Positions 1 through 60,285 of a stretch of DNA of 60,285 bases are shown here, in pieces. The number at the start of each line of letters is the position of its first letter. Position 1 is the stretch's first letter. This DNA is from Spartobacteria bacterium. Lineage in GTDB: Bacteria; Verrucomicrobiota; Verrucomicrobiia; Chthoniobacterales; UBA10450. The translations under genes were made by a program, and so were the position numbers. The DNA lies in NCBI GenBank assembly GCA_003167555.1, contig PMSN01000001.1, forward strand, positions 1-60,285, read 5' to 3'. The notes under the pieces were generated by a model. It did not search any database. It worked only from the letters and a program-made list of their open reading frames with translations, and was not told the DNA's origin.

Positions 1-23
1 CACTTAGTTTGTGAATTCGCGAT

Positions 24-146
24 GCCTAACCAAGCGATGGAGCGAACGACTGGCAGCTTTGGTTCCTCACCATTCATGAAATTCCACCCTCAACCCGCAG
101 CCACGCGCTTTCCCGCCAGCCGTCGCTCATCTTATTCTCGTTAGGC
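24..146 (+). other. attC recombination site 1 (integron cassette site)
   Basis: The 123-bp site opens with GCCTAAC (24-30) and closes with the complementary GTTAGGC (140-146), matching the RYYYAAC/GTTRRRY core boxes of attC sites. Inner boxes also pair: GAGCGAACGACTGGC on the left and GCCAGCCGTCGCTC on the right, with one extra A on the left, which is the kind of extrahelical base integron integrases read in the folded bottom strand. The next gene starts three bases after the site, as in cassette arrays. This attC belongs to a cassette that begins left of the window. Confidence 0.85.
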
Positions 147-148
147 CT

Positions 149-499
149 ATGAAGTCGCTCGATATACTTGCATTTGCCGCGAGCGCGCTGCTTCTCGGAT
201 TCACGTCTTGCGACAAGCGCCCGGCTGCGAAATTTCAGCCGGGCGATAGAGTCAGGGTGAAAGCGACACAGGCTGAAGGCAAGGTGTGCCTCAGGACGAG
301 ATTTTTCCACGAGGATCTTTACTTCCTCACACTTCCCGAGAGTTATTACGTCTTCCATACCATTGGTAAGCGGCAGGAGTGGGCGCGGTTGCGCGCTCTT
401 ACCGAGGCGCAATTAGGGTTCCCCCTTCCCGAATATCGGCCAAGACCATGGCACGAGGAAGGACCGTTTTATGAGTTAGATCTCGAGCTTTCGCGCTAA
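149..499 (+). CDS. Small putative lipoprotein, integron cassette cargo
   Basis: A 116-residue protein that I do not recognise. It begins with a signal peptide ending in a lipobox (LLGFTSC, Cys about residue 21), so it is probably a lipid-anchored envelope protein. After the Cys comes a short charged stretch and a segment reading FQPGDRVRVK, which resembles the first strands of a small SH3-like or KOW-like barrel (inference only). The start at 149 lies three bases after attC 1, and the stop (497-499) lies two bases before attC 2, so the gene fills the cassette almost completely. No promoter space exists, so expression must come from upstream in the array. Confidence 0.75.
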   Translation: MKSLDILAFAASALLLGFTSCDKRPAAKFQPGDRVRVKATQAEGKVCLRTRFFHEDLYFLTLPESYYVFHTIGKRQEWARLRALTEAQLGFPLPEYRPRPWHEEGPFYELDLELSR

Positions 500-501
500 A
501 G

Positions 502-624
502 GCCTAACCAATCGCTGCAGCGAACCGCTGGCCGCTCCGATGCCTCGCATTACATTATGAAAACACATCCATTGCAATCCACGCTCGCTTCCGCCAGCGG
601 TCGCTGAGCTCCGTCTCGTTAGGC
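502..624 (+). other. attC recombination site 2 (integron cassette site)
   Basis: This site is also 123 bp, from GCCTAAC (502-508) to GTTAGGC (618-624). The inner arms CAGCGAACCGCTGGC and GCCAGCGGTCGCTG pair perfectly except for one extra A. Length, outer boxes, inner box layout and the AT-rich middle (both sites carry an ATGAAA stretch) resemble site 1. Such homogeneity within one array is typical of sedentary chromosomal integrons. The site closes the lipoprotein cassette, and the following ATG is at 627. Confidence 0.87.
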
Positions 625-626
625 CC

Positions 627-1046
627 ATGTCGCGTCACCTCGTCATAGCACTGTTTCTGGCAAGCGTTGCGACCGCACAACAGCCGCAGCTGACGATCGC
701 ACCGCACCAGCCGAGTGCAGGCACTGGGTTCGTCGGCGTGGCTGTTTGGCCAAAGCCAGACTTTCGCATCGTCGCTGGCGTACTTCCGAACAGTCCTGCG
801 GCACGAGCCGGAATTCTCGCAGGCGACTATATCTTAGCCATCGATCAGCACTCGACGTCAGAAATGTCGTACGAGGTTTTCTCGGGCTACGCTTGGGCGC
901 CGGCTGGCACTCCCGTCGAACTCACCTTGAAGCGGGCGCAGACGGGCGCGACGGAAACAGTACACTTGGAGCGCGCCGACCCAGCCAGCCTCAACCCGAA
1001 ATACAACGATTGGTCTGCATACCTTCCAGCACTTACTCACGAGTGA
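627..1046 (+). CDS. Secreted PDZ-domain protein, integron cassette cargo
   Basis: A 139-residue protein with an N-terminal signal peptide (MSRHLVIALFLASVATAQ) followed by one PDZ domain at about residues 33-115. The carboxylate-loop region GFVGVAVW, the segment VAGVLPNSPAARAGILAGD and the strand YILAIDQ are the usual PDZ features of HtrA, CtpA and RseP proteins. No protease domain is present, so it probably acts as a stand-alone peptide-binding or adaptor module in the periplasm. It starts two bases after attC 2 and its stop lies four bases before a third attC box, so it is cassette cargo. Confidence 0.78.
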   Translation: MSRHLVIALFLASVATAQQPQLTIAPHQPSAGTGFVGVAVWPKPDFRIVAGVLPNSPAARAGILAGDYILAIDQHSTSEMSYEVFSGYAWAPAGTPVELTLKRAQTGATETVHLERADPASLNPKYNDWSAYLPALTHE

Positions 1047-1050
1047 AAAG

Positions 1051-1058
1051 GCCTAACC
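1051..1058 (+). other. Truncated attC site 3 (left box only)
   Basis: GCCTAACC starts four bases after the stop of the PDZ cassette, exactly where sites 1 and 2 begin. The sequence then departs completely: the expected inner box (AGCGAAC..CTGGC) is absent and no complementary arm plus GTTAGGC follows within normal attC length. I read this as an attC cut by the insertion sequence that follows. Confidence 0.6.
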
Positions 1059-1406
1059 CCTATGTAGGGAGTCAAGCGTGGATGCGGGTGTGGGTTGGTT
1101 TTTAGTTCATTGGTTTGGGTTGTCGTTCGTGGGTTATTGGTATTTTCGGAGCGCTTTTTCTTCCTTTAGCTCGTTGGGATTGTGTTCCAGCGGCTCTTAC
1201 TCCTATCCGTCCCGCAGGCGCGGGACCATTTGATCAATGCGATCGGTGGAAGAGGAACGTGGGTGCGGCCCAATCTAAAGCGTCGAACTAGCAGGGTAGC
1301 CGATCAGGTTAGGCAACGGGCGCGCGCCACGTTCCAAAGTGTGATTTATTTACTTGGGTGTTTTGTGTGGTGGTTGGTTCCTTTCTGTTCCCCTCGAATT
1401 CATTTG
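1058..1406 (-). other. Noncoding end of the insertion sequence; candidate bridge-RNA region
   Basis: I see no convincing gene in these 349 bp. On the element's own strand this stretch lies downstream of the transposase, the position where IS1111-group elements encode their structured guide ('bridge') RNA. A perfect 7-bp hairpin with a four-base loop sits at 1209-1226 (GTCCCGC, AGGC, GCGGGAC). The part near 1080-1170 is unusually rich in G and T on the + strand. That an RNA is made here is inference from the family, not shown by the sequence. Confidence 0.4.
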
Positions 1407-2429
1407 TTAAATGCTCAGACCTAGTTGCTCTGGCTTAAGCTGTCCGGTCCTGATCCGCCACAGATCGACGGCGAGCTGTCTGGCTACGGCCACGATCGCT
1501 TTCTTGCGCGCGGCGCCCGTAGCGAGAGCTCCCTTGGCTAAGACCTGACGCCACTTCACCACAGGTCGGTAATCGGGCTGGAAACGAACCAGTCGCCAGG
1601 CCAGTTCCACTAGGGCCGCTCTCAGTCTTGGGTTGCCGTGCTTGGTTACGCAAGTTTGGAGCCGAGTCTTGCCGCTGCTGTACTCGCCCGAGCATAAACC
1701 GGTGTAGCTGCCCACCTGACGACGGTTGCGAAACCGGCTCCAATTGCCCACTTCCCGGTCGATCACCACACTGGTCATCATCCCAAGTCCGCGCGGTTGC
1801 CCTGGAGCGGCGGCTGCCTGGAATTGGACCGTGAGTGCGCGGATCTTCTCCTCGAGGGCCAGCAGGATCGGCTAAGAGTTTCTAAGCAACTGCTTCATCC
1901 ACTCGGGCACGCAGAGCGCGGCAAAGGCGCGCCGCTTCCACCAGCGCTGGATCGGCTCGATCCCGTGGTTCACCAGCAGACTGCGCCCCTGCGCTTCGAG
2001 TTGCTTGCGCGCTTTGACCAGCTGCTCGCGCTGCCGATGGATCGCGCGCAGTTGTTCTTCCTCCTCGCTCGGCACCCGCACCAAAGCCAGCGCCCCCCGG
2101 TTGCCTTCCACAAACCGATCCAACCTCAAACAGAGCGCCTTGGCATCGAGCCCATCGGTCTTCACCCTCCTATTGCGCTCATCCAGCTTCTGCGGACAGA
2201 CCACGTGACACTCGATCCCGAGCGCCGCCAGCTGCCTTTGCAGTCCAAACCCAAACCCGCACGCCTCGTAGACCGCGTGAATCTCTGCGCCGCTCTTCTG
2301 CTTCAACTTGGCCGCCCAGCACAGAAACGCTTCCTTCTTGAATCTCTGCGCCGGCTTCGGATTGCTCCCTCCCTCTTGGCAAACCACCACGTAAAACTCC
2401 TGGTGCACATCGATTCCGAGCTTGATCAC
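1407..2429 (-). pseudogene. IS110/IS1111-family transposase, interrupted by one in-frame TAG
   Basis: Reading from 2429 the protein has the RuvC-like DEDD domain of IS110 transposases: D7 in GIDVHQ, E55 in AVYEACG, D92 and D95 in KTDGLDAKAL. A coiled-coil segment follows, then codon 186 is TAG (1872-1874). The same frame continues without interruption to 1407 and contains the C-terminal transposase domain with the expected segments GMMTSVVIDREVGNW, RQVGSYTGL and YSSGK (catalytic serine region), then KHGNPRLRAALVELAW. Restoring one codon would give a normal full-length product of 340 residues. A point nonsense mutation has therefore probably inactivated it, unless amber readthrough or a sequencing error applies. 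Confidence 0.85.
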
Positions 2430-2504
2430 CGTCTTGCTCGGATTAAACTCCGAGCGGGTTCCCTCGTGTGAGGGCCACTCTACCTTAATGGTATTATTCT
2501 CATA

Positions 2505-2539
2505 TTGCCGGGTGTAGGTCCCAGACCCGCACCCGGCAA
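2505..2539. repeat. Hairpin at the right end of the insertion sequence
   Basis: TTGCCGGGTG (2505-2514) pairs perfectly with CACCCGGCAA (2530-2539) around a 15-base loop. It overlaps the right copy of the flanking inverted repeat, 75-110 bases upstream of the transposase start on the element's strand. No T-run follows on either strand, so it does not look like a terminator. It may be part of the end structure recognised by the transposase. Confidence 0.5.
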
Positions 2540-2572
2540 CTCCCTCATGTCATCTAGGTGTTCGTCCACGCT

Positions 2573-2950
2573 ATGAGTAATGATCAGGTCACAGTCATCC
2601 TCAAGCGCTTCGAAGCGCCTGATGAAGTTCGCGTGCTGCAAAAGGGGCGCTTCGAGCTGGTGCGCATCGGGGGAATGACTATTGGACGCGCCACCTACGA
2701 GCCGGGATGGAAGTGGAGCGAACACGTCGGACCGAGCGTGGGTGCCACGCGCTGCCAGGTGGAGCATGTCGGTCTTGTCTTGTCGGGCAGAGCGACGGCC
2801 GCGTTCGACGATGGCACAGTATTCGAGTTGCGAGCAGGCGAGCTGTTTTACATTCCGCCGATACCACATGACAGTTGGGTTGTCGGCGCGCAGCCATACG
2901 TCTCCCTCCACTTTCTTGGAGCCGACCACTATGCCACGCCAAACACCTGA
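2573..2950 (+). CDS. Small single-domain cupin protein
   Basis: A 125-residue protein made of one cupin beta-barrel. The first cupin motif is seen around EHVG..CQVEHVGLVLSGR and the second around GELFYIPPIPHDSWVVG, where a His of the usual metal-binding set is kept. Proteins of this size are often metal-dependent dioxygenases, isomerases or sensor domains, and the substrate cannot be told. I chose the ATG at 2573 over the GTG at 2558 because the protein then begins just before the conserved barrel. The gene follows the insertion sequence directly and might be a further cassette, but no attC is recognisable after its stop. Confidence 0.7.
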   Translation: MSNDQVTVILKRFEAPDEVRVLQKGRFELVRIGGMTIGRATYEPGWKWSEHVGPSVGATRCQVEHVGLVLSGRATAAFDDGTVFELRAGELFYIPPIPHDSWVVGAQPYVSLHFLGADHYATPNT

Positions 2951-3013
2951 CCAGACGGCGCAGCTCTTATGTCTGAGTGTTGTCTTTTCTCGCGCCTCCC
3001 GCCTGCTGGCCTT

Positions 3014-3238
3014 ATGAAGACGATTTCGGTTAAGGTAAGACCCAACGCGCGGGTAAGCGCTCTTGAACAAGTCGACCGTGGCCCTTGGCTCGCAAGAGTG
3101 AAATCGCCTCCCGTCGATGGGAGGGCTAATAAAGAATTGGTGACGCTGATTGCCCGGCATTTCGGATGTCCGAAGTCGGCCGTAATAATCAAAAGCGGTG
3201 TCTCCGGACGTGTAAAGCTGGTAAACATCGAATGGTGA
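3014..3238 (+). CDS. DUF167 (YggU-like) family protein
   Basis: A 74-residue protein covering the whole DUF167 domain. The family signature is clear: VKVRPNARVSAL near the start, LARVKSPPVDGRANKELV in the middle and a final segment KSAVIIKSGVSGRVK. These small alpha/beta proteins are widespread and of unknown function. An internal ATG at 3014 was chosen as start because the upstream extension in the same frame is not conserved in kind. The stop overlaps the start of the next gene (TGATG), so both are probably cotranscribed and translationally coupled. Confidence 0.85.
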   Translation: MKTISVKVRPNARVSALEQVDRGPWLARVKSPPVDGRANKELVTLIARHFGCPKSAVIIKSGVSGRVKLVNIEW

Positions 3239-3678
3239 TGAAGATGAGTCTTGGATTCGTTAGGTTGTCTGCGGCGCTGGTGGCATTGTCTTTGCCATTC
3301 CCTGCAAGTGGCGAAGAAGTCGCGGCGGTCCCAGGCCTGGCACATACACAGCTTTTCGCGATAGGGGGTATCGGGGAGGCGGGATCGATGTCGGACGGGG
3401 AGCGCGATCTGCGGACGGTCCTCGATCAACCAAATGCCGCCGCGGTTTTGCGCGAGATCCTGTCCCGCGCGACGCCGGTTGGACAACTCTACGCGCTTCT
3501 CGGTTTGCGCCTGCGAGATCGTGCCGCCTACGAGCAAGTTTTGCCAGCGCTACGGAAGCGGTCCGATATGATTTCCACCGCGCGCGGCTGCATCCTGACG
3601 AAGGAGGAGATGGCGAACATCATTCGTGAGATCGAGCACGGGGATTATGATGCGGCCATTGCCCATCCACCTTGGTAA
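3238..3678 (+). CDS. Small exported protein of unknown function
   Basis: About 146 residues. The N-terminus has a hydrophobic signal segment (VRLSAALVALSLPFPASGEE) with a likely cleavage site after ASG, so the product is probably periplasmic. The mature part is helical in character, including a segment QLYALLGLRLRDRAAYEQVL that would suit a short helical-repeat fold. I do not recognise the family. The start at 3238 overlaps the stop of the DUF167 gene, with 3244 as an alternative, and its own stop (TAATG) overlaps the start of the GNAT gene. Confidence 0.65.
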   Translation: MKMSLGFVRLSAALVALSLPFPASGEEVAAVPGLAHTQLFAIGGIGEAGSMSDGERDLRTVLDQPNAAAVLREILSRATPVGQLYALLGLRLRDRAAYEQVLPALRKRSDMISTARGCILTKEEMANIIREIEHGDYDAAIAHPPW

Positions 3679-4136
3679 TGGCGCCGATTCGATTTGTGCC
3701 GATCGGGCAAGGCGGCCGACCGGCTGAAGAGGTGAGCCCGCTGCCGGACGTAGCGAAGGATGTGTGCGCGGCGACAGCGCGCCTCTACCAAACGAGCGGT
3801 TTCCGGCCACCTTGGATTGGCTACCTGGTCTTATCGGATCAGTTGCTGGTGGGCACGTGTGCGTTCAGCGCGCCGCCTCAAGGAGGAAGAGTCGAGATCG
3901 CCTATTTCACGTTCCCGGGATTCGAGGGACAAGGTGTTGCCGCCAGTATGGCTCGGGAGTTGATTCGGATCGCGCGGGCGGCCGATCCTGGAATCGAACT
4001 CATCGCGCAGACGTTGACGGTGGAGAATGCGTCAAATTCCATCCTGCGGAAACTGGGATTCCAATTGGCCGGCACGGTGGACCACGAGGAAGAAGGCCGC
4101 GTGTGGGAATGGCGTTTGCCGGCGCAGAGCTGGTAG
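3678..4136 (+). CDS. GNAT-family N-acetyltransferase
   Basis: A 152-residue GNAT enzyme. The central acetyl-CoA-binding motif is visible as FEGQGVAASMARELIRIAR (the family's Q/RxxGxG/A signature) after the strand VEIAYFTF, and the C-terminal motif NASNSILRKLGFQLAG is typical of RimJ/RimL-like members. It transfers an acetyl group from acetyl-CoA to an amine, and the acceptor is unknown. The ATG at 3678 overlaps the TAA of the upstream gene. A TTG six bases earlier is possible but less likely. Confidence 0.8.
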   Translation: MAPIRFVPIGQGGRPAEEVSPLPDVAKDVCAATARLYQTSGFRPPWIGYLVLSDQLLVGTCAFSAPPQGGRVEIAYFTFPGFEGQGVAASMARELIRIARAADPGIELIAQTLTVENASNSILRKLGFQLAGTVDHEEEGRVWEWRLPAQSW

Positions 4137-4196
4137 CCATTGGTTCGAATTGCGACTTGCTTCCCCTTGGAGCAATCTCCTGCTTCGTTTGTGAAA

Positions 4197-5081
4197 ATGA
4201 AGACGTGCGTGGTCTTAAATCCCAAAGCGGGTTCGGTGCAGGACGTCGATGCGCTGGTCGCGCGCCTTCGCCGTATTCCCAAGACTGAAGTGTGTATCAC
4301 CTCGAAGCGCGGTTCAGCGGTCAGTTTGACGCGCACTGCGCTCCGGAAAGGTTGCAAACTGATCGTGGCCGCGGGAGGAGACGGAACTCTGAACGAGATC
4401 GTCAATGCGCTTGGCGAAAAGAACTCCGGCGTGCGGGTGGGACTGATTCCGCTCGGCACCGGCAACGATTTCGCGCGCACGCTCGGTTTGCCCACGGAGG
4501 TCGAGGCGGCGATCGATCTGCTCCGCGCCGGGAAGACGCGAATGATCGATCTGGTCCGCGTGACCAGCGATCGGGTTCGATATTTCGCGAACGTCTCGGC
4601 CGGCGGGTTCAGCGGGCTGGTGGATGAGAAGTTGACGCCGAAGATGAAGAGGACCTGGGGACCGCTCGCCTATTTGCGCGGTGCGACGGCTGCGCTTCCG
4701 GAATTGCGCGCCTACCGCACCACGTTGTCGCTGGATAACAAAGAATCGCTGAAACTCAGTTTATACAATGTGGTGATCGCAAACGGGCGCTACGTCGCCG
4801 GCGGCCGGCTGATCGCTCCCGAAGCTTCCGTCGACGACGGGTTACTCGATATCGTTCTCATCCAGGAACGCTCGGCGCCGGAGCTGGCGCTTCTCGCCGC
4901 GCAGGTCGCATTGGGAAAACATCTCTCGAGCGATGCGATCGTTTTTCGGCGTGCGGCAAAGGTTACGGTCAACTCACGACCAGGAATGCGTTTCAATGTG
5001 GACGGCGAACTCGTCGGGAAAGGGCCGGCCGTATTTGAAGTGTTGCCCAGTGCGCTCCAATTTGTAGTCGCCGCAAAATGA
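4197..5081 (+). CDS. Diacylglycerol kinase-like lipid kinase (YegS/BmrU family)
   Basis: A 294-residue protein of the diacylglycerol/sphingosine kinase catalytic family. NPKAGS near the N-terminus, the nucleotide-binding loop AAGGDGTLNEIVNAL and the segment LGTGNDFARTLGLP are the family hallmarks, followed by the C-terminal beta-sandwich domain with FNVDGE. It probably phosphorylates a membrane lipid such as diacylglycerol. The ATG at 4197 begins the protein directly before the first strand (KTCVVLNPKAG). The stop overlaps the next start by four bases (ATGA), indicating one operon with the heptose nucleotidyltransferase and purN. Confidence 0.88.
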   Translation: MKTCVVLNPKAGSVQDVDALVARLRRIPKTEVCITSKRGSAVSLTRTALRKGCKLIVAAGGDGTLNEIVNALGEKNSGVRVGLIPLGTGNDFARTLGLPTEVEAAIDLLRAGKTRMIDLVRVTSDRVRYFANVSAGGFSGLVDEKLTPKMKRTWGPLAYLRGATAALPELRAYRTTLSLDNKESLKLSLYNVVIANGRYVAGGRLIAPEASVDDGLLDIVLIQERSAPELALLAAQVALGKHLSSDAIVFRRAAKVTVNSRPGMRFNVDGELVGKGPAVFEVLPSALQFVVAAK

Positions 5082-5566
5082 AGAAGAAAATCCTTGATTC
5101 GAATCAGCTCGCTCTGCTCGCAGAATCATCGCGGCAGCGAGGAGAGAGGCTTGTCCTCACGAATGGCTGCTTCGACTTACTGCATCTCGGACACGTTCGC
5201 TACCTGGAAGCAGCGCGGTCGCTCGGCGATGCCCTGGTCGTGGCGATCAACGGCGATGAGTCGGTGCGCGCGCTCAAAGGGCCCGGCCGGCCGCTCAACC
5301 GTGAGCACGATCGCGCCGCGGTCGTCGCGGCGCTCGAATGCGTGGACCATGTCGTTATCTTTCCCGAGGTTCGTGTGGCGCGGCTGCTGGAACGAGTGCG
5401 ACCGGCGATCTACGTCAAAGGTGGTGATTACACCGCCGATACGCTGGACCCGGAAGAGCGCGCGGCCTTGGAGAAAATTGGCGCGGAGATTCGCATTCTA
5501 CCTTTTGCGCCGGGGCATTCAACGTCGGCCTTGATCGAGAGAATGAAAAAGCTTTCGTCTCCATGA
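5078..5566 (+). CDS. rfaE2: D-glycero-beta-D-manno-heptose 1-phosphate adenylyltransferase (HldE C-terminal type)
   Basis: 162 residues forming a single cytidylyltransferase-like domain. NGCFDLLHLGHVRYLEAA carries the HxGH nucleotide-binding motif, and VKGGDYTADTL and the terminal GHSTSALIERM are typical of the adenylyltransferase half of HldE. It activates heptose 1-phosphate to ADP-heptose for lipopolysaccharide core or other heptose-containing glycans. The kinase half is not fused and is not seen in the window, so it should be encoded elsewhere. The gene overlaps both neighbours by four bases. Confidence 0.88.
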   Translation: MKKKILDSNQLALLAESSRQRGERLVLTNGCFDLLHLGHVRYLEAARSLGDALVVAINGDESVRALKGPGRPLNREHDRAAVVAALECVDHVVIFPEVRVARLLERVRPAIYVKGGDYTADTLDPEERAALEKIGAEIRILPFAPGHSTSALIERMKKLSSP

Positions 5567-6141
5567 GTCGTCTCGCGCTGGGGATTCTGGGATCGGGCAA
5601 GGGAAGTAATTGCCGCGCGATCCTCGAACAAATCCGCGCCGGCAAACTCGCCGCCGACGCGCGCCTGATTATCTCTGATGTTTTCGCTGCGGGCATTCTG
5701 GATATCGCGCGCGAGTTCGGCGTGCCGAATGTTTATCTTCCGCCGGGAAGATTCCGCACACGACTCGAGCCGCAGGTCGAAATGGAATTAGTGCGAATGC
5801 TTCAGGGCGCGGGAGTCGAGCTGGTGGTGCTCGCCGGTTTCATGCGAGTCCTGAAAGAGCAAATCCTCGCAGCGTTCCCACGCCGGATCATTAACCTTCA
5901 TCCATCGCTGCTGCCGAAATTTCCGGGCATGGAAGCATGGGCCCAGGCTCTGGCGGCGGGGGAAAAAGTAACAGGCTGCACGGTCCATTACGTAGATGCG
6001 GGAATCGACAGCGGCGAGATAATCGCGCAGCGGGAGGTGCCGATCGCGCCCGGTGACACGCCGGAAATCTTACATGCGCGAATTCAAATCGCGGAGCGCG
6101 AACTTTATCCAGAAGTGATCGGAAGATTTTGCGGCGGCTAG
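5563..6141 (+). CDS. purN: Phosphoribosylglycinamide formyltransferase
   Basis: 192 residues, normal length for the family. It transfers a formyl group from 10-formyltetrahydrofolate to GAR in purine synthesis. Seen in order: the phosphate loop GILGSGKGSNCRAIL, the segment VLAGFMRVL, the catalytic region RRIINLHPSLLPKFPG (Asn and His of the N..H pair) and TVHYVDAGIDSGEII with the essential Asp. The ATG overlaps the previous stop by four bases. It ends 11 bp before the convergent gpsA, leaving no room for a conventional terminator. Confidence 0.95.
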   Translation: MSRLALGILGSGKGSNCRAILEQIRAGKLAADARLIISDVFAAGILDIAREFGVPNVYLPPGRFRTRLEPQVEMELVRMLQGAGVELVVLAGFMRVLKEQILAAFPRRIINLHPSLLPKFPGMEAWAQALAAGEKVTGCTVHYVDAGIDSGEIIAQREVPIAPGDTPEILHARIQIAERELYPEVIGRFCGG

Positions 6142-6152
6142 AAATTCCGCGA

Positions 6153-7154
6153 TCAGAGGCGCTCCGCCTTTTGATCCCGGCCGAGCAGCGCCTGCATCGC
6201 TTGATCGGGCCGCTTGCCTTCATAAAGGACCGAATAAATCTGATCGATGATTGGCGTCTCGATGTTGAATTTCCGGGCGCATTCCCGGGCGCTTTTCGCG
6301 GTGGGAATCCCCTCGGCCACCATATGGGTGCCCGCAACGATTTGGTCCAGGGTCTTGCCGCGCCCGAGCTGTTCGCCCACCCGGCGATTTCGGCTGTGCT
6401 GGCTAAAGCACGTGGCAATCAAATCTCCCGCGCCGCTCAGACCGTAAAAGGTCCTCGGATTCCCACCCATCGCTGTTCCTAGCCGCAGAAGTTCCGCCAG
6501 CGAACGCGTGACCAACGCGGCCTTCGAATTATCGCCAAGTCCAAAGCCGTCGCTCGCTCCCGCCGCAATCGCGAACACATTCTTGAGCGCGCCGCCGAGC
6601 TCGATGCCAATAGTCTCATCGCTCGAGTAAATGCGAAACCGTTCGCTTCCCAGATGCCGCTGAAGTTCTTCTGCGCATTCATGAACGCGGCAGCCGAGAA
6701 CGGTGGCGGTGGGAAGATCCCGTGCAACTTCCACCGCCAAATTTGGCCCCGAAAGAACAGCGATCGTGTTCTGTGGAAAAACCTGTTCGAGAATTTCGCT
6801 CATCCGCATCCCGCTGCCGTGTTCGATTCCCTTTGTGCAACTCAGAAGAACGGCTTCGCGGTTGGAAAGTAACGCCCGCAGCCGATTAGCGACCGGTCGC
6901 AACGCGATCGAAGGCGTCACGAAGACAATCAAATCGGCGCCGGCGCAGTCCGCGAGATCGCTCGTCACGTGGATCGACTCCGACAACTTTACGTCCGGAA
7001 GATAATCGGCGTTTTCGCGGGCGATCCGGATCCTTTCCGTCCGCTCCGGGTTATGCCCCCAGAGCGTGATGGCGTCTCCCCGTTTCGACCATAGAGCCGC
7101 GAGCGCTGTGCCCCACCCTCCGGCCCCGATAATTGCCGTTTCTCGAATTTTCAC
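6153..7154 (-). CDS. gpsA: NAD(P)H-dependent glycerol-3-phosphate dehydrogenase
   Basis: 333 residues, the family's normal length. It reduces dihydroxyacetone phosphate to sn-glycerol 3-phosphate, the backbone of phospholipids. The Rossmann motif AIIGAGGWGTALA opens the protein, LLSCTKGIE and GPNLAVEVARD are conserved substrate-side segments, and ELGGALKNVFAIAAG carries the catalytic Lys. The start overlaps the end of plsY by four bases, so the two consecutive steps (glycerol 3-phosphate formation and acylation) are coupled. Last gene of a leftward operon. Confidence 0.95.
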   Translation of the reverse strand: MKIRETAIIGAGGWGTALAALWSKRGDAITLWGHNPERTERIRIARENADYLPDVKLSESIHVTSDLADCAGADLIVFVTPSIALRPVANRLRALLSNREAVLLSCTKGIEHGSGMRMSEILEQVFPQNTIAVLSGPNLAVEVARDLPTATVLGCRVHECAEELQRHLGSERFRIYSSDETIGIELGGALKNVFAIAAGASDGFGLGDNSKAALVTRSLAELLRLGTAMGGNPRTFYGLSGAGDLIATCFSQHSRNRRVGEQLGRGKTLDQIVAGTHMVAEGIPTAKSARECARKFNIETPIIDQIYSVLYEGKRPDQAMQALLGRDQKAERL

Positions 7155-7786
7155 TTCCGGGTGAAACGTTGTTCCGTTCCCTTAAGAAGACGAGAAAAAT
7201 TCGAACGGTGCCTCCACAGGACAAGGATGAGCATGACGCTGGAAAAATAGAGGAGCCCTGTGCCTTGGATTATTTTCCAGCGCATCAGCACTGCGATCGT
7301 GATCGGCAGCGATGACGCCGCGACAATCGATGCCACCGACACATAGCGCGTTATTTCAAATACGATGACCCAAATGGTGAAGATCGTGATCGCAGCGATC
7401 GGCATCAAACCAAAAACCGCACCCACGGAAGTTGCAACTCCCTTCCCGCCTTTGAATCGAAGCCAGACAGGAAACGTGTGTCCGATGATGCACGTAACGG
7501 CCGCGAGGATGGCGAAGTATTCGACGTAAGGCCGTGCCGAGATGACTTGCTCGGCTATGAGGGACGAGAGACGCACTGCCGCGAATCCCTTGAATGCGTC
7601 AGCCAGGAAGACAGCATAGCCCCATTTTTTTCCCAGCACCCGAAGAACATTCGTCGCTCCAATGTTGCCACTGCCCGCAGCACGAATATCGGTGCCCGAG
7701 ATCCGGCCCGCAAAGTATCCGAACGGCAAAGAACCGCAGAGATATCCAAGTAGAGCAATGCCGAGCACGAGGAACCAAAGAATCAT
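7151..7786 (-). CDS. plsY: Glycerol-3-phosphate acyltransferase PlsY
   Basis: 211 residues with about five membrane segments. It acylates glycerol 3-phosphate using acyl phosphate, the first step of phosphatidic acid synthesis in most bacteria. Conserved PlsY segments are visible: GYLCGSLPFGY, SGNIGATNVLRVLGK near the N-terminus, and FKGGKGVATSVGAVF with the glycine-rich phosphate-binding loop. It lies 18 bp after mnmG and overlaps gpsA, which makes the substrate for this enzyme. Confidence 0.95.
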   Translation of the reverse strand: MILWFLVLGIALLGYLCGSLPFGYFAGRISGTDIRAAGSGNIGATNVLRVLGKKWGYAVFLADAFKGFAAVRLSSLIAEQVISARPYVEYFAILAAVTCIIGHTFPVWLRFKGGKGVATSVGAVFGLMPIAAITIFTIWVIVFEITRYVSVASIVAASSLPITIAVLMRWKIIQGTGLLYFSSVMLILVLWRHRSNFSRLLKGTEQRFTRK

Positions 7787-7804
7787 CGAACTTGTGGAGG
7801 GAGA

Positions 7805-9682
7805 TTAGCTTGGAGCCATCTCGCGACATATATCTAATCTATTCTTTTCAAGCCATATGGATAAAATAGATATATCGGCCGGCGTCACCCCTCTGAGTTG
7901 TTCTGCATGGCCAATCGATGTCGGGCGCGCCGCGGCCAGCTTTTGGCGACTCTCTCGCCGAAGTCCTGCGATTCTCTCATAATCGATGTCACTTGGGATC
8001 GGTTTCGCGCGCGTCCGAATTAGCTTTTGGTTCTGGCCAGCCTGGCGCTGGACGTAGCCTTCGTATTTCAAATCGATCTCAACCAGGTCCCAGATTTCAT
8101 GCGGGCTCAGCCGTTGAATTTCAGCCGGCAGTGATTTCACTTTGAAGTCCGTCATTTTTAGCAGGGCACTCACCGGTTTGCCTTGAATCTTCAGTTCGTA
8201 AACAGATTTTCGCAGTTCGCCTAGCTGCGCCATTTTCGCACCAAAAACTTCGCGGCGCATGGCGTCGACCAACCCGACCGCGAATCCTTTATCTGTGAGG
8301 CGCTGGTCGGCGTTATCTTGCCGCAAGGACAATCGGTGTTCGGCGCGACTCGTGAACATTCTGTAAGGTTCATCAGTTCCGATGCTCGTTAGGTCATCAA
8401 TCAAAACCCCGATATACGCTTCGTGGCGCGCGAGAATGAGTGGCGCGCGCTGCCGGACTTTGAGGGCCGCGTTCGCTCCGGCGATGAGTCCCTGTGCTGC
8501 CGCTTCCTCATAACCGGAAGTTCCATTAACTTGTCCCGCGAAATAGAGGCCGTCGACAAGCTTGGTCTCGAGGGTCGGGCGCAGCTGGGTAGGTGGGAAG
8601 TAATCATATTCCACGGCGTAACCCGGCCGCATCAGTTCGGCATGCTCAAGCCCTGGGACGGAACGGATGAAGTCCACCTGGACATCGTAGGGCAGGCTCG
8701 TTGAAAGGCCGTTCACATAGAATTCGTCGGTGTGCCTCCCTTCTGGCTCAAGGAAGATTTGATGGGATTCCCGCTCAGCGAATTTAACGATCTTGTCTTC
8801 GATGGAAGGGCAATATCTCGGACCGGTTCCCTCAATTTTCCCGTTGTAAAGTGGAGACCGATACAGGTTCCTACGAATGATGTCGTGTGTACGAGCGGTC
8901 GTGTGCGTTATCCAGCAAGGCACTTGTTCCACATGGAATGGATCACGGTTGAGAGTGAATATTTCGCCCAGCGCCGCCGCTTTTGGCGGCAAGAAACTGA
9001 ATCGTGGCAGAGGTTCATCGCCCCGCTGCATCTCACATTTTGTAAAATCAATCGAGCGGCCGGCGATCCGACAGGGGGTTCCCGTCTTAAAGCGACCCGC
9101 TTCAAATCCAAGCTGGCAAATCGAGTCGCTCAATCCCGAGCTTGTATCCGCCATTCGCCCGCCAGGGCGCGAGGTCTCGCCCACGTGGAGAAGTCCTCGC
9201 AGGAACGTTCCGGAGGTGAGAATGACTGCCTTTCCGTAGACCGCCATACCAAGGTCCGTTTCGACACCGGTAACATTCCCTTTTCCATCGACGATGATCC
9301 TCGAAACGTTCGCCTGTTTGATGTCCAAGCCGGCCGTGCTTTCCAAGACCGCTTTCATGCGAAACTGGTAGGCTTTCTTGTCGCACTGAACGCGGGGGGC
9401 TTGGACACTCGGGCCCTTACTGCGATTTAACATGCGAAATTGGATTCCGGTTGCATCGGCATTGACTCCCATAGCCCCGCCCAGCGCGTCGATCTCTCTA
9501 ACAATTTGACCTTTTGCTGAACCCCCGATTGCTGGGTTACAAGACATTTGCGCAACCGTATCGAGATTTTGGGTTAGTAAGAGTGTGGGACAGCCAAGAC
9601 GGGCCGAAGCTAAGGCGGCTTCCACTCCTGCATGGCCGCTTCCCACCACGATCACCTCATATTCTTTGGGCAACGCGTACAT
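7805..9682 (-). CDS. mnmG: tRNA uridine-5-carboxymethylaminomethyl modification enzyme MnmG (GidA)
   Basis: 625 residues, full length. With MnmE it installs the carboxymethylaminomethyl group on wobble uridine 34 of several tRNAs, using FAD, NADH and a folate. Evidence: the FAD dinucleotide motif VVGSGHAGVEAALASARLG, the MnmG signature segments CNPAIGGSAKGQIVREIDALGG and TSGTFLRG, and the C-terminal helical domain ending EQLRGVTPADISIL. I use the ATG at 9682, giving MYALPKEYEVIVVGSG. A TTG seven codons upstream is possible. A ParB-site-like palindrome overlaps this start codon. Confidence 0.96.
   Translation of the reverse strand: MYALPKEYEVIVVGSGHAGVEAALASARLGCPTLLLTQNLDTVAQMSCNPAIGGSAKGQIVREIDALGGAMGVNADATGIQFRMLNRSKGPSVQAPRVQCDKKAYQFRMKAVLESTAGLDIKQANVSRIIVDGKGNVTGVETDLGMAVYGKAVILTSGTFLRGLLHVGETSRPGGRMADTSSGLSDSICQLGFEAGRFKTGTPCRIAGRSIDFTKCEMQRGDEPLPRFSFLPPKAAALGEIFTLNRDPFHVEQVPCWITHTTARTHDIIRRNLYRSPLYNGKIEGTGPRYCPSIEDKIVKFAERESHQIFLEPEGRHTDEFYVNGLSTSLPYDVQVDFIRSVPGLEHAELMRPGYAVEYDYFPPTQLRPTLETKLVDGLYFAGQVNGTSGYEEAAAQGLIAGANAALKVRQRAPLILARHEAYIGVLIDDLTSIGTDEPYRMFTSRAEHRLSLRQDNADQRLTDKGFAVGLVDAMRREVFGAKMAQLGELRKSVYELKIQGKPVSALLKMTDFKVKSLPAEIQRLSPHEIWDLVEIDLKYEGYVQRQAGQNQKLIRTRAKPIPSDIDYERIAGLRRESRQKLAAARPTSIGHAEQLRGVTPADISILSIWLEKNRLDICREMAPS
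8925..8940. promoter_or_regulatory. Second, weaker ParB-site-like sequence inside mnmG
   Basis: TGTTCCACATGGAATG agrees with the palindromic ParB target TGTTCCACGTGGAACA at 13 of 16 positions. It lies inside mnmG where the conserved peptide FHVEQ is encoded, so the match may simply reflect protein conservation. Confidence 0.2.
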
Positions 9683-9697
9683 GTTCCACGTGGAATC
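9682..9697. promoter_or_regulatory. parS-like palindrome at the mnmG start
   Basis: TGTTCCACGTGGAATC agrees at 14 of 16 positions with the ParB-binding palindrome TGTTCCACGTGGAACA; the central 12 bases TTCCACGTGGAA are perfectly symmetrical. It touches both the mnmG start codon and the stop codon of the upstream cdd gene. mnmG is an origin-proximal, par-linked gene in many bacteria, which makes the position suggestive, but no parA, parB, dnaA or rsmG gene is in the window. Confidence 0.45.
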
Positions 9698-10082
9698 AAC
9701 CAAGAATCCCCTGCCGGGGCATGGGCAGCAAGGTCGCCAAGGTGACTTCTTTTTTCGTTCCTGACAATGTCCAACTTATGATGTTCATGCGCGGAGAAAA
9801 CTCCGCCAGTACCTGCCGGCACGCCCCACATGGCATGATCGGCTCTTCGGAATCGGATACGATTGTGATGGTTTGAAAGTCTTTCTCTCCCTCCTGTAGC
9901 GCACTACCCACGCAGACGCGCTCCGCGCACATAGTTAACCCGAAGGAGACATTCTCCACATTACAACCTGCAAACACCCGGCCGGAGACGGAAAGCAAGG
10001 CTGCCCCCACCAAAAATCTTGAGTAGGGAGCATACGCTCGAATTCGCGCTAGGGTAGCAATCTCTCGAAGATGTTCTTCCAT
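9696..10082 (-). CDS. cdd: Cytidine deaminase
   Basis: 128 residues, typical of the short tetrameric class. It hydrolyses cytidine or deoxycytidine to uridine compounds in pyrimidine salvage. The zinc site is complete: the Cys and catalytic Glu of TMCAERVC and the two Cys of MPCGACRQVL. The N-terminal YAPYSRFLVGAALL and the segment GCNVENVSFGL are substrate-binding elements. The gene lies between the TVP38 gene (six-base gap) and mnmG in a leftward operon. The stop falls in the parS-like palindrome. Confidence 0.93.
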   Translation of the reverse strand: MEEHLREIATLARIRAYAPYSRFLVGAALLSVSGRVFAGCNVENVSFGLTMCAERVCVGSALQEGEKDFQTITIVSDSEEPIMPCGACRQVLAEFSPRMNIISWTLSGTKKEVTLATLLPMPRQGILG

Positions 10083-10088
10083 AAATAT

Positions 10089-10856
10089 CTAAACCATAGA
10101 ATCTTGAGAAATTGAAATTGTTGGATCCGCCTTTTTAACCCGATCCACGGCAGCATCTCTCTCTGCCTGTTGTAGTAAACGGAGTGCTATTTGGCCCAAC
10201 AACGCTAAAACAAGAGCGGCACTGGCAAATCCCCCCAGCCAAATAAAATACTCGACGGCGCGTGGATGCGTCCGGCCGCGAGCCAGATTCAAGCCCAACT
10301 GGCCTAGCGTTCCGAGATATGAGTAAAGGAACAGCCCTGGCGCTTGTCCTATCGCGACCCAAAGCATGCAGACACGAAAACGAATTCGGGTCAGCCCATA
10401 CAGATAATTCAACAAGCTTGTAGGGAAGAGTGGATGTAATTGACTGAGAAGAATTATTTTCCATCCTTCTCTGTCGACGGCCGGTTCCAGCGCGTTGAGC
10501 GTGCGGTTACGAAGCAGTTTTCGTTTCAACCATTCCCGGCCAATCCATCGGCTGATAAAAAAAGAAATCGCAGCGCCGCCAACGTTTCCAAGAAGCGCGA
10601 TCAAAAAACCCCACCACAGGCCGAAGAAAAACCCGGCACCGATGCTCAGAACTCCGCCAGGCAGGAGCAGTACGTTGCAACAAGCATAAAGAAGGGGATA
10701 ACAGACCGCGCTCCAAACACCCCAATGCATGACGTGCTGCTGAATCGTCGCTAAAAGATCGGCAACGGGAAACTTTCGCGAAAGGAAAAAAAGGGCGATC
10801 GCAAAGATAAGGAGACCGCTGAGTTGGACGATGATTGCGCGGCGAATCTTGACCAT
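10089..10856 (-). CDS. TVP38/TMEM64-family inner membrane protein
   Basis: 255 residues with about six membrane segments and a VTT (SNARE-associated/DedA-like) domain. The family signature is in the middle: LLLPGGVLSIGAGFFFGLWWG, then GNVGGAAISFFISRWIGR, and later HPLFPTSLLNYLYGLTRI. Proteins of this superfamily include lipid scramblases or transporters. The substrate here is unknown. First gene of the leftward operon with cdd, mnmG, plsY and gpsA, so a membrane-lipid role would suit the neighbours. Confidence 0.85.
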   Translation of the reverse strand: MVKIRRAIIVQLSGLLIFAIALFFLSRKFPVADLLATIQQHVMHWGVWSAVCYPLLYACCNVLLLPGGVLSIGAGFFFGLWWGFLIALLGNVGGAAISFFISRWIGREWLKRKLLRNRTLNALEPAVDREGWKIILLSQLHPLFPTSLLNYLYGLTRIRFRVCMLWVAIGQAPGLFLYSYLGTLGQLGLNLARGRTHPRAVEYFIWLGGFASAALVLALLGQIALRLLQQAERDAAVDRVKKADPTISISQDSMV

Positions 10857-10939
10857 CGCCAGACACTCACCGCTTCAAAGGCCCCGCGCAAATTCTCCAA
10901 GCTCCACCGTTGTTTCGTATTGCAGAAAGCGGGCGTCAT

Positions 10940-11123
10940 CAATCCGGCCTTCACGAGGGCCTGCGCGCCGTTGAAATACTTTTCCAGCGCGAGCGTTCTT
11001 CGGCGGATCCAGTTCGCAGATGATCACATGTTTTCCCTGAGCGATTCGCTCGAGGAAACTTTCCTTGGCCAATGACCCGTGGCGCGGCCGCGGCCGTAAA
11101 CGGCTCCGGAACAACGCGGATGG
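10940..11123 (-). pseudogene. Decayed methylenetetrahydrofolate reductase half of a bifunctional methyltransferase/reductase
   Basis: Downstream of the homocysteine methyltransferase stop, three frame-shifted fragments continue the protein in order: GLTIRVVPEPFTAAAAPRV, then FLERIAQGKHVIICELDPPK, then ALEKYFNGAQALVKAG. The second and third match the opening of the reductase domain (the EldPPk motif and the following helix) found fused behind homocysteine S-methyltransferase in bifunctional enzymes. At least two frame changes (near 11065 and 11000) separate the pieces, and sequence resemblance ends near 10945. The rest of the domain, some 250 residues, is missing. I infer an old bifunctional gene that lost its second half. 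Confidence 0.7.
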
Positions 11124-12005
11124 TCAATCCTTGCTCAACACTGGCCGCAGCTCCGCGATCGCCGCCGCGATCGCCGCGACGTGCATTGGGTTCGTTCCAC
11201 AGCACCCGCCAATTAATCGGGCTCCTTCCGCCACTAACTCGCGCGCTGATCGCGCGAAATAATCCGGAGCCGTGTCATAAATAAAACGGCCCTCGTAATA
11301 TTTTGGCTGGCCTGCATTCGGATAGACGGAAAAAAGGTCCTTCGCTGGAAGCCGCTCCAAAAGTTGTACCATTCCGTGGGGACCGTTCATGCAGTTCACC
11401 CCCACGATTTTTGCTCCCAGTTCGTATAGCTTTTCGAATGCGTCGGCCAGGAGCATTCCCGACGAAATCCGCCCATCCGGCGCGCAGGCGAATGAGCAAA
11501 TCGCCAGAGCTGCGCCGCTCTTATTGGCCGCGCGCCATGCAATCTCCATTTCTGTGAAGTCCGTGAACGTCTCGAAGAAAATCAGATCGACGCCGCCATC
11601 CAGAAGAGTGCTGATCTGCTCGTGAAAAACTTCCGTGCGATCGATCCCGCGCGCCGCAGCTTCTTCCCCGTCGATGCCTAACGGACCAACGCTTCCCGCC
11701 ACATAAACATCTTTGCCCCGCGCCACTTTGGCTGCGATTTGCGCGGCAGCGCGATTTATTTCCGCGCTGCGGTTTTCGAATCCGAATCGTTCCAGGCGCA
11801 CCGCATTCCCGCCGAATGTATTCGTCTTGATGATCCGCGCGCCGGCCGCGATGTATTGCTGATGGATCGCCTCGATCCGATCCGGCTCGCTCACGCACAA
11901 CTCTTCGAAACACTGCTCGATTGGAATTCCAGCCTCGAGCAGCAGCGTCCCGATCGCTCCGTCGCCGCAGAGGACACGCGTTTGCAGTTCGTCGAGCAAA
12001 TCCAT
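11124..12005 (-). CDS. Homocysteine S-methyltransferase domain protein
   Basis: 293 residues forming the zinc-dependent homocysteine methyltransferase barrel. LCGDGAIGTLLLEAG opens it, TNTFGGNAVRLERFG is the substrate-side segment, and the zinc ligands are the Cys of GVNCMNG and the paired Cys of IGGCCGTNP near the C-terminus. It methylates homocysteine to methionine with S-methylmethionine, betaine-like or folate donors. The donor is not predictable, although the decayed reductase half points to methyltetrahydrofolate. The catalytic domain is complete, so the protein could still work despite the truncation at its C-terminus. Confidence 0.85.
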   Translation of the reverse strand: MDLLDELQTRVLCGDGAIGTLLLEAGIPIEQCFEELCVSEPDRIEAIHQQYIAAGARIIKTNTFGGNAVRLERFGFENRSAEINRAAAQIAAKVARGKDVYVAGSVGPLGIDGEEAAARGIDRTEVFHEQISTLLDGGVDLIFFETFTDFTEMEIAWRAANKSGAALAICSFACAPDGRISSGMLLADAFEKLYELGAKIVGVNCMNGPHGMVQLLERLPAKDLFSVYPNAGQPKYYEGRFIYDTAPDYFARSARELVAEGARLIGGCCGTNPMHVAAIAAAIAELRPVLSKD

Positions 12006-12066
12006 TCGAGATGCGATTACTGTCGCCGCGCGCCGGGGTCAAACCGCGCCGGCCTGTTCGGGTAAA

Positions 12067-12894
12067 TTACTGCGGGCAGATTGCAAACACCCGCGCGGGA
12101 AATCCCGAGCCGTCTTTCGGTTTCGGAAAACTCACAATAACGAGAGCACCTGTCTCCGGCACCTGATCCAGGTTCGCGAGAAGCTCGATCTGATAATGAT
12201 TCGTGCTCAGGATGTATGTTTCGAGCGAAGCGTCGTCCTTCGAAGCGGCAACACCCGGATCGGTATCGGTCGTTTCATGGCCCGACGCGGTGATCTTGCG
12301 ATCTTCATAAAGATATTTGAGCGCGGGTAGCGTCCATCCAGGATAATGGGCCACACCAGACGAATCCTTGTTGTCCATGGCGGCGCCGTCCGGCCACCGT
12401 TTCGACCAATCGGTTCTCATGGCCACGAATGCTCCGACGGGAATCGGACCGTGATCCACCTCCCATTTTTTCACACGTTCCAAACTTAGCGTGTAATCCG
12501 AATTCTTCGCGGACTCGGCATGAACGTCGATCACCACCAATGGCAATATCATTTCCTGCAACGGAATCTGATCGACCGTGCGCAACCCACGGATGAAATG
12601 AGCTGGCGGATCGACATGCGTTCCCCATTGGCCAACGTGTGTGAATGTCTCAGCAAAAAATCCCTCTCCCTTCGTTCCAACTCCTTTGTCGTACCAGTAT
12701 ATCTTCTCGCGCTTTTCATCCGCAAACCCGTGCCAGTGAGGAATGCCGGGAGAAAAAGTGTGTGTTAAATCGACAAATTTCTTCCGTCCGAGAATCTTCT
12801 GAATTTCCAAAAGTGTCGGCTCTCCGCCAGCCAGCGAGGCTTTTATGGCCCACAAACCCGTTAACACCGCGACCGCGATTTTTGCGATCCTCAT
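12067..12894 (-). CDS. Exported cyclase-family (kynurenine formamidase-like) metal hydrolase
   Basis: 275 residues from the ATG at 12894, which places a signal peptide (MRIAKIAVAVLTGLWAIKAS) at the very start. A longer frame upstream lacks such logic. The cyclase-family metal motif HVGQWGTHVDPPAHF is complete, preceded by FVDLTHTFSPGIPHWHG, and a distal GHETTDTDPG contributes the last His/Glu. Family members hydrolyse amides or esters such as formylkynurenine. The exported location makes kynurenine unlikely here, so the substrate is unknown. It lies upstream of the homocysteine methyltransferase on the same strand, with a 61-bp gap. Confidence 0.82.
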   Translation of the reverse strand: MRIAKIAVAVLTGLWAIKASLAGGEPTLLEIQKILGRKKFVDLTHTFSPGIPHWHGFADEKREKIYWYDKGVGTKGEGFFAETFTHVGQWGTHVDPPAHFIRGLRTVDQIPLQEMILPLVVIDVHAESAKNSDYTLSLERVKKWEVDHGPIPVGAFVAMRTDWSKRWPDGAAMDNKDSSGVAHYPGWTLPALKYLYEDRKITASGHETTDTDPGVAASKDDASLETYILSTNHYQIELLANLDQVPETGALVIVSFPKPKDGSGFPARVFAICPQ

Positions 12895-13120
12895 ATATGG
12901 TTTTGTTAAACGATCGCTCAACAAGAAGCCAACATGTTCGAATAAGGTCCAATAGCTTTCGTCTCGTTCATCGCGAAGTAATTTGTCGGACGCGGCGACG
13001 AATGTTATCAACAGGAACTTGCGGCGGCTCTACGCGAGGCAAAAGCAGGAATCCAATCGGTTTGTTCGCGACGATATGATGATGAAGAAGGCGGTGTTTC
13101 AAAACTAGTTCTTCTTAAAG

Positions 13121-13894
13121 ATGTTAAAAACTTTACCCGCGCATCCACCAGCCATGTCGCCCAAGACCGCTTTCCCGCTCGAGACGCTCCCGGCGACAAA
13201 GACTTTTCAGACCAAGCCATCCGCGGTGAGAAACACGGACGGAGACACCACTCCCGATAGCTTGTTCGAGCATTTCGCATGGCTTTACATCTTCTGCCGA
13301 GAGAAACTTTTTCGCGACGATACCGGACGCATGATCCGCGCCCTTTGGCCGGCGGGGGAACCGACAGCAGGCGAAAAGATAATCGAGTTGGGATGCGGCC
13401 CGGGATTTTATTCCTGCGGCCTGGCAGAACGTTTTCCAAAAACTTCGGTGGTGGGTGTGGATCGTTCGCCACGCCAGATCAATCGAGCCCGCGAAAAGGT
13501 GATGGCCTTACGCCTCAAAAATTGCCGTTTTGAAAGCGACAACGTCCTCGATCTGTCGTACGCCAGCAGCAATTTCGATGTCTTGATCGCGTCCCGTCTC
13601 TTCACAGTATTGCCCGATCGCCGCCGCGCCGTCGCGGAAATGCATCGTGTTCTTCGTTCAGGTGGACGCTGTTTCATCGCGGAGCCGCGTTACGCGTTTT
13701 GGGCATCGATTCCACTCTATGCAATGTGGTTGCTGGCCGGAATTACGCATTTTAGGAACGGCTACCGTGAGCCGAGTAAGGCCCGAGTTTTGTCTTCGAG
13801 CGAAATGTACCGGCTCTTTGCCACGCAACCATGGCGAAACGTAAAAGTGTGGCGGGACGGACGTTATCAGTACGCCCTGTGTGAAAAAAGTTGA
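13121..13894 (+). CDS. Class I SAM-dependent methyltransferase
   Basis: 257 residues. A roughly 60-residue leader precedes the methyltransferase fold, whose SAM loop reads IIELGCGPGFYSCGLAE. The acidic end of strand two (VVGVDRSP) and the Methyltransf_11-type segment MHRVLRSGGRCFIAEPRYAF are clear. The hydrophobic segment near ASIPLYAMWLLAGI suggests a membrane-associated or lipid substrate. First gene of a + strand run with a sugar transferase, an epimerase, an MgtE-like gene and a GT2. The 226-bp space to the divergent cyclase gene should hold promoters for both directions, but I see no strong consensus. Confidence 0.82.
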   Translation: MLKTLPAHPPAMSPKTAFPLETLPATKTFQTKPSAVRNTDGDTTPDSLFEHFAWLYIFCREKLFRDDTGRMIRALWPAGEPTAGEKIIELGCGPGFYSCGLAERFPKTSVVGVDRSPRQINRAREKVMALRLKNCRFESDNVLDLSYASSNFDVLIASRLFTVLPDRRRAVAEMHRVLRSGGRCFIAEPRYAFWASIPLYAMWLLAGITHFRNGYREPSKARVLSSSEMYRLFATQPWRNVKVWRDGRYQYALCEKS

Positions 13895-13929
13895 CGCGCT
13901 CTGCGTTCAAACGCAGACAGCACGCCTGC

Positions 13930-14718
13930 ATGAAGGTTGTTCATCGCACCCTCGATCCGGGGGATCCATCTCACGTGTTCAAAAGAGTATGCGCACTCGC
14001 CGTGATGACGAAAGCACCCAGGCCTGGGATGGTGAAGACGCGTCTTACTCCTCCGCTCACGCCGGAGGAAGCCGCCGCGCTCAACATTTGTTTTTTGCGG
14101 GACACGACAACGGCCATCGCGGAAGCCGCGTCGAACGACTTGGCCCGCGGAATTGCGGTTTACACTCCGGTCGGAGCCGAGGACGCTTACGCCGAAATCT
14201 TGCCCGAAGAATTCGAGCTCGTGCCGCAACGTGGAGAGGGCTTCGGCGAACGGCTGGCCTTCGCGACCGAAGATCTTTTGTCGCTTGGTTTTGAATCCGC
14301 CTGCTTGATCGATTCGGATAGTCCGACCGTGCCGCAACAATCTTTTGCCGACGCGGCCCGGATTTTGTCACAGCCAGGCGACTCGGTCGTGCTCGGGCCA
14401 TCCGACGACGGCGGATATTATTTGATCGGCCTGAAACAATTGCATTGCTCCCTTTTCGAAGAGATCGATTGGAGCACCGAGCGCGTTTTGGATCAAACGA
14501 TCGACCACGCGCGCCAGCTCGGAGTGAAAGTCCATCTCTTGCCGGCGTGGTACGACGTGGATGACCGAGCGACGCTGCGCCGGCTCTGTCAGGAATTCTT
14601 CGCTCCGAATGGCGGCAGGGCACGCGGTTATCCCGCGCCGGCGACGCGGAGTTTTCTCGATGATCTTTTGAAACGCGAAGGCCGCAATCGCATTTGGCCT
14701 AACGAGTCGCAGCCATGA
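13930..14718 (+). CDS. DUF2064 / TIGR04282-type glycosyltransferase-like protein
   Basis: 262 residues from the ATG at 13930; a TTG at 13891 is an alternative. CALAVMTKAPRPGMVKTRL near the start is the signature of the DUF2064 family of GT-A-fold nucleotidyl or glycosyl transferases, supported by LIDSDSPTVP (acidic metal motif) and LGPSDDGGYYLIGL. These proteins often lie beside GT2 enzymes acting on lipid-linked sugars. The substrate is unknown. Its end overlaps the next gene by four bases. Confidence 0.82.
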   Translation: MKVVHRTLDPGDPSHVFKRVCALAVMTKAPRPGMVKTRLTPPLTPEEAAALNICFLRDTTTAIAEAASNDLARGIAVYTPVGAEDAYAEILPEEFELVPQRGEGFGERLAFATEDLLSLGFESACLIDSDSPTVPQQSFADAARILSQPGDSVVLGPSDDGGYYLIGLKQLHCSLFEEIDWSTERVLDQTIDHARQLGVKVHLLPAWYDVDDRATLRRLCQEFFAPNGGRARGYPAPATRSFLDDLLKREGRNRIWPNESQP

Positions 14719-15863
14719 GTGCGCATCGAAAGCGCGCTCTCGTGACCGGCGGGGCGGGCCTGATCGGTTCGCACGTCGCGGATTTATTGCAGCGCGAAGG
14801 CTGGACGGTCCGCATTCTCGACAATCTCGAGCCGCAAACCCACCGCAAAGGCAAACCTGCCTGGATCTCGAGCGACGCCGAATTCATCGAGGGCGATTTG
14901 CGGGATCGCGCGACCATGACCTCAGTGCTTCAGGACATAGACGTCGTTTTTCACCAGGCAGCGTACGGCGGCTACATGCCGGAGATCGCGAAATACGTCG
15001 AGGTCAACAGCTTTGGCACTGCACAGATGTTGGAGATCATTCGCGAACAAAAATTACCGGTGAAAAAATTCATCGTCGCCTCTTCACAGGCGGTTTACAG
15101 CGAAGGCGCGGCGACGTGTCCCAAGCACGGACTGGTTTTTCCAGATGTCCGGCAAATCGAACAACTTCAGGCGGGCGATTGGTCCGTGCATTGTCCCGTC
15201 TGCGGCGCCATCACGAAAAGCACGCCGACGCCGGAACGCGCGCCGGTCGGCGGAGAAACTGTTTACGGCCTAACGAAAGTCGATCAGGAAAAACTGGTGC
15301 TGCTTTGGGGCAAGCAAATTGGAATACCGGCCGTCGCGTTGCGTTACTCGTGCACTTACGGGCCGCGCCAATCGATCTTCAATCCTTACACCGGCGTGAT
15401 CGCGATCTTCTGCACGCGCCTGTTGAACAATCTTCCGCCGGTGCTTTACGAAGATGGCGAGCAGACCCGCGATTTTTCGTTTGTCGAGGATATCGCGCGG
15501 GCCAATCTTCTCGCGGCCGAAAGCGACAAACTGGATGGCCTCCCCGTTAATGTCGGGAGCGGCCGCGGTGTCAGCATCCGTGAAGTCGCCGAACAAATTT
15601 CCGACGCGCTCGGCATTCGCATTGCGCCCGAGGCCAAAGGAGAATTTCGTCCCGGCGAAATGCGCCATCTCACCAGCGGCATCGATCGCATCCGCGCGGC
15701 CGGTTACGAACCAGAGATGGATTTGGCCACGGGCATCGGCCGTTATCTCGATTGGATCCGGCAGCAGGCCGACGTGCGCGATTATTTCAGTGAGGCCGCG
15801 AATATTCTTCGCAGCAAAGGAATCGTTCATCGCGTAAAAGTCGGGGATGACCGCCGCGGTTAG
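14715..15863 (+). CDS. NAD-dependent sugar epimerase/dehydratase with a zinc-ribbon-like insert
   Basis: 382 residues of the extended SDR type. The NAD motif VTGGAGLIGSHVADLL starts the protein and the catalytic Tyr/Lys lie in VYGLTKVDQEK. Between the strand FIVASSQAVY and that motif sits an insert of about 50 residues holding CPKHG and, some 25 residues later, CPVCG, which looks like a small zinc-binding ribbon. The C-terminal part (ETRDFSFVED-like segment EQTRDFSFVEDIARA and NVGSGRGVSI) is standard for UDP/GDP-sugar epimerases. The substrate is unknown. It overlaps both neighbours, so it is operonic. Confidence 0.85.
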   Translation: MSAHRKRALVTGGAGLIGSHVADLLQREGWTVRILDNLEPQTHRKGKPAWISSDAEFIEGDLRDRATMTSVLQDIDVVFHQAAYGGYMPEIAKYVEVNSFGTAQMLEIIREQKLPVKKFIVASSQAVYSEGAATCPKHGLVFPDVRQIEQLQAGDWSVHCPVCGAITKSTPTPERAPVGGETVYGLTKVDQEKLVLLWGKQIGIPAVALRYSCTYGPRQSIFNPYTGVIAIFCTRLLNNLPPVLYEDGEQTRDFSFVEDIARANLLAAESDKLDGLPVNVGSGRGVSIREVAEQISDALGIRIAPEAKGEFRPGEMRHLTSGIDRIRAAGYEPEMDLATGIGRYLDWIRQQADVRDYFSEAANILRSKGIVHRVKVGDDRRG

Positions 15864-16863
15864 CATCCCCGATTTTGACTCGCCGATCGTCGAGCACGCC
15901 CGCAAAGATTTCCCACTCCTCGACGCGGAGATGAGCGTGGCCGCGGCGCTCGAACGCATCCGCAAGGAAGGCGTGGGCGAACGCGTCATTTATTTCTTCG
16001 CGACGGATAAGGAGAAGCGCTTGGTCGGTGTCCTGCCGACACGGCGGTTGCTGACCGCGCCGCTCGAGACGCGACTCGAGGAAATCATGGTGCGCCGCGT
16101 CGTGGCGATTCCGGCCAGCGCCACCGTGCTGGAGGCATGCGAATTTTTTGTGCTCTACAAATTCTTCGCATTTCCTGTCATGGATCGCGCCCGGCGGGTG
16201 GTCGGCGTGGTGGATGTGAGCCTGTTTGCGGAAGAGATTCTCGAAGCCGGAGATCGTGAAGAAAAACGGCCGGTGGTCGCCAATCTTGGGGATGACGTCT
16301 TCGAGGCGCTCGGTTTCCGGCTCGCCCAGATTCGCGGCGCGTCGCCGTGGCGCGTTTTTCGTTATCGTTTTCCGTGGTTGCTCGCGACCGTCGCTGCGGG
16401 GACCGCTTGCGCCGTGCTCGCGGGCGCCTTCGAAGCGACGCTCGCCGGCAGCCTCGTCGTTGCTTTTTTTCTCACGATGGTGCTGGGCCTGAACGAAAGC
16501 GTCAGCATGCAATCGATGACGCTGACCATCCAGGCCTTGCGCGTGAACACGCTGACGCGCCGCTGGTTCCTCGAAAATTTGCGCAGGGAAATGGTAACCT
16601 CGCTCCTACTCGGCATGGCGTGTGGTCTTCTCGTCAGCGCGATCGTCTGGATCTGGCGCCGCGATGCCAACGGCGCGATGGTCGTGGGCGTCAGCATCGC
16701 CGTCTCGCTCGTGACCGCGTGTCTGTTCGGCTTCAGCGTGCCGTCGCTCCTGCACTGGCTGAAACTTGATCCGAAGATCGCGGCTGGCCCGGTGACGCTG
16801 GCGGTGACGGATTTCTTCGCGCTCGCATTTTATTTCTCGCTCGCCTGGGTAGTGCTCGGATGA
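15847..16863 (+). CDS. MgtE-like divalent cation transporter lacking the N-terminal domain
   Basis: 338 residues: a pair of CBS domains at about residues 30-150 (IMVRRVVAIPASATVLEA and FAFPVMDRARRVVGVVDV) followed by five membrane segments of the MgtE type. LGLNESVSMQSMTLTIQAL is the analogue of the pore-lining signature of MgtE (usually GN.G.QS). The cytosolic N domain that normally precedes the CBS pair is absent, as in some short MgtE homologues. It should move Mg2+ or a related ion. The gene overlaps the epimerase by 17 bases and the GT2 by four. Confidence 0.83.
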   Translation: MTAAVSIPDFDSPIVEHARKDFPLLDAEMSVAAALERIRKEGVGERVIYFFATDKEKRLVGVLPTRRLLTAPLETRLEEIMVRRVVAIPASATVLEACEFFVLYKFFAFPVMDRARRVVGVVDVSLFAEEILEAGDREEKRPVVANLGDDVFEALGFRLAQIRGASPWRVFRYRFPWLLATVAAGTACAVLAGAFEATLAGSLVVAFFLTMVLGLNESVSMQSMTLTIQALRVNTLTRRWFLENLRREMVTSLLLGMACGLLVSAIVWIWRRDANGAMVVGVSIAVSLVTACLFGFSVPSLLHWLKLDPKIAAGPVTLAVTDFFALAFYFSLAWVVLG

Positions 16864-17576
16864 ATGCGAGAACGCCGCGCGGAATTTCCGTGATCATTCC
16901 GGCGTTGAACGAAGAAGAGCCGATCGGCGCTGTCGTCCGGGGATGCCTAACGAGTGGTTTGCCGGATGAAGTGATTGTGGTCGACAACGGCAGCACCGAC
17001 CGCACCGCGGAGCGCGCGCGGGACGCCGGCGCGCGCGTGGTTGCGGCGCCGACGCCTGGTTACGGCCGCGCCTGTGCCGCGGGCATTCGCGCACTCTTAC
17101 CCCAAACGACGATTGCAGTTTTTCTCGATGGCGATGGCAGCGATTGCCCGGAGCAGATGGAGCAACTCGTCGCGCCCATCGAGGAAGGAAAGCAAGATTT
17201 TGTCATCGGCTCGCGCACGCGCGGGAAGCGCGAACCGGGCAGCATGAATTTCCAGCAGGTTCTTGCCGGCCGGATCGCGGGCGTCCTTCTCCGGCTGCTT
17301 TATGGCGTGAAATATTCCGACATGTGTCCATTCCGCGCGATCCGGCGCGACGCGCTCGACCAACTTGGGATGAAGGAAGAAACCTACGGCTGGAATCTCG
17401 AGATGCAGATGCGCGCGGCGCGGGCGGGTCTGCGGATTTTGGAAATGCCGGTGAACCATCGTTGCCGGACCGGGGGCGAATCAAAAGTATCGGGTACACT
17501 CCGTGGGACATTCGTGGCCGGCATCCGGATTATCGCGACGCTGGTCCGAGTCGCGGCCGAGCGCCGGCGTCCATAG
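16860..17576 (+). CDS. Glycosyltransferase family 2 (dolichol-phosphate-mannose-synthase-like)
   Basis: 238 residues, a single GT-A domain. ISVIIPALNEEEPIGAVV is the GT2 start, DNGSTDRTAE follows, and FLDGDGSDCPEQ carries the DxD-type metal motif. The segment SDMCPFRAIRRDAL and a GWNLEMQM stretch match polyprenyl-phosphate sugar transferases. It probably charges a polyprenyl-phosphate carrier with a sugar. It ends the + strand run begun at 13121, and the DUF2064 protein and epimerase upstream may supply or modify its donor. Confidence 0.88.
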   Translation: MNARTPRGISVIIPALNEEEPIGAVVRGCLTSGLPDEVIVVDNGSTDRTAERARDAGARVVAAPTPGYGRACAAGIRALLPQTTIAVFLDGDGSDCPEQMEQLVAPIEEGKQDFVIGSRTRGKREPGSMNFQQVLAGRIAGVLLRLLYGVKYSDMCPFRAIRRDALDQLGMKEETYGWNLEMQMRAARAGLRILEMPVNHRCRTGGESKVSGTLRGTFVAGIRIIATLVRVAAERRRP

Positions 17577-17618
17577 AATTGTATTCCGTGCGGCATCGGA
17601 CCTTGTAATCTCGGCAAC

Positions 17619-19169
17619 ATGAGCCGAGGTCGAGCTATCGGCGCAGGATTTCTCTCCGGCGCAATCGCGGGTCTGGTCATGACCGTGGTGATGCTTTTGC
17701 TCGCCTGGCTTTTTGGCGTGGCCACGCCGCTTGCGATTTTCGGCGATCGACTTTCTGTTTTTATTCCAGCGGACGCATTCCTTTCGCTCATGGGCCGCGT
17801 CGGCGGTTACAACCACATGAAGCAACTCGGAGTCGGCTCCGTGATTTTGGGGCAAATTCTGGTGGGCGCGTTGGGCGGGATCGTCTACGGCCTCATCGCG
17901 CGACGCCGGCGCCACGTCGGATTTATTTTCAGCGGCGTAATTTTCATCCTGCTCCCGCTTGCCGCGGTGGCGATCTTTCTCTGGCCGGTGCTTGGGACGC
18001 ACTATTTCGGGTTGCCAATCGGACGCGCTACGGTCGTCACGCTTCTTGGCCTAACGACAGCATTTGTTTTCTTCGAACGCAGTCTCGTCCTCGGTTTTCG
18101 ATTTCTCACGCGGCCGACGATGCGGATAAACGAGCAGGAGTTCAGTCCGCCCATGGGTCGGCGCGCGCTTCTTTTCGGCGGGTTGGGAATCTTGTTCGCC
18201 GGTGGAGGCGGCGCAGGAATTCTCCGGGCGCTCTACCGCCTCGCCACCTTCAGTTACGACGGCCTGCAATACAAAGGCAGAATCGTTCAAGGCATCACGC
18301 CTAACGACCAGTTCTATTGCGTCACGAAGAACGTGGTCGATCCGCGCGTGGACGCGTCGCTCTGGCGGCTCGAGGTGAGCGGCCTGGTCAAGACGCGCCA
18401 GACGTATCACCTCGACCGGCTGAAATCGTTGCCCGCGATCACGCAGGAGACAACGCTGATGTGCATCAGCAACGGGCTCGACGCCGGATTGATGAGCAAC
18501 GCTCTCTGGAAAGGCGTGCCGATGGGAATGCTCCTTAACGCCGCGACTCCGCTTCCCGGCGCGGCGAAGGTGCGGCTTCACGGCGTCGATAATTACACCG
18601 ACACCTTTCCGCTCGAGAAGGCGATGGATCCGACGACGCTGGTGGTTTACGAAATGAATGGAGAACCGTTGGCGCATCGGCACGGATTTCCGGCCCGGGT
18701 GATCGTGCCCGGTTACTTCGGCGAGAAGCATGTGAAATGGATTACGCGCATCGAAGTGGCAGACGCGGATGCAAAAGGCTTTTACGAAACACAGGGATGG
18801 GGCCCGGACTTCATCGTCCCGACGCGCTCGCGTTTCGACCAGCCGGATCACGAGTCGACTTTCCAGCTCGAGCTCGCGAGCAAAGGAATCCTGGTGAGCG
18901 GCGTTGCGTTTGGTGGCGATCGCGGGATCACGCGCGTCGAAGTGAGCTTCGACGACGGCGCGAGCTGGGAGGAAGCGAAGCTCGATTATCCCGGCACGAA
19001 ATTGACCTGGGCGCTCTGGAGTTACAACTGGAGGCCGGAAGGCGCCGACGATTACACGCTCGTCGTGCGTGCGACCGACGGCGAAGGCGAAGTGCAGGAA
19101 TGGGACGAAGAGCGTCCCTTCAAATCAGGCACGACGGGCTTTCACAAGATCACCGTGCACGTGGCCTAA
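17619..19169 (+). CDS. Membrane-anchored molybdopterin-dependent oxidoreductase (sulfite-oxidase fold)
   Basis: 516 residues. The first about 170 residues form four or five membrane segments, then comes another hydrophobic segment (LLFGGLGILFAGGGG) and a complete sulfite-oxidase-type molybdopterin domain with the cofactor Cys in TTLMCISNG (about residue 282), PNDQFYCVTKN, and the C-terminal dimerisation fold with VSFDDGASWEEAKL. The soluble part would face the periplasm. Substrate could be sulfite, a methionine sulfoxide or another oxyanion. The stop TAA lies within a GCCTAACG octamer. It converges with fpg eight bases further on. Confidence 0.85.
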   Translation: MSRGRAIGAGFLSGAIAGLVMTVVMLLLAWLFGVATPLAIFGDRLSVFIPADAFLSLMGRVGGYNHMKQLGVGSVILGQILVGALGGIVYGLIARRRRHVGFIFSGVIFILLPLAAVAIFLWPVLGTHYFGLPIGRATVVTLLGLTTAFVFFERSLVLGFRFLTRPTMRINEQEFSPPMGRRALLFGGLGILFAGGGGAGILRALYRLATFSYDGLQYKGRIVQGITPNDQFYCVTKNVVDPRVDASLWRLEVSGLVKTRQTYHLDRLKSLPAITQETTLMCISNGLDAGLMSNALWKGVPMGMLLNAATPLPGAAKVRLHGVDNYTDTFPLEKAMDPTTLVVYEMNGEPLAHRHGFPARVIVPGYFGEKHVKWITRIEVADADAKGFYETQGWGPDFIVPTRSRFDQPDHESTFQLELASKGILVSGVAFGGDRGITRVEVSFDDGASWEEAKLDYPGTKLTWALWSYNWRPEGADDYTLVVRATDGEGEVQEWDEERPFKSGTTGFHKITVHVA

Positions 19170-19177
19170 CGGAGCGA

Positions 19178-19972
19178 TTATTTTTGGCACCGCGCGCACC
19201 ATGCGGTGGTTCGGCCGCCAATTATTTCTTTGCGTAACGGCGAGCCGTGTCGCGGACAGATGCCAGCGCGTTTCCACTTTTGGTGGATCAGCCAATTACG
19301 CGGCGGATCGTCGAAGTTCGGGCTGATGATGCGGAGTGATTCGCGGGCTACGAAGCGGGTTTCGCGAAACAAGCCAGCGCGCTGCGCCGAAAATAACCGG
19401 CCCGCTGGAATCGATGGCGCAATCTTCGCGCGCCAAAGAATTTCATCCGCCATCCAGTTGCCGATTCCAGAAAAGCCGGCTTGGAGCAGGACAACCGCTT
19501 TGATCGGCGCGCGCGCATGCCGATCCAGAAACGAGTCCAGAAACTTACGGTCGAATTGTTCCGATCCGATCTCGGGCCCGCCCGTTCGCCACCAGGCTGG
19601 TTCGGTTTTCCCATGATGAAATCGGACGCGGCCAAAGAGGCGCGCGTCGCTGAAGACTAGAGCCCGACGCGCTTGTTGCAGAACGACGTGATCGTGTTTC
19701 TCGGCCCGGAATCCCGCGGCCTCGGTGCGCATCCTCCCGCTCATACCGAGATGAATGCCGATCCAATTACCGCCGGAAAACTCGAGGAACATCTGTTTGC
19801 CGCGCGCGTGCGAACGCAGGAAGCGCTGTCCGGTTAGTCGCCGCGCCATCACGCGCGGATCGCTCCCGCGAAAAATCCGCTTCCGCACATGGAGTTGTAC
19901 CGCGACGATTTGTTTTCCCAGGCCGCAGTCCCATTGTCTGCGAAAAAATTCGACCTCGGCCAATTCCGGCAT
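19178..19972 (-). CDS. DNA-formamidopyrimidine glycosylase / endonuclease VIII family
   Basis: 264 residues of the Fpg/Nei family. It removes oxidised bases and cuts the abasic site in base excision repair. The catalytic N-terminus is MPELAEVEFF (Pro2 and Glu3; E3 is replaced-compatible with the PELPEVE signature). GIGNWMADEILW is the helix-two-turn-helix segment, and a zinc finger closes the protein with CPRHG and CARCQK, where a His replaces one usual Cys. I cannot decide between Fpg and Nei. Divergent from trxB. Confidence 0.88.
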   Translation of the reverse strand: MPELAEVEFFRRQWDCGLGKQIVAVQLHVRKRIFRGSDPRVMARRLTGQRFLRSHARGKQMFLEFSGGNWIGIHLGMSGRMRTEAAGFRAEKHDHVVLQQARRALVFSDARLFGRVRFHHGKTEPAWWRTGGPEIGSEQFDRKFLDSFLDRHARAPIKAVVLLQAGFSGIGNWMADEILWRAKIAPSIPAGRLFSAQRAGLFRETRFVARESLRIISPNFDDPPRNWLIHQKWKRAGICPRHGSPLRKEIIGGRTTAWCARCQK

Positions 19973-19994
19973 CGCGCAAATTACCGCACGCGAG

Positions 19995-20013
19995 CACGGA
20001 CTGGAAGTCTGTG
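19995..20013. repeat. REP-like palindrome ('TDFQSV' repeat) between fpg and trxB
   Basis: CACGGACTGGAAGTCTGTG folds into an 8-bp stem with one G-T pair and a three-base loop. Read on the minus strand it encodes TDFQSV, a peptide I recall from many spurious translations in Verrucomicrobiota and Planctomycetota, which suggests a dispersed intergenic repeat. Only this copy was found in the window. Confidence 0.5.
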
Positions 20014-20043
20014 TTCCGTTTGCGCGGTGTGCTACGTTTGCTC

Positions 20044-20967
20044 ATGGAGAAAGTGATCATTGTCGGCAGCGGTTGCGCAGGATTGACCGCCGCGATTTAC
20101 GCCGCGCGCGCGAACCTGAGCCCACTTGTCCTTGAGGGACGCCAACCGGGCGGGCAACTCTCGACCACCACGATGGTGGAAAACTTCCCCGGCTTTCCCA
20201 ACGGCATCGATGGTCCGCAGCTCATCATCGACATGCACGCGCAGGCGGAAAAATTCGGCTCGCGCTTTTCCTATTCGGAGGTGACCGACTACGAGCCGCT
20301 CGACGGCCACGTCCGAATTAAGGCCGACGACAAATGGCTCGAGACGCAGGCGCTCATCGTGGCGAGTGGCGCCTCCGCGCGCTGGCTTGGCCTCGAGAAC
20401 GAAGAGAAACTCGTCGGCCATGGATTGACGTCGTGCGCGACTTGCGACGGCGCTTTCTATCGGAACGTGCCCGTCTGTGTGATCGGCGGCGGCGATTCCG
20501 CCGCGGAAGAGGCGCTCTTCCTGACCCGGTTCGCGTCGAAGGTTTATCTCATTCACCGGCGCGACAAACTGCGCGCTTCGAAGATCATGGCGGACCGCGT
20601 CCTCGCGTGCGAGAAAATCGAGCCGATTTGGAATACGGTCGTGACGCGATACGTGGAGGATGAAAAAGGCGAGATGAGCGCGGTGATATTGCGCAACGTC
20701 ACGACGCATGAGGAACGCGAGCTTTTCGTCGCCTGCGTTTTCGTTGCGATCGGCCACGATCCGAACACGAAAGCGTTTCAGGGAAAACTCGAGACCGATC
20801 CTGATGGATATCTCCTTGTGCGGCATCTGGCCGAAAGCAGGCATCCCGGCGTTTTCATCGCGGGCGATGTGGCCGACCGTGTTTACAAGCAGGCGGTCAC
20901 CGCCGCCGGGTCCGGTTGCGCCGCGGCGATGGAAGCGGAGCGGTATTTGAGCGCGCTGGAGAAGTAG
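20044..20967 (+). CDS. trxB: Thioredoxin reductase
   Basis: 307 residues, normal for the low-molecular-weight class. It passes electrons from NADPH via FAD to thioredoxin. The FAD motif VIIVGSGCAGLTAAIYAARA starts the protein, the redox-active pair is in TSCATCDGAF (CATC), the NADPH motif is VIGGGDSAAEEALFLTRF, and the second FAD segment GVFIAGDVADRVYKQAVTAA is at the end. The ATG at 20044 gives the standard start MEKVIIVG. It leads an operon with a GT4 and a GNAT gene. Confidence 0.95.
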   Translation: MEKVIIVGSGCAGLTAAIYAARANLSPLVLEGRQPGGQLSTTTMVENFPGFPNGIDGPQLIIDMHAQAEKFGSRFSYSEVTDYEPLDGHVRIKADDKWLETQALIVASGASARWLGLENEEKLVGHGLTSCATCDGAFYRNVPVCVIGGGDSAAEEALFLTRFASKVYLIHRRDKLRASKIMADRVLACEKIEPIWNTVVTRYVEDEKGEMSAVILRNVTTHEERELFVACVFVAIGHDPNTKAFQGKLETDPDGYLLVRHLAESRHPGVFIAGDVADRVYKQAVTAAGSGCAAAMEAERYLSALEK

Positions 20968-20975
20968 GAAATTCG

Positions 20976-22151
20976 TTGAAGGTCTGCGACCTCACTCAAT
21001 TTTATTCGCCGCTGAGCGGCGGAGTGAAGCGGTACGTTCACGAAAAGATCAACTACATCCAGACGGCGGCGCCGCGGGACGAACACATCCTGATTATTCC
21101 GGGCGCGAAGACGGAGGTCGCGGCGGGTGAGCGTTCGCGGACTTACTCGATCCGTTCTCCGCTGATCTCGCGCGCGTCGCGCTATCGCGTGCTCTTGAAT
21201 CTTCAGACGGTGGGCGAAATCCTGGAGCGCGAGCGCCCGGATATCATCGAATCGAGCGATCCGTATCAAGTGGGATGGAAAGCGATTTCATCGAGCCGAG
21301 CCTTACGAATTCCGGTGGTGGCGTTTTATCATTCGCACTTTCCCGAGGCGTATTTGCGCGGCGCGGAAAAGCTCCTCGGGAAGCGCGGCGGCAACATTAT
21401 CATGATGGCGTCGGAGAAATATGTGCGCCGGCTTTACAATCAATTCGAGGCGACGCTCGTACCGTCGGCGCCGTTGGCCGGCGTGCTGGAAGAGTGGGGC
21501 GTGCGCAATGTGCGGCAGCTTGGTCTCGGCGTGAACACGGAAAGCTTCCAGCCAAATCCGGACGATGCGGCCGCGACGCGCAGATCGCTCGGAATCGCGC
21601 CGGGGCGAAAGTTGCTGCTCTACATTGGGCGCCTGGCCCGGGAGAAGAACACGGCGACGCTCTTCAAAGCGTTCGAGCTTCTCGCGCTGCGGCAACCCGA
21701 GCGGTTCCAGTTACTCGTCATCGGCGATGGACCACAAGGCGAGCAGTTGCGCCGGCTGCAAACGCAAGCGGGGAGCGTGACGTGGATTCAGTACTGCACT
21801 GATTCGCTGGAGCTCGCCCGTTTCTACCGCGCCGCGGACATGTTCGTGCATCCGGGCACGCAGGAAACTTTCGGGCTTGTCGCGCTGGAGAGTCAGGCCT
21901 GTGGCACACCGGTCGTCGGGATTCGCGGATCGAACCTGGATCGAATTATTTTTCACGAACAGGAATCGTGGGCGGCGGAGAACACGCCGCCGGCGTTGGC
22001 GGCGGCGATCGAAGAATTTAGCGGCAAGAATCTGAAGGCACTGGGCGCGGCCGCAGCGAGTGTGGCCGCCGAGCGCCATGCCTGGCCGCGGGTCTTCGAG
22101 AGACTCTTTTGCATTTACCGCGAGGTCTGCGCAAACTACACACAACATTGA
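20976..22151 (+). CDS. Glycosyltransferase family 4
   Basis: 391 residues from a TTG at 20976, nine bases after the trxB stop. This start puts the first Rossmann strand (KVCDLTQFYSPLSGGVKRYV) at the N-terminus. The GT-B fold is complete: LLYIGRLAREKNTATLFKAF starts the donor domain, and EXETFGLVALESQACGTPVVG-type segment (QETFGLVALESQACG) is the donor-binding motif. It transfers a hexose from a nucleotide sugar to an unknown acceptor, probably a glycolipid. The gene is only loosely linked to the polysaccharide locus that starts 0.9 kb further on. Confidence 0.88.
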   Translation: MKVCDLTQFYSPLSGGVKRYVHEKINYIQTAAPRDEHILIIPGAKTEVAAGERSRTYSIRSPLISRASRYRVLLNLQTVGEILERERPDIIESSDPYQVGWKAISSSRALRIPVVAFYHSHFPEAYLRGAEKLLGKRGGNIIMMASEKYVRRLYNQFEATLVPSAPLAGVLEEWGVRNVRQLGLGVNTESFQPNPDDAAATRRSLGIAPGRKLLLYIGRLAREKNTATLFKAFELLALRQPERFQLLVIGDGPQGEQLRRLQTQAGSVTWIQYCTDSLELARFYRAADMFVHPGTQETFGLVALESQACGTPVVGIRGSNLDRIIFHEQESWAAENTPPALAAAIEEFSGKNLKALGAAAASVAAERHAWPRVFERLFCIYREVCANYTQH

Positions 22152-22155
22152 ACCG

Positions 22156-22845
22156 ATGAAGGACGAAAAGTCATTTGCCATTCGGAGTTATCGCGGCGCG
22201 GATCGCGCGGCGGTGCGGCGTTTGTGCTGCCAGACCGGGTTTCTCGGCGAACCGATCGATCCGGTTTACCAGGACCACGAGTTGTTCGCGGATTTCCTCA
22301 CCACTTATTACACCGACAAAGAACCGGAATCCTCCTTCGTGCTCGAGGTGGACGGCGAGATCCGCGGTTACCTGCTCGGCTCGCGCAAGCCGCTCCGGAA
22401 TCAGTTTTATTCCTTCCGCCAGAATATCTGGCTCTTCCTGCGCACACTTCTACGTTACCATCGCTACAACGAACGCTCCCGCCGGTTCATTCGCTGGATG
22501 ATCAGTCACGGTTGGCGCGAAGTGCCCGCCGCGCCGAGCCGAACGCCGCATTTCCACATCAACCTTCTGCCGGAAGCGCGCAAAGTCTCCACGACGCGCG
22601 CGTTGATGAGCGCGTATCTGAGTTATCTCTACCGGTGCGGCGAGAAACGTGTCTACGGCCAGATCGTCACCTTCGAAAGCCGGCGCGGCGAAAAGATGTT
22701 CGAGCGTTACGGTTTCCGCGTCATGAACCGGGCCGAGATCACGAAATACAAGGCGTTCTATCCGGAATCGGTTTATCTCAGCACGGTGATCAAGAACTTG
22801 GAAACCGCGGAGCCGCTCACGGTGTCACCGCGCACGCGTCCTTAG
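22156..22845 (+). CDS. GNAT-family N-acetyltransferase
   Basis: 229 residues. N-terminal FAIRSYRGADRAAVRRLC, the strand SSFVLEVDGEIRGYLLGS and the C-terminal KMFERYGFRVMNRAEIT fit the GNAT fold. A long middle insert (about residues 75-130) rich in Arg and aromatic residues separates the strands, and the acetyl-CoA loop itself is degenerate. The start at 22156, just after the GT4 stop, was preferred to a longer upstream reading. The target is unknown. The context with GT4 suggests acetylation of a sugar or lipid amine. Confidence 0.7.
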   Translation: MKDEKSFAIRSYRGADRAAVRRLCCQTGFLGEPIDPVYQDHELFADFLTTYYTDKEPESSFVLEVDGEIRGYLLGSRKPLRNQFYSFRQNIWLFLRTLLRYHRYNERSRRFIRWMISHGWREVPAAPSRTPHFHINLLPEARKVSTTRALMSAYLSYLYRCGEKRVYGQIVTFESRRGEKMFERYGFRVMNRAEITKYKAFYPESVYLSTVIKNLETAEPLTVSPRTRP

Positions 22846-22852
22846 CGGTTGC

Positions 22853-22881
22853 TTGTGGCGGACACATCACTGCGCTACAAT
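22853..22881 (+). promoter_or_regulatory. Sigma-70-type promoter of the tRNA-Thr gene
   Basis: TTGTGG (22853-22858) and TACAAT (22876-22881) are separated by exactly 17 bases, and the mature tRNA begins 13 bases after the -10 box. Both boxes differ only slightly from TTGACA/TATAAT. Confidence 0.65.
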
Positions 22882-22893
22882 GGGCGCGTTATT

Positions 22894-22966
22894 GCCGGCA
22901 TAGCTCAGTTGGTAGAGCAGCTGATTTGTAATCAGCAGGTCGTCGGTTCGAATCCGTCTGCCGGCT
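22894..22966 (+). tRNA. tRNA-Thr (anticodon TGT)
   Basis: A complete cloverleaf of 73 nt: acceptor arms GCCGGCA and TGCCGGC, D-arm segment AGCTCAGTTGGTAGAGC, anticodon stem GCTGA/TCAGC around the loop TTTGTAA with anticodon TGT at 22927-22929 (reads ACA), and T-arm GTTCGAATCC. The discriminator base is T and CCA is not encoded. It marks the left border of the polysaccharide locus. Confidence 0.97.
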
Positions 22967-23008
22967 CGCTCTCTTCATCCAACTAAGGCGGTCACTTACT
23001 CTCTAACC

Positions 23009-24799
23009 GTGCGAGTCAAGCCTGGAGCGTCGCGATATCTAATCGACCTTGGCGTTTACCTGGGGGCAGCGCTCACCTGCTGCGCTTTGACCTCCTGGTT
23101 TCTCGCCTTGTGGCGGGCGGACCTGCGAATTCCTTTTGCCTACGGCGGCGTGGGAGACGAGCTCACGGTTGCGATGGGCGCGAAATGGCTGATCGAGTGC
23201 CCCTGGATTTTTTCCAATCCACATCTAGGCATGCCCTTCGGATCGGTCAATTTCAATTATCCTCAGCCCGATGTGTTCCATTACCTCACATTCAAACTTT
23301 TGGGATTAACCACGACCAACTTTGGGTGGGTGATGAACTGGTTTTACCTGCTTACCTTTCCGGCAACATGCCTCTGCACCTTGTATGTCCTTCGGCAGAT
23401 GGCCATCGGATGTCCAGCCGCGTTGCTCGGGAGCTTGCTCTACACTTTCTTGCCCTACCATTTTATGCGCGGAGAAGCGCACTTGTTTCTGGGAGCTTAT
23501 TACCTGGTTCCATTCGCCGCGCTGCTCATGTTCCGAGTCGCCTCCGAGAGTCCGCCTTTGCTCAAACAAGGAGCGGGAAAGTGGCCACGCCTGGGCTGGC
23601 GGGATCCTGGCTTCATCGGCGCGGCGGCAATCTGCGTGATCGCGGGTTCATCAGGGGTCTATTACGCATTCTTCGCGAGTTTCCTCATAATGGTAACAGG
23701 CTTGGCCGCAACCGCCGCGCAACGCCGTATCGTGCCGCTTCTTAGCGCCCTCCTTTTGGCTGGCCTGATAGGCTTAGTCGTCGTCCTCTGCCTTTTGCCG
23801 CATCTGCTTCTCGGCCAACACAACATTTCGACCCGCGCCTCCGGCGACGCGGAAACATACGCACTGAAAGTGACTCAACTCCTGCTGCCCGTTTCCGGCC
23901 ACCGCCTGCCCGCACTGGCCGCGCTGAAGAATAACTACTATCACGCGGCACCCCTGGTGAACGAGAATGATGCCGCTACCTTGGGATTGGTCGGCTCCAT
24001 CGGCTTTCTCCTGCTCCTTTGCTGGGGCGCATTCCGGTTGATGGGAGCGAATGCCAAGTGGCTCGACCGTGACGATCAACGGATTCTTAGCGTGGCGGCC
24101 CTCTTGACGCTTGCCGCCACCTTGCTGGCCACAATAGGCGGGCTGGGATCGCTCTTTGCGGTTCTGATCTCGCCGCAGATCCGTTCTTATAATAGAATCT
24201 CTGTTTTCATCGCATTCTTCTGCCTGCTGGCCGTAGTGCTCGCCCTTGATCGCGGCGTGGGAGCGCGCGTGAGAAGCCGGGCGTCCAAGCTTATCTATTG
24301 TTCCGGCGTGGCGTTGCTCGGACTGATCGGCCTTTACGATCAAACCACGCCAATCTACATCCCTAATTACCGCTCGAACGCCCAGGCCTTTAGGTCGGAC
24401 GCCCGCTTTGTGAGATCGATAGAGAAAAAGGTCCCGTCTGGCGCCATGATTTTTCAATTACCTTATCTGACATATCCGGAAGCATCTCGTTACGACCTGG
24501 TGCGCGGCTACCTCCACAGCAAAACGCTCCGATGGAGTTATGGAGCCATGATGAATGAAAGGAGCGACCTGTGGGTTCGGAGCACTCAGGAACAACCCCC
24601 GTCGGAGATGGTGCGGAGGCTGGCTGGAGCGGGCTTTTCGGGGATCTACCTGGATAGGAAGTTACTTGCGGAGAATGGCCCGGCCATGGAGGCAGAGCTG
24701 AGCAGGATTCTGGGCGAGCAACCTCTCATCTCCCAGGAGTCGCAACTTTCGTTCTTTAGCTTGGAGTCTTACAGGGCGACACTTGCGGCCAAGCAGTAG
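23009..24799 (+). CDS. Polytopic membrane protein, probably GT-C-like, of the polysaccharide locus
   Basis: 596 residues starting with GTG. About eleven to thirteen membrane segments are followed by a C-terminal non-membrane part. An extracytoplasmic loop after the first segment contains GGVGDELTVAMGAKW, with the acidic pair expected of GT-C transferases, then LGMPFGSVNFNYPQPD. The C-terminal segments SGAMIFQLPYLTYPE and YLHSKTLRWSYGAMM recur in the protein at 51462-53708, so the two are paralogues. A role in adding sugars or other groups to a lipid-linked glycan outside the membrane is inference. The family name is unknown to me. Confidence 0.75.
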   Translation: MRVKPGASRYLIDLGVYLGAALTCCALTSWFLALWRADLRIPFAYGGVGDELTVAMGAKWLIECPWIFSNPHLGMPFGSVNFNYPQPDVFHYLTFKLLGLTTTNFGWVMNWFYLLTFPATCLCTLYVLRQMAIGCPAALLGSLLYTFLPYHFMRGEAHLFLGAYYLVPFAALLMFRVASESPPLLKQGAGKWPRLGWRDPGFIGAAAICVIAGSSGVYYAFFASFLIMVTGLAATAAQRRIVPLLSALLLAGLIGLVVVLCLLPHLLLGQHNISTRASGDAETYALKVTQLLLPVSGHRLPALAALKNNYYHAAPLVNENDAATLGLVGSIGFLLLLCWGAFRLMGANAKWLDRDDQRILSVAALLTLAATLLATIGGLGSLFAVLISPQIRSYNRISVFIAFFCLLAVVLALDRGVGARVRSRASKLIYCSGVALLGLIGLYDQTTPIYIPNYRSNAQAFRSDARFVRSIEKKVPSGAMIFQLPYLTYPEASRYDLVRGYLHSKTLRWSYGAMMNERSDLWVRSTQEQPPSEMVRRLAGAGFSGIYLDRKLLAENGPAMEAELSRILGEQPLISQESQLSFFSLESYRATLAAKQ

Positions 24800-24819
24800 A
24801 ACGTTTCGAGACCGAGCTG

Positions 24820-25635
24820 ATGAACCGAGTCAATTCCCATCTGGACTCACTGGAGAATCACAGCGTCTTCATTCTCCGCGAGGCCAACCACGCCTTCAAG
24901 AATCTGGCCATGCCGTGGTCGATGGGGAAGGATTCCAACGTGCTCCTGTGGCTGGCGCTCAAAGCTTTCTTCGGGAAGATCCCATTCCCGCTTTTGCATA
25001 TCGACACCACCTACGAGTTCCCGGAAATGCTGGAGTTCCGTGATTGGGCGACCCGGCATTACGGCATCACGTTGATCGTGAAAGTAAACACCGAGGCGCG
25101 GGAGCGCGGGATCGGTTATGAGACCCACGATCCGGTGACAGTGACACACGAACTTAAGACCGTGGCCTTAAAGCAAGCGATTGTCGAATATGGCTGGGAC
25201 GCGCTCATCACAGGAATACGCCGGGACGAAGATCCTACTCGGGCGAAGGAGCGTTACTTTTCCCCCCGAAATAGCGAGTCGGAATGGAACTACAAAGATC
25301 AGCCGCCGCAATTCTGGGGGCAATTTGTAACCGGCCACACTCCGGGCGAACACATGCGCGTCCAGCCATTGCTGGATTGGACGGAAGTCGATATCTGGCG
25401 CTACATTCAGCGCGAGAAAATTCCGATCTCCAAGCTTTACTTTGCGCGCGGCGGGAAGCGCTTCCGTTCGTTAGGCTGCCATCCTATTACGCATCCTATC
25501 GCAAGCAACGCGGCCACGATCGAAGCTATCATCGCCGAGCTCGAGAGCACTCGCACAAGCGAGCGCGCCGGCCGCGCTCAGGATCATCATGAGCCGCACG
25601 CGATGCAGAAGTTGCGAGCCCGCGGATTTCTCTAA
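24820..25635 (+). CDS. cysD: Sulfate adenylyltransferase subunit 2
   Basis: 271 residues of the PP-loop ATP pyrophosphatase type. With CysN it makes adenylyl sulfate (APS) from sulfate and ATP. AMPWSMGKDSNVLLWLALK is the PP-loop (the usual SGGKDS reads SMGKDS), FPLLHIDTTYEFPEM and GIRRDEDPTRAKER follow, and the C-terminus ends with the standard KLRARGFL-type tail. It lies 20 bp after the membrane gene and 12 bp before cysNC. Placement in a glycan locus suggests a sulfate donor for polysaccharide rather than cysteine synthesis. Confidence 0.95.
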   Translation: MNRVNSHLDSLENHSVFILREANHAFKNLAMPWSMGKDSNVLLWLALKAFFGKIPFPLLHIDTTYEFPEMLEFRDWATRHYGITLIVKVNTEARERGIGYETHDPVTVTHELKTVALKQAIVEYGWDALITGIRRDEDPTRAKERYFSPRNSESEWNYKDQPPQFWGQFVTGHTPGEHMRVQPLLDWTEVDIWRYIQREKIPISKLYFARGGKRFRSLGCHPITHPIASNAATIEAIIAELESTRTSERAGRAQDHHEPHAMQKLRARGFL

Positions 25636-25647
25636 GCCGCCGAATCG

Positions 25648-27552
25648 ATGACGCCCGAACCATCTCGGCTGAAAATCGTTTTTGTCGGCCACGTCGATCA
25701 TGGCAAGTCCACGCTGATCGGGCGCATTCTCGCAGAGACTAATGCTCTGGCGGAGGGCAAGATTGAAAGCATCCGCCAGAGCTGCGCGGCGCAGGGGCAA
25801 CCTTTCGAGTACGCGTTCCTTCTGGATGCGCTTTCGGAAGAGCAAGAGCAAAACATTACTATCGACACGACGCAGATTCAGTTCGCCAGCGCGCTCCGAG
25901 GTTACGTTATCATCGATGCACCGGGTCATCTGGAATTCTTGAAGAACATGATCACCGGCGCGGCGAGCGCGGACGCTGCCATCATGGTAATCGCGGCGGA
26001 CGAAGGAGTGCGCGAGCAAAGCCGGCGGCACGGGCAGTTATTGAGTCTGCTTGGTATTCCGCAAGTTATCGTGGCCGTGAACAAGATGGACTTAGTGCGT
26101 TATTCCGAAGAGCGGTTCCGTGAAATCGAAAGGGAGTATGCGGCCTTTCTGCGAAGCCTTGGACTAACGGCCCGTTCCTTTCTGCCGGTCTCGGCGAGTA
26201 CCGGGGAGAACGTAACCAGCGGTGGTAGCAGCGCGATGCCTTGGTTCAAAGGGACCAATCTGCTCGCCGCGCTGGACGAGTTCGATGCAGCAATATCCGC
26301 GGCCGAGCTGCCCTTGCGCTTTCCTATCCAGGATGTGTATCGCGTGGAGAATCGCCGCATCTTCGCGGGCCGCGTCGAATCAGGGACGCTAAGAGTTGGC
26401 GATCGCCTGGTCTTTTCGCCTCATAACAAGACAGCGCAAGTGGCGACGATCGAGCGCTGGGCGGCACCGACGGCGGAGTCCGCGACCGCGGGCGAATCGA
26501 TCGGCATTACGCTCAGCGACCATATCTTTGTTGAGCGTGGCCATGTCGCTTCCCACGAAGTCGACACACCGATCGAATCGAACCGCATGCGGGCGAAGAT
26601 TTTTTGGATCGGCCGGGAGCCGCTGCGAATCGGCTCGCGCTACCGGCTGAAGCTCGTCACCCAGGATGTCGAATGCCAGGTCGCGGCTCTCGGGCCGGTG
26701 CTCGATGCGGCGACACTCGGTTCATCCGCCGTCGAGCATTCCGAGCTGCGGATCAACGAAGTAGCGGAAGTAACTCTGCAAACGCGGGCGCCGCTCGTCT
26801 TCGACAACTACGATCGCATTCCAGTGCTGGGCCGGTTTGTCCTGGCTGAAGAAGGGAACCTGGTGGGTGGCGGCATTGTTTCCGGCGCGGTTTACACAAG
26901 CCGCAAAGAGATCAAGAGCGAAAATATTTTCTGGAGCGAAAGCGAGATTACGGCGCAACGACGGGCCGCTCGCAACGAGCATCGTGGCGCGGTCGTCTGG
27001 CTCACGGGACTCTCCGGCGCCGGCAAGTCGACCATCGCGCGGGCGCTCGAGAAGGAGCTTTTCCGGCGTTCGATGCACACCTACGTGCTCGACGGGGATA
27101 ATTTGCGCCACGGGCTAAACTCAAATCTCGGGTTTACTCCGGAAGATCGCGCGGAAAACATCCGGCGCGTCAGCGAAGTGGCGAAGCTGATGGCCGATGC
27201 GGGCGCGGTGGTGATCACGTCCTTCATTTCGCCTTATCGAATCGATCGCACCCGTGCACGCGCGGTTGTTTTGCAAGCCGGCGCGGAGTTTGTGGAGATC
27301 TTTGTCGATGCTCCGCTAGCTACCTGCGAAGAGCGCGACCCGAAAGGTCTCTACCAAAAGGCGCGCGCGGGCGAGCTAAAAGGGTTCACGGGCATCGATG
27401 CACCTTATGAGGCGCCGGAAGATCCGGAGATCGTCGTGCACACGCACAAGCAGACTCCCGGGGAATCGGTGGCGTGGATTCTGGACGGGCTTCTTCCGCG
27501 CCTGCGCTTGAAGGGATCTTGCGCAGGACGGCTACCTACGAAGAAGCAATAG
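25648..27552 (+). CDS. cysNC: Bifunctional sulfate adenylyltransferase subunit 1 / adenylylsulfate kinase
   Basis: 634 residues with two enzymes fused. Residues about 1-440 are the CysN GTPase: P-loop [21 protein letters not shown], then the beta-barrel domains. Residues about 450-625 are APS kinase: P-loop [30 protein letters not shown], and [18 protein letters not shown]. Together with CysD it makes PAPS, the donor for sulfotransferases. No PAPS reductase or sulfite reductase gene is in the window. Its last 17 bases overlap the end of the convergent pseudogene. Confidence 0.95.
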
Positions 27553-29194
27553 GACTGCGACCCAGCGCCCACCTTGCGATAACGAAGGTGGCTCCGGTAA
27601 GCAGGACTAAGGCACAAACAATGCCGCCCATGCTTTCGACCGGGTTTCTTGCCAGAATAAGAGCGATCCAATAGAAGACGAAAAGAATGTAGTTCGCGCA
27701 TGCTACAGCACGGAGAAGTCTGGAGTTACTGGCGAGAATGACAAGGACCGCGAGAAGGTGCAGGCCGAGCGGGACAAAGCAAGGGTAATGGTGAAGGAGA
27801 TGCGGTGCCATCATCACGGCGAATTGGAGCAGGAACGTTAGAATGACGGCGCAAGCAAAGTGCCGGATGAATAACCATCTGCCTGGGTCTGCGACTTTCG
27901 TGGCGCGCCGACGGAGGAGTATCCAAGCCAGAGGAATCAACAGTAGCCCCAACGAAGGCACAAGGAAGAAAAACTGATACGCGCGGACGCTTTCAAATCC
28001 GAGGGAAGGATCTTTGAACGGAGCGAGCGCCATCCGCGCGATGGAAAGATCGAATCCCGCCAGCGTCTTCAAAGCGACCAGCTTCGCCTGGAGCCAGGTG
28101 GAGAGTGGCATATTCCCATACATTTGGATGGCTGACTGCAACACGCCGCGTGGCGCTTTCTCGGAGAAACCGAAATCAGCCGTCAGCAGAAATCGGGGAA
28201 GTGGATTGATTGTGGGCGCTACAGTTTTCGACCAAACGAGCCACGGAATGGCGACGACAGCCGACACCGACCCGGAAAGGGCGGCGTGGAACCAGTGCGC
28301 GCGAAAACCTTTAGAGAGAGCTACAAGATAGATAGCCAGAACAGCTATCGCCGCGGAACCGTGCGACATCACAGCGAGGCCGGCGGCAATACCGGAAACT
28401 ACGATGGGGAAGTAGGTGGGACGATCTTCCTTCTCGGGTAACCCAAGGTAAACGTATTGAATGAGGCAAAAGGTGGCCGCCAGAAGCTTGGGCCAGACAT
28501 AAACGGTATTGAAGAAGATGAAGGGGTGGCCGCCAGGAGAAGAAGCGCGACCACGCATTCTCTTTGCCCGAAGCGCAACCGGCGAAGGACAATCCAGACA
28601 GGCAGGACCCATGAGTTCTGGATCCCCAAGCTGCGAATGCCACAGAGCCGAATAGCTTCGAAAATGAGAGCCATGGCAGCGGTTCGTTGAGGCGATAGTA
28701 GGGAGTGCCTACGCCAACCGCGATATCCTTCAGGTTCGAAAAAGCGACCAGGCGAACGGGTGTGTGCAGGAGGGCGGGAGGAACCGTGACCACCGCGCTT
28801 TGCCATTGCTCATGGGCCGCGCCGGCATTGATCCAGATACGGCTCTTATCGATCTGTGATTCCAAGTAGATGCCGGCATAGACGGAGTTGGGAAAGCCGA
28901 TCACAGGAACGAAAAGAGCCTCTTTTTCGAGCAGGAATGGCAGACTTTCCAATCGCCCAGGGGCGAGGCCGGTCGCGACGGAATAGTTGTTCCAGAGCCG
29001 GAGATCTGGGGAGCGGGCAATGGAGCGGGGCAAGTCGCGGGTCCTGCTTTGCCAAAACCGAAGAAGTTTGCATCGGGCACCCATTGCTCAGAAGACAAGG
29101 CCAGCTGGTAAACCGGCCGGTCGATCAGGGCCGGGAGCAGAGCGAGCGCGCAAAGGCCCAGCGCAACGAAAGTGAGACGCCTCTTATGAGGCAC
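27536..29194 (-). pseudogene. Frameshifted polytopic membrane protein (ArnT/GT-C-like)
   Basis: One gene is spread over several frames. It starts at 29194 (MPHKRRLTFVALGLCALALL, a membrane anchor), leaves that frame near 29045, continues in a second frame with LWNNYSVATGLAPG and DIAVGVGTPYYRLNEPLPWL to about 28640, passes a third frame with SWVLPVWIVLRRLRFGQREC, and finishes from about 28530 in a fourth stretch of 330 residues with seven or more membrane segments and the C-terminal VESMGGIVCALVLL. A reconstructed product would be about 550 residues. At least three frame changes are needed, so it is probably dead, unless sequencing errors are to blame. Its start overlaps the stop of the giant gene by 11 bases. 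Confidence 0.75.
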
Positions 29195-32100
29195 GTGAAG
29201 GTGCAGCCGGCTTCGCGTGGTAAGCCACTAGATCGGCAAAAGCGCGCACCGGAAGTCCAGCCTGACGCGCGAATTCACACACGCTGTAATGCTCGCTAAA
29301 ACAATTGGCTGAGCCAGCTTGGTTTTGAGCGATTGAATCTTCCTGCCAGACGCAGTTGTCTTCGATGAATTTCTTCGAAGCGAAGTCCGCTTCGTGTTTC
29401 GCGCCATTCCGGTAGAGGTCGGCGTTGACCAGATAGCAACTGCCGACGGAGTCGAGATCATACACGGGACCAGGCTGATCGAAGTATGGCTGGGTAAAAC
29501 GCGCCCAGCGGCCGTTCTCGACAAAACCAGCCACGTCATAGAAACGCCCGGGGCCGAAGCCATACTTATTCGATAACGGCTCACTTATCGCGCCCTTCAT
29601 AAGGACCAGGGGAGCGGCAATGCCTCCTTCCGCGCGGCTGATTAACTCATCGATCAGGTGAGCGCGATACTGGACGATATCTGCGTCCACCCAAAAGACC
29701 CAGCGCTCATCCTTCAAGTGCCGATCGATCATGGCCTGACGAATCGCGGCCATCGCCTGCTGGCGCGCCGGATGCGGAACACCTCGCGGCGGCGACACGC
29801 CGTTTTCGTCGAGGACCACACGAGAGCTTTGCATCCCATGAATAGCCTTTTGCGCTATTGCTTCCGCTTGCTGAAGCACTTCTTTGTCGAGCTTGGGATT
29901 AGCTGGTATCAGGACAAGGACGGAAGCCGCCCGGCTCGCCGGCCAGTAGTCCAATCTCAAGATGGAAGACGGCTTGGAAGGCGCGCTACCGGTGACAAGC
30001 CGTTCCGCTCCCAGCTCCGCTGCGGTCATGGGCATACCATCGAGGAAGCGGCGCAAAGCGAGGATGACTGCATCGACTGCTTCTTGCCGCATGCAGGCAA
30101 TATCGCCACGCAAACACGTATTCCGGTTATCCTTCCCAAAGCGATGATAACAACCCAAACAAGGTAAGGTTCGGTCGCTAAAGAAAGCCACTCTCTCCAA
30201 ATTCCAGAGGGAGCGGGATGAAGAAGTAGCTCCAAACCAAACGAAGGTCTTTTTATCGAGCAGCTGGCCGAGTTCGGCAATCCAATTGTCGCACGACACC
30301 ACAAGATCGGAGTCGGCCACCGCCTGAAGTATCTCCAACCCCGAGGATCTGCCGGAGCACGTCGTGCTTATCCGGCGAAAATAAGGCAGCTTCTCCACCT
30401 CGAACCAGCCGAGGTCAGTGAGAAGGTTCACGTCCCAATCACTCCCAGAAAGAAATTCTTCAAGGGCCGCAAAGCTGGCCACCGCGGGCTGGCGTCCTTC
30501 AAAGAGAGGTTCCTGCCGCGGCACAACAAGCAAGGCTTGGCCCTGCGCCGCCGAAGCATCCCTTGCCGCGGGCAAAAGCAAGGAGCGCAAGTGTTCCCGT
30601 GTTCCTTCCAGATCCGGAGTGCAGCCGAGCCGGGCGGCCACGGCCGTTACGCGAGGTTGCTCTGAGGAATGATCTTCTTCCACCTGGTAAGAGCGCAGAT
30701 AGTCACCTTCCCGGAGCGTTTGCCATGAGGGGATGATACGAATGCGGGGATGTTGGAAAAGCGGGGCTAGCTGCTGGTGGATGCCGGCGAGGTCAAGGAT
30801 GGCGCCCGGATGTTCGGAAAGGAGGCGGAGAATCGCGGGAAGACTGGCGCACTGCAGCTGCCGATCTAGACTAAGAAAGCGGACGGCAAGGCGGTTAGGA
30901 ATCTGCCGTGTTTGCAAATAATGCTCCCAACGCTGGAAGAACCGGGCGCGGTTACGGTTCAGCACGCTTTCCATCGCGTATTGGGGGAAGAGTCTGGAGC
31001 TCGAACCGCGTTCGTGTTCGTAAGGAAGATCAAGCAAGGCGAGCCGCAGGCCTAACTGGCGGTAGCGAAGACAAAGATCCGCGTCTTCAAAGTAGAAGTA
31101 ATCAAATGCCTCCGAGAAAAGGCCATAGCGCCGCGCCAAGTCCGATCTGACCGCTAGGGCAGACCCATCCACGAAATCAAAGTCTTGTGTGCCAGGGACA
31201 ATCGGGACGCCGCAAGCGTCGTTCCGCAAGCGCGAAGCTGTCGCAGCGAGGCCAACGATCGCGGCCTCAGATCCGCGAAAGAGCTCGACTAATTGCCGCA
31301 GCCAGGTCGGCTCCGCGAGCCGGACATCGCTATTGATCATGAGAAAAATGTCTGACTCGCTCTGGGCGAAGACAGCATTATGTCCTTCACCGAAACCGAT
31401 ATTGAAGCCGTTCTCGATGAAATGAACCGAGCGGCCGCCATCGGGCAGCGATTCGGCAACTATTCTGAGAATATCGGCTTTAAGCCCCGTGGTTGGCTGA
31501 TAGTTAAAAGCCAGGTAGAGATCGATCGCAGTCCCGTCTCTCGGGCCCAGTGCTGCAATCTGCGGGAGCAGTGTTCGCAGAAACGATGGAATGATATCCT
31601 CGCGATGATAAAACAAGACCGAGACGGCGAGCCTGAGAGCCGAGGGAAGCGGCTCCAACTGGATTGGTTTCTGGATGGGCGGTTCCGGGAAAGAAGCCGA
31701 GGGGGCCAGTTCGTACGGTTGAAGGCCCGGATTCCCCAACGCCAGGGCAGTAGCGTTCAGCCACGCATACCCAAAACGCTCATCGGGCTCGAGGTGGCAG
31801 CCTTCCGCCCATTCGTTCCAGGCATTGATGAATAGGATCCGATCGTTTGGATCGGGCCTTTTTCGCACAAGGTCCGCGGCCGCCGAAATCCACTCGAAGT
31901 AAGCTTCGGGACATGAATTAACCCAAATGGATGAGTCGCCAGCGCGTCGCGCGGTGTTATCCCACGAAGGCATTACCCCGGCATAAACGGTAAGCTTGGG
32001 TAGGATTTGACCAAGCTCCTCCACGAACTTGCGCCGTATTTCCGTATAGTCATAGACGTAGCCCCGGAATTCTGGATTTGTCCCTTTTATCAAAGGAGTG

Positions 32101-34697
32101 ACGGGAGTCGCATGGCAATGGGGAGGGAATTGCACCATCGCATCAAAGCCGTAGGTGACCGGCTCTACCTCGGTGAAACTTCTTACCATCACCAGATGCA
32201 GTTCACCATGGCCGCGCTTGCGGAAGTAGTCGCGCCAACGTTCGGCGGTAGCTGCGGCATCGGGCAAAAGGGAGGGCCGGTAAACCAGGAGCATAGGTTT
32301 GTCGGAGACGCGGATGTAATTCTTATTCAACAAAACAGGCTCGATATTTTGGATAAAGGCCAGGTCGTCCTCGGGCGAATGCTGCTGCGAGATGAGAACG
32401 TCTTCATCCTTTCCATCCCACCGCCGAGTCCAGTTCTCGTTTGCCCAGCAGATACAAAATGGAAAGTCAGGCTGCCCCGTTTCAGTCAGACGCTTCAAAG
32501 GCAGATCCAGCAGCACCTTGCCCGCAAACCAATAGTAGTAGAAGCAAAAGCCATGGATGCCATGGCTCTGGGCTAGCTCCGCCTGTCTTATGAGAACATC
32601 AGTTTCTTCCAGGTCGTAGTAGCCTAACGCAGATGGGACATGGGGTTGGTAATGGCCTTCGAAGTTAGCACTCCCGCGGCGCACGTTATTCCATTCCGTA
32701 AATCCTTTCCCCCACCAGGCGTCGTTCTCAGGGCTGCGGTGAAACTGTGGCAAGTAAAAGGCGATGGCATAGACCTCGCTGGCGATGGGGCGGGTGGGGA
32801 TGTTCGGCTCCCGCGATATCTCGAACGCGGGTCGGTAAACGTCGAACGAACTTTCGTCCGTGCGCGGGACACGTCCCTCCGCGCGTCCATACAAGACAAA
32901 ATGAGTCAGCGGCTCCAGACCCTTCTCTGCTACATCCGGATAGGCCTTGACGTAGTAGTCTGGATCGAAGGCATGGCAAGGTTTACACCGACGCCGCCAG
33001 CCCACTGTGAGGTAGTGAGCAAACAAGTCTACGCCAGGCAGAGATTCACCGCAATTATTCGCATAATAATTTGGATCAAACAAAGGCTGGGGTGAAAGAT
33101 GGGCCTTCGCTCCCTCCGTCAAGTAATGGAGGAGTGGATTTCGACGCGCGGTTTCCCGATTTGTAAGCTGCTCAAGATACCATTTCGAATTGAAAAGAGG
33201 ATGCGGTTCCCGGCCTTCGCGCGCCCCAACATCGATATAGTGCCGCAAGGGATCGGCGGCCGCTTCCGGGACGGCGCCATTCTGCTCCGCATACCATGCC
33301 CCGTCGAAAAGCGGGTGCGGACTACAACCATGCCGGCAGCCCCACTTCCGATAATGTTCCAATGGATTTAATCCGGCGATCTCCGGATTTTGCGCGAGGT
33401 ACCAAGCGGATTTGAAAAGAGGGTGGGGATCGCGCCCCTCTTGTGCTCCGTGCGCGAGGTAATGCTCCAACGGATTAATACCCGCGGCCGCCACATCGGG
33501 ATTCTCGGCGAGATACCAATTCGTGCAAAAAAGCGGGCTGGGATCGCGCCCCTCGCGGGCCCCGAAATCCCAATAATGCGTGAGCGGGTTCAATTCCGCC
33601 GCCGCTACATCAGGATTTCTCTCGAGATACCAGCGGGTATCGAAAACTGGATTGGGATCGTGTCCTTCCCGTGCGCCGAACTTTAGATAGTAACTAAAGG
33701 GATCGAGCTCCGAAGCGGCGACGGCGGGATTCTGACCGAGATACCAGGCCGTATCGAAGAGAGCCGAAGCGGGGGAAATCGGCGAAAGATTATTCGGAGT
33801 TCGACGCGCCCAGAGGATAAGGCTCCAAATGGGGGATTTTAGCCGGAGCAAGTTGGAGACCTTGATTGCTTCCAACAGCTCTCGCGTCTGGCGGCGCAAC
33901 TGAAACAAACGCTGGATTTCCGCGATGGCTTCTTCCGGCGCGGTGGCTGGCGAAGAAAGCGTGTGGCATATCTCCCGCAAGCCTGCCTTCAGCTCGTTCG
34001 CTATCGCTCTGCGCTCCGACGCGCTCTGAGGAACACCGAGGTGCGCTAGACGGAGAAGACCGAAAGTCTTTGCCAATTTCCACCAGAAAGAAGGATCGTG
34101 AATTCGTCGGATATCCTGCAAAATCAGATCAACAATCGCCGGGACTGCGGGATCGCCACTTTTTAGAACCTGGCCAGCAGCCGTCATTTGCTCGGAAATA
34201 TTCCCCAGTCGTCTTTCCAGGCGCGTCTTGTACTTGGCCAATCCCGCACTGTTTGCCTTCCGAATCTCCAAGACTCCGGCTAACCGGTCCGCTTCATTCC
34301 GGCTGCGCTCGAGCGCGGCTCGGGTTTTGGCTAACTCTTCCTCGACACTCCGAGTTACCGCCGACCCCGCCGAGAGTCGATCTGACCCGTCGCGGGTTTG
34401 CTCGGCCACCTGCGTGACATCTCTAGGAAGCCGCCCCTGACGGTCCATCTCAGTCTCGTTCGCCCTGACATCAGGGATCGCATTGCCATTTTCCTCGGCC
34501 ATCTCCGGGCCCCGCATTGCCGCACCCGGGGAGATCGCATATCTCTCGGCGATTGCATTCTGTTCCCGGGCAAACGCCATGGCTTCGCGCTTGGTCGCGA
34601 AATAGCGACGCTTCCATTTGCCGCAGATTTTGGCGCGGACCAGGAATTTGTATTTCGAATGCGCGTAGGGTTTGACGCGGAAGGGGGGAATTTGCAT
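29184..34697 (-). CDS. Giant multi-domain glycosyltransferase with eight 37-residue repeats
   Basis: 1837 residues. In order: a basic N-terminal motif (KYKFLVRAKICGKWKRRYF, residues about 15-50) resembling the arm-binding domain of phage integrases; a charged coiled-coil stretch (about 115-290); eight repeats of about 37 residues (about 314-612) of the form F-WYL-NPDVA-A--PL-HY---G; a WbsX-type transferase domain (about 640-985; FYLPQFHRSPENDAWWGKGF and FINAWNEWAEGCHLEP); a GT2 domain (about 1022-1260; GFGEGHNAVF, INSDVRL); a GT9/heptosyltransferase-like region (about 1290-1540); and a C-terminal Anp1/GT62-like domain (about 1600-1830) with WVDADIVQY. It could build several linkages of one repeating unit. 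No signal peptide, so the active sites are cytoplasmic. Domain names are from motif recognition only. Confidence 0.85.
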   Translation of the reverse strand: MQIPPFRVKPYAHSKYKFLVRAKICGKWKRRYFATKREAMAFAREQNAIAERYAISPGAAMRGPEMAEENGNAIPDVRANETEMDRQGRLPRDVTQVAEQTRDGSDRLSAGSAVTRSVEEELAKTRAALERSRNEADRLAGVLEIRKANSAGLAKYKTRLERRLGNISEQMTAAGQVLKSGDPAVPAIVDLILQDIRRIHDPSFWWKLAKTFGLLRLAHLGVPQSASERRAIANELKAGLREICHTLSSPATAPEEAIAEIQRLFQLRRQTRELLEAIKVSNLLRLKSPIWSLILWARRTPNNLSPISPASALFDTAWYLGQNPAVAASELDPFSYYLKFGAREGHDPNPVFDTRWYLERNPDVAAAELNPLTHYWDFGAREGRDPSPLFCTNWYLAENPDVAAAGINPLEHYLAHGAQEGRDPHPLFKSAWYLAQNPEIAGLNPLEHYRKWGCRHGCSPHPLFDGAWYAEQNGAVPEAAADPLRHYIDVGAREGREPHPLFNSKWYLEQLTNRETARRNPLLHYLTEGAKAHLSPQPLFDPNYYANNCGESLPGVDLFAHYLTVGWRRRCKPCHAFDPDYYVKAYPDVAEKGLEPLTHFVLYGRAEGRVPRTDESSFDVYRPAFEISREPNIPTRPIASEVYAIAFYLPQFHRSPENDAWWGKGFTEWNNVRRGSANFEGHYQPHVPSALGYYDLEETDVLIRQAELAQSHGIHGFCFYYYWFAGKVLLDLPLKRLTETGQPDFPFCICWANENWTRRWDGKDEDVLISQQHSPEDDLAFIQNIEPVLLNKNYIRVSDKPMLLVYRPSLLPDAAATAERWRDYFRKRGHGELHLVMVRSFTEVEPVTYGFDAMVQFPPHCHATPVTPLIKGTNPEFRGYVYDYTEIRRKFVEELGQILPKLTVYAGVMPSWDNTARRAGDSSIWVNSCPEAYFEWISAAADLVRKRPDPNDRILFINAWNEWAEGCHLEPDERFGYAWLNATALALGNPGLQPYELAPSASFPEPPIQKPIQLEPLPSALRLAVSVLFYHREDIIPSFLRTLLPQIAALGPRDGTAIDLYLAFNYQPTTGLKADILRIVAESLPDGGRSVHFIENGFNIGFGEGHNAVFAQSESDIFLMINSDVRLAEPTWLRQLVELFRGSEAAIVGLAATASRLRNDACGVPIVPGTQDFDFVDGSALAVRSDLARRYGLFSEAFDYFYFEDADLCLRYRQLGLRLALLDLPYEHERGSSSRLFPQYAMESVLNRNRARFFQRWEHYLQTRQIPNRLAVRFLSLDRQLQCASLPAILRLLSEHPGAILDLAGIHQQLAPLFQHPRIRIIPSWQTLREGDYLRSYQVEEDHSSEQPRVTAVAARLGCTPDLEGTREHLRSLLLPAARDASAAQGQALLVVPRQEPLFEGRQPAVASFAALEEFLSGSDWDVNLLTDLGWFEVEKLPYFRRISTTCSGRSSGLEILQAVADSDLVVSCDNWIAELGQLLDKKTFVWFGATSSSRSLWNLERVAFFSDRTLPCLGCYHRFGKDNRNTCLRGDIACMRQEAVDAVILALRRFLDGMPMTAAELGAERLVTGSAPSKPSSILRLDYWPASRAASVLVLIPANPKLDKEVLQQAEAIAQKAIHGMQSSRVVLDENGVSPPRGVPHPARQQAMAAIRQAMIDRHLKDERWVFWVDADIVQYRAHLIDELISRAEGGIAAPLVLMKGAISEPLSNKYGFGPGRFYDVAGFVENGRWARFTQPYFDQPGPVYDLDSVGSCYLVNADLYRNGAKHEADFASKKFIEDNCVWQEDSIAQNQAGSANCFSEHYSVCEFARQAGLPVRAFADLVAYHAKPAAPSRAS

Positions 34698-34706
34698 AGC
34701 ACTTCT

Positions 34707-34725
34707 ATAGCTACATCGTAGCTAT
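34707..34725. promoter_or_regulatory. Perfect hairpin just upstream of the giant glycosyltransferase start
   Basis: ATAGCTAC and GTAGCTAT form an 8-bp perfect stem around the loop ATC, ten bases upstream of the start codon of the giant gene. It could be an operator palindrome or an mRNA hairpin close to the ribosome site, where only a weak purine stretch (AGAAG) lies between hairpin and ATG. Confidence 0.4.
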
Positions 34726-34810
34726 TAGCAACCCACAATTTTGCGACGGTTGGGCGGGCGAAATACGGCTGTCGCTGTTAGGGAGGAGACCCCAAATTGC
34801 GCTGGGCCTG

Positions 34811-36652
34811 TCAAACGACAATTATTCTTGCGCTCGGGCGAGCGGCTCCATCGACAGTGTCAAACCAGCAGCATTTTTCCTGAACGAATGTTACTTGCAG
34901 ACGATACGTTCCACCAGCGGGAGGCGCCTCCACGATGGCGAGAACGGCTTGCCTCTCTCCGGGAGATAAGGGGAAAGGCAAATTCGTCCGCTGCCCTTCG
35001 AAGATATTGCAGCGAGTTCCTTCAAGGCCCGCCCAATGATAGGATATGTTAACTGGATAGGGAGGCATGCTCGAAATCAGCTCGGTGGACTCATTGGCAA
35101 CGGTGACAGGCAGATTGAATGTGGTGCCGGCGCTGACTCGCTCCGGCCACTGAGCCACTGAAAGCATGATCTGCGCATGTGACCCCGGCGGTAGCTCGGG
35201 CTGGGTCAAGAGCCTCTTCGCGCGCTCCAGATCGAGAGGCGACTGGGAGGCCAGGGCATAAACATCAGGAGCCTTGATGAATTCGCTGACGCTACACTGG
35301 CGCAGCAGATTTTCGCCGGGCGCCTGCGCATCGCCCGTCCACACTTTTACGTGGCGGAACGATCGGGCGAGAGCGCGTCGGAGCAGGGCAGGCGATTGCT
35401 CATTAATATGCATCAGGAGCTCGTATCGCGACCGCGGTTCGGCCGGCATATAACCGCCCAATTTCGCTGCGGCTGCCCGTAGCCGCGGATAATGATTCCT
35501 GTAATACCAGAGGTTCGGGAACGTGTGGATCACAAAGATGCCGTCGCAATCGAGATGCTGCGCTACTGCCTCCACCAGCCTTGCCGCTTCCTCTTCGCTT
35601 AGATGTTCGATTAGATCACCCGCGATCGCGAGCTTGAATTTGTCCGGGAACTTAATCTTCGTGGCATCTCCGCAGATTAATTTCACACGATTTTTCAGGG
35701 CATCGCTGTGATCGCGAAAACAATTTTTGGCCAGTTCGATGGACGCGCTGGAATAATCCACCGCAGTGACGTTCCAGCCGCCGAGGGCCAGTTGATAGGT
35801 TATCTCGCCCTGGCCGCAACCCAGGTCGATCGCAGCACCTTTCTTTTCCGCAAGCTGTGACAACGCCAGAAGTGAAAGTACCCTGACGTTGCCGACTCGT
35901 TTGGCTCTGGATTTTCGAAACCATTCGTATCCGGCGGAATTGTGTAGCTCATAATGGGAGTCGTACAAGTCGATGATTTCGGTACTGGCACTGGCGCCAG
36001 CTGAAGACGCCGCGCCCATTGCTTCGAGATAGCGATCTGAAACCTTGATGAGAAGTTCGCCAGCATACCCGGGAATGGTCACAGCGTAGCTGATCGCTTC
36101 TTTGAATTTCAGCAGGAAATCGTTCGCATCCAGAAAATTGGATTGCGTCCAGAAATAGCCATCAAGCAGAACCCAGCGCCCTTGAGAGACAGCGCGTCTC
36201 AGGTCGTGAAAAGTCCCATATCCATCCTGTTGACCATCGACGTGGATAAGGTCGTAAATGCCGTTTGGAAACCGCTTCATCTCTTGACTGTCAGCGACGA
36301 GGTACTCCGCCTGGAAACTCGCCGTGATTTGGCGGGCCCAATCGAGCGCGCCGACTTCTCCGCCGAAACTATCGGAATCCAAATCGATGCCTAAGAGCGT
36401 GGCGGACGGGCTGGCCTCCAGAAATGTCCGAGCGGAATAGCCGTAGCGCACCCCGATCTCGAGAATTGTCTTTGGCTGAAGCACCTTCGCTATTGCGAAT
36501 TTGAGACGATAATAGGGGAGCCATTCCTCAAATAGCGACCGAAGAGGGTCTTCGGGGCTGGCGAATGTCCGAAAGTCAAACGAGGACTCCGAAGCTTCCT
36601 TCAGGATACTATCAATCACCAGCCATTCTCGCTCGCGACGGTTTGATCTCAA
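34811..36652 (-). CDS. Tandem double methyltransferase with C-terminal beta-sandwich domain
   Basis: 613 residues with two methyltransferase folds in one chain. The first (about 30-220) reads ILEIGVRYGYSARTFLEASP and DLIHVDGQQDGYG, as in Methyltransf_24 family members. The second (about 225-450) reads AAIDLGCGQGEITYQLALGG and FVIHTFPNLWYYRNHYPR. The last 110 residues (VSAGTTFNLPVTVANES onward) look like an immunoglobulin-like sheet similar to the carbohydrate-binding ends of O-antigen exporters. It probably methylates sugars of the glycan, at two positions or at a chain end. It is upstream of the giant transferase on the same strand, and a partial copy of its N-terminus lies at 37135-37476. 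Confidence 0.85.
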   Translation of the reverse strand: MRSNRREREWLVIDSILKEASESSFDFRTFASPEDPLRSLFEEWLPYYRLKFAIAKVLQPKTILEIGVRYGYSARTFLEASPSATLLGIDLDSDSFGGEVGALDWARQITASFQAEYLVADSQEMKRFPNGIYDLIHVDGQQDGYGTFHDLRRAVSQGRWVLLDGYFWTQSNFLDANDFLLKFKEAISYAVTIPGYAGELLIKVSDRYLEAMGAASSAGASASTEIIDLYDSHYELHNSAGYEWFRKSRAKRVGNVRVLSLLALSQLAEKKGAAIDLGCGQGEITYQLALGGWNVTAVDYSSASIELAKNCFRDHSDALKNRVKLICGDATKIKFPDKFKLAIAGDLIEHLSEEEAARLVEAVAQHLDCDGIFVIHTFPNLWYYRNHYPRLRAAAAKLGGYMPAEPRSRYELLMHINEQSPALLRRALARSFRHVKVWTGDAQAPGENLLRQCSVSEFIKAPDVYALASQSPLDLERAKRLLTQPELPPGSHAQIMLSVAQWPERVSAGTTFNLPVTVANESTELISSMPPYPVNISYHWAGLEGTRCNIFEGQRTNLPFPLSPGERQAVLAIVEAPPAGGTYRLQVTFVQEKCCWFDTVDGAARPSARIIVV

Positions 36653-36783
36653 GCCGCGACCGCAAACAACAATCGACGGTCAGAGACCGCCGCTACAGAA
36701 AGAAAGAAACCGCGGGGAAGCTTGCGCTTCGCCGCGGTCTCACTCGGAAAAATTCCCTTTAGGGGGAACATTCCTTTTTCTGA

Positions 36784-37085
36784 CTACACCACCATCGCGG
36801 TGGACGGGTCGCTCCAGTCGCTGGGACCGTAGGAACCGACTGCGTTGACCTCCACGTTGTAGACCTGACCAGGGTCAGGCTTTCAAACGAGTTACGGCCA
36901 CCGGTCGTCTGTGCGGTCTGCACAAACGTCGTGGGCGCGGAAGCCAGCGCCAGGCGCCAGTTGTACGACGCCGCTCCGTAGATCGGCACCATCGAGGCAT
37001 CCAGCTGACCGGATTTAACCGCGAGCCTGAGTATTGGCGCGTCCGGCCCAGAGCGGTGGTCATTGCGGCCAGGGTCGGTCCTTGA
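36784..37085 (-). pseudogene. Remnant of a fibronectin-type-III-like protein
   Basis: Pieces in more than one frame line up as the C-terminal end of one protein: GPDAPILRLAVKSGQLDAS, then YNWRLALASAPTTFVQTAQT and GGRNSFESLT, then after a frame change PGQVYNVEVNAVGSYGPSDW and a stop at 36784. The last part is the end of a fibronectin type III domain. I remember small proteins of this architecture as frequent in Verrucomicrobiota and Bacteroidota. The N-terminal two thirds are missing, so this is a relic. Confidence 0.6.
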
Positions 37086-37134
37086 TCAAGTGTAAGCGTC
37101 GATTCTCAAGTGTGAGGGCCCTGTAGCGGCGGGT

Positions 37135-37476
37135 CTATAACCGCCGACCTCTGGCAGTATTCGGCCTTGAAATTCGCCGTGATTTGGCGGGCCCAATCGA
37201 GCGCGCGCCGACTTCTCCACCAAAACTATCGGAATCCAAATCGATGTCTAAAAGCGTGGCGGACGGACTGGCCTCCAGAAATGTCCGAGCGGAATAACCA
37301 AACCGCACCCCGATTTCCAGGTTCGACTTCGGCTGCAAAACTTTCGCGATACAAAATTTCAGTCGGTAATACGGAACCCACTCTTCGAATAGCCCTGACA
37401 AAAGGTCCGCTGGGTTTGCGAACTTCCGAAAATCAAACGAGGTCTCGGAAAGATGGGTAAGAATCGCGTCGATCAT
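37135..37476 (-). pseudogene. Partial duplicate of the double-methyltransferase N-terminus
   Basis: The first about 92 residues (for example SFDFRKFANPADLLSGLFEE and RFGYSARTFLEASPSATLLD) are nearly identical to the start of the gene at 34811-36652. After GGEVGA two extra bases (a CG dinucleotide in GGCGCGCGC) shift the frame, and similarity then ends within about 20 codons. It is a truncated copy, left by duplication or recombination. Confidence 0.8.
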
Positions 37477-37591
37477 GCTCTGTTTGTCGGCCAGCGAGCG
37501 GAATTGCCCGCGTAGCTCTTGAACAATAGGAATAATCGAGCTTCGCGACTAATGGAAATTTGCCCGCCGGGGAAATTCGTCGAAATCGGTC

Positions 37592-38869
<1,278 letters not shown>

Positions 38870-39403
38870 ATGCATCCAACTGGCATCTTCAACCGAACAT
38901 CGGTATTTACGACGCCATGGTTTGAGTTGGTCGGCAAGAGTGTCGGTGATGAATCGCTCCCACATTACTCAATCAGCACGCGCGACTACGTGTCGGTTCT
39001 GGCGATGACCCCAAAGAATGCCTTTATCCTGGTGCGGCAATTTCGCCCGGCAGTGGAAATGATTACGCTGGAGCTCCCGAGTGGCCATGTAGATGAAGGC
39101 GAAACTCCTGAAGCAGCTGCACGGAAAGAGCTGCGCGAAGAAACGGGTTTTGTGGCTGACAGAGTTATTCATTTGGGGACTTTGTCACCGGACACTGGTA
39201 GATTGAGCAACCACTTGTGGTGTTTCTATGCGCCAGGAGCTATTCGCGAGGAACACAGCACATTTGAGCCAGAGCGAGGGATTGAGCCGGTAGTTTACAA
39301 AAGAGATTTGCGTGGTCTGATCTTGGACGAACCGGCATTTTCAAGCGCATTAAATCGCGCGACGATCCTGATGGCTGTGGTTAAAGGATACGTTGAATTA
39401 TGA
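38870..39403 (+). CDS. NUDIX hydrolase
   Basis: 177 residues with a complete Nudix box: Gly of GHVDEGE, then TPEAAARKELREETGF (GX5EX7REUXEEXGU pattern). These enzymes cleave nucleoside diphosphates linked to another group. The N-terminal WFELVGKSVG and the segment VLVRQFRP are like ADP-sugar pyrophosphatases. It could remove unused nucleotide sugars. The start at 38870 is the ATG nearest the conserved part; 12 more codons upstream are possible. It overlaps the sugar dehydrogenase gene by four bases, so it belongs to the sugar operon. Confidence 0.85.
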   Translation: MHPTGIFNRTSVFTTPWFELVGKSVGDESLPHYSISTRDYVSVLAMTPKNAFILVRQFRPAVEMITLELPSGHVDEGETPEAAARKELREETGFVADRVIHLGTLSPDTGRLSNHLWCFYAPGAIREEHSTFEPERGIEPVVYKRDLRGLILDEPAFSSALNRATILMAVVKGYVEL

Positions 39404-40590
39404 CCGAAGCATCTAACGGCAACTATGATATTTGCGTGATAGGAGGCGCAGGCCATGTGGGCGCTCCCCTATCGATCGTGCTGGCTTCCAAAGGCTTTCG
39501 GACGCTCATTTATGACGTCAATCCAAAGGCGTTGGAACTAATCAAGACCGGGCGCCTGCCGTTTATCGAGGACGGCGGCGAAGAAATGCTACAGGAGGTG
39601 CTGCTCACGGGGCGGCTCGGTTTCACTTCCGACCCGAGCCGGCTTCAGAATGTGCCGAACCTGATTCTCACCATTGGCACACCGATCGATGAGTTTCATA
39701 ATCCGGTACGAAATGTCGTAACTGACTGCGTGCACCAGGTGTCCCCTTACTTGAAAGCTACTCGCCTGATTATTCTCCGCTCGACTGTCTCGCCCGGCAC
39801 AACTGAGAAACTAGACCGCTTTTTGAAACAAAGTGGGAAAGATATTGGTGTGGCTTTTTGTCCAGAGCGCGTCGTGCAAGGCAAGGCGATAAAGGAAATC
39901 CAGACAATGGCGCAAATTGTCAGCGGCACGTCTCGGGAGGCTGAAGAACGGGCAGCCGAACTCTTTGGCAAAATTGCATCGAAGGTTGTGCGGATGAAGC
40001 CGATGGAGGCGGAGTTTGCGAAGCTGATCTGTAACACTTATCGGTACATCCAGTTCGCAGCGACAAACCAGTTTTACATGATGGTCGAGAGCGCTGGGTG
40101 CGATTACGGCGGAGTAGTCAAAGGAATGAAGGAGGAATACCCACGGATGCGTGATTTTCCTGGCGCTGGGTTCGCGGCCGGGCCATGCCTGCACAAAGAC
40201 ACGCTGCAATTGGCGGCATTCGCGAATAGCCAGTTTGAGTTAGGCCACGCCGCGATTCATATAAACGAAGGGTTGCCCGCCTTTCTCGTCTCGCGGTTGC
40301 AGCACGAATATCCATTGGATCGGATGCGGGTGGGACTGCTGGGCATGGCTTTCAAAGCTGAAAGCGACGACATTCGATCTTCGTTAAGCTACAAACTCAA
40401 AAAGCTTTTCCAGCACGCCGCGCACGATGTTCTATGCACCGACCCCTATGTCCAAACCGACGGAAGCCTGCGGCCGCTCGAAGAAGTTCTCGCACGCAGC
40501 GACCTTCTGGTAATTGCCACGCCGCATCGGCTCTACTCCACGCTCAAGACGGACAAGCCGATGATCGATATCTGGAATTTGCGAGATTAA
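39400..40590 (+). CDS. UDP-glucose/GDP-mannose dehydrogenase family nucleotide-sugar dehydrogenase
   Basis: 396 residues. The NAD motif ICVIGGAGHVGAPLSIVLA opens the protein, STVSPGTTEKLDRFL and FCPERVVQGKA follow, the central helix has ICNTYRYIQFAATNQFYM, and the catalytic Cys is in FAAGPCLHKDTLQ. The C-terminal NDP-sugar domain has GMAFKAESDDIRSSLSY. It oxidises C6 of an NDP-sugar to a uronic acid, probably UDP-N-acetylmannosaminuronate-like, though the exact sugar is unclear. It follows the NUDIX gene with a four-base overlap. Confidence 0.88.
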   Translation: MTEASNGNYDICVIGGAGHVGAPLSIVLASKGFRTLIYDVNPKALELIKTGRLPFIEDGGEEMLQEVLLTGRLGFTSDPSRLQNVPNLILTIGTPIDEFHNPVRNVVTDCVHQVSPYLKATRLIILRSTVSPGTTEKLDRFLKQSGKDIGVAFCPERVVQGKAIKEIQTMAQIVSGTSREAEERAAELFGKIASKVVRMKPMEAEFAKLICNTYRYIQFAATNQFYMMVESAGCDYGGVVKGMKEEYPRMRDFPGAGFAAGPCLHKDTLQLAAFANSQFELGHAAIHINEGLPAFLVSRLQHEYPLDRMRVGLLGMAFKAESDDIRSSLSYKLKKLFQHAAHDVLCTDPYVQTDGSLRPLEEVLARSDLLVIATPHRLYSTLKTDKPMIDIWNLRD

Positions 40591-40613
40591 GAAGCGCGAA
40601 AGTTTTCCACCCC

Positions 40614-41660
40614 GTGTCCGCTCCGCTCAACATCGGCATCATCGGACTTGGCTTTGGAAGTCAGGTTCACGTCCCCGCTATCCGGCAAGATCCGCGGGGT
40701 CGGGTCGCTGCCATTGCTGGACGCAGTATGGAAAAGGCGGCGTGCGTTGCGCACGAGTTGTCGATCGAGAGTTCGCATGGGGAGTGGCGGTCGATCGTGG
40801 ATGATCGAAACATCGACGCCGTGATGATCGCAGTTCCTCCATCTGAGCAACCAGCGATTGCGAAAGCGGCTTTGGAAACCGGCAAGCATGTCTTTTGCGA
40901 GAAGCCGCTCGCGCCAAGCGGAAGTGAAGCGGCGCGTTTGCTCGAGGCGGCGATAGCGAAACATGTCGTCCATGCGATCGATTTCATTTTTCCCGAATTG
41001 CCACTGTGGATCAGGGCGCGTGAGTTGATTCGCGGAAACAAACTCGGCGAGATCCGGCATGCCGTACTGGACTGGCGCGTGGAAACGCATGCTTCGAAAA
41101 CGAAAGCGCGGTCGTGGAAAAACGATTTGAGCCAAGGGGGTGGAGTGTTGAACAACTTCGTCTCCCATGTGGTTCACAACATCGAATGGCTCTTCGGAAA
41201 AACTGGGGTCGTCAGCGCCGCAGTGCGTGGCCCGCGAAATGGTGCGGAAACCTGCGTTCAAGCAACGTTGGATATGGAGGCCGGATTCCCGGTCTTTCTT
41301 TCGGTAGGTTCGGACGCATTTCTTGGGCATGGCCATCGTTGGACGGTTTACGGCGAGAAAGGGACGCTCGTTCTTGAAAACCGCACTGCTGATTATGCGT
41401 CTGGATTTGAGTTGTCGGTCGGAACCCGAGCCACGAGTTCCCTCCGAGTCATCGAGCGCGACGAACCGCAACCGGGAGTGGACGGACGCGTGGCTCCAGT
41501 CGCCCGTCTGGCTTCGCGTTTTCTCGATTCAATTCTAAATGGGGTGGCGATGAGTCCGAATTTCGCCGACGGCTTGCGCGTCCAGTTGATTCTGGATGAA
41601 ATGCGGGCGTCGAGCCAAGTCGGGCAACCCGGCAAAAAAGGCTCCGCCCCGCCCAATTGA
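40614..41660 (+). CDS. Gfo/Idh/MocA-family oxidoreductase
   Basis: 348 residues from a GTG at 40614, which puts the NAD motif NIGIIGLGFGSQVHVPAI at the start. The EKPLAPSG segment (with the conserved Lys) and the C-terminal sheet around GGGVLNNFVSHVVHNIEWLF are typical. Members oxidise or reduce sugar hydroxyls or ketones using NAD(P). Between a sugar dehydrogenase and GT2/epimerase genes it should act on the nucleotide sugar. The stop overlaps the next start (TTGA). Confidence 0.85.
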   Translation: MSAPLNIGIIGLGFGSQVHVPAIRQDPRGRVAAIAGRSMEKAACVAHELSIESSHGEWRSIVDDRNIDAVMIAVPPSEQPAIAKAALETGKHVFCEKPLAPSGSEAARLLEAAIAKHVVHAIDFIFPELPLWIRARELIRGNKLGEIRHAVLDWRVETHASKTKARSWKNDLSQGGGVLNNFVSHVVHNIEWLFGKTGVVSAAVRGPRNGAETCVQATLDMEAGFPVFLSVGSDAFLGHGHRWTVYGEKGTLVLENRTADYASGFELSVGTRATSSLRVIERDEPQPGVDGRVAPVARLASRFLDSILNGVAMSPNFADGLRVQLILDEMRASSQVGQPGKKGSAPPN

Positions 41661-42412
41661 AACTCGACGTCGTCATTCCCGTTTACAACGAAGGGCCGAA
41701 CATCCGCTCGGTGCTGGAGTCTTTCCGGCGTGAACTTCGTATTCCGTACCGTGTGTTGATCTGCTATGACTTCGACGGGGACAGTACGCTGGAAACCCTG
41801 GCATCGTTTTCGCGCGAAGAGTATCATTTCGAGTTCGTCAAAAATAGGGGACGTGGCGTGCTGGAGGCGATTCGTGCCGGTCTTGGGCAGACTACTGCGC
41901 CATTCGTGCTTACCTTCCCGGCCGACGACGATTATAATGCTCCGAGAATCAATGCGATGATGGAGAAAGCCGCTGCCGGATGCGATATCGTGTGCGCGAG
42001 CCGTCTGATGCGCGGCGGCTGCATGGTTGGCTGTTCCTGGGTGAAGGCGGCGCTCGTGCGGACAGCGGCATTTTTACTTTACCACATTGGACGTCTGCCA
42101 ACGCATGATCCCACCAACGGTCTGCGCCTTTTTTCCCGCAGGGTTATCGAGCAGCTACCCAGTGAATCGCAAGTCGGATGGGCATTTAGTTTGGAATGGC
42201 TAGTAAAGTGTCACCGGCTCGGCTGGCCGATCGCGGAATTGCCGGCAGAATGGCATGAGCGAAAGACAGGCACGAGTCGCTTCCGAATCTTGGGGTGGCT
42301 ACCCCAATACTTGGAATGGTTCTTCTATGGTTTCGCCACGACGTGGCTGCGCCGGTCGCCCGAGACTGTCTTGTTGCGAAACGTATCGGAGAATTTTGAA
42401 ACTAACGTATGA
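41657..42412 (+). CDS. Glycosyltransferase family 2
   Basis: 251 residues starting with a TTG that overlaps the upstream TGA. KLDVVIPVYNEGPNIRSVLE is the GT2 start, and FPADDDYNAPRINAM carries the acidic metal motif. NRGRGVLEAIRAGL and the segment PTNGLRLFSRRVIEQL match dolichol-phosphate-type transferases, but the C-terminus lacks extra membrane helices. It transfers a sugar, perhaps to a polyprenyl-phosphate. It overlaps the epimerase gene by four bases. Confidence 0.86.
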   Translation: MKLDVVIPVYNEGPNIRSVLESFRRELRIPYRVLICYDFDGDSTLETLASFSREEYHFEFVKNRGRGVLEAIRAGLGQTTAPFVLTFPADDDYNAPRINAMMEKAAAGCDIVCASRLMRGGCMVGCSWVKAALVRTAAFLLYHIGRLPTHDPTNGLRLFSRRVIEQLPSESQVGWAFSLEWLVKCHRLGWPIAELPAEWHERKTGTSRFRILGWLPQYLEWFFYGFATTWLRRSPETVLLRNVSENFETNV

Positions 42413-43395
42413 GCGATAGGTTCTACCTTGTTACTGGCGCCACCGGCTTCATTGGCAGCGCACTGGTGCGGGCATTGTTGGCCAATGGCAACCACGTCCG
42501 CGCGCTGGACGATGAATCCCGCGGATCACGCGCCCGGCTCCAGGACGTCGAATCGGAGATCGATTGGATGCCAGGGGACGTACGCGATATAACGCAGGTG
42601 GAACATGCGGTGCGAGGTATGGACGCTGTCTGCCATCTCGCAGCGGTGAATGGAACCGAATTTTTTTACAGCCGTCCAGAGCTGGTGCTGGAAGTGGCAG
42701 TGAAGGGCATGGTGAACGTTCTGGAAGCGTGCATCAAGCATGGCGTGGGGGAACTTTTTGTCGCTTCGAGTTCAGAGGTTTACCAGACTCCGCCGGAAGT
42801 TCCTACTGATGAAACTGTACCTTTGTCGATCCCGGATCCGCTCAACCCCCGCTATTCCTATGGAGGCGGGAAAATTATCAGCGAATTGCTCACGCTAAAT
42901 TACGGCCGCAACAAATTGCAGCGGGCGGTGATTTTTCGCCCGCACAACGTTTACGGCCCCGATATGGGATGGGAGCATGTGATTCCGCAATTCGCCGTGC
43001 GAATGGATGAACTGTGCAAGGATACTCAGGGGCCAGTCGTTTTCCCGATCCAAGGCACCGGCGCAGAAACCCGGTCTTTTGTTTTCATTGATGACATGAT
43101 TGCCGGACTCCTGAAGGTAATCGAAAAAGGCGAACACATGAGCATTTATCATGTCGGAACAGATGATGAGACGAGCATTAGAGAGCTAGCCGAGCAGACT
43201 GCGAGTTTCTTCGGTAGAGAAATTCGAATCGCTCCTGGCGCCTTGCAGCCGGGAGGTACGCTCCGCCGGTGTCCGAACATTAGAAAACTTCGCCAACTAG
43301 GTTATGAGCCTGTTGTATCTCTAAAACAAGGCCTGGCCGCGACGATTCCCTGGTATATACAGAACCGAAACAAACAACCATCCCATAATCCATGA
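42409..43395 (+). CDS. NAD-dependent epimerase/dehydratase
   Basis: 328 residues of the extended SDR family. The motif LVTGATGFIGSALVRALLA, HLAAVNGTEFFYSRP, the catalytic Ser of ASSSEVYQ and the Tyr/Lys of YSYGGGKIISELL (YxxGK spacing) are visible; RPHNVYGPDMGWEHVIPQF is standard for sugar 4-epimerases and 4,6-dehydratases. The product sugar cannot be told. Four-base overlaps on both sides show translational coupling with GT2 and the methyltransferase. Confidence 0.85.
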   Translation: MSDRFYLVTGATGFIGSALVRALLANGNHVRALDDESRGSRARLQDVESEIDWMPGDVRDITQVEHAVRGMDAVCHLAAVNGTEFFYSRPELVLEVAVKGMVNVLEACIKHGVGELFVASSSEVYQTPPEVPTDETVPLSIPDPLNPRYSYGGGKIISELLTLNYGRNKLQRAVIFRPHNVYGPDMGWEHVIPQFAVRMDELCKDTQGPVVFPIQGTGAETRSFVFIDDMIAGLLKVIEKGEHMSIYHVGTDDETSIRELAEQTASFFGREIRIAPGALQPGGTLRRCPNIRKLRQLGYEPVVSLKQGLAATIPWYIQNRNKQPSHNP

Positions 43396-44654
43396 ACGCA
43401 GAGAAAAAACTAGCCGCCGGCAGTGGCGGTAGCCTTGTCGTAGACCGCTGCCAGGTTTGCGCTTCTTCCAATTTACAGTCCGTCTTGTTTCTCGGCTATC
43501 TGCCGCCAGTAAATACGATGCCGCTCATCGGAACTCCGCTGGCCGAACAACCGGCTTATCCGGCAGAGTTATTGTACTGCAAAGATTGCACCCTTGCTCA
43601 ACTGGGTTTGATTGTAGATCCGGCAATTCTTTTCCCGCCGACCTATCCCTACACGAGCGGCACCACCAAAATCTTGCGAGATAACTTCGCGGAGCTTTCC
43701 CGTGAGGTGGAATCGCTCTACCCGCTGAAGGCAGGCCAGCTGATCATCGATATAGGCGCTAACGACGGCACGCTCTTAAGCAACTTTCAAAAAAACGATG
43801 TGCGCGTATTCGGCATCGAGCCGACGAACGCCGCGAAACTCGCAATAGAACGAGGTATTCCCTCGATGATTTCCTTTTTCAACAAAGACACCGCGAAGAA
43901 AGCCGTGGCCGAGCAGGGCCCGGCTCAAATCATCACGGCCACCAACGTCTTCGCGCATATCGAGAATATCCACGACATTGTGGAAGGGGTGTTGGCGATG
44001 CTGGATGAGGACGGCATCTTCATCAGCGAATCACATTACTTTCTCTCCCTGCTGGAAACGCTTCAGTACGATACAATTTATCACGAGCATCTGCGTTATT
44101 ACTCATTGACCAGTCTCAAGCACTTGCTGGAAATGCACGGTCTGGAGGTGATCCACGCCAAACGGATCCCGACACACGGGGGCTCGATCAGGGTCTACGC
44201 GACGCGAAAAGGCCGCCATTCAGTTCATCAGAACGTAAGCCAGCTATTGGATGAGGAAAAACGGAAAATTACCGCCGATGCCTTCAGGCAGTTCAAATAC
44301 GCCGTCGTGCAATCCAAGCTCGATCTGCTTGCCCTTCTCAAAGATATTAAAGCCAGTGGCGGCCGAATACATGGCGTAGGCGCGCCATCGCGAGCAACCA
44401 CACTGATTAACTACGTGGGGCTGGATGATGGGATCCTGGATTGTGTTCTTGAAATCAAAGGCTCTTATAAGATCGACAAATACATCCCGGGCACGGTCAT
44501 TCCGGTCTTGGAGGAATCACGGCTGTTTTCAGACCAGCCGGAATACGCGCTCCTGCTATCATGGCACATTGCGGACGAGCTAATTCCGAAACTTACGGCA
44601 CGAGGATTTAAAGGCCGTTATATTATTCCGTTGCCCTCGCCGCGAGTGCAGTAG
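43392..44654 (+). CDS. Sugar C-methyltransferase-like SAM enzyme (NovU/TylCIII type)
   Basis: 420 residues with the three-part layout of C-methyltransferases acting on keto-deoxysugars: an N-terminal zinc domain (CQVCASSN and CKDCTLAQLG), a SAM domain with IIDIGANDGTLLSNFQK, and a C-terminal domain with GVGAPSRATTLINYVGL. HEHLRYYSLTSLKHLLEMHG is another family mark. It should add a methyl group to carbon 3 or 5 of an NDP-4-keto sugar, giving a branched sugar. It ends the + strand sugar operon, facing the leftward one. Confidence 0.86.
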   Translation: MNAEKKLAAGSGGSLVVDRCQVCASSNLQSVLFLGYLPPVNTMPLIGTPLAEQPAYPAELLYCKDCTLAQLGLIVDPAILFPPTYPYTSGTTKILRDNFAELSREVESLYPLKAGQLIIDIGANDGTLLSNFQKNDVRVFGIEPTNAAKLAIERGIPSMISFFNKDTAKKAVAEQGPAQIITATNVFAHIENIHDIVEGVLAMLDEDGIFISESHYFLSLLETLQYDTIYHEHLRYYSLTSLKHLLEMHGLEVIHAKRIPTHGGSIRVYATRKGRHSVHQNVSQLLDEEKRKITADAFRQFKYAVVQSKLDLLALLKDIKASGGRIHGVGAPSRATTLINYVGLDDGILDCVLEIKGSYKIDKYIPGTVIPVLEESRLFSDQPEYALLLSWHIADELIPKLTARGFKGRYIIPLPSPRVQ

Positions 44655-44807
44655 CAATGGTGTGCGAGGCGCAGAAAATCAACGGTTCTCGAATCTCAGA
44701 CCAACGCATCCAACCTCGGACGAAATAACCTTGGTGATAAGGCGCTGGCGTTAATGCGCCATTTGCGGCTTATCAAAGGTCACGCCGGGCCGTTGGAGAA
44801 CAGAACT

Positions 44808-45761
44808 TCACGCGGATGTCGACGCATCGAAGTTAACCTTCTCTTCGACGATGTAGTGCGGCCTGGCTTTTACCTCGTCAAAGATCGCACCGATATATTC
44901 ACCAATCATTCCGAGGAAAATCAGCTGCACGCCGCCGAACCCCGAGATCAGAATCGCAAGAGTCGTCCAACCCGAAGGCAAATTACCTCGGTAAAAATAC
45001 ATAAATGCGCTGTAAATGGCGACAAGCAGTCCGCCGAGCGCGAAACTCAATCCAACCACAATGGCGGCTTGAAGCGGCTTCTTACTAAAAGAGACGACAC
45101 CAGTGATGCCGAAACGAAGAAGTCGTCCCAAAGAGTATTTGGTGCGTCCGCCTCCCCGATCCTGCGCTTCGAATGGAATTCCAACGCGTTTGAAGCCCAC
45201 CCAGCTCATCAATCCGCGCAGAAACTGATTACGTTCGCGAATCTCCGTCTGAAAAATGCGGGCAACCCGCGCTGAAATCAGGCGAAAATCAGCGGCACTT
45301 TCGTCGATCGGGATGTGGGAAAGCCAGTTGATGATTCCGTAGAAAAGCTGGGAACTCTTCCGTCTGAAAAAGCTGCTTCGCGGAGCCGGCTTTCGAATGG
45401 TGTAGATGATATCGAAACCTTTTTCGAATTCTGCCAACATTTTCGGGATCAAGGATGGCGGGTGCTGAAGATCGCTGTCGAGCATCACTACGGCGTCGCC
45501 GTGCGCGTGATCGATGCCAGCAAGGAGCGACATTTGGTGACCGAAGCGGGCGGAAAGGGCTATGATCTTCACCCTGCGGTCTTTCTCTGCGATCTCGCGC
45601 AGAATACTCAGCGAACGGTCCGGGCAAGAATCGACCACATAGATAACTTCGGATTCGTATTGTGCAGCTAACCGATCAAGCACTTCAATCAAACTTTGGT
45701 GAAACTCGAAGATGACCGCCTGCTCGTTGAAAACAGGTGAGATAACGCTGAGCTTTTTCAT
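44808..45761 (-). CDS. GT2 glycosyltransferase with two C-terminal membrane helices (GtrB/DPMS-like)
   Basis: 317 residues. LSVISPVFNEQAVIFEFHQS starts the GT2 domain, VVMLDSDLQHPPSLI carries the metal motif, and SAADFRLISARVARIF is the family's distal segment. Two membrane helices (AAIVVGLSFALGGLLVAIYS and a second ending MIGEYIGAIFDEV) lie at the C-terminus, as in GtrB. It should load a sugar onto polyprenyl phosphate. The start overlaps the reductase-like gene by four bases. A 153-bp convergent space follows, with nothing terminator-like in it. Confidence 0.9.
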   Translation of the reverse strand: MKKLSVISPVFNEQAVIFEFHQSLIEVLDRLAAQYESEVIYVVDSCPDRSLSILREIAEKDRRVKIIALSARFGHQMSLLAGIDHAHGDAVVMLDSDLQHPPSLIPKMLAEFEKGFDIIYTIRKPAPRSSFFRRKSSQLFYGIINWLSHIPIDESAADFRLISARVARIFQTEIRERNQFLRGLMSWVGFKRVGIPFEAQDRGGGRTKYSLGRLLRFGITGVVSFSKKPLQAAIVVGLSFALGGLLVAIYSAFMYFYRGNLPSGWTTLAILISGFGGVQLIFLGMIGEYIGAIFDEVKARPHYIVEEKVNFDASTSA

Positions 45762-46642
45762 CCGATGATTTTTCGAATAGTATCTCTTAGTTGTGTGTAA
45801 GGGAAAGCGCCAATCAAGCGGTGCAGTTCCTGGTTGCTTCCATAATGAACCGGGATATCGACATGCTTAAAGCGGGAACGGTCGGCCCGCACCTCGATCG
45901 GCATGGCAGCGTTATCAATCAAGAGGTCAACGAGAGTCTTGATTGGCGTAGCTATCCCCGTACAAATATTAAAGAGCTTCCCAAACGCGCCCTCATTCTG
46001 AATGAGCATCCAGTAAAGCGTGACGACATCTTCGATATCAATGAAGTCCCGCGACGTCTCGAGGTTTCCAACGTTTATCACGGGCGGCCTTGCGCCGTTT
46101 CTGATCGCGGTGACCTGGCGCGCGAAAGATGTCAAAGCGAGATGTTCGGGCATTCCCGAACCGATAATATTGAACGGACGGACGACAATAACCGGTCGTC
46201 CCTCGTCCTTAGCTGCCGTCAAGGCGATGAGAGTCTGGGCGAGCTTGCTTATCCCATACAGGTTGTACGGATGGCATGGCGTTTCTTCTGTAATGGGCAG
46301 GTCCTGGGCAGAGATTGAACCATATTCCGCCGCGGTGCCTACGACGAGTAGGGGACGATCCTCCATCTTCGCTTCGCGGGTAGCCTGAAGCAATGCTCCG
46401 AAGTAGAGCACGTTAACTCCAAAGTAATCGCCTAATGATTCGCCGGAAGCTACTCCCGCCAAATGGAAAATGTAGTCGGGTCTAACTTGTCGTAGAATAT
46501 CAGCGAGAAAGTTATCGTCTTTCGTTTGATCGTACCGGACCGAAACGGGAAATACTTCGACGGATTGCGACTGCAAGTAACGAGTGAGATGCCTTCCGGA
46601 GAAGCCGCCCGCCCCGGTGATGAGTGCTTTCTTACGTTTCAC
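45758..46642 (-). CDS. NAD-dependent 6-deoxy-sugar reductase/epimerase (Rmd-like)
   Basis: 294 residues. ALITGAGGFSGRHLTRYLQ is the cofactor motif, LLVVGTAAEYGSIS holds the Ser/Thr position, YNLYGISKLAQTL holds the catalytic Tyr/Lys, and VVRPFNIIGSGMPEHLALTS is typical of GDP-4-keto-6-deoxymannose reductases. With Gmd it would make GDP-rhamnose, and with the dehydratase at 47357 another deoxysugar. The short length (about 300) also fits Rmd. It overlaps both neighbours by four bases. Confidence 0.78.
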   Translation of the reverse strand: MKRKKALITGAGGFSGRHLTRYLQSQSVEVFPVSVRYDQTKDDNFLADILRQVRPDYIFHLAGVASGESLGDYFGVNVLYFGALLQATREAKMEDRPLLVVGTAAEYGSISAQDLPITEETPCHPYNLYGISKLAQTLIALTAAKDEGRPVIVVRPFNIIGSGMPEHLALTSFARQVTAIRNGARPPVINVGNLETSRDFIDIEDVVTLYWMLIQNEGAFGKLFNICTGIATPIKTLVDLLIDNAAMPIEVRADRSRFKHVDIPVHYGSNQELHRLIGAFPYTQLRDTIRKIIG

Positions 46643-47352
46643 CGCTGCGGCAGAAACTCGGCCTTGCGGGTTTCAAAGATGTTGTTTGCCGTTTCGTAGT
46701 CATCAAGGCGGCCGATGTCGAGCCAGTAGCACGGTTCTTCGTAACAGTGGACGGCAAGGCCCTCGCTACGAAGCTTCATCATGAGATCGGGAATGTCCTG
46801 GTACTCGCCAGGGGTCAAAAACGGGCGAACCGCATTAATATTCAAGACATTCACTCCCATGCTCACGTTCAAGTGATAGACGGGCTTTTCGAGATAGCGC
46901 ACCAGTTGGCCGTTGGCCGCTTCGACCACACCGAAATCCACGTTCACATCCCGTTTGTAGGTGCCGATAGTCGCAGCGGCGCCGACACTTTTGTGGAAGT
47001 CAAACATCCGTTTGTAGTCAAGCGTCGTCAGTAGGTCGCCATTCATTACCAGGACATCTTCATCGAGTCGATCCAGGCTTAGTCCCACGGGCCCAGCCGT
47101 GCCGAGTGGATGTTCTTCAAATGAATAATCAATTTGTAGCCCCAAGCGCGCGCCGTCTCGAAAGAATGCCTGAAACATTTGACCCATGTACCCAACCGCA
47201 AGAATAACGCGATCTACTCCTGCATTTTTTAACTGCCGAAGCACGACCTCGAGGATCGGCATATCGCCGACAGGCATTAACGGTTTCGGAATGACGGTCG
47301 TGTATGGCCTTAGTCTGGTTCCTTTGCCACCGGCCAGGATTATTGCCTGCAT
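46639..47352 (-). CDS. Sugar-1-phosphate nucleotidyltransferase
   Basis: 237 residues of the NTP-transferase family. The nucleotide-binding signature IILAGGKGTRLRPYTTVIPK and the metal-binding LVMNGDLLTTLDY are complete, and VNVDFGVVEAANGQLVRYLE is typical of short mannose-1-phosphate guanylyltransferase or glucose-1-phosphate thymidylyltransferase relatives without the C-terminal helix. I chose the ATG at 47352 because the earlier frame only adds a non-conserved tail. It activates the sugar for the dehydratase and reductase next to it. Confidence 0.86.
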   Translation of the reverse strand: MQAIILAGGKGTRLRPYTTVIPKPLMPVGDMPILEVVLRQLKNAGVDRVILAVGYMGQMFQAFFRDGARLGLQIDYSFEEHPLGTAGPVGLSLDRLDEDVLVMNGDLLTTLDYKRMFDFHKSVGAAATIGTYKRDVNVDFGVVEAANGQLVRYLEKPVYHLNVSMGVNVLNINAVRPFLTPGEYQDIPDLMMKLRSEGLAVHCYEEPCYWLDIGRLDDYETANNIFETRKAEFLPQR

Positions 47353-47356
47353 AGCT

Positions 47357-48355
47357 TCAGACAGAATATACGCCGATCTTGAAAAAGGATGGATGGTGCC
47401 GGATAAAATCGACGGTTTCCGCAAGGCCCTGCGATAGCTTATATTCCGGTTGCCATCCGAGGAGATCCCGAGCTTGAGAGGAATCGGCTATGAGTTGAAA
47501 CACTTCGCTCTTTGCAGGTCTTTCCCGTTGATCATCATGCAGAATCTTCTTATCAACCCCGAGAATCTGTAAAATACGTGCCGCCAGATCAGCGATGCTG
47601 ATTCCTTTACCCGTGCCCAGATTCAGCACTCTGCCGTCAATGCCCTCGGTTGCACCCATTAAGATCAAGCCGCGGACTGTATCCTTCACGAAATTCAAGT
47701 CACGCACAGGAGTTAGAGCTCCCAAGCGGATCTCTTGTGACGGGCCCAGAGCCTGACTGATGATTGTGGGGACGACAGCCCTTGCGGACTGTCTGGGACC
47801 GTAGGTATTAAATGGCCTCGCCGTGACGATCGGCGTGCCGAAAGCACGGTAAAAACTGTCTGCGATCATATCCGCGCCGATCTTGCTGGCAGAGTACGGC
47901 GATTGTGGCTGGAGGGGATGAGCTTCATTTATCGGCGTATAGACGGCTGTTCCGTAAACCTCCGAAGTGGAAGTATGGATGACACGGCGGATGCCGTGAT
48001 CCCGCGCGGCTTCGAGCACATTGGTCGTTCCTTCTATGTTGGTCCGAACGTAACTCTGTGGCGCAAGATACGAATAAGGAATGCCAATGAGTGCGCCGAG
48101 GTGGAACACCACGTCCTTTCCTTTCACATTGCGAGAAACAAAATACGAATCTTCCAGCGCTCCGGCCACGACCCGGACTTGCGATTTTTTGTCCTGGGTC
48201 AGAAACTCGAGGTTTCCCCAATCACTCCGGGATGTATATCGGATCATTGCCGTTACATCGCACCCCAAATCGAGCAAAGCTTCGGTGAGATGACTTCCAA
48301 TGAAGCCGCCGGCACCAGTGACGAAAACTTTTTTTCCGGACCAGTTGGTCGTCAT
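47357..48355 (-). CDS. NAD-dependent 4,6-dehydratase (LegB-like)
   Basis: 332 residues of the extended SDR family. VFVTGAGGFIGSHLTEALLD starts it, HLGALIGIPYSYLAPQSYV is the LegB-type segment, HTSTSEVYGTAVYTPI carries the catalytic Thr region, SPYSASKIGADMIADSFYRA has the Tyr/Lys, and RPFNTYGPRQSARAVVPTI is very characteristic. LegB acts on an NDP-N-acetylhexosamine in legionaminic acid synthesis. Other enzymes of that pathway (LegC, LegI and so on) are not seen, so the actual substrate is open. It lies four bases before the nucleotidyltransferase start. Confidence 0.82.
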   Translation of the reverse strand: MTTNWSGKKVFVTGAGGFIGSHLTEALLDLGCDVTAMIRYTSRSDWGNLEFLTQDKKSQVRVVAGALEDSYFVSRNVKGKDVVFHLGALIGIPYSYLAPQSYVRTNIEGTTNVLEAARDHGIRRVIHTSTSEVYGTAVYTPINEAHPLQPQSPYSASKIGADMIADSFYRAFGTPIVTARPFNTYGPRQSARAVVPTIISQALGPSQEIRLGALTPVRDLNFVKDTVRGLILMGATEGIDGRVLNLGTGKGISIADLAARILQILGVDKKILHDDQRERPAKSEVFQLIADSSQARDLLGWQPEYKLSQGLAETVDFIRHHPSFFKIGVYSV

Positions 48356-48421
48356 AGCGCAAATTGATACAATGAATTTGGCTCTATTCCCATATAAAAA
48401 TCCGTCACCAGGTAAATTGAG

Positions 48422-49297
48422 CTAAACCTTTTCCGCCACGACGAGCATTATGTCGTAGGTATTCAAGCTGACGAAGGAGTTTTCGGGTATGCACCTGTGG
48501 AAAAACTCGTGAACCGCCCCGCGCGGTTTGTTCAACAGGAAAAGTGAGTAGTAGATCTGTCGAAGGCTCCGCGCCGTTGACGGGTATTTTACCTGCAAGA
48601 CCTCCAAGCCGTATTTCTTCAACAAAGCGGAAATCGTTGCTTTCGAAAAATAATGCAGATGCGAAGGCGGATGAATCATTCGCCACCGGCGTTTTTGCAA
48701 TCTCGGCAGCAGGCCCGAGATGTCACCGGTGGTGATATAAACCCTCCCTCCTTTCTCTAACACCTGAGCGATTTTTTGAATGTAGAGGTGGGGATTATTC
48801 AAATGTTCGATTACATCCCACATAAATACATGAGAGCACGGTGCGGGGTCCGGCGCTTCCAGGAAATCAAGGCACCTCACGTCCAATGAAAGTTGTCGAA
48901 TGGCGTAATTACAGGCCTCGGGCACCACATCGAATCCAACATAACTTAGAAATGGAAATTTCCGCAAAAGCACCTCCCCAAAGAAGCCGTAGGCACAACC
49001 TATCTCTAACGCCCGCTGCCCGGCTCGAAACGCCGTAAAGGAGGAGAGATAGTCCAACCTGCGACGGAAATTGTGCTGCTGGACGGATTTATCGCGGGCG
49101 TAGTCGACATATTCCTCGCCTTTGAAATAGTTTTCCTGGTACACCTTCCTGAGCAACTGCTTGTCAACCTGCATGTTGGCGGCGACATGTCCGCAGGTGC
49201 GGCATTCTTTCAGCGTAGCATCATAGATCAAACGGAAATCACTCGCTCCGCAAACTACACAAGGTGAGACGATTTCCATTACATCAAAGTCTCGCAA
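48422..49297 (-). CDS. SAM methyltransferase with N-terminal zinc ribbon
   Basis: 291 residues. A zinc ribbon opens the protein (CVVCGASD and CRTCGHVAA), followed by a class I methyltransferase with ALEIGCAYGFFGEVLLRKFP and FMWDVIEHLNNPHLYIQ. Glycan-locus methyltransferases of this type often act on lipid-linked sugars or O-antigen chain ends. The ATG at 49279 (MEIVSPC) is an equally possible start. It lies 66 bp upstream of the LegB-like gene on the same strand. Confidence 0.83.
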   Translation of the reverse strand: MRDFDVMEIVSPCVVCGASDFRLIYDATLKECRTCGHVAANMQVDKQLLRKVYQENYFKGEEYVDYARDKSVQQHNFRRRLDYLSSFTAFRAGQRALEIGCAYGFFGEVLLRKFPFLSYVGFDVVPEACNYAIRQLSLDVRCLDFLEAPDPAPCSHVFMWDVIEHLNNPHLYIQKIAQVLEKGGRVYITTGDISGLLPRLQKRRWRMIHPPSHLHYFSKATISALLKKYGLEVLQVKYPSTARSLRQIYYSLFLLNKPRGAVHEFFHRCIPENSFVSLNTYDIMLVVAEKV

Positions 49298-49408
49298 ATG
49301 TGGTCCAACTTCAAGGGCATTGCAGACTGCTCAACGGTATCATGCGTCTGGTGGCCTTTTGGGATAACGCTTCCCCGACGAGCGAGAAGCCCGATTTTGA
49401 ACTGCGCC

Positions 49409-51208
49409 TTATGATGCAGTCTTTGTCGGCGCATTGGCGACGTTTCGCGGTGTTCGACGAATAAACAATGCGAGTGCGCACAATACGAGACCGAGAATCC
49501 CTGCCACGAGAAGGATGGGACTGAATGCAAGGAGCGATCGGACCGCTGATCCGACAGGCCCAACTTCGCGCGGAAGCAGAAACGAATCGGCCCCGAGCCT
49601 TTCGAGAACTTCTGCGCGCCGAAGTCGGTTAAGATCGTTCGTGATCAATTCGAGTGAATGTGAGCCGTTACGGTCTGGTCCGGGGCGAAGGCTGAAGCCC
49701 TGACGCAACGCCAAGAGTCTAGCCCAGACCCCCGGCCAGCTGCGCGTTTGGCAAATGACCAGGTAGCGATGGCCGGCTTGCGGATCGGCTAGCTGGGCCG
49801 TTTTCAACGCTACCCAGCTAAAGGGCTCATCTAAGGGTTGCTTGGTTTCACCATCAATGACTGGAACAGGCTCTCGAATACTCGGCGCCAAAGCCGCTCG
49901 CAACGCTCCCGTCCGCAGTATACGAGACATAACATCCGCCCCTTGATAAGAACCGGTCTGGTCTGCGCTTAGCTTTCGAAATGCATCAACGTCATCGGTT
50001 CGCACAAAAGATCGGAGATTGGCTTCTTGAACGGCAAAGACGGCGGACCGTTGCGGGATCAAGAGGGTCCAGGCCTCCGTTGTGCGTCGGGTTAGCCCGA
50101 CAAGAAAAGTAAGAAGTACGCCTGCAAGAAGAAGCTGAGACGATACCGTAACCGCCTTGCCCACCCCAAAGAGTCTTGGCAGGATCGCTAATCCGGTGAT
50201 TACGAAGGGGCCAAATAAGACGAGGAGTTCGTGATAGCGGTGCGGAATTCCCCCATGGCCTCTCCCATAGGCGAGCGCAAAGATCTGACCAAGGAGCCAA
50301 AGCAGAATTCCCAGGATCGCAAAATCGCCGTTCTTCCATCGCGTCGGGCGGCGCGAGATAAGGGCCGCGGTACCGAGCAGTGCGATTATGATGATTGTCG
50401 GAATGCTAAAGAACTTTTGTGTGAACGGGAAAGCCAGACTTTCGAGAATAAGACTGCAGAATTCCCAAACGCTTGTTGCCGCCAGCTGATTGCCTGGAAC
50501 CCGCGGCGTGGCTGCAAACAATCCGGCCGCGAGCGCCAACCAGGTTATGATGGCGAGGACATGTGTTTTGAAATCTCTTCTTAGTTGAAGCCAGCGCACA
50601 AATGTTATTCCGGCGCAAATTGCAGGGGTAATCACCCCGCCGGCCATGCCCAGGAAAGAAGCGACAGCCGCAGCCAGCCCGAAAAACCATCTAACGGAAA
50701 AAGGTGAACTTTCCGAGACCGCGACAATCGCGAAAAGGGAGCCAAAGATTAAAAAATACCAGCACGCGCTAATTCCCCAAAGGGTGTTTTGAAACCCGAG
50801 TGGACTGCAAAATATCGCCAACAGAAGTATTGGTAAGAGCCAACGCTCAAGTCCTCTGGCAAGGCGGAAAAGCTGGGAGATTAAGATGGTTCCGAAAAAT
50901 GCGAAGAGGCCGACGTTCATCACCGCTTGCGCAAGGCAATCCCAGAAACCTCCGTCAAGAGTCACCAAGGCGAGTTGGGTCAAGCGTGAGAGTACAAGCC
51001 GATGTTCGTTTTCGGCCGTGAAAAGATGGGCGAGTGTTAGTTTCCGTTCGAGAAACGGCTGAATGATTGTCGTTCCCTCAAAACCCCATTGATCCCAGTA
51101 GGGATGTGCAAAGCCTGCCAACGCCACAAGGTGCAAGCGGACGGCAAAGATTAGGGCAAAACAGCCAGCGCACACCGAAAAGGGCAGACGAAGGTGATTG
51201 TTCGACAT
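49409..51208 (-). CDS. Polytopic membrane protein of unknown function
   Basis: 599 residues from the ATG at 51208, which begins the membrane part directly. About ten to twelve membrane segments are spaced over the first 480 residues, the first loop has PYWDQWGFEGTT and then ENEHRLVLSRL, and a soluble stretch of about 100 residues lies before the last helix. The acidic loop after the first helix would suit a GT-C enzyme, but I do not recognise the family. The 253-bp gap before it holds nothing I can identify. Confidence 0.7.
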   Translation of the reverse strand: MSNNHLRLPFSVCAGCFALIFAVRLHLVALAGFAHPYWDQWGFEGTTIIQPFLERKLTLAHLFTAENEHRLVLSRLTQLALVTLDGGFWDCLAQAVMNVGLFAFFGTILISQLFRLARGLERWLLPILLLAIFCSPLGFQNTLWGISACWYFLIFGSLFAIVAVSESSPFSVRWFFGLAAAVASFLGMAGGVITPAICAGITFVRWLQLRRDFKTHVLAIITWLALAAGLFAATPRVPGNQLAATSVWEFCSLILESLAFPFTQKFFSIPTIIIIALLGTAALISRRPTRWKNGDFAILGILLWLLGQIFALAYGRGHGGIPHRYHELLVLFGPFVITGLAILPRLFGVGKAVTVSSQLLLAGVLLTFLVGLTRRTTEAWTLLIPQRSAVFAVQEANLRSFVRTDDVDAFRKLSADQTGSYQGADVMSRILRTGALRAALAPSIREPVPVIDGETKQPLDEPFSWVALKTAQLADPQAGHRYLVICQTRSWPGVWARLLALRQGFSLRPGPDRNGSHSLELITNDLNRLRRAEVLERLGADSFLLPREVGPVGSAVRSLLAFSPILLVAGILGLVLCALALFIRRTPRNVANAPTKTAS

Positions 51209-51461
51209 CTTATTTTTCACGCCTGAGGATTGGAAGGACACGGATGGACCGGGCGCCCTTGTCTCCCTAAGCGAGATCGGCAAAATTTCACGTCTTGAAT
51301 GCGGTAGGACTGTCTGCTAGTTGGCCGTCGAATTGCGCTCCAAGCACGCTGGCCTGAGAATAGCGAATGCAGGATTTTGGCACCAGTTCGACCGGGATCA
51401 TGCTTGCTACTTCTGGCGCGTTTCCCCATTGATAGGGATTTACATTGTGAGACCAAAACAA

Positions 51462-53708
51462 TTATTGATTGACGGGAGCGGCTTTGTTGGGCTCTTCATC
51501 ATACCATTGGAAATTTTGCAGCTGAAATGCTAGCTGGCGAGGATCCGTGGGAACTTCGAGCAGGGGGCCGCCGTAGTCGAAAGAAATGTCCGCGCTGGTG
51601 TGTGCGGCCAAGACAAAGCGATCATGATAAACCACCGGCTCCTGAGAGACCTGCAATTGCTGGCGCTGTCCGTCGCGCTGAATGGATAGTGGATAAGGCG
51701 TGGCTCCGTAGACAAAGACTTGTCCGGAAACATCAATCACCTTTGCCGCATCCGAGTCATTGCTAAAACGAATGATACCCGTTTTGCTACACCAGCGCCA
51801 AGAGTTCTCTTTTGATGTCTCCAAGGTGGAAAAACCCCCGCGCCATTCAATTTTGGTGGACGTTGGCAATCCTGCAGTCTGTCGTTCCCTTTCCCACTCG
51901 CCCGGAGAAAGAGTGGTTTCCAAATTCTTGCGGAAAGGACGGAGATCGAAGAAAACCCATCGGAAACCGGACTCGAATTTTGTGCCGGCGCCGAGCTTTT
52001 TCGAAAGCTCCTCTTCTAGCTTTCCATCCGAAAACCCATTGCGATCAAGTAGAATTCCCTCGAAGCCCACAAAGACGATCCTTTTAAGAAATTGATCCAC
52101 GGGCAGTTGTGCCGTCGATCTAGCCCAATTATCGTGACGTCCCATGATGTTGCCCCAAGTCCAGCGTAAGGCCTTGGAATGAAGATAGGCTTTGGCGTTG
52201 TCATAAGACACCATCTTGTTCGGGGCCACATCCAGGGGGAAGTTCGTGTGAGGCAACTGAAAAATCATGGCACCTGAAGGGAACTTCGTTTCCAACTGTC
52301 TGATGTAATCCCTGTCTTTTTGAAACTGAACCTGCGCAGCTTCGTGACCGGTTAGTATATCGAGCGGGACCTGATCGAACATCCCAAGGCAAACAATCCC
52401 GCCCAATATCATAAAGCGTGGGACATGGGCTACGGTCCGAAGAAAGCGGTCCGATGCGACTCCAAGCGCTGCAAATGAAAACAGACTGATAAATGGACTA
52501 ATCCGATTATAACCGCGAATCTCATGGCTTACGAAGACGCTAAACAAACTTCCAAAACCTCCTTCTGTGGCAACCACGATGACCCCTATCGCCATGCCGG
52601 CGAGCACGCGAACGGTCCGATGACAAAGAAGTGTTCCCGGGGCGGGCGCTATGGCGGCCCAAAGCAGAAGCAGGAATCCCAGGGAACCAATTGTCCCGAG
52701 CGTCGCCGTGAACGACTCATTTCTGTCAAACGGGAATCCGGCGGCGAGGATTTTGTCGCGGATACTACGCATGAAGCGCAGCGGATGGGTCGAGATAGGA
52801 GTAAGCATCTGACGAATCCGCAGAGCGTATTCATCCGCTTGCGCTGGAACCTTCGATTGTGCCTCCAGGTTAGGTCCGTTTCGCTGCCAATACAGCAGAG
52901 TAGGGCTGACGTTCCCTCCTGCAGCGAGCCCAATGATCCCGAGATAGATGCATGCTGACAGTGGGACATTGACATTCTTGGAACGGCAGTAACCAATCAC
53001 GCAACCGAGAAAAACAATGATGCAAGTGAAAAAAGCCCAGTAAATGTAGGAGAGGCCGATCGCGGCGCATATTCCGAGCGTTAGGATAAAGCGTCGCCAA
53101 TCGCGGTAATTAGTCCTTTCTGTGCGTTTTTGCCGGACGAGTCGAAAAACTTCAACGCGCGCAAGAGAAACGCCGAGATAGGCGCCTGCCGGTACCATAA
53201 AGTGGGCCAGGTTTAGATGGCCGACATTTCTAAAGAAACCGAAGGGAATAAGGCCGTACAAAATACCGAAGCAAATGCTGTTCGCATTAGAAATTCCGAG
53301 CCATCTAAAGAACAGGTAAGCGAACGCACCTCCCAAGCCCATGGCCGTGAGCCAAAAGAGGTTTATTAACAAAAAAGGGTCGCGTACACCGATGCTCAAC
53401 ACTTTCATAAGGCCGAGGTTCAAGTGCATCGCCGTGGGAAAATCCACTGAATCCATCCCAAACGGCATTCCCAATCGCGAAATGTAGTGACCCCATCCAC
53501 CCTCGGTTAGCGCTTTGACGATGACCTCGAAATACACCGCGTCACCCCAATACTGGATCGGAACAAACAGATCGTATCTCCAGAGCCCACTGCGAAAGAA
53601 AGCGAGCAGAACGGTCGTCGCCGCTACTAGAAGAGCCGGCAGCAAAAGGCCGCTCGTATGGTGTCTGATCACCAGAGGGCGCGACGCCGATTGGTTTCCG
53701 TCAGTCAT
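51462..53708 (-). CDS. Polytopic membrane protein, paralogue of the gene at 23009
   Basis: 748 residues from 53708; the in-frame ATG at 53774 is an alternative. About twelve membrane segments are followed by a large non-membrane C-terminal part. The first loop (FVPIQYWGDAVYFEVIVKAL) and LGMPFGMDSVDFPTA correspond to the gene at 23009, as do SGAMIFQLPHTNFPLDV and YLHSKALRWTWGNIMGRHDN. This longer protein has an extra beta-rich end of about 120 residues (for example DISFDYGGPLLEVPTDPRQL). A GT-C-like role in decorating the glycan outside the membrane is inference. Confidence 0.75.
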   Translation of the reverse strand: MTDGNQSASRPLVIRHHTSGLLLPALLVAATTVLLAFFRSGLWRYDLFVPIQYWGDAVYFEVIVKALTEGGWGHYISRLGMPFGMDSVDFPTAMHLNLGLMKVLSIGVRDPFLLINLFWLTAMGLGGAFAYLFFRWLGISNANSICFGILYGLIPFGFFRNVGHLNLAHFMVPAGAYLGVSLARVEVFRLVRQKRTERTNYRDWRRFILTLGICAAIGLSYIYWAFFTCIIVFLGCVIGYCRSKNVNVPLSACIYLGIIGLAAGGNVSPTLLYWQRNGPNLEAQSKVPAQADEYALRIRQMLTPISTHPLRFMRSIRDKILAAGFPFDRNESFTATLGTIGSLGFLLLLWAAIAPAPGTLLCHRTVRVLAGMAIGVIVVATEGGFGSLFSVFVSHEIRGYNRISPFISLFSFAALGVASDRFLRTVAHVPRFMILGGIVCLGMFDQVPLDILTGHEAAQVQFQKDRDYIRQLETKFPSGAMIFQLPHTNFPLDVAPNKMVSYDNAKAYLHSKALRWTWGNIMGRHDNWARSTAQLPVDQFLKRIVFVGFEGILLDRNGFSDGKLEEELSKKLGAGTKFESGFRWVFFDLRPFRKNLETTLSPGEWERERQTAGLPTSTKIEWRGGFSTLETSKENSWRWCSKTGIIRFSNDSDAAKVIDVSGQVFVYGATPYPLSIQRDGQRQQLQVSQEPVVYHDRFVLAAHTSADISFDYGGPLLEVPTDPRQLAFQLQNFQWYDEEPNKAAPVNQ

Positions 53709-53836
53709 TAGCCGCCAATATCGATTGGTAACTCGGTTGGGTCTACCGGAGAAGTGCTGGTCCGCCAAGACCATTTATCCGCTCGCACGAGCCTCTTACT
53801 AGGCGATTATTAGCAACAACAGTCTCGCGAGAACCG

Positions 53837-54520
53837 CTATTGCTGGGAGATTTCGAGTTCGAAGCAATGGACTCCCAGTGTTCGGACGTCTTTGTTCATT
53901 CCAAGAGAAGCAGGAGTGGCGGCTTTCGGGATATTAAGCGTGAGCGTGAGCGTGTCGGATCCCTGTAATACATCCGCCGGAATAACCGCTGTGAAATCTC
54001 GTTTTCCAGCTACATCCCACGATGCGATCTCTTTACCATTCGCCAACACGCGGACTGGTTGAAAGGGGAGCCCGACCGCGGTTAGGCCTTCCAGGCTCAT
54101 TCGAAGCGTAAGTGGCGATTGCGTCGAAGGTATTTTAAGTGTGAGGACGGCGGTGGTTTTGTCCGTCCAGGTAAATAATTGCTCCGCCCCGCTCCAGCCG
54201 GACACTTGATACCGTTTCGCCTTGCCGCCCTTACCAAAACTAACGACGGTGCCATATGTATATGAGTGGTCTGTGCTTTCCTGGGAATCTTGGGACGCTG
54301 ACTGGCTCGGCGTTATCTGTGTAGAAGCGCTGGTTTCCTGCGGGGCGGCGGTTTCTGAGGGAGTAGCGGCCTGCGGTGGCGTAGCGCCCTGGTCACAGGC
54401 CGCTAGCAGAAAAAGAACGGCAACACCCGCTCCTGTTATCTTAGCAACATTAAAAGCAATATTCCGATTAGCAACGCCCACGCCGTGATTCGTATTCAAT
54501 CCATCGAACTGCCATTTCAT
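53837..54520 (-). CDS. Putative lipoprotein with low-complexity linker
   Basis: 227 residues. A long N-terminal region ends in a lipobox (LLAAC, Cys about residue 42), followed by a Pro/Thr/Ser/Gln-rich linker of about 45 residues and a beta-rich domain (LTLRMSLEGLTAVGLPFQPV, then VRVLANGKEIASWDV). It is unlikely to be an enzyme. The domain resembles carbohydrate-binding or jelly-roll folds. I do not recognise the family. It lies 128 bp from the membrane gene on the same strand. Confidence 0.7.
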   Translation of the reverse strand: MKWQFDGLNTNHGVGVANRNIAFNVAKITGAGVAVLFLLAACDQGATPPQAATPSETAAPQETSASTQITPSQSASQDSQESTDHSYTYGTVVSFGKGGKAKRYQVSGWSGAEQLFTWTDKTTAVLTLKIPSTQSPLTLRMSLEGLTAVGLPFQPVRVLANGKEIASWDVAGKRDFTAVIPADVLQGSDTLTLTLNIPKAATPASLGMNKDVRTLGVHCFELEISQQ

Positions 54521-54673
54521 AAAGGCAGTTATACCAGCGAATTTGCATCACACAATAAAAAAGTTCCAGGGTCTCTGAGGCGTTCGTCGAGCCCGCGCTC
54601 ATGTAAGCCCAAGCGCACCCGTCCAAAACCGCCGCAATAGGAACATCACGCCTGTAATGGGAGCGGAGAGGCG

Positions 54674-55333
54674 TCAACGTGCCATAAAATAATAATTTTC
54701 GCCGGTCTTGAACTGCCGCACGAATTCCACACGGGTCAACGCCATTCCCCCGAAAAGCCAAGATTCCATTAAGAAAATGGACATCCCACAATCTCCGCTC
54801 AACACATCGTAAATAAATTCAGGACGAACTCCATAATAGTCAGCGGCTCCGAGACCGTGCTCGAAAACGATGGTGGGTCGACATCGGACAATTGTCTTGA
54901 CAGCTCCTTGCAAAACCTGCAACTCACCGCCTTCGACGTCGATCTTCAAAAAGTCAACGTGGAAATCCGCGGGAAGGATGCTGTCTAGAGGCGCGGTTTG
55001 CGTGAAAATTTCTTCTACAGTCTCGTCCTCGCGATCATATTGTCGCCGCTTTAACCCACTATAACCAGGATTGCTCGTTACATATTGGAAGGATGCCCGA
55101 CCCTTCACGTCGCTGAGGGCGATATTCAGAGTGTGAACCGAAGGAAACTCCACCTTCAATGCGTCAAACAAAATAGGGATGGGCTCAAATGCGTAGTGTG
55201 TACCGTCCGGCGCGACGTTCAGAATGGCGCGCAGGATATCTCCTTTGTGACAACCGACGTCGACGCAGTTCGAATCACGTTTTAACACGCGTTTCATCAC
55301 CTCAATTGTCTGAATATCATAGAGATCATTCAT
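54674..55333 (-). CDS. FkbM-family methyltransferase
   Basis: 219 residues (225 if the start at 55351 is used). CVDVGCHKGDILRAILNVAP is the SAM motif and DFLKIDVEGGELQVLQGAV the family hallmark. TLNIALSDVKGRASF is the usual middle segment. FkbM-type enzymes O-methylate sugars and polyketides, and in polysaccharide loci they cap or decorate sugar residues. The stop is 153 bp upstream of the lipoprotein start on the same strand. Confidence 0.88.
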   Translation of the reverse strand: MNDLYDIQTIEVMKRVLKRDSNCVDVGCHKGDILRAILNVAPDGTHYAFEPIPILFDALKVEFPSVHTLNIALSDVKGRASFQYVTSNPGYSGLKRRQYDREDETVEEIFTQTAPLDSILPADFHVDFLKIDVEGGELQVLQGAVKTIVRCRPTIVFEHGLGAADYYGVRPEFIYDVLSGDCGMSIFLMESWLFGGMALTRVEFVRQFKTGENYYFMAR

Positions 55334-55408
55334 AGGACCACTTCCCGTCATCCCACCCGGTCAAAGCGAAGTTGTAGTAACAATTGCGTCTTACCAGCCG
55401 CGGCATCT

Positions 55409-57784
55409 TTATAAACTTTCCAACAATCTGCGGCCGATGTAGCGCCAGTCAAAATACTTTCTGACATGCTGTCTAGCATGTTCCGCCATCCCTTGAAGAG
55501 TGGTTGGCGGTGCCCTCCGTGTTGATGCAATACGCTCTGGGAAATCGCCGATGTCTTCGACGAAGACGTCGCGAAGGTGTTGGAACCCTAAGCCACGCAT
55601 TCCTAATGCGGTAGTGACAATCGGAACACCGGCTGCGGCGTACTCAAGCATTTTCAGATTCGTACCAGACCCTTGTTCAATCGGGTTCAAAGCGAGATCC
55701 GCGCTGCGCAATACGAGATCCTTGACGAAGTCATCGACAACGCCGAACAATCCCACATTATCCGGACGGGGCTGCCTCTCGAAAAATAAACAGCTGCTAC
55801 CCAGAATCAGAAACCGCACTTCTGGGCATTTGGTGGCCATGTTCATGATAGCTTTAATTGCTTCAAGATTTGGCGGGTGCCAGCTGCCAATAAACACGGC
55901 AGAAAAGCAGTCCGCCAAGCCCAGCGCATCCTTGGTTTTTAAGGATCGTTCGCGGGACGTAAAACGCACCTTTCTGGTATCGACCCCATTCGGAACCACG
56001 CGCATCTTGGCGGCGGGCAGGTTGTAGAGTGACACCAGCGCGTCGCGATCGATCTCGCTGCAGGCCATAACGATTTCGGCACGCTCGCAGCAGCGACGTT
56101 CCACGTCACGGACTTGCTCCACTAATTGGAGACCGCGCTCCGTCTTCGGGATCAAAGTTTGTTTCAGCGTGTATTCGACATCTTGAGCTTCGTACCAAAG
56201 CGGTTTATCGCTAACATATTCAAGCGCGGGCAAGGAATATGGATGGCACGCGACGATGATGTCGGCTCGCGCAGAGGATTCCTGCAGCGCGTCAGTATAA
56301 CCGGGAGTTAAATGAAATAGCTGTGGCAATGCGACGTCGGTAACGGGAAACCATTCCACCTCACGCGAGATCTCGGTCTCAGCTTCTTCGTGCTCCAGCG
56401 TCTTAGGAATCCGAACCTCTCGCAAACCAGGAGCAATCACACGAGAGAAAAGCTGATCCGATACCCGACCGAGACTGACGAGTTCGGTGTCAAACTTTGA
56501 GATCAGGTTCTTGTAGAGATTGAATATTCTCAACTGCCCGCCGGCCTGAACCGGAGTGACACCAAATGTCGTCGCGACAGTTAACGTTCGTCGGCCGCGC
56601 GACCGGGAAGCCAATTGGGTTGGCCAGAACTCGGCGAACAGAGCGTGGGTCACATTAGGCCACGTAATTGATTGAACGCGGCGCCGCGCATTTTCACCCA
56701 TGCTCGCGGCTAGACCTTGATGGGTAGCAAGCCACTGTATGGCTTCCCCGATCTGACGTGGATCGGGCGAGACGCAGAGGCCGGTTATTTTGTGTCTGAC
56801 GAATTCTGTAGGGCCCCCTGAATCGCTTACAGTCAGCACTGGTTTGCCGCTCATCATCGCCTCAATCGTTACCAACCCATAATCTTCGTCATAGGGGACA
56901 AATGCCACGGCAAGTGCGTTGGCGTAGTCATCGAGCAGCTCCGTGTCACTTCGGTATCCTAGAAAGACAATCCGAGGATCTCCTTTAGATTGTTCAGTAA
57001 GTTTTTGCGCATCCGGTCCTTCGCCGGCAATTCTCAACTCAATGTTCGCGTTGACAAACCGCATTGCCTCAATGAGAAGCGCGATTCGCTTTGGATTATC
57101 AAGCCGGCTGGCAGTGAACAGATAGTTAAAGTCAGCGCAACGAAACCCTTGCAAGTTCGAGGGGGGGTAGAGAACGTCGACGTTCGTGTCGGGAGGAAAA
57201 TACAAATGCCGATTTGCGACCGTGCGCGAGATCGCATAATAATGCTCAATCTCACGCGGCCCCAAGGCAACCCCGTCCAGATAATGAATCAATTCCCGGA
57301 TGAAGCTGCCAGGGAATTGCTGCGCGTCTGCGGGAAGGTCACCCTGTAAACGGAGTTCCCTTAATAGACCGAAAACGTCTGGGAGGGACTCGCGCACGGG
57401 GCTTTGGGTGCGCAAGAGCCGTTGAAGACGGCGTAGCCCCTTGTGCGTGGATTTTCCATACCTCAGGGGCAGTTTGGTGAAATGGAAGCAATCATACAGT
57501 CCGCGCAAAGGATGTTGCATGTAACACAAGTGCCGCGGATGCGATATCATCCAAGCGGGGTACTTTCCGCTGATCACCAAATCGAAGCCGCTGACATCTA
57601 GACGAGAGAACGCTTCGTAACTGTCGATCAAATCCCAAAAGCTGTGCTCGCGCGTTGGCAGTTTGACTAAATCCGCCTGATGAGAGGTGTTTGTATTGAT
57701 TTCGCGCATTAAACCCCACCACATTTTTTCGGCGCCCCCAGCTGTAAAAGGAATGGGGCTCGGCGCAACGATCGCGATTTTCAT
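55409..57784 (-). CDS. Fused tandem GT4 glycosyltransferase
   Basis: 791 residues holding two GT-B transferases in one chain. The first (about 1-395) starts MKIAIVAPSPIPFTAGGAEK and has the donor motif DEDYGLVTIEAMMSGKPVL and SDSGGPTEFVRHKITGLCV. The second (about 405-790) starts RTLTVATTFGVTPVQAGGQL and ends with NPIEQGSGTNLKMLEYAAAG. The first domain closely resembles the separate GT4 gene next to it (57795-58865). One protein could add two successive sugars. Confidence 0.9.
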   Translation of the reverse strand: MKIAIVAPSPIPFTAGGAEKMWWGLMREINTNTSHQADLVKLPTREHSFWDLIDSYEAFSRLDVSGFDLVISGKYPAWMISHPRHLCYMQHPLRGLYDCFHFTKLPLRYGKSTHKGLRRLQRLLRTQSPVRESLPDVFGLLRELRLQGDLPADAQQFPGSFIRELIHYLDGVALGPREIEHYYAISRTVANRHLYFPPDTNVDVLYPPSNLQGFRCADFNYLFTASRLDNPKRIALLIEAMRFVNANIELRIAGEGPDAQKLTEQSKGDPRIVFLGYRSDTELLDDYANALAVAFVPYDEDYGLVTIEAMMSGKPVLTVSDSGGPTEFVRHKITGLCVSPDPRQIGEAIQWLATHQGLAASMGENARRRVQSITWPNVTHALFAEFWPTQLASRSRGRRTLTVATTFGVTPVQAGGQLRIFNLYKNLISKFDTELVSLGRVSDQLFSRVIAPGLREVRIPKTLEHEEAETEISREVEWFPVTDVALPQLFHLTPGYTDALQESSARADIIVACHPYSLPALEYVSDKPLWYEAQDVEYTLKQTLIPKTERGLQLVEQVRDVERRCCERAEIVMACSEIDRDALVSLYNLPAAKMRVVPNGVDTRKVRFTSRERSLKTKDALGLADCFSAVFIGSWHPPNLEAIKAIMNMATKCPEVRFLILGSSCLFFERQPRPDNVGLFGVVDDFVKDLVLRSADLALNPIEQGSGTNLKMLEYAAAGVPIVTTALGMRGLGFQHLRDVFVEDIGDFPERIASTRRAPPTTLQGMAEHARQHVRKYFDWRYIGRRLLESL

Positions 57785-57794
57785 TCGGGCAGAA

Positions 57795-58865
57795 TTAGAG
57801 ATTTCGCACCGAACTTGCCGCATCTGCGTCAGTCAGCTTGCACAAAATGCTCTCCCACGAAATGCGTAAATCGGAGTAATGCGCCAGCGCGTGTCTTCCC
57901 ATGGCCGCCGCGTTCTGGCGGTTAGCGTTTAAAGAATCAAACGCGTGTGCGATCGCGTCCGGACTCGGCTCAACAACCAGGCCAGTCTGTTCGTGGACAA
58001 CGAACTCCAACGGGCCGCCGGAATCCAAACATGTGACCACCGGTTTTGCTGCAAGCATGGCTTCCAAGGTGACGTAGCCGTAATCCTCATCAAACGGGCC
58101 GAAAAACACACACAGGCAATGGGCATAAAGTCCAAGCTTCTCTTCCTCAGAGACTTTCCCGAGAAACTTTACTCGATCTCGCAGCTGAAGTTCTTCCGTC
58201 AACTGTTCCAACTTTTGGCGCTGACCGCCCTCTCCGCATATGACCGCGATCAGGCCAGTTGTCACGTATTTCATGGCTCGGATCGCCAATTCCTGACGCT
58301 TTGTTTCCTCCAGGCGGCTAGGGACAAAGACATAGGCCTCGGGCGATGTACAATAGAATCGCTCAGCCATGTACGGAGGATGATAAACCGGTAATGACGG
58401 AATGCCGTTATATCGCTCAAGACGAGCCGATACATTCGCCGCGATCGTGAGCCGCGGACTGCACCTTGCCAGATTTATAGTATCCTTCTCGATGATGGAT
58501 TCGCGCAGGAGAGTCGCTCCGGAATCCTGTCGGAACTGCGCGCCGAAAGGTGTGTCCCACAAATCATAGGCAACGCGGTACTGATGTAACAACCAAAGAG
58601 CTTTTGATGGGTGATTCAGGTAATACGCCGGAAATTGGAAACAAATTACGCGATCAGCTTCCTGGCCATTGAGCAGGGTCAGGTCTTCACTTTCCCATAA
58701 CTGGATGCTGCGCCACACTTGCTCGAGTGGTCCAAACCTGAAAGGAATCGAGATGCGGGCGACGGCATGGCCAACCTGCGAAAGCGCTCGATGAAGGCCG
58801 TGAATTAGATATTCAGCTCCACCATCGATGAACGGAGTTGTGATCGTTGCGAGGAGAATCTTCAC
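57795..58865 (-). CDS. Glycosyltransferase family 4
   Basis: 356 residues. MKILLATITTPFIDGGAEYL opens the acceptor domain, AYVFVPSRLEETKRQELAIR the donor domain, and GPFDEDYGYVTLEAMLAAKP plus LDSGGPLEFVVHEQTGLVV is the donor motif. It resembles the first half of the tandem GT4 downstream, so both probably arose by duplication. It lies 10 bases upstream of that gene and should be cotranscribed with it. The 230-bp stretch upstream (58866-59095) shows no gene. Confidence 0.9.
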   Translation of the reverse strand: MKILLATITTPFIDGGAEYLIHGLHRALSQVGHAVARISIPFRFGPLEQVWRSIQLWESEDLTLLNGQEADRVICFQFPAYYLNHPSKALWLLHQYRVAYDLWDTPFGAQFRQDSGATLLRESIIEKDTINLARCSPRLTIAANVSARLERYNGIPSLPVYHPPYMAERFYCTSPEAYVFVPSRLEETKRQELAIRAMKYVTTGLIAVICGEGGQRQKLEQLTEELQLRDRVKFLGKVSEEEKLGLYAHCLCVFFGPFDEDYGYVTLEAMLAAKPVVTCLDSGGPLEFVVHEQTGLVVEPSPDAIAHAFDSLNANRQNAAAMGRHALAHYSDLRISWESILCKLTDADAASSVRNL

Positions 58866-59095
58866 CTATTGTCGTTGCTGGAAAAGGGCCATGCTGGTCT
58901 ATCCCGCTCAGTATCTACTTAGGGGAGTCCATCGACAATTGTTTTCGGTTACCAGTGGCTCTACACAATTGAAGGGCTATCCTGTCTTTCCGAGAAACAC
59001 GCGACTCTAATAATTATGGTATGCAGACTATCTCTTTAGGCAGCTCAAGGAAATTGCCGGAGTGTTAACTAATAGCGCAGGGGCACCGTTTAAGC

Positions 59096-60285
59096 CTACT
59101 TATATCCGATAACCGCGTAGTCCTGTTCGCCGAAAAATATCTGATTGACGAATTGTTCCAGCGGTAAAGCATTTGCATCAAGCTGAGGCGGCGACTCCAC
59201 CGGATGAAGAGGAAGGGCCGCAACCCGTGAAAAGCCTGCATTCGACATGACAAACTTTGTGTAATCCTTCGGCAAGGGTCGGATATGCGTTGGATCCATG
59301 TAAAACCGATTGCTTCCAACTTGAATATTGTCGGGATTCGGCGTCTCAAAAATACATATTCCTCCAGTTCGAAGAACTCGCAGTGACTCCGCGAAAAGTC
59401 TTAACAACGCAGCAAAAGGTAAATGCTCGATGAGATGAAACGCCGTGACAGCTCCATAACTGTCCGCGGGCAAAGAGCTGAGATATTGGACCGCGTCTAC
59501 CTGTTCGACAGGCAAACCACGTTCGATACATTCGGCAACCATGAATTGATTTAGATCCACTCCTCGGGCGTTACGGTTCTCTGCTCGTAATAACTCGAGC
59601 CATTCGCCGCGGCCACAACCAAGATCGAGTATCGGCCTATCAACACTGCCCGCACCCGACGCTCGGATAGATGGGAGATAGACGCGAACTCGCTGTTGGA
59701 TATCGGCTCGCGTTCCACGGAATTTGTTTTCGAATGCGAGGTAGAAGGCGTCGTTCGCGTGCTGGTCAATGTCGAGGGTGAAATTAGCCTTCTTACCCTT
59801 GTCCCGGAGCCCGCGGCTTCGCGCAGAGAAGGTCTGCAAGACGCCGTTTTGAAAAGAGATTTGGGCCTTAAGAAAAGCAGCGTCTGTTGTTTGCCGTTGT
59901 TCAATCTGATCGGCCTGGGCGCGGATTCCCTCGACTAGACCTGCCAGTTGGCTAGCGTTGTTCGCAACACGGCCGAGCCACTCTTTGAGACCTCCAATGT
60001 TTTCTCTGAGCTCAGTAACCTCCCCAGCGGCGCCGGCAGCCGTGGTATCGTAGCCTAACATCCGCTCTTCAAGAGAAGCAACGCTTTGCGAAATTGTATA
60101 AACCAATGACTCCCTGTCGGAGAGCCACCCTTGCAGTCCACCGATGTTTTCCCTCAGAGCGGTAAGATCCTGCAAGGTCGCGGCAGCCTCCGTCTCTCGT
60201 GTAACTAAACGTTCTTTGACAGCAACAAGCTCTTGGGCGGCGGTATTGGCTTTTGTTTCTTGGACGCTGAGCCAATCTTGCAAGC
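59096..60285 (-). CDS. Coiled-coil SAM methyltransferase, cut by the window edge
   Basis: At least 395 residues; the frame is open at the right edge, so the N-terminus is outside. The visible N-terminal part is a long coiled coil in which LQ-WL recurs at residues 4, 53 and 102 of the visible part, exactly 49 apart (seven heptads); RENIGGL also recurs 49 residues later. The C-terminal methyltransferase begins near FYLAFENKFRGTRADIQQRV, with PILDLGCGRGEWLELLRAEN and FHLIEHLPFAALLRLF. Such coiled-coil methyltransferases terminate O-antigen chains in the WbdD manner. The role here is inference. Confidence 0.85.
   Translation of the reverse strand, partial: LQDWLSVQETKANTAAQELVAVKERLVTRETEAAATLQDLTALRENIGGLQGWLSDRESLVYTISQSVASLEERMLGYDTTAAGAAGEVTELRENIGGLKEWLGRVANNASQLAGLVEGIRAQADQIEQRQTTDAAFLKAQISFQNGVLQTFSARSRGLRDKGKKANFTLDIDQHANDAFYLAFENKFRGTRADIQQRVRVYLPSIRASGAGSVDRPILDLGCGRGEWLELLRAENRNARGVDLNQFMVAECIERGLPVEQVDAVQYLSSLPADSYGAVTAFHLIEHLPFAALLRLFAESLRVLRTGGICIFETPNPDNIQVGSNRFYMDPTHIRPLPKDYTKFVMSNAGFSRVAALPLHPVESPPQLDANALPLEQFVNQIFFGEQDYAVIGYK

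Follow-up and report, generated by a model that had tools for sequence, protein, structure and literature searches.

The left end of the window, that is, of the whole 60,285-nucleotide contig analyzed here (C8, one of 29 contigs of a 4.2 Mb genome), carries two hairpin-forming repeats packed closely between small genes, which raises the question of whether these repeats are attC sites of an integron, remnants severed from any integrase, or palindromes of some other kind, and what borders them on either side.

The word GCCTAAC occurs in the window at positions 24, 502, and 1051, and the complementary word GTTAGGC at 140, 618, and 1308. The first two pairs delimit two sites of 123 bp each (24–146 and 502–624), both with the bottom (minus) strand as the folded one, scoring 115.6 and 122.8 bits, respectively, with the covariance model introduced below. 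A preliminary description of this DNA had placed two sites of this length at exactly these coordinates, with complementary outer boxes and tightly packed genes, and it was accurate in all these points: the GCCTAAC/GTTAGGC boxes are perfect at both sites, and 2, 2, 2, and 4 bases are left to spare around the genes at 149–499 and 627–1046. Both genes lie on the plus strand. The first one encodes a 116-aa lipoprotein-like protein with no match in Pfam, sharing 37.5% identity, across 120 alignment columns, with the product of the first cassette gene of the integron on contig C18, and the second one encodes a 139-aa PDZ-domain protein (PF17820, E 7e-12). The arrangement of one gene and one attC per cassette in a common orientation is seen in the window (149–624) and in the arrays on C14, C18, and C4. 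The cassette stretch had been drawn over 1–1057; its right limit is the end of the R'' box of a third attC (1051–1057, plus strand), which is cut off there by an IS1111-type element, and its first 21 bases are the end of an insertion sequence rather than cassette sequence. Thus, the attC array described earlier is real, but the two IS elements framing it had been overlooked. For a third attC of 263 bp, the GTTAGGC word at 1308 would have to be the R' box; this reading was rejected, as the word lies inside the non-coding region of the IS1111-type element, where other copies have it too.

Folded as single-stranded DNA, the bottom strands reach −22.6 kcal/mol (24–146) and −28.2 kcal/mol (502–624), with z-scores of −2.6 and −3.3 and with, respectively, four and none of 200 shuffled sequences folding as well, whereas the top strands are weaker (−15.6 and −20.7 kcal/mol). 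The R boxes are paired, the spacers open, and the L stem paired, so the bottom-strand fold suggested earlier as a check does contain the R and L pairing and beats both the top strands and the shuffles. The same architecture emerges from the alignment of the bottom strands of 14 canonical sites of 123–124 bp from the host genome: the RNAalifold consensus consists of an R helix, an open stretch, a long L helix, and two extrahelical positions (columns 104 and 110), with two-sided changes in 10 out of 24 pairs. Paired cells make up 96.4% on these 14 sites, compared with 83.5% in shuffles and 20–46% in slid controls, and the covariation score is 0.348 versus 0.116 (0 out of 500 shuffles). The inner boxes are therefore paired, as had been proposed, but the one extrahelical A of that proposal gives way to two extrahelical positions in the 14-site consensus.

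Long hairpins between closely packed genes might also be palindromic intergenic elements of another kind, such as REP-like repeats or terminators. However, RYYYAAC/GTTRRRY boxes, conserved extrahelical bases, and an open spacer are attC features, the bottom strand folds better than the top one, on both C18 and C14 sites of this type adjoin intI and an attI-like box, and no Rfam family fits (the scan of the first 3 kb of the window yielded nothing relevant); we consider such an origin scarcely conceivable. The stretches 24–146 and 502–624 are genuine attC sites.

A covariance model built from the 14 sites, which replaced an over-strict hand-made finder, yields 26 attC matches with E below 0.01 in the host genome, and many of the further sites elsewhere in it are 123–124 bp long, in line with the expectation of more sites of equal length. 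The profile search for the integrase (TIGR02249), run genome-wide, identifies two full IntI, on C18 and C14 (472 and 465 bits, cut-off 265), no intI on the window contig, which breaks at a repeated IS30 element, and a C-terminal intI fragment on C4. The two full proteins are 66% identical to each other, both keep the catalytic R, K, H, R, H, and Y, and IntI4 (2a3v) aligns with the C18 protein over the full length (E 1e-94); they thus have the hallmarks of integron integrases, the IntI-specific inserted region among them. In both loci intI is divergent from an adjacent attI-like box, cassette, and attC; these boxes, GTTAGAC and GTTAGAT, lie between intI and the first cassette and are judged attI-like from these words. 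The two IntI (L058 6044–7114; L057 9259–10323) represent two Verrucomicrobiota subclades within one genome, each accompanied by a separate attI-like box and the start of an array. The intI fragment on C4 (L053 1195–1863), in turn, has an approximately 280-bp in-frame insert between …ELLGH and KDVSTT…, which holds a small ORF of a GIY-YIG nuclease in another frame (L053 1340–1603).

The window array could be an integrase-less attC cluster (CALIN), that is, a dead remnant severed from any integrase: contig C8 is devoid of intI, many single attC sites are scattered over other contigs (C20, C23, C26), and C4 carries an intI fragment. Yet the left end of C8 is an assembly break at the repeated IS30 element, and hence the absence of intI from this contig says little; moreover, two intact intI genes are present in the genome, and the arrays of both terminate at the same IS30 element. 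IntI can act in trans on distant attC sites. We regard a dead remnant as possible but rather doubtful; on the genome scale, the window attC sites are no orphan cluster. As the contig breaks at a repeated element, the window array is not assignable to one intI locus, and joining C8 to an intI-bearing contig via the IS30 target duplication failed: no flank of the opposite (IRR) side has ATG, and only the ends of C17 and C3 match (CGA). In a sedentary integron, an IntI encoded elsewhere in the genome would act on the folded bottom strands of the near-uniform 123–124 bp attC sites, recombining one with another or with attI, and cassettes, here those of the lipoprotein-like and the PDZ protein, would be gained, lost, and reordered.

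The nearest IntI among named genomes come from Verrucomicrobia soil MAGs. Three named Verrucomicrobia MAGs are at zero distance from genomes of the host family in the IntI tree, and therefore the family belongs to Verrucomicrobiota; the two IntI of the host genome fall in two subclades of this tree. Taking into account the same-length sites, the two full IntI, and this grouping, the earlier proposal of a sedentary chromosomal integron array in a Verrucomicrobiota-like genome is upheld. Matches to the attC model occur in all 83 genomes of the family (a few of them weak), and intI above the curated cut-off in 33 out of 83. Among 195 genomes of the phylum, 20 have matches, with values below 1e-12 only in the three belonging to the family. 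That cassette arrays of this phylum are little described, as had been remarked, is a fair statement, but Verrucomicrobiota already appear among the phyla listed as having integrons (PMC8618304), and the array itself is an ordinary integron of a kind known in this phylum. Integrons are best known from Proteobacteria and from the clinic; with one attC type in every sampled genome of a family of soil MAGs, cassette exchange seems to be a standing feature of the lineage. In a genome of the same genus (G022), contig C54 carries dozens of attC over approximately 47 kb (L263–L265, approximately 1–48 kb), an array that ends in a partial intI, and a genome of the same class (G339) has 13 weak model matches with a regular length of 99–100 bp, probably another integron type.

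The organization resembles that of sedentary chromosomal integrons of the Vibrio superintegron type in that intI is divergent from attI and the cassettes, the attC length is nearly uniform, and the genes are small and of unknown function. It differs in the Verrucomicrobiota host, in two IntI lineages in one genome, and in the dispersal of sites over many contigs, broken up by IS elements. With these elements included, the locus is very likely a sedentary chromosomal integron array that two unrelated insertion sequences use as their favored target.

The element at the right edge is an IS1111-type insertion sequence of the IS110 family (1058–2555, minus strand; the limits are taken from the ends common to other copies, the right one being approximate). 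Its transposase (1407–2429, minus strand) has DEDD and Transposase_20 domains (PF01548, PF02371, NF033542) and is represented by two ORFs, 2429–1872 and 1781–1407, in the same frame with an in-frame stop between them. In IS1111 elements, the non-coding region downstream of the transposase gene is the source of the target-seeking RNA (PMC11187229), and the corresponding region here, approximately 350 bp 3' of the transposase (1058–1406, minus strand), is expected to have this role.

The insertion points are uniform. The left junctions have the form RYYTAAC|CCCTATGTAGGG on C8, C4, C22, C25, and C6 and in another genome of the genus (G021), and the right junctions on C4, C21, and C25 (twice) run on into NNGCGATG, the rest of the attC; at the right flank of the window copy, the attC remainder is no longer visible. 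The ends ATGTAGGGAGT and ACTCCCTACAT form subterminal inverted repeats. Two guide-like words are found on the minus strand of the non-coding region: GGTTAGGC (1307–1314), the reverse complement of R'' plus the next base, and ATGCGAT (1237–1243), which matches the right side of the attC target and is kept in the C25 and G021 copies. GTTAG[GA]C together with ATGCGAT is kept in three out of three complete non-coding regions, namely, those of the window, of the diverged copy on C25, and of G021. Of mononucleotide-shuffled sequences, 1% contain GGTTAGGC considered by itself, and four out of 20,000 contain the pair. Lying between the R'' box and the L'' box, the element splits the attC, and an RNA from its non-coding region with GCCUAACC and AUCGCAU would guide it by matching the target left and right of the cut.

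Insertion sequences targeting attC are already known, and the papers cited for that in PMC12444791 concern IS1111. The IS1111-attC group (Tetu and Holmes, 2008; Post and Hall, 2009, as cited in PMC11187229 and PMC12444791), with ISKpn4 and ISPst6, shares with the window element the IS1111-type transposase, the non-coding region downstream of tnp, the subterminal inverted repeats, and insertion in attC. The window element differs in its Verrucomicrobiota host; its own cut lies just inside the R'' box. It may be regarded as a new element of the IS1111-attC type, with RNA guiding suggested by the guide-like words. Group IIC-attC introns are another mobile class tied to integrons and attC (PMC7923331), but these are retroelements, unlike the IS1111 and IS30 elements considered here.

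At the left edge, positions 1–21 (minus strand) are the IRL-side terminal repeat of an IS30-family element, the rest of which lies left of the contig start and whose transposase reads away from the attC. It is followed by ATG (22–24), presumably the 3-bp target duplication, the other half of which was not found for the window copy. Since the last base of the duplication is the first base of the R'' box, the attC is left complete. The exact 20-mer of this IS30 end occurs eight times in the host genome, each time at a contig end or close to one; the element is collapsed in the host assembly, where copies are visible only as ends, and contig C22 extends past the repeat into the N-terminus of the transposase. 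A complete copy in G021 is approximately 1.09 kb long, with GAT on both sides and imperfect terminal repeats of approximately 25 bp, and its transposase matches HTH_38 (47.8 bits) and rve (32.1 bits, just under the cut-off of 32.6).

Five out of eight IS30 ends in the host genome, as well as the one in G022, sit exactly two bases before an attC, and five opposite (IRR-side) ends lie in cassettes following another attC (C4, C12, C14, C18, and C23). Relatives in other lineages behave similarly: four out of four ends are at attC in another Verrucomicrobiota family (G123, transposase 65% identical; the four junctions have one common triplet and may not be independent), one out of three in a third family (G392), and 10 out of 12 distinct ends, from several records, in ISVvu6/ISVa6-like relatives from Vibrionaceae (transposase 50% identical), in the same register at Vibrio attC; whether a Vibrio, G123, or G392 junction is at attC was decided by inspecting the sequence rather than by the covariance model. 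In the pattern search for IS30 ends, 14-mer matches that lacked a preceding terminal repeat were counted as chance and excluded. Overall, entry at NNR|YYTAAC in a fixed orientation, with the attC whole, is observed at 21 out of 29 distinct junctions in three Verrucomicrobiota families and Vibrio. Relatives at 35–41% identity (G160, G175) do not abut attC. Four of the Vibrio junctions are on NZ_CP016323, a record made largely of cassette genes, and for that reason they are weaker evidence of target choice, but not of the register. The same 40.8-kb "plasmid" record (NZ_CP016323.1, L325) repeats stretches of itself and is possibly part of a Vibrio superintegron that was assembled wrongly.

Adjacency to attC could also arise by hitch-hiking, if one IS30-loaded cassette had been copied by IntI with no target choice by the transposase, and the same triplet and first attC bases at the four G123 junctions, as well as ATG at both C1 and C8, are what such copying would leave. 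By contrast, the host genome shows differing triplets (ATG, GGA, TGG, GCG) along with differing attC sequences and IRR-side flanks, the Vibrio triplets vary as well (GTA, AAA, CGC, GCA, ACA, ATG), and matching 3-bp duplications are present in G021 (GAT) and NZ_CP016323 (AAA). The differing duplicated triplets therefore indicate many insertion events. Furthermore, an R''-like word is kept at insertions outside attC: the eight non-attC targets agree with YYTAAC at 33 out of 48 positions, compared with approximately 15.5 expected (0 out of 200,000 simulations as high). Hitch-hiking thus appears improbable, and the target data favor recognition of the R'' sequence itself by the IS30 element, with attC as its main genomic source.

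The element inserts with a 3-bp duplication and in a fixed orientation, after a cassette gene and ahead of the attC that belongs to it, and, the attC being whole, would become cassette cargo that IntI could move. Judging from the junctions, we consider it probable that there is a widespread "IS30-attC" lineage, ranging from soil Verrucomicrobiota to Vibrio and specialized on the outer edge of attC, which leaves the attC functional so that IntI can carry the IS as cargo. ISVvu6 and ISVa6 of Vibrio resemble the element described here in the transposase (approximately 50% identical), the 25-bp terminal repeats, the 3-bp duplication, and the attC register, and are annotated as IS30-like. In the openly accessible literature, we found no account of attC targeting by them or by other IS30 elements, and the IS30-type element appears not to have been previously recognized as an attC specialist.

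If this is true, integrons are parasitized in a second, independent, and non-destructive way beside that of the IS1111-attC elements: two transposon families would have converged independently on attC, one splitting it and the other sparing it, which would open to testing how parasites of gene exchange choose between damaging the system and riding it. The IS30 target rule is directly testable and helps to explain the fragmented assemblies of such arrays. A second repeat family (CACCTTCAGCAACTTGGGAACG / CCATTAAATCGGGACAACCTCA), probably another mobile element, breaks the assembly at the ends of C5, C10, C12, C15, and C28.
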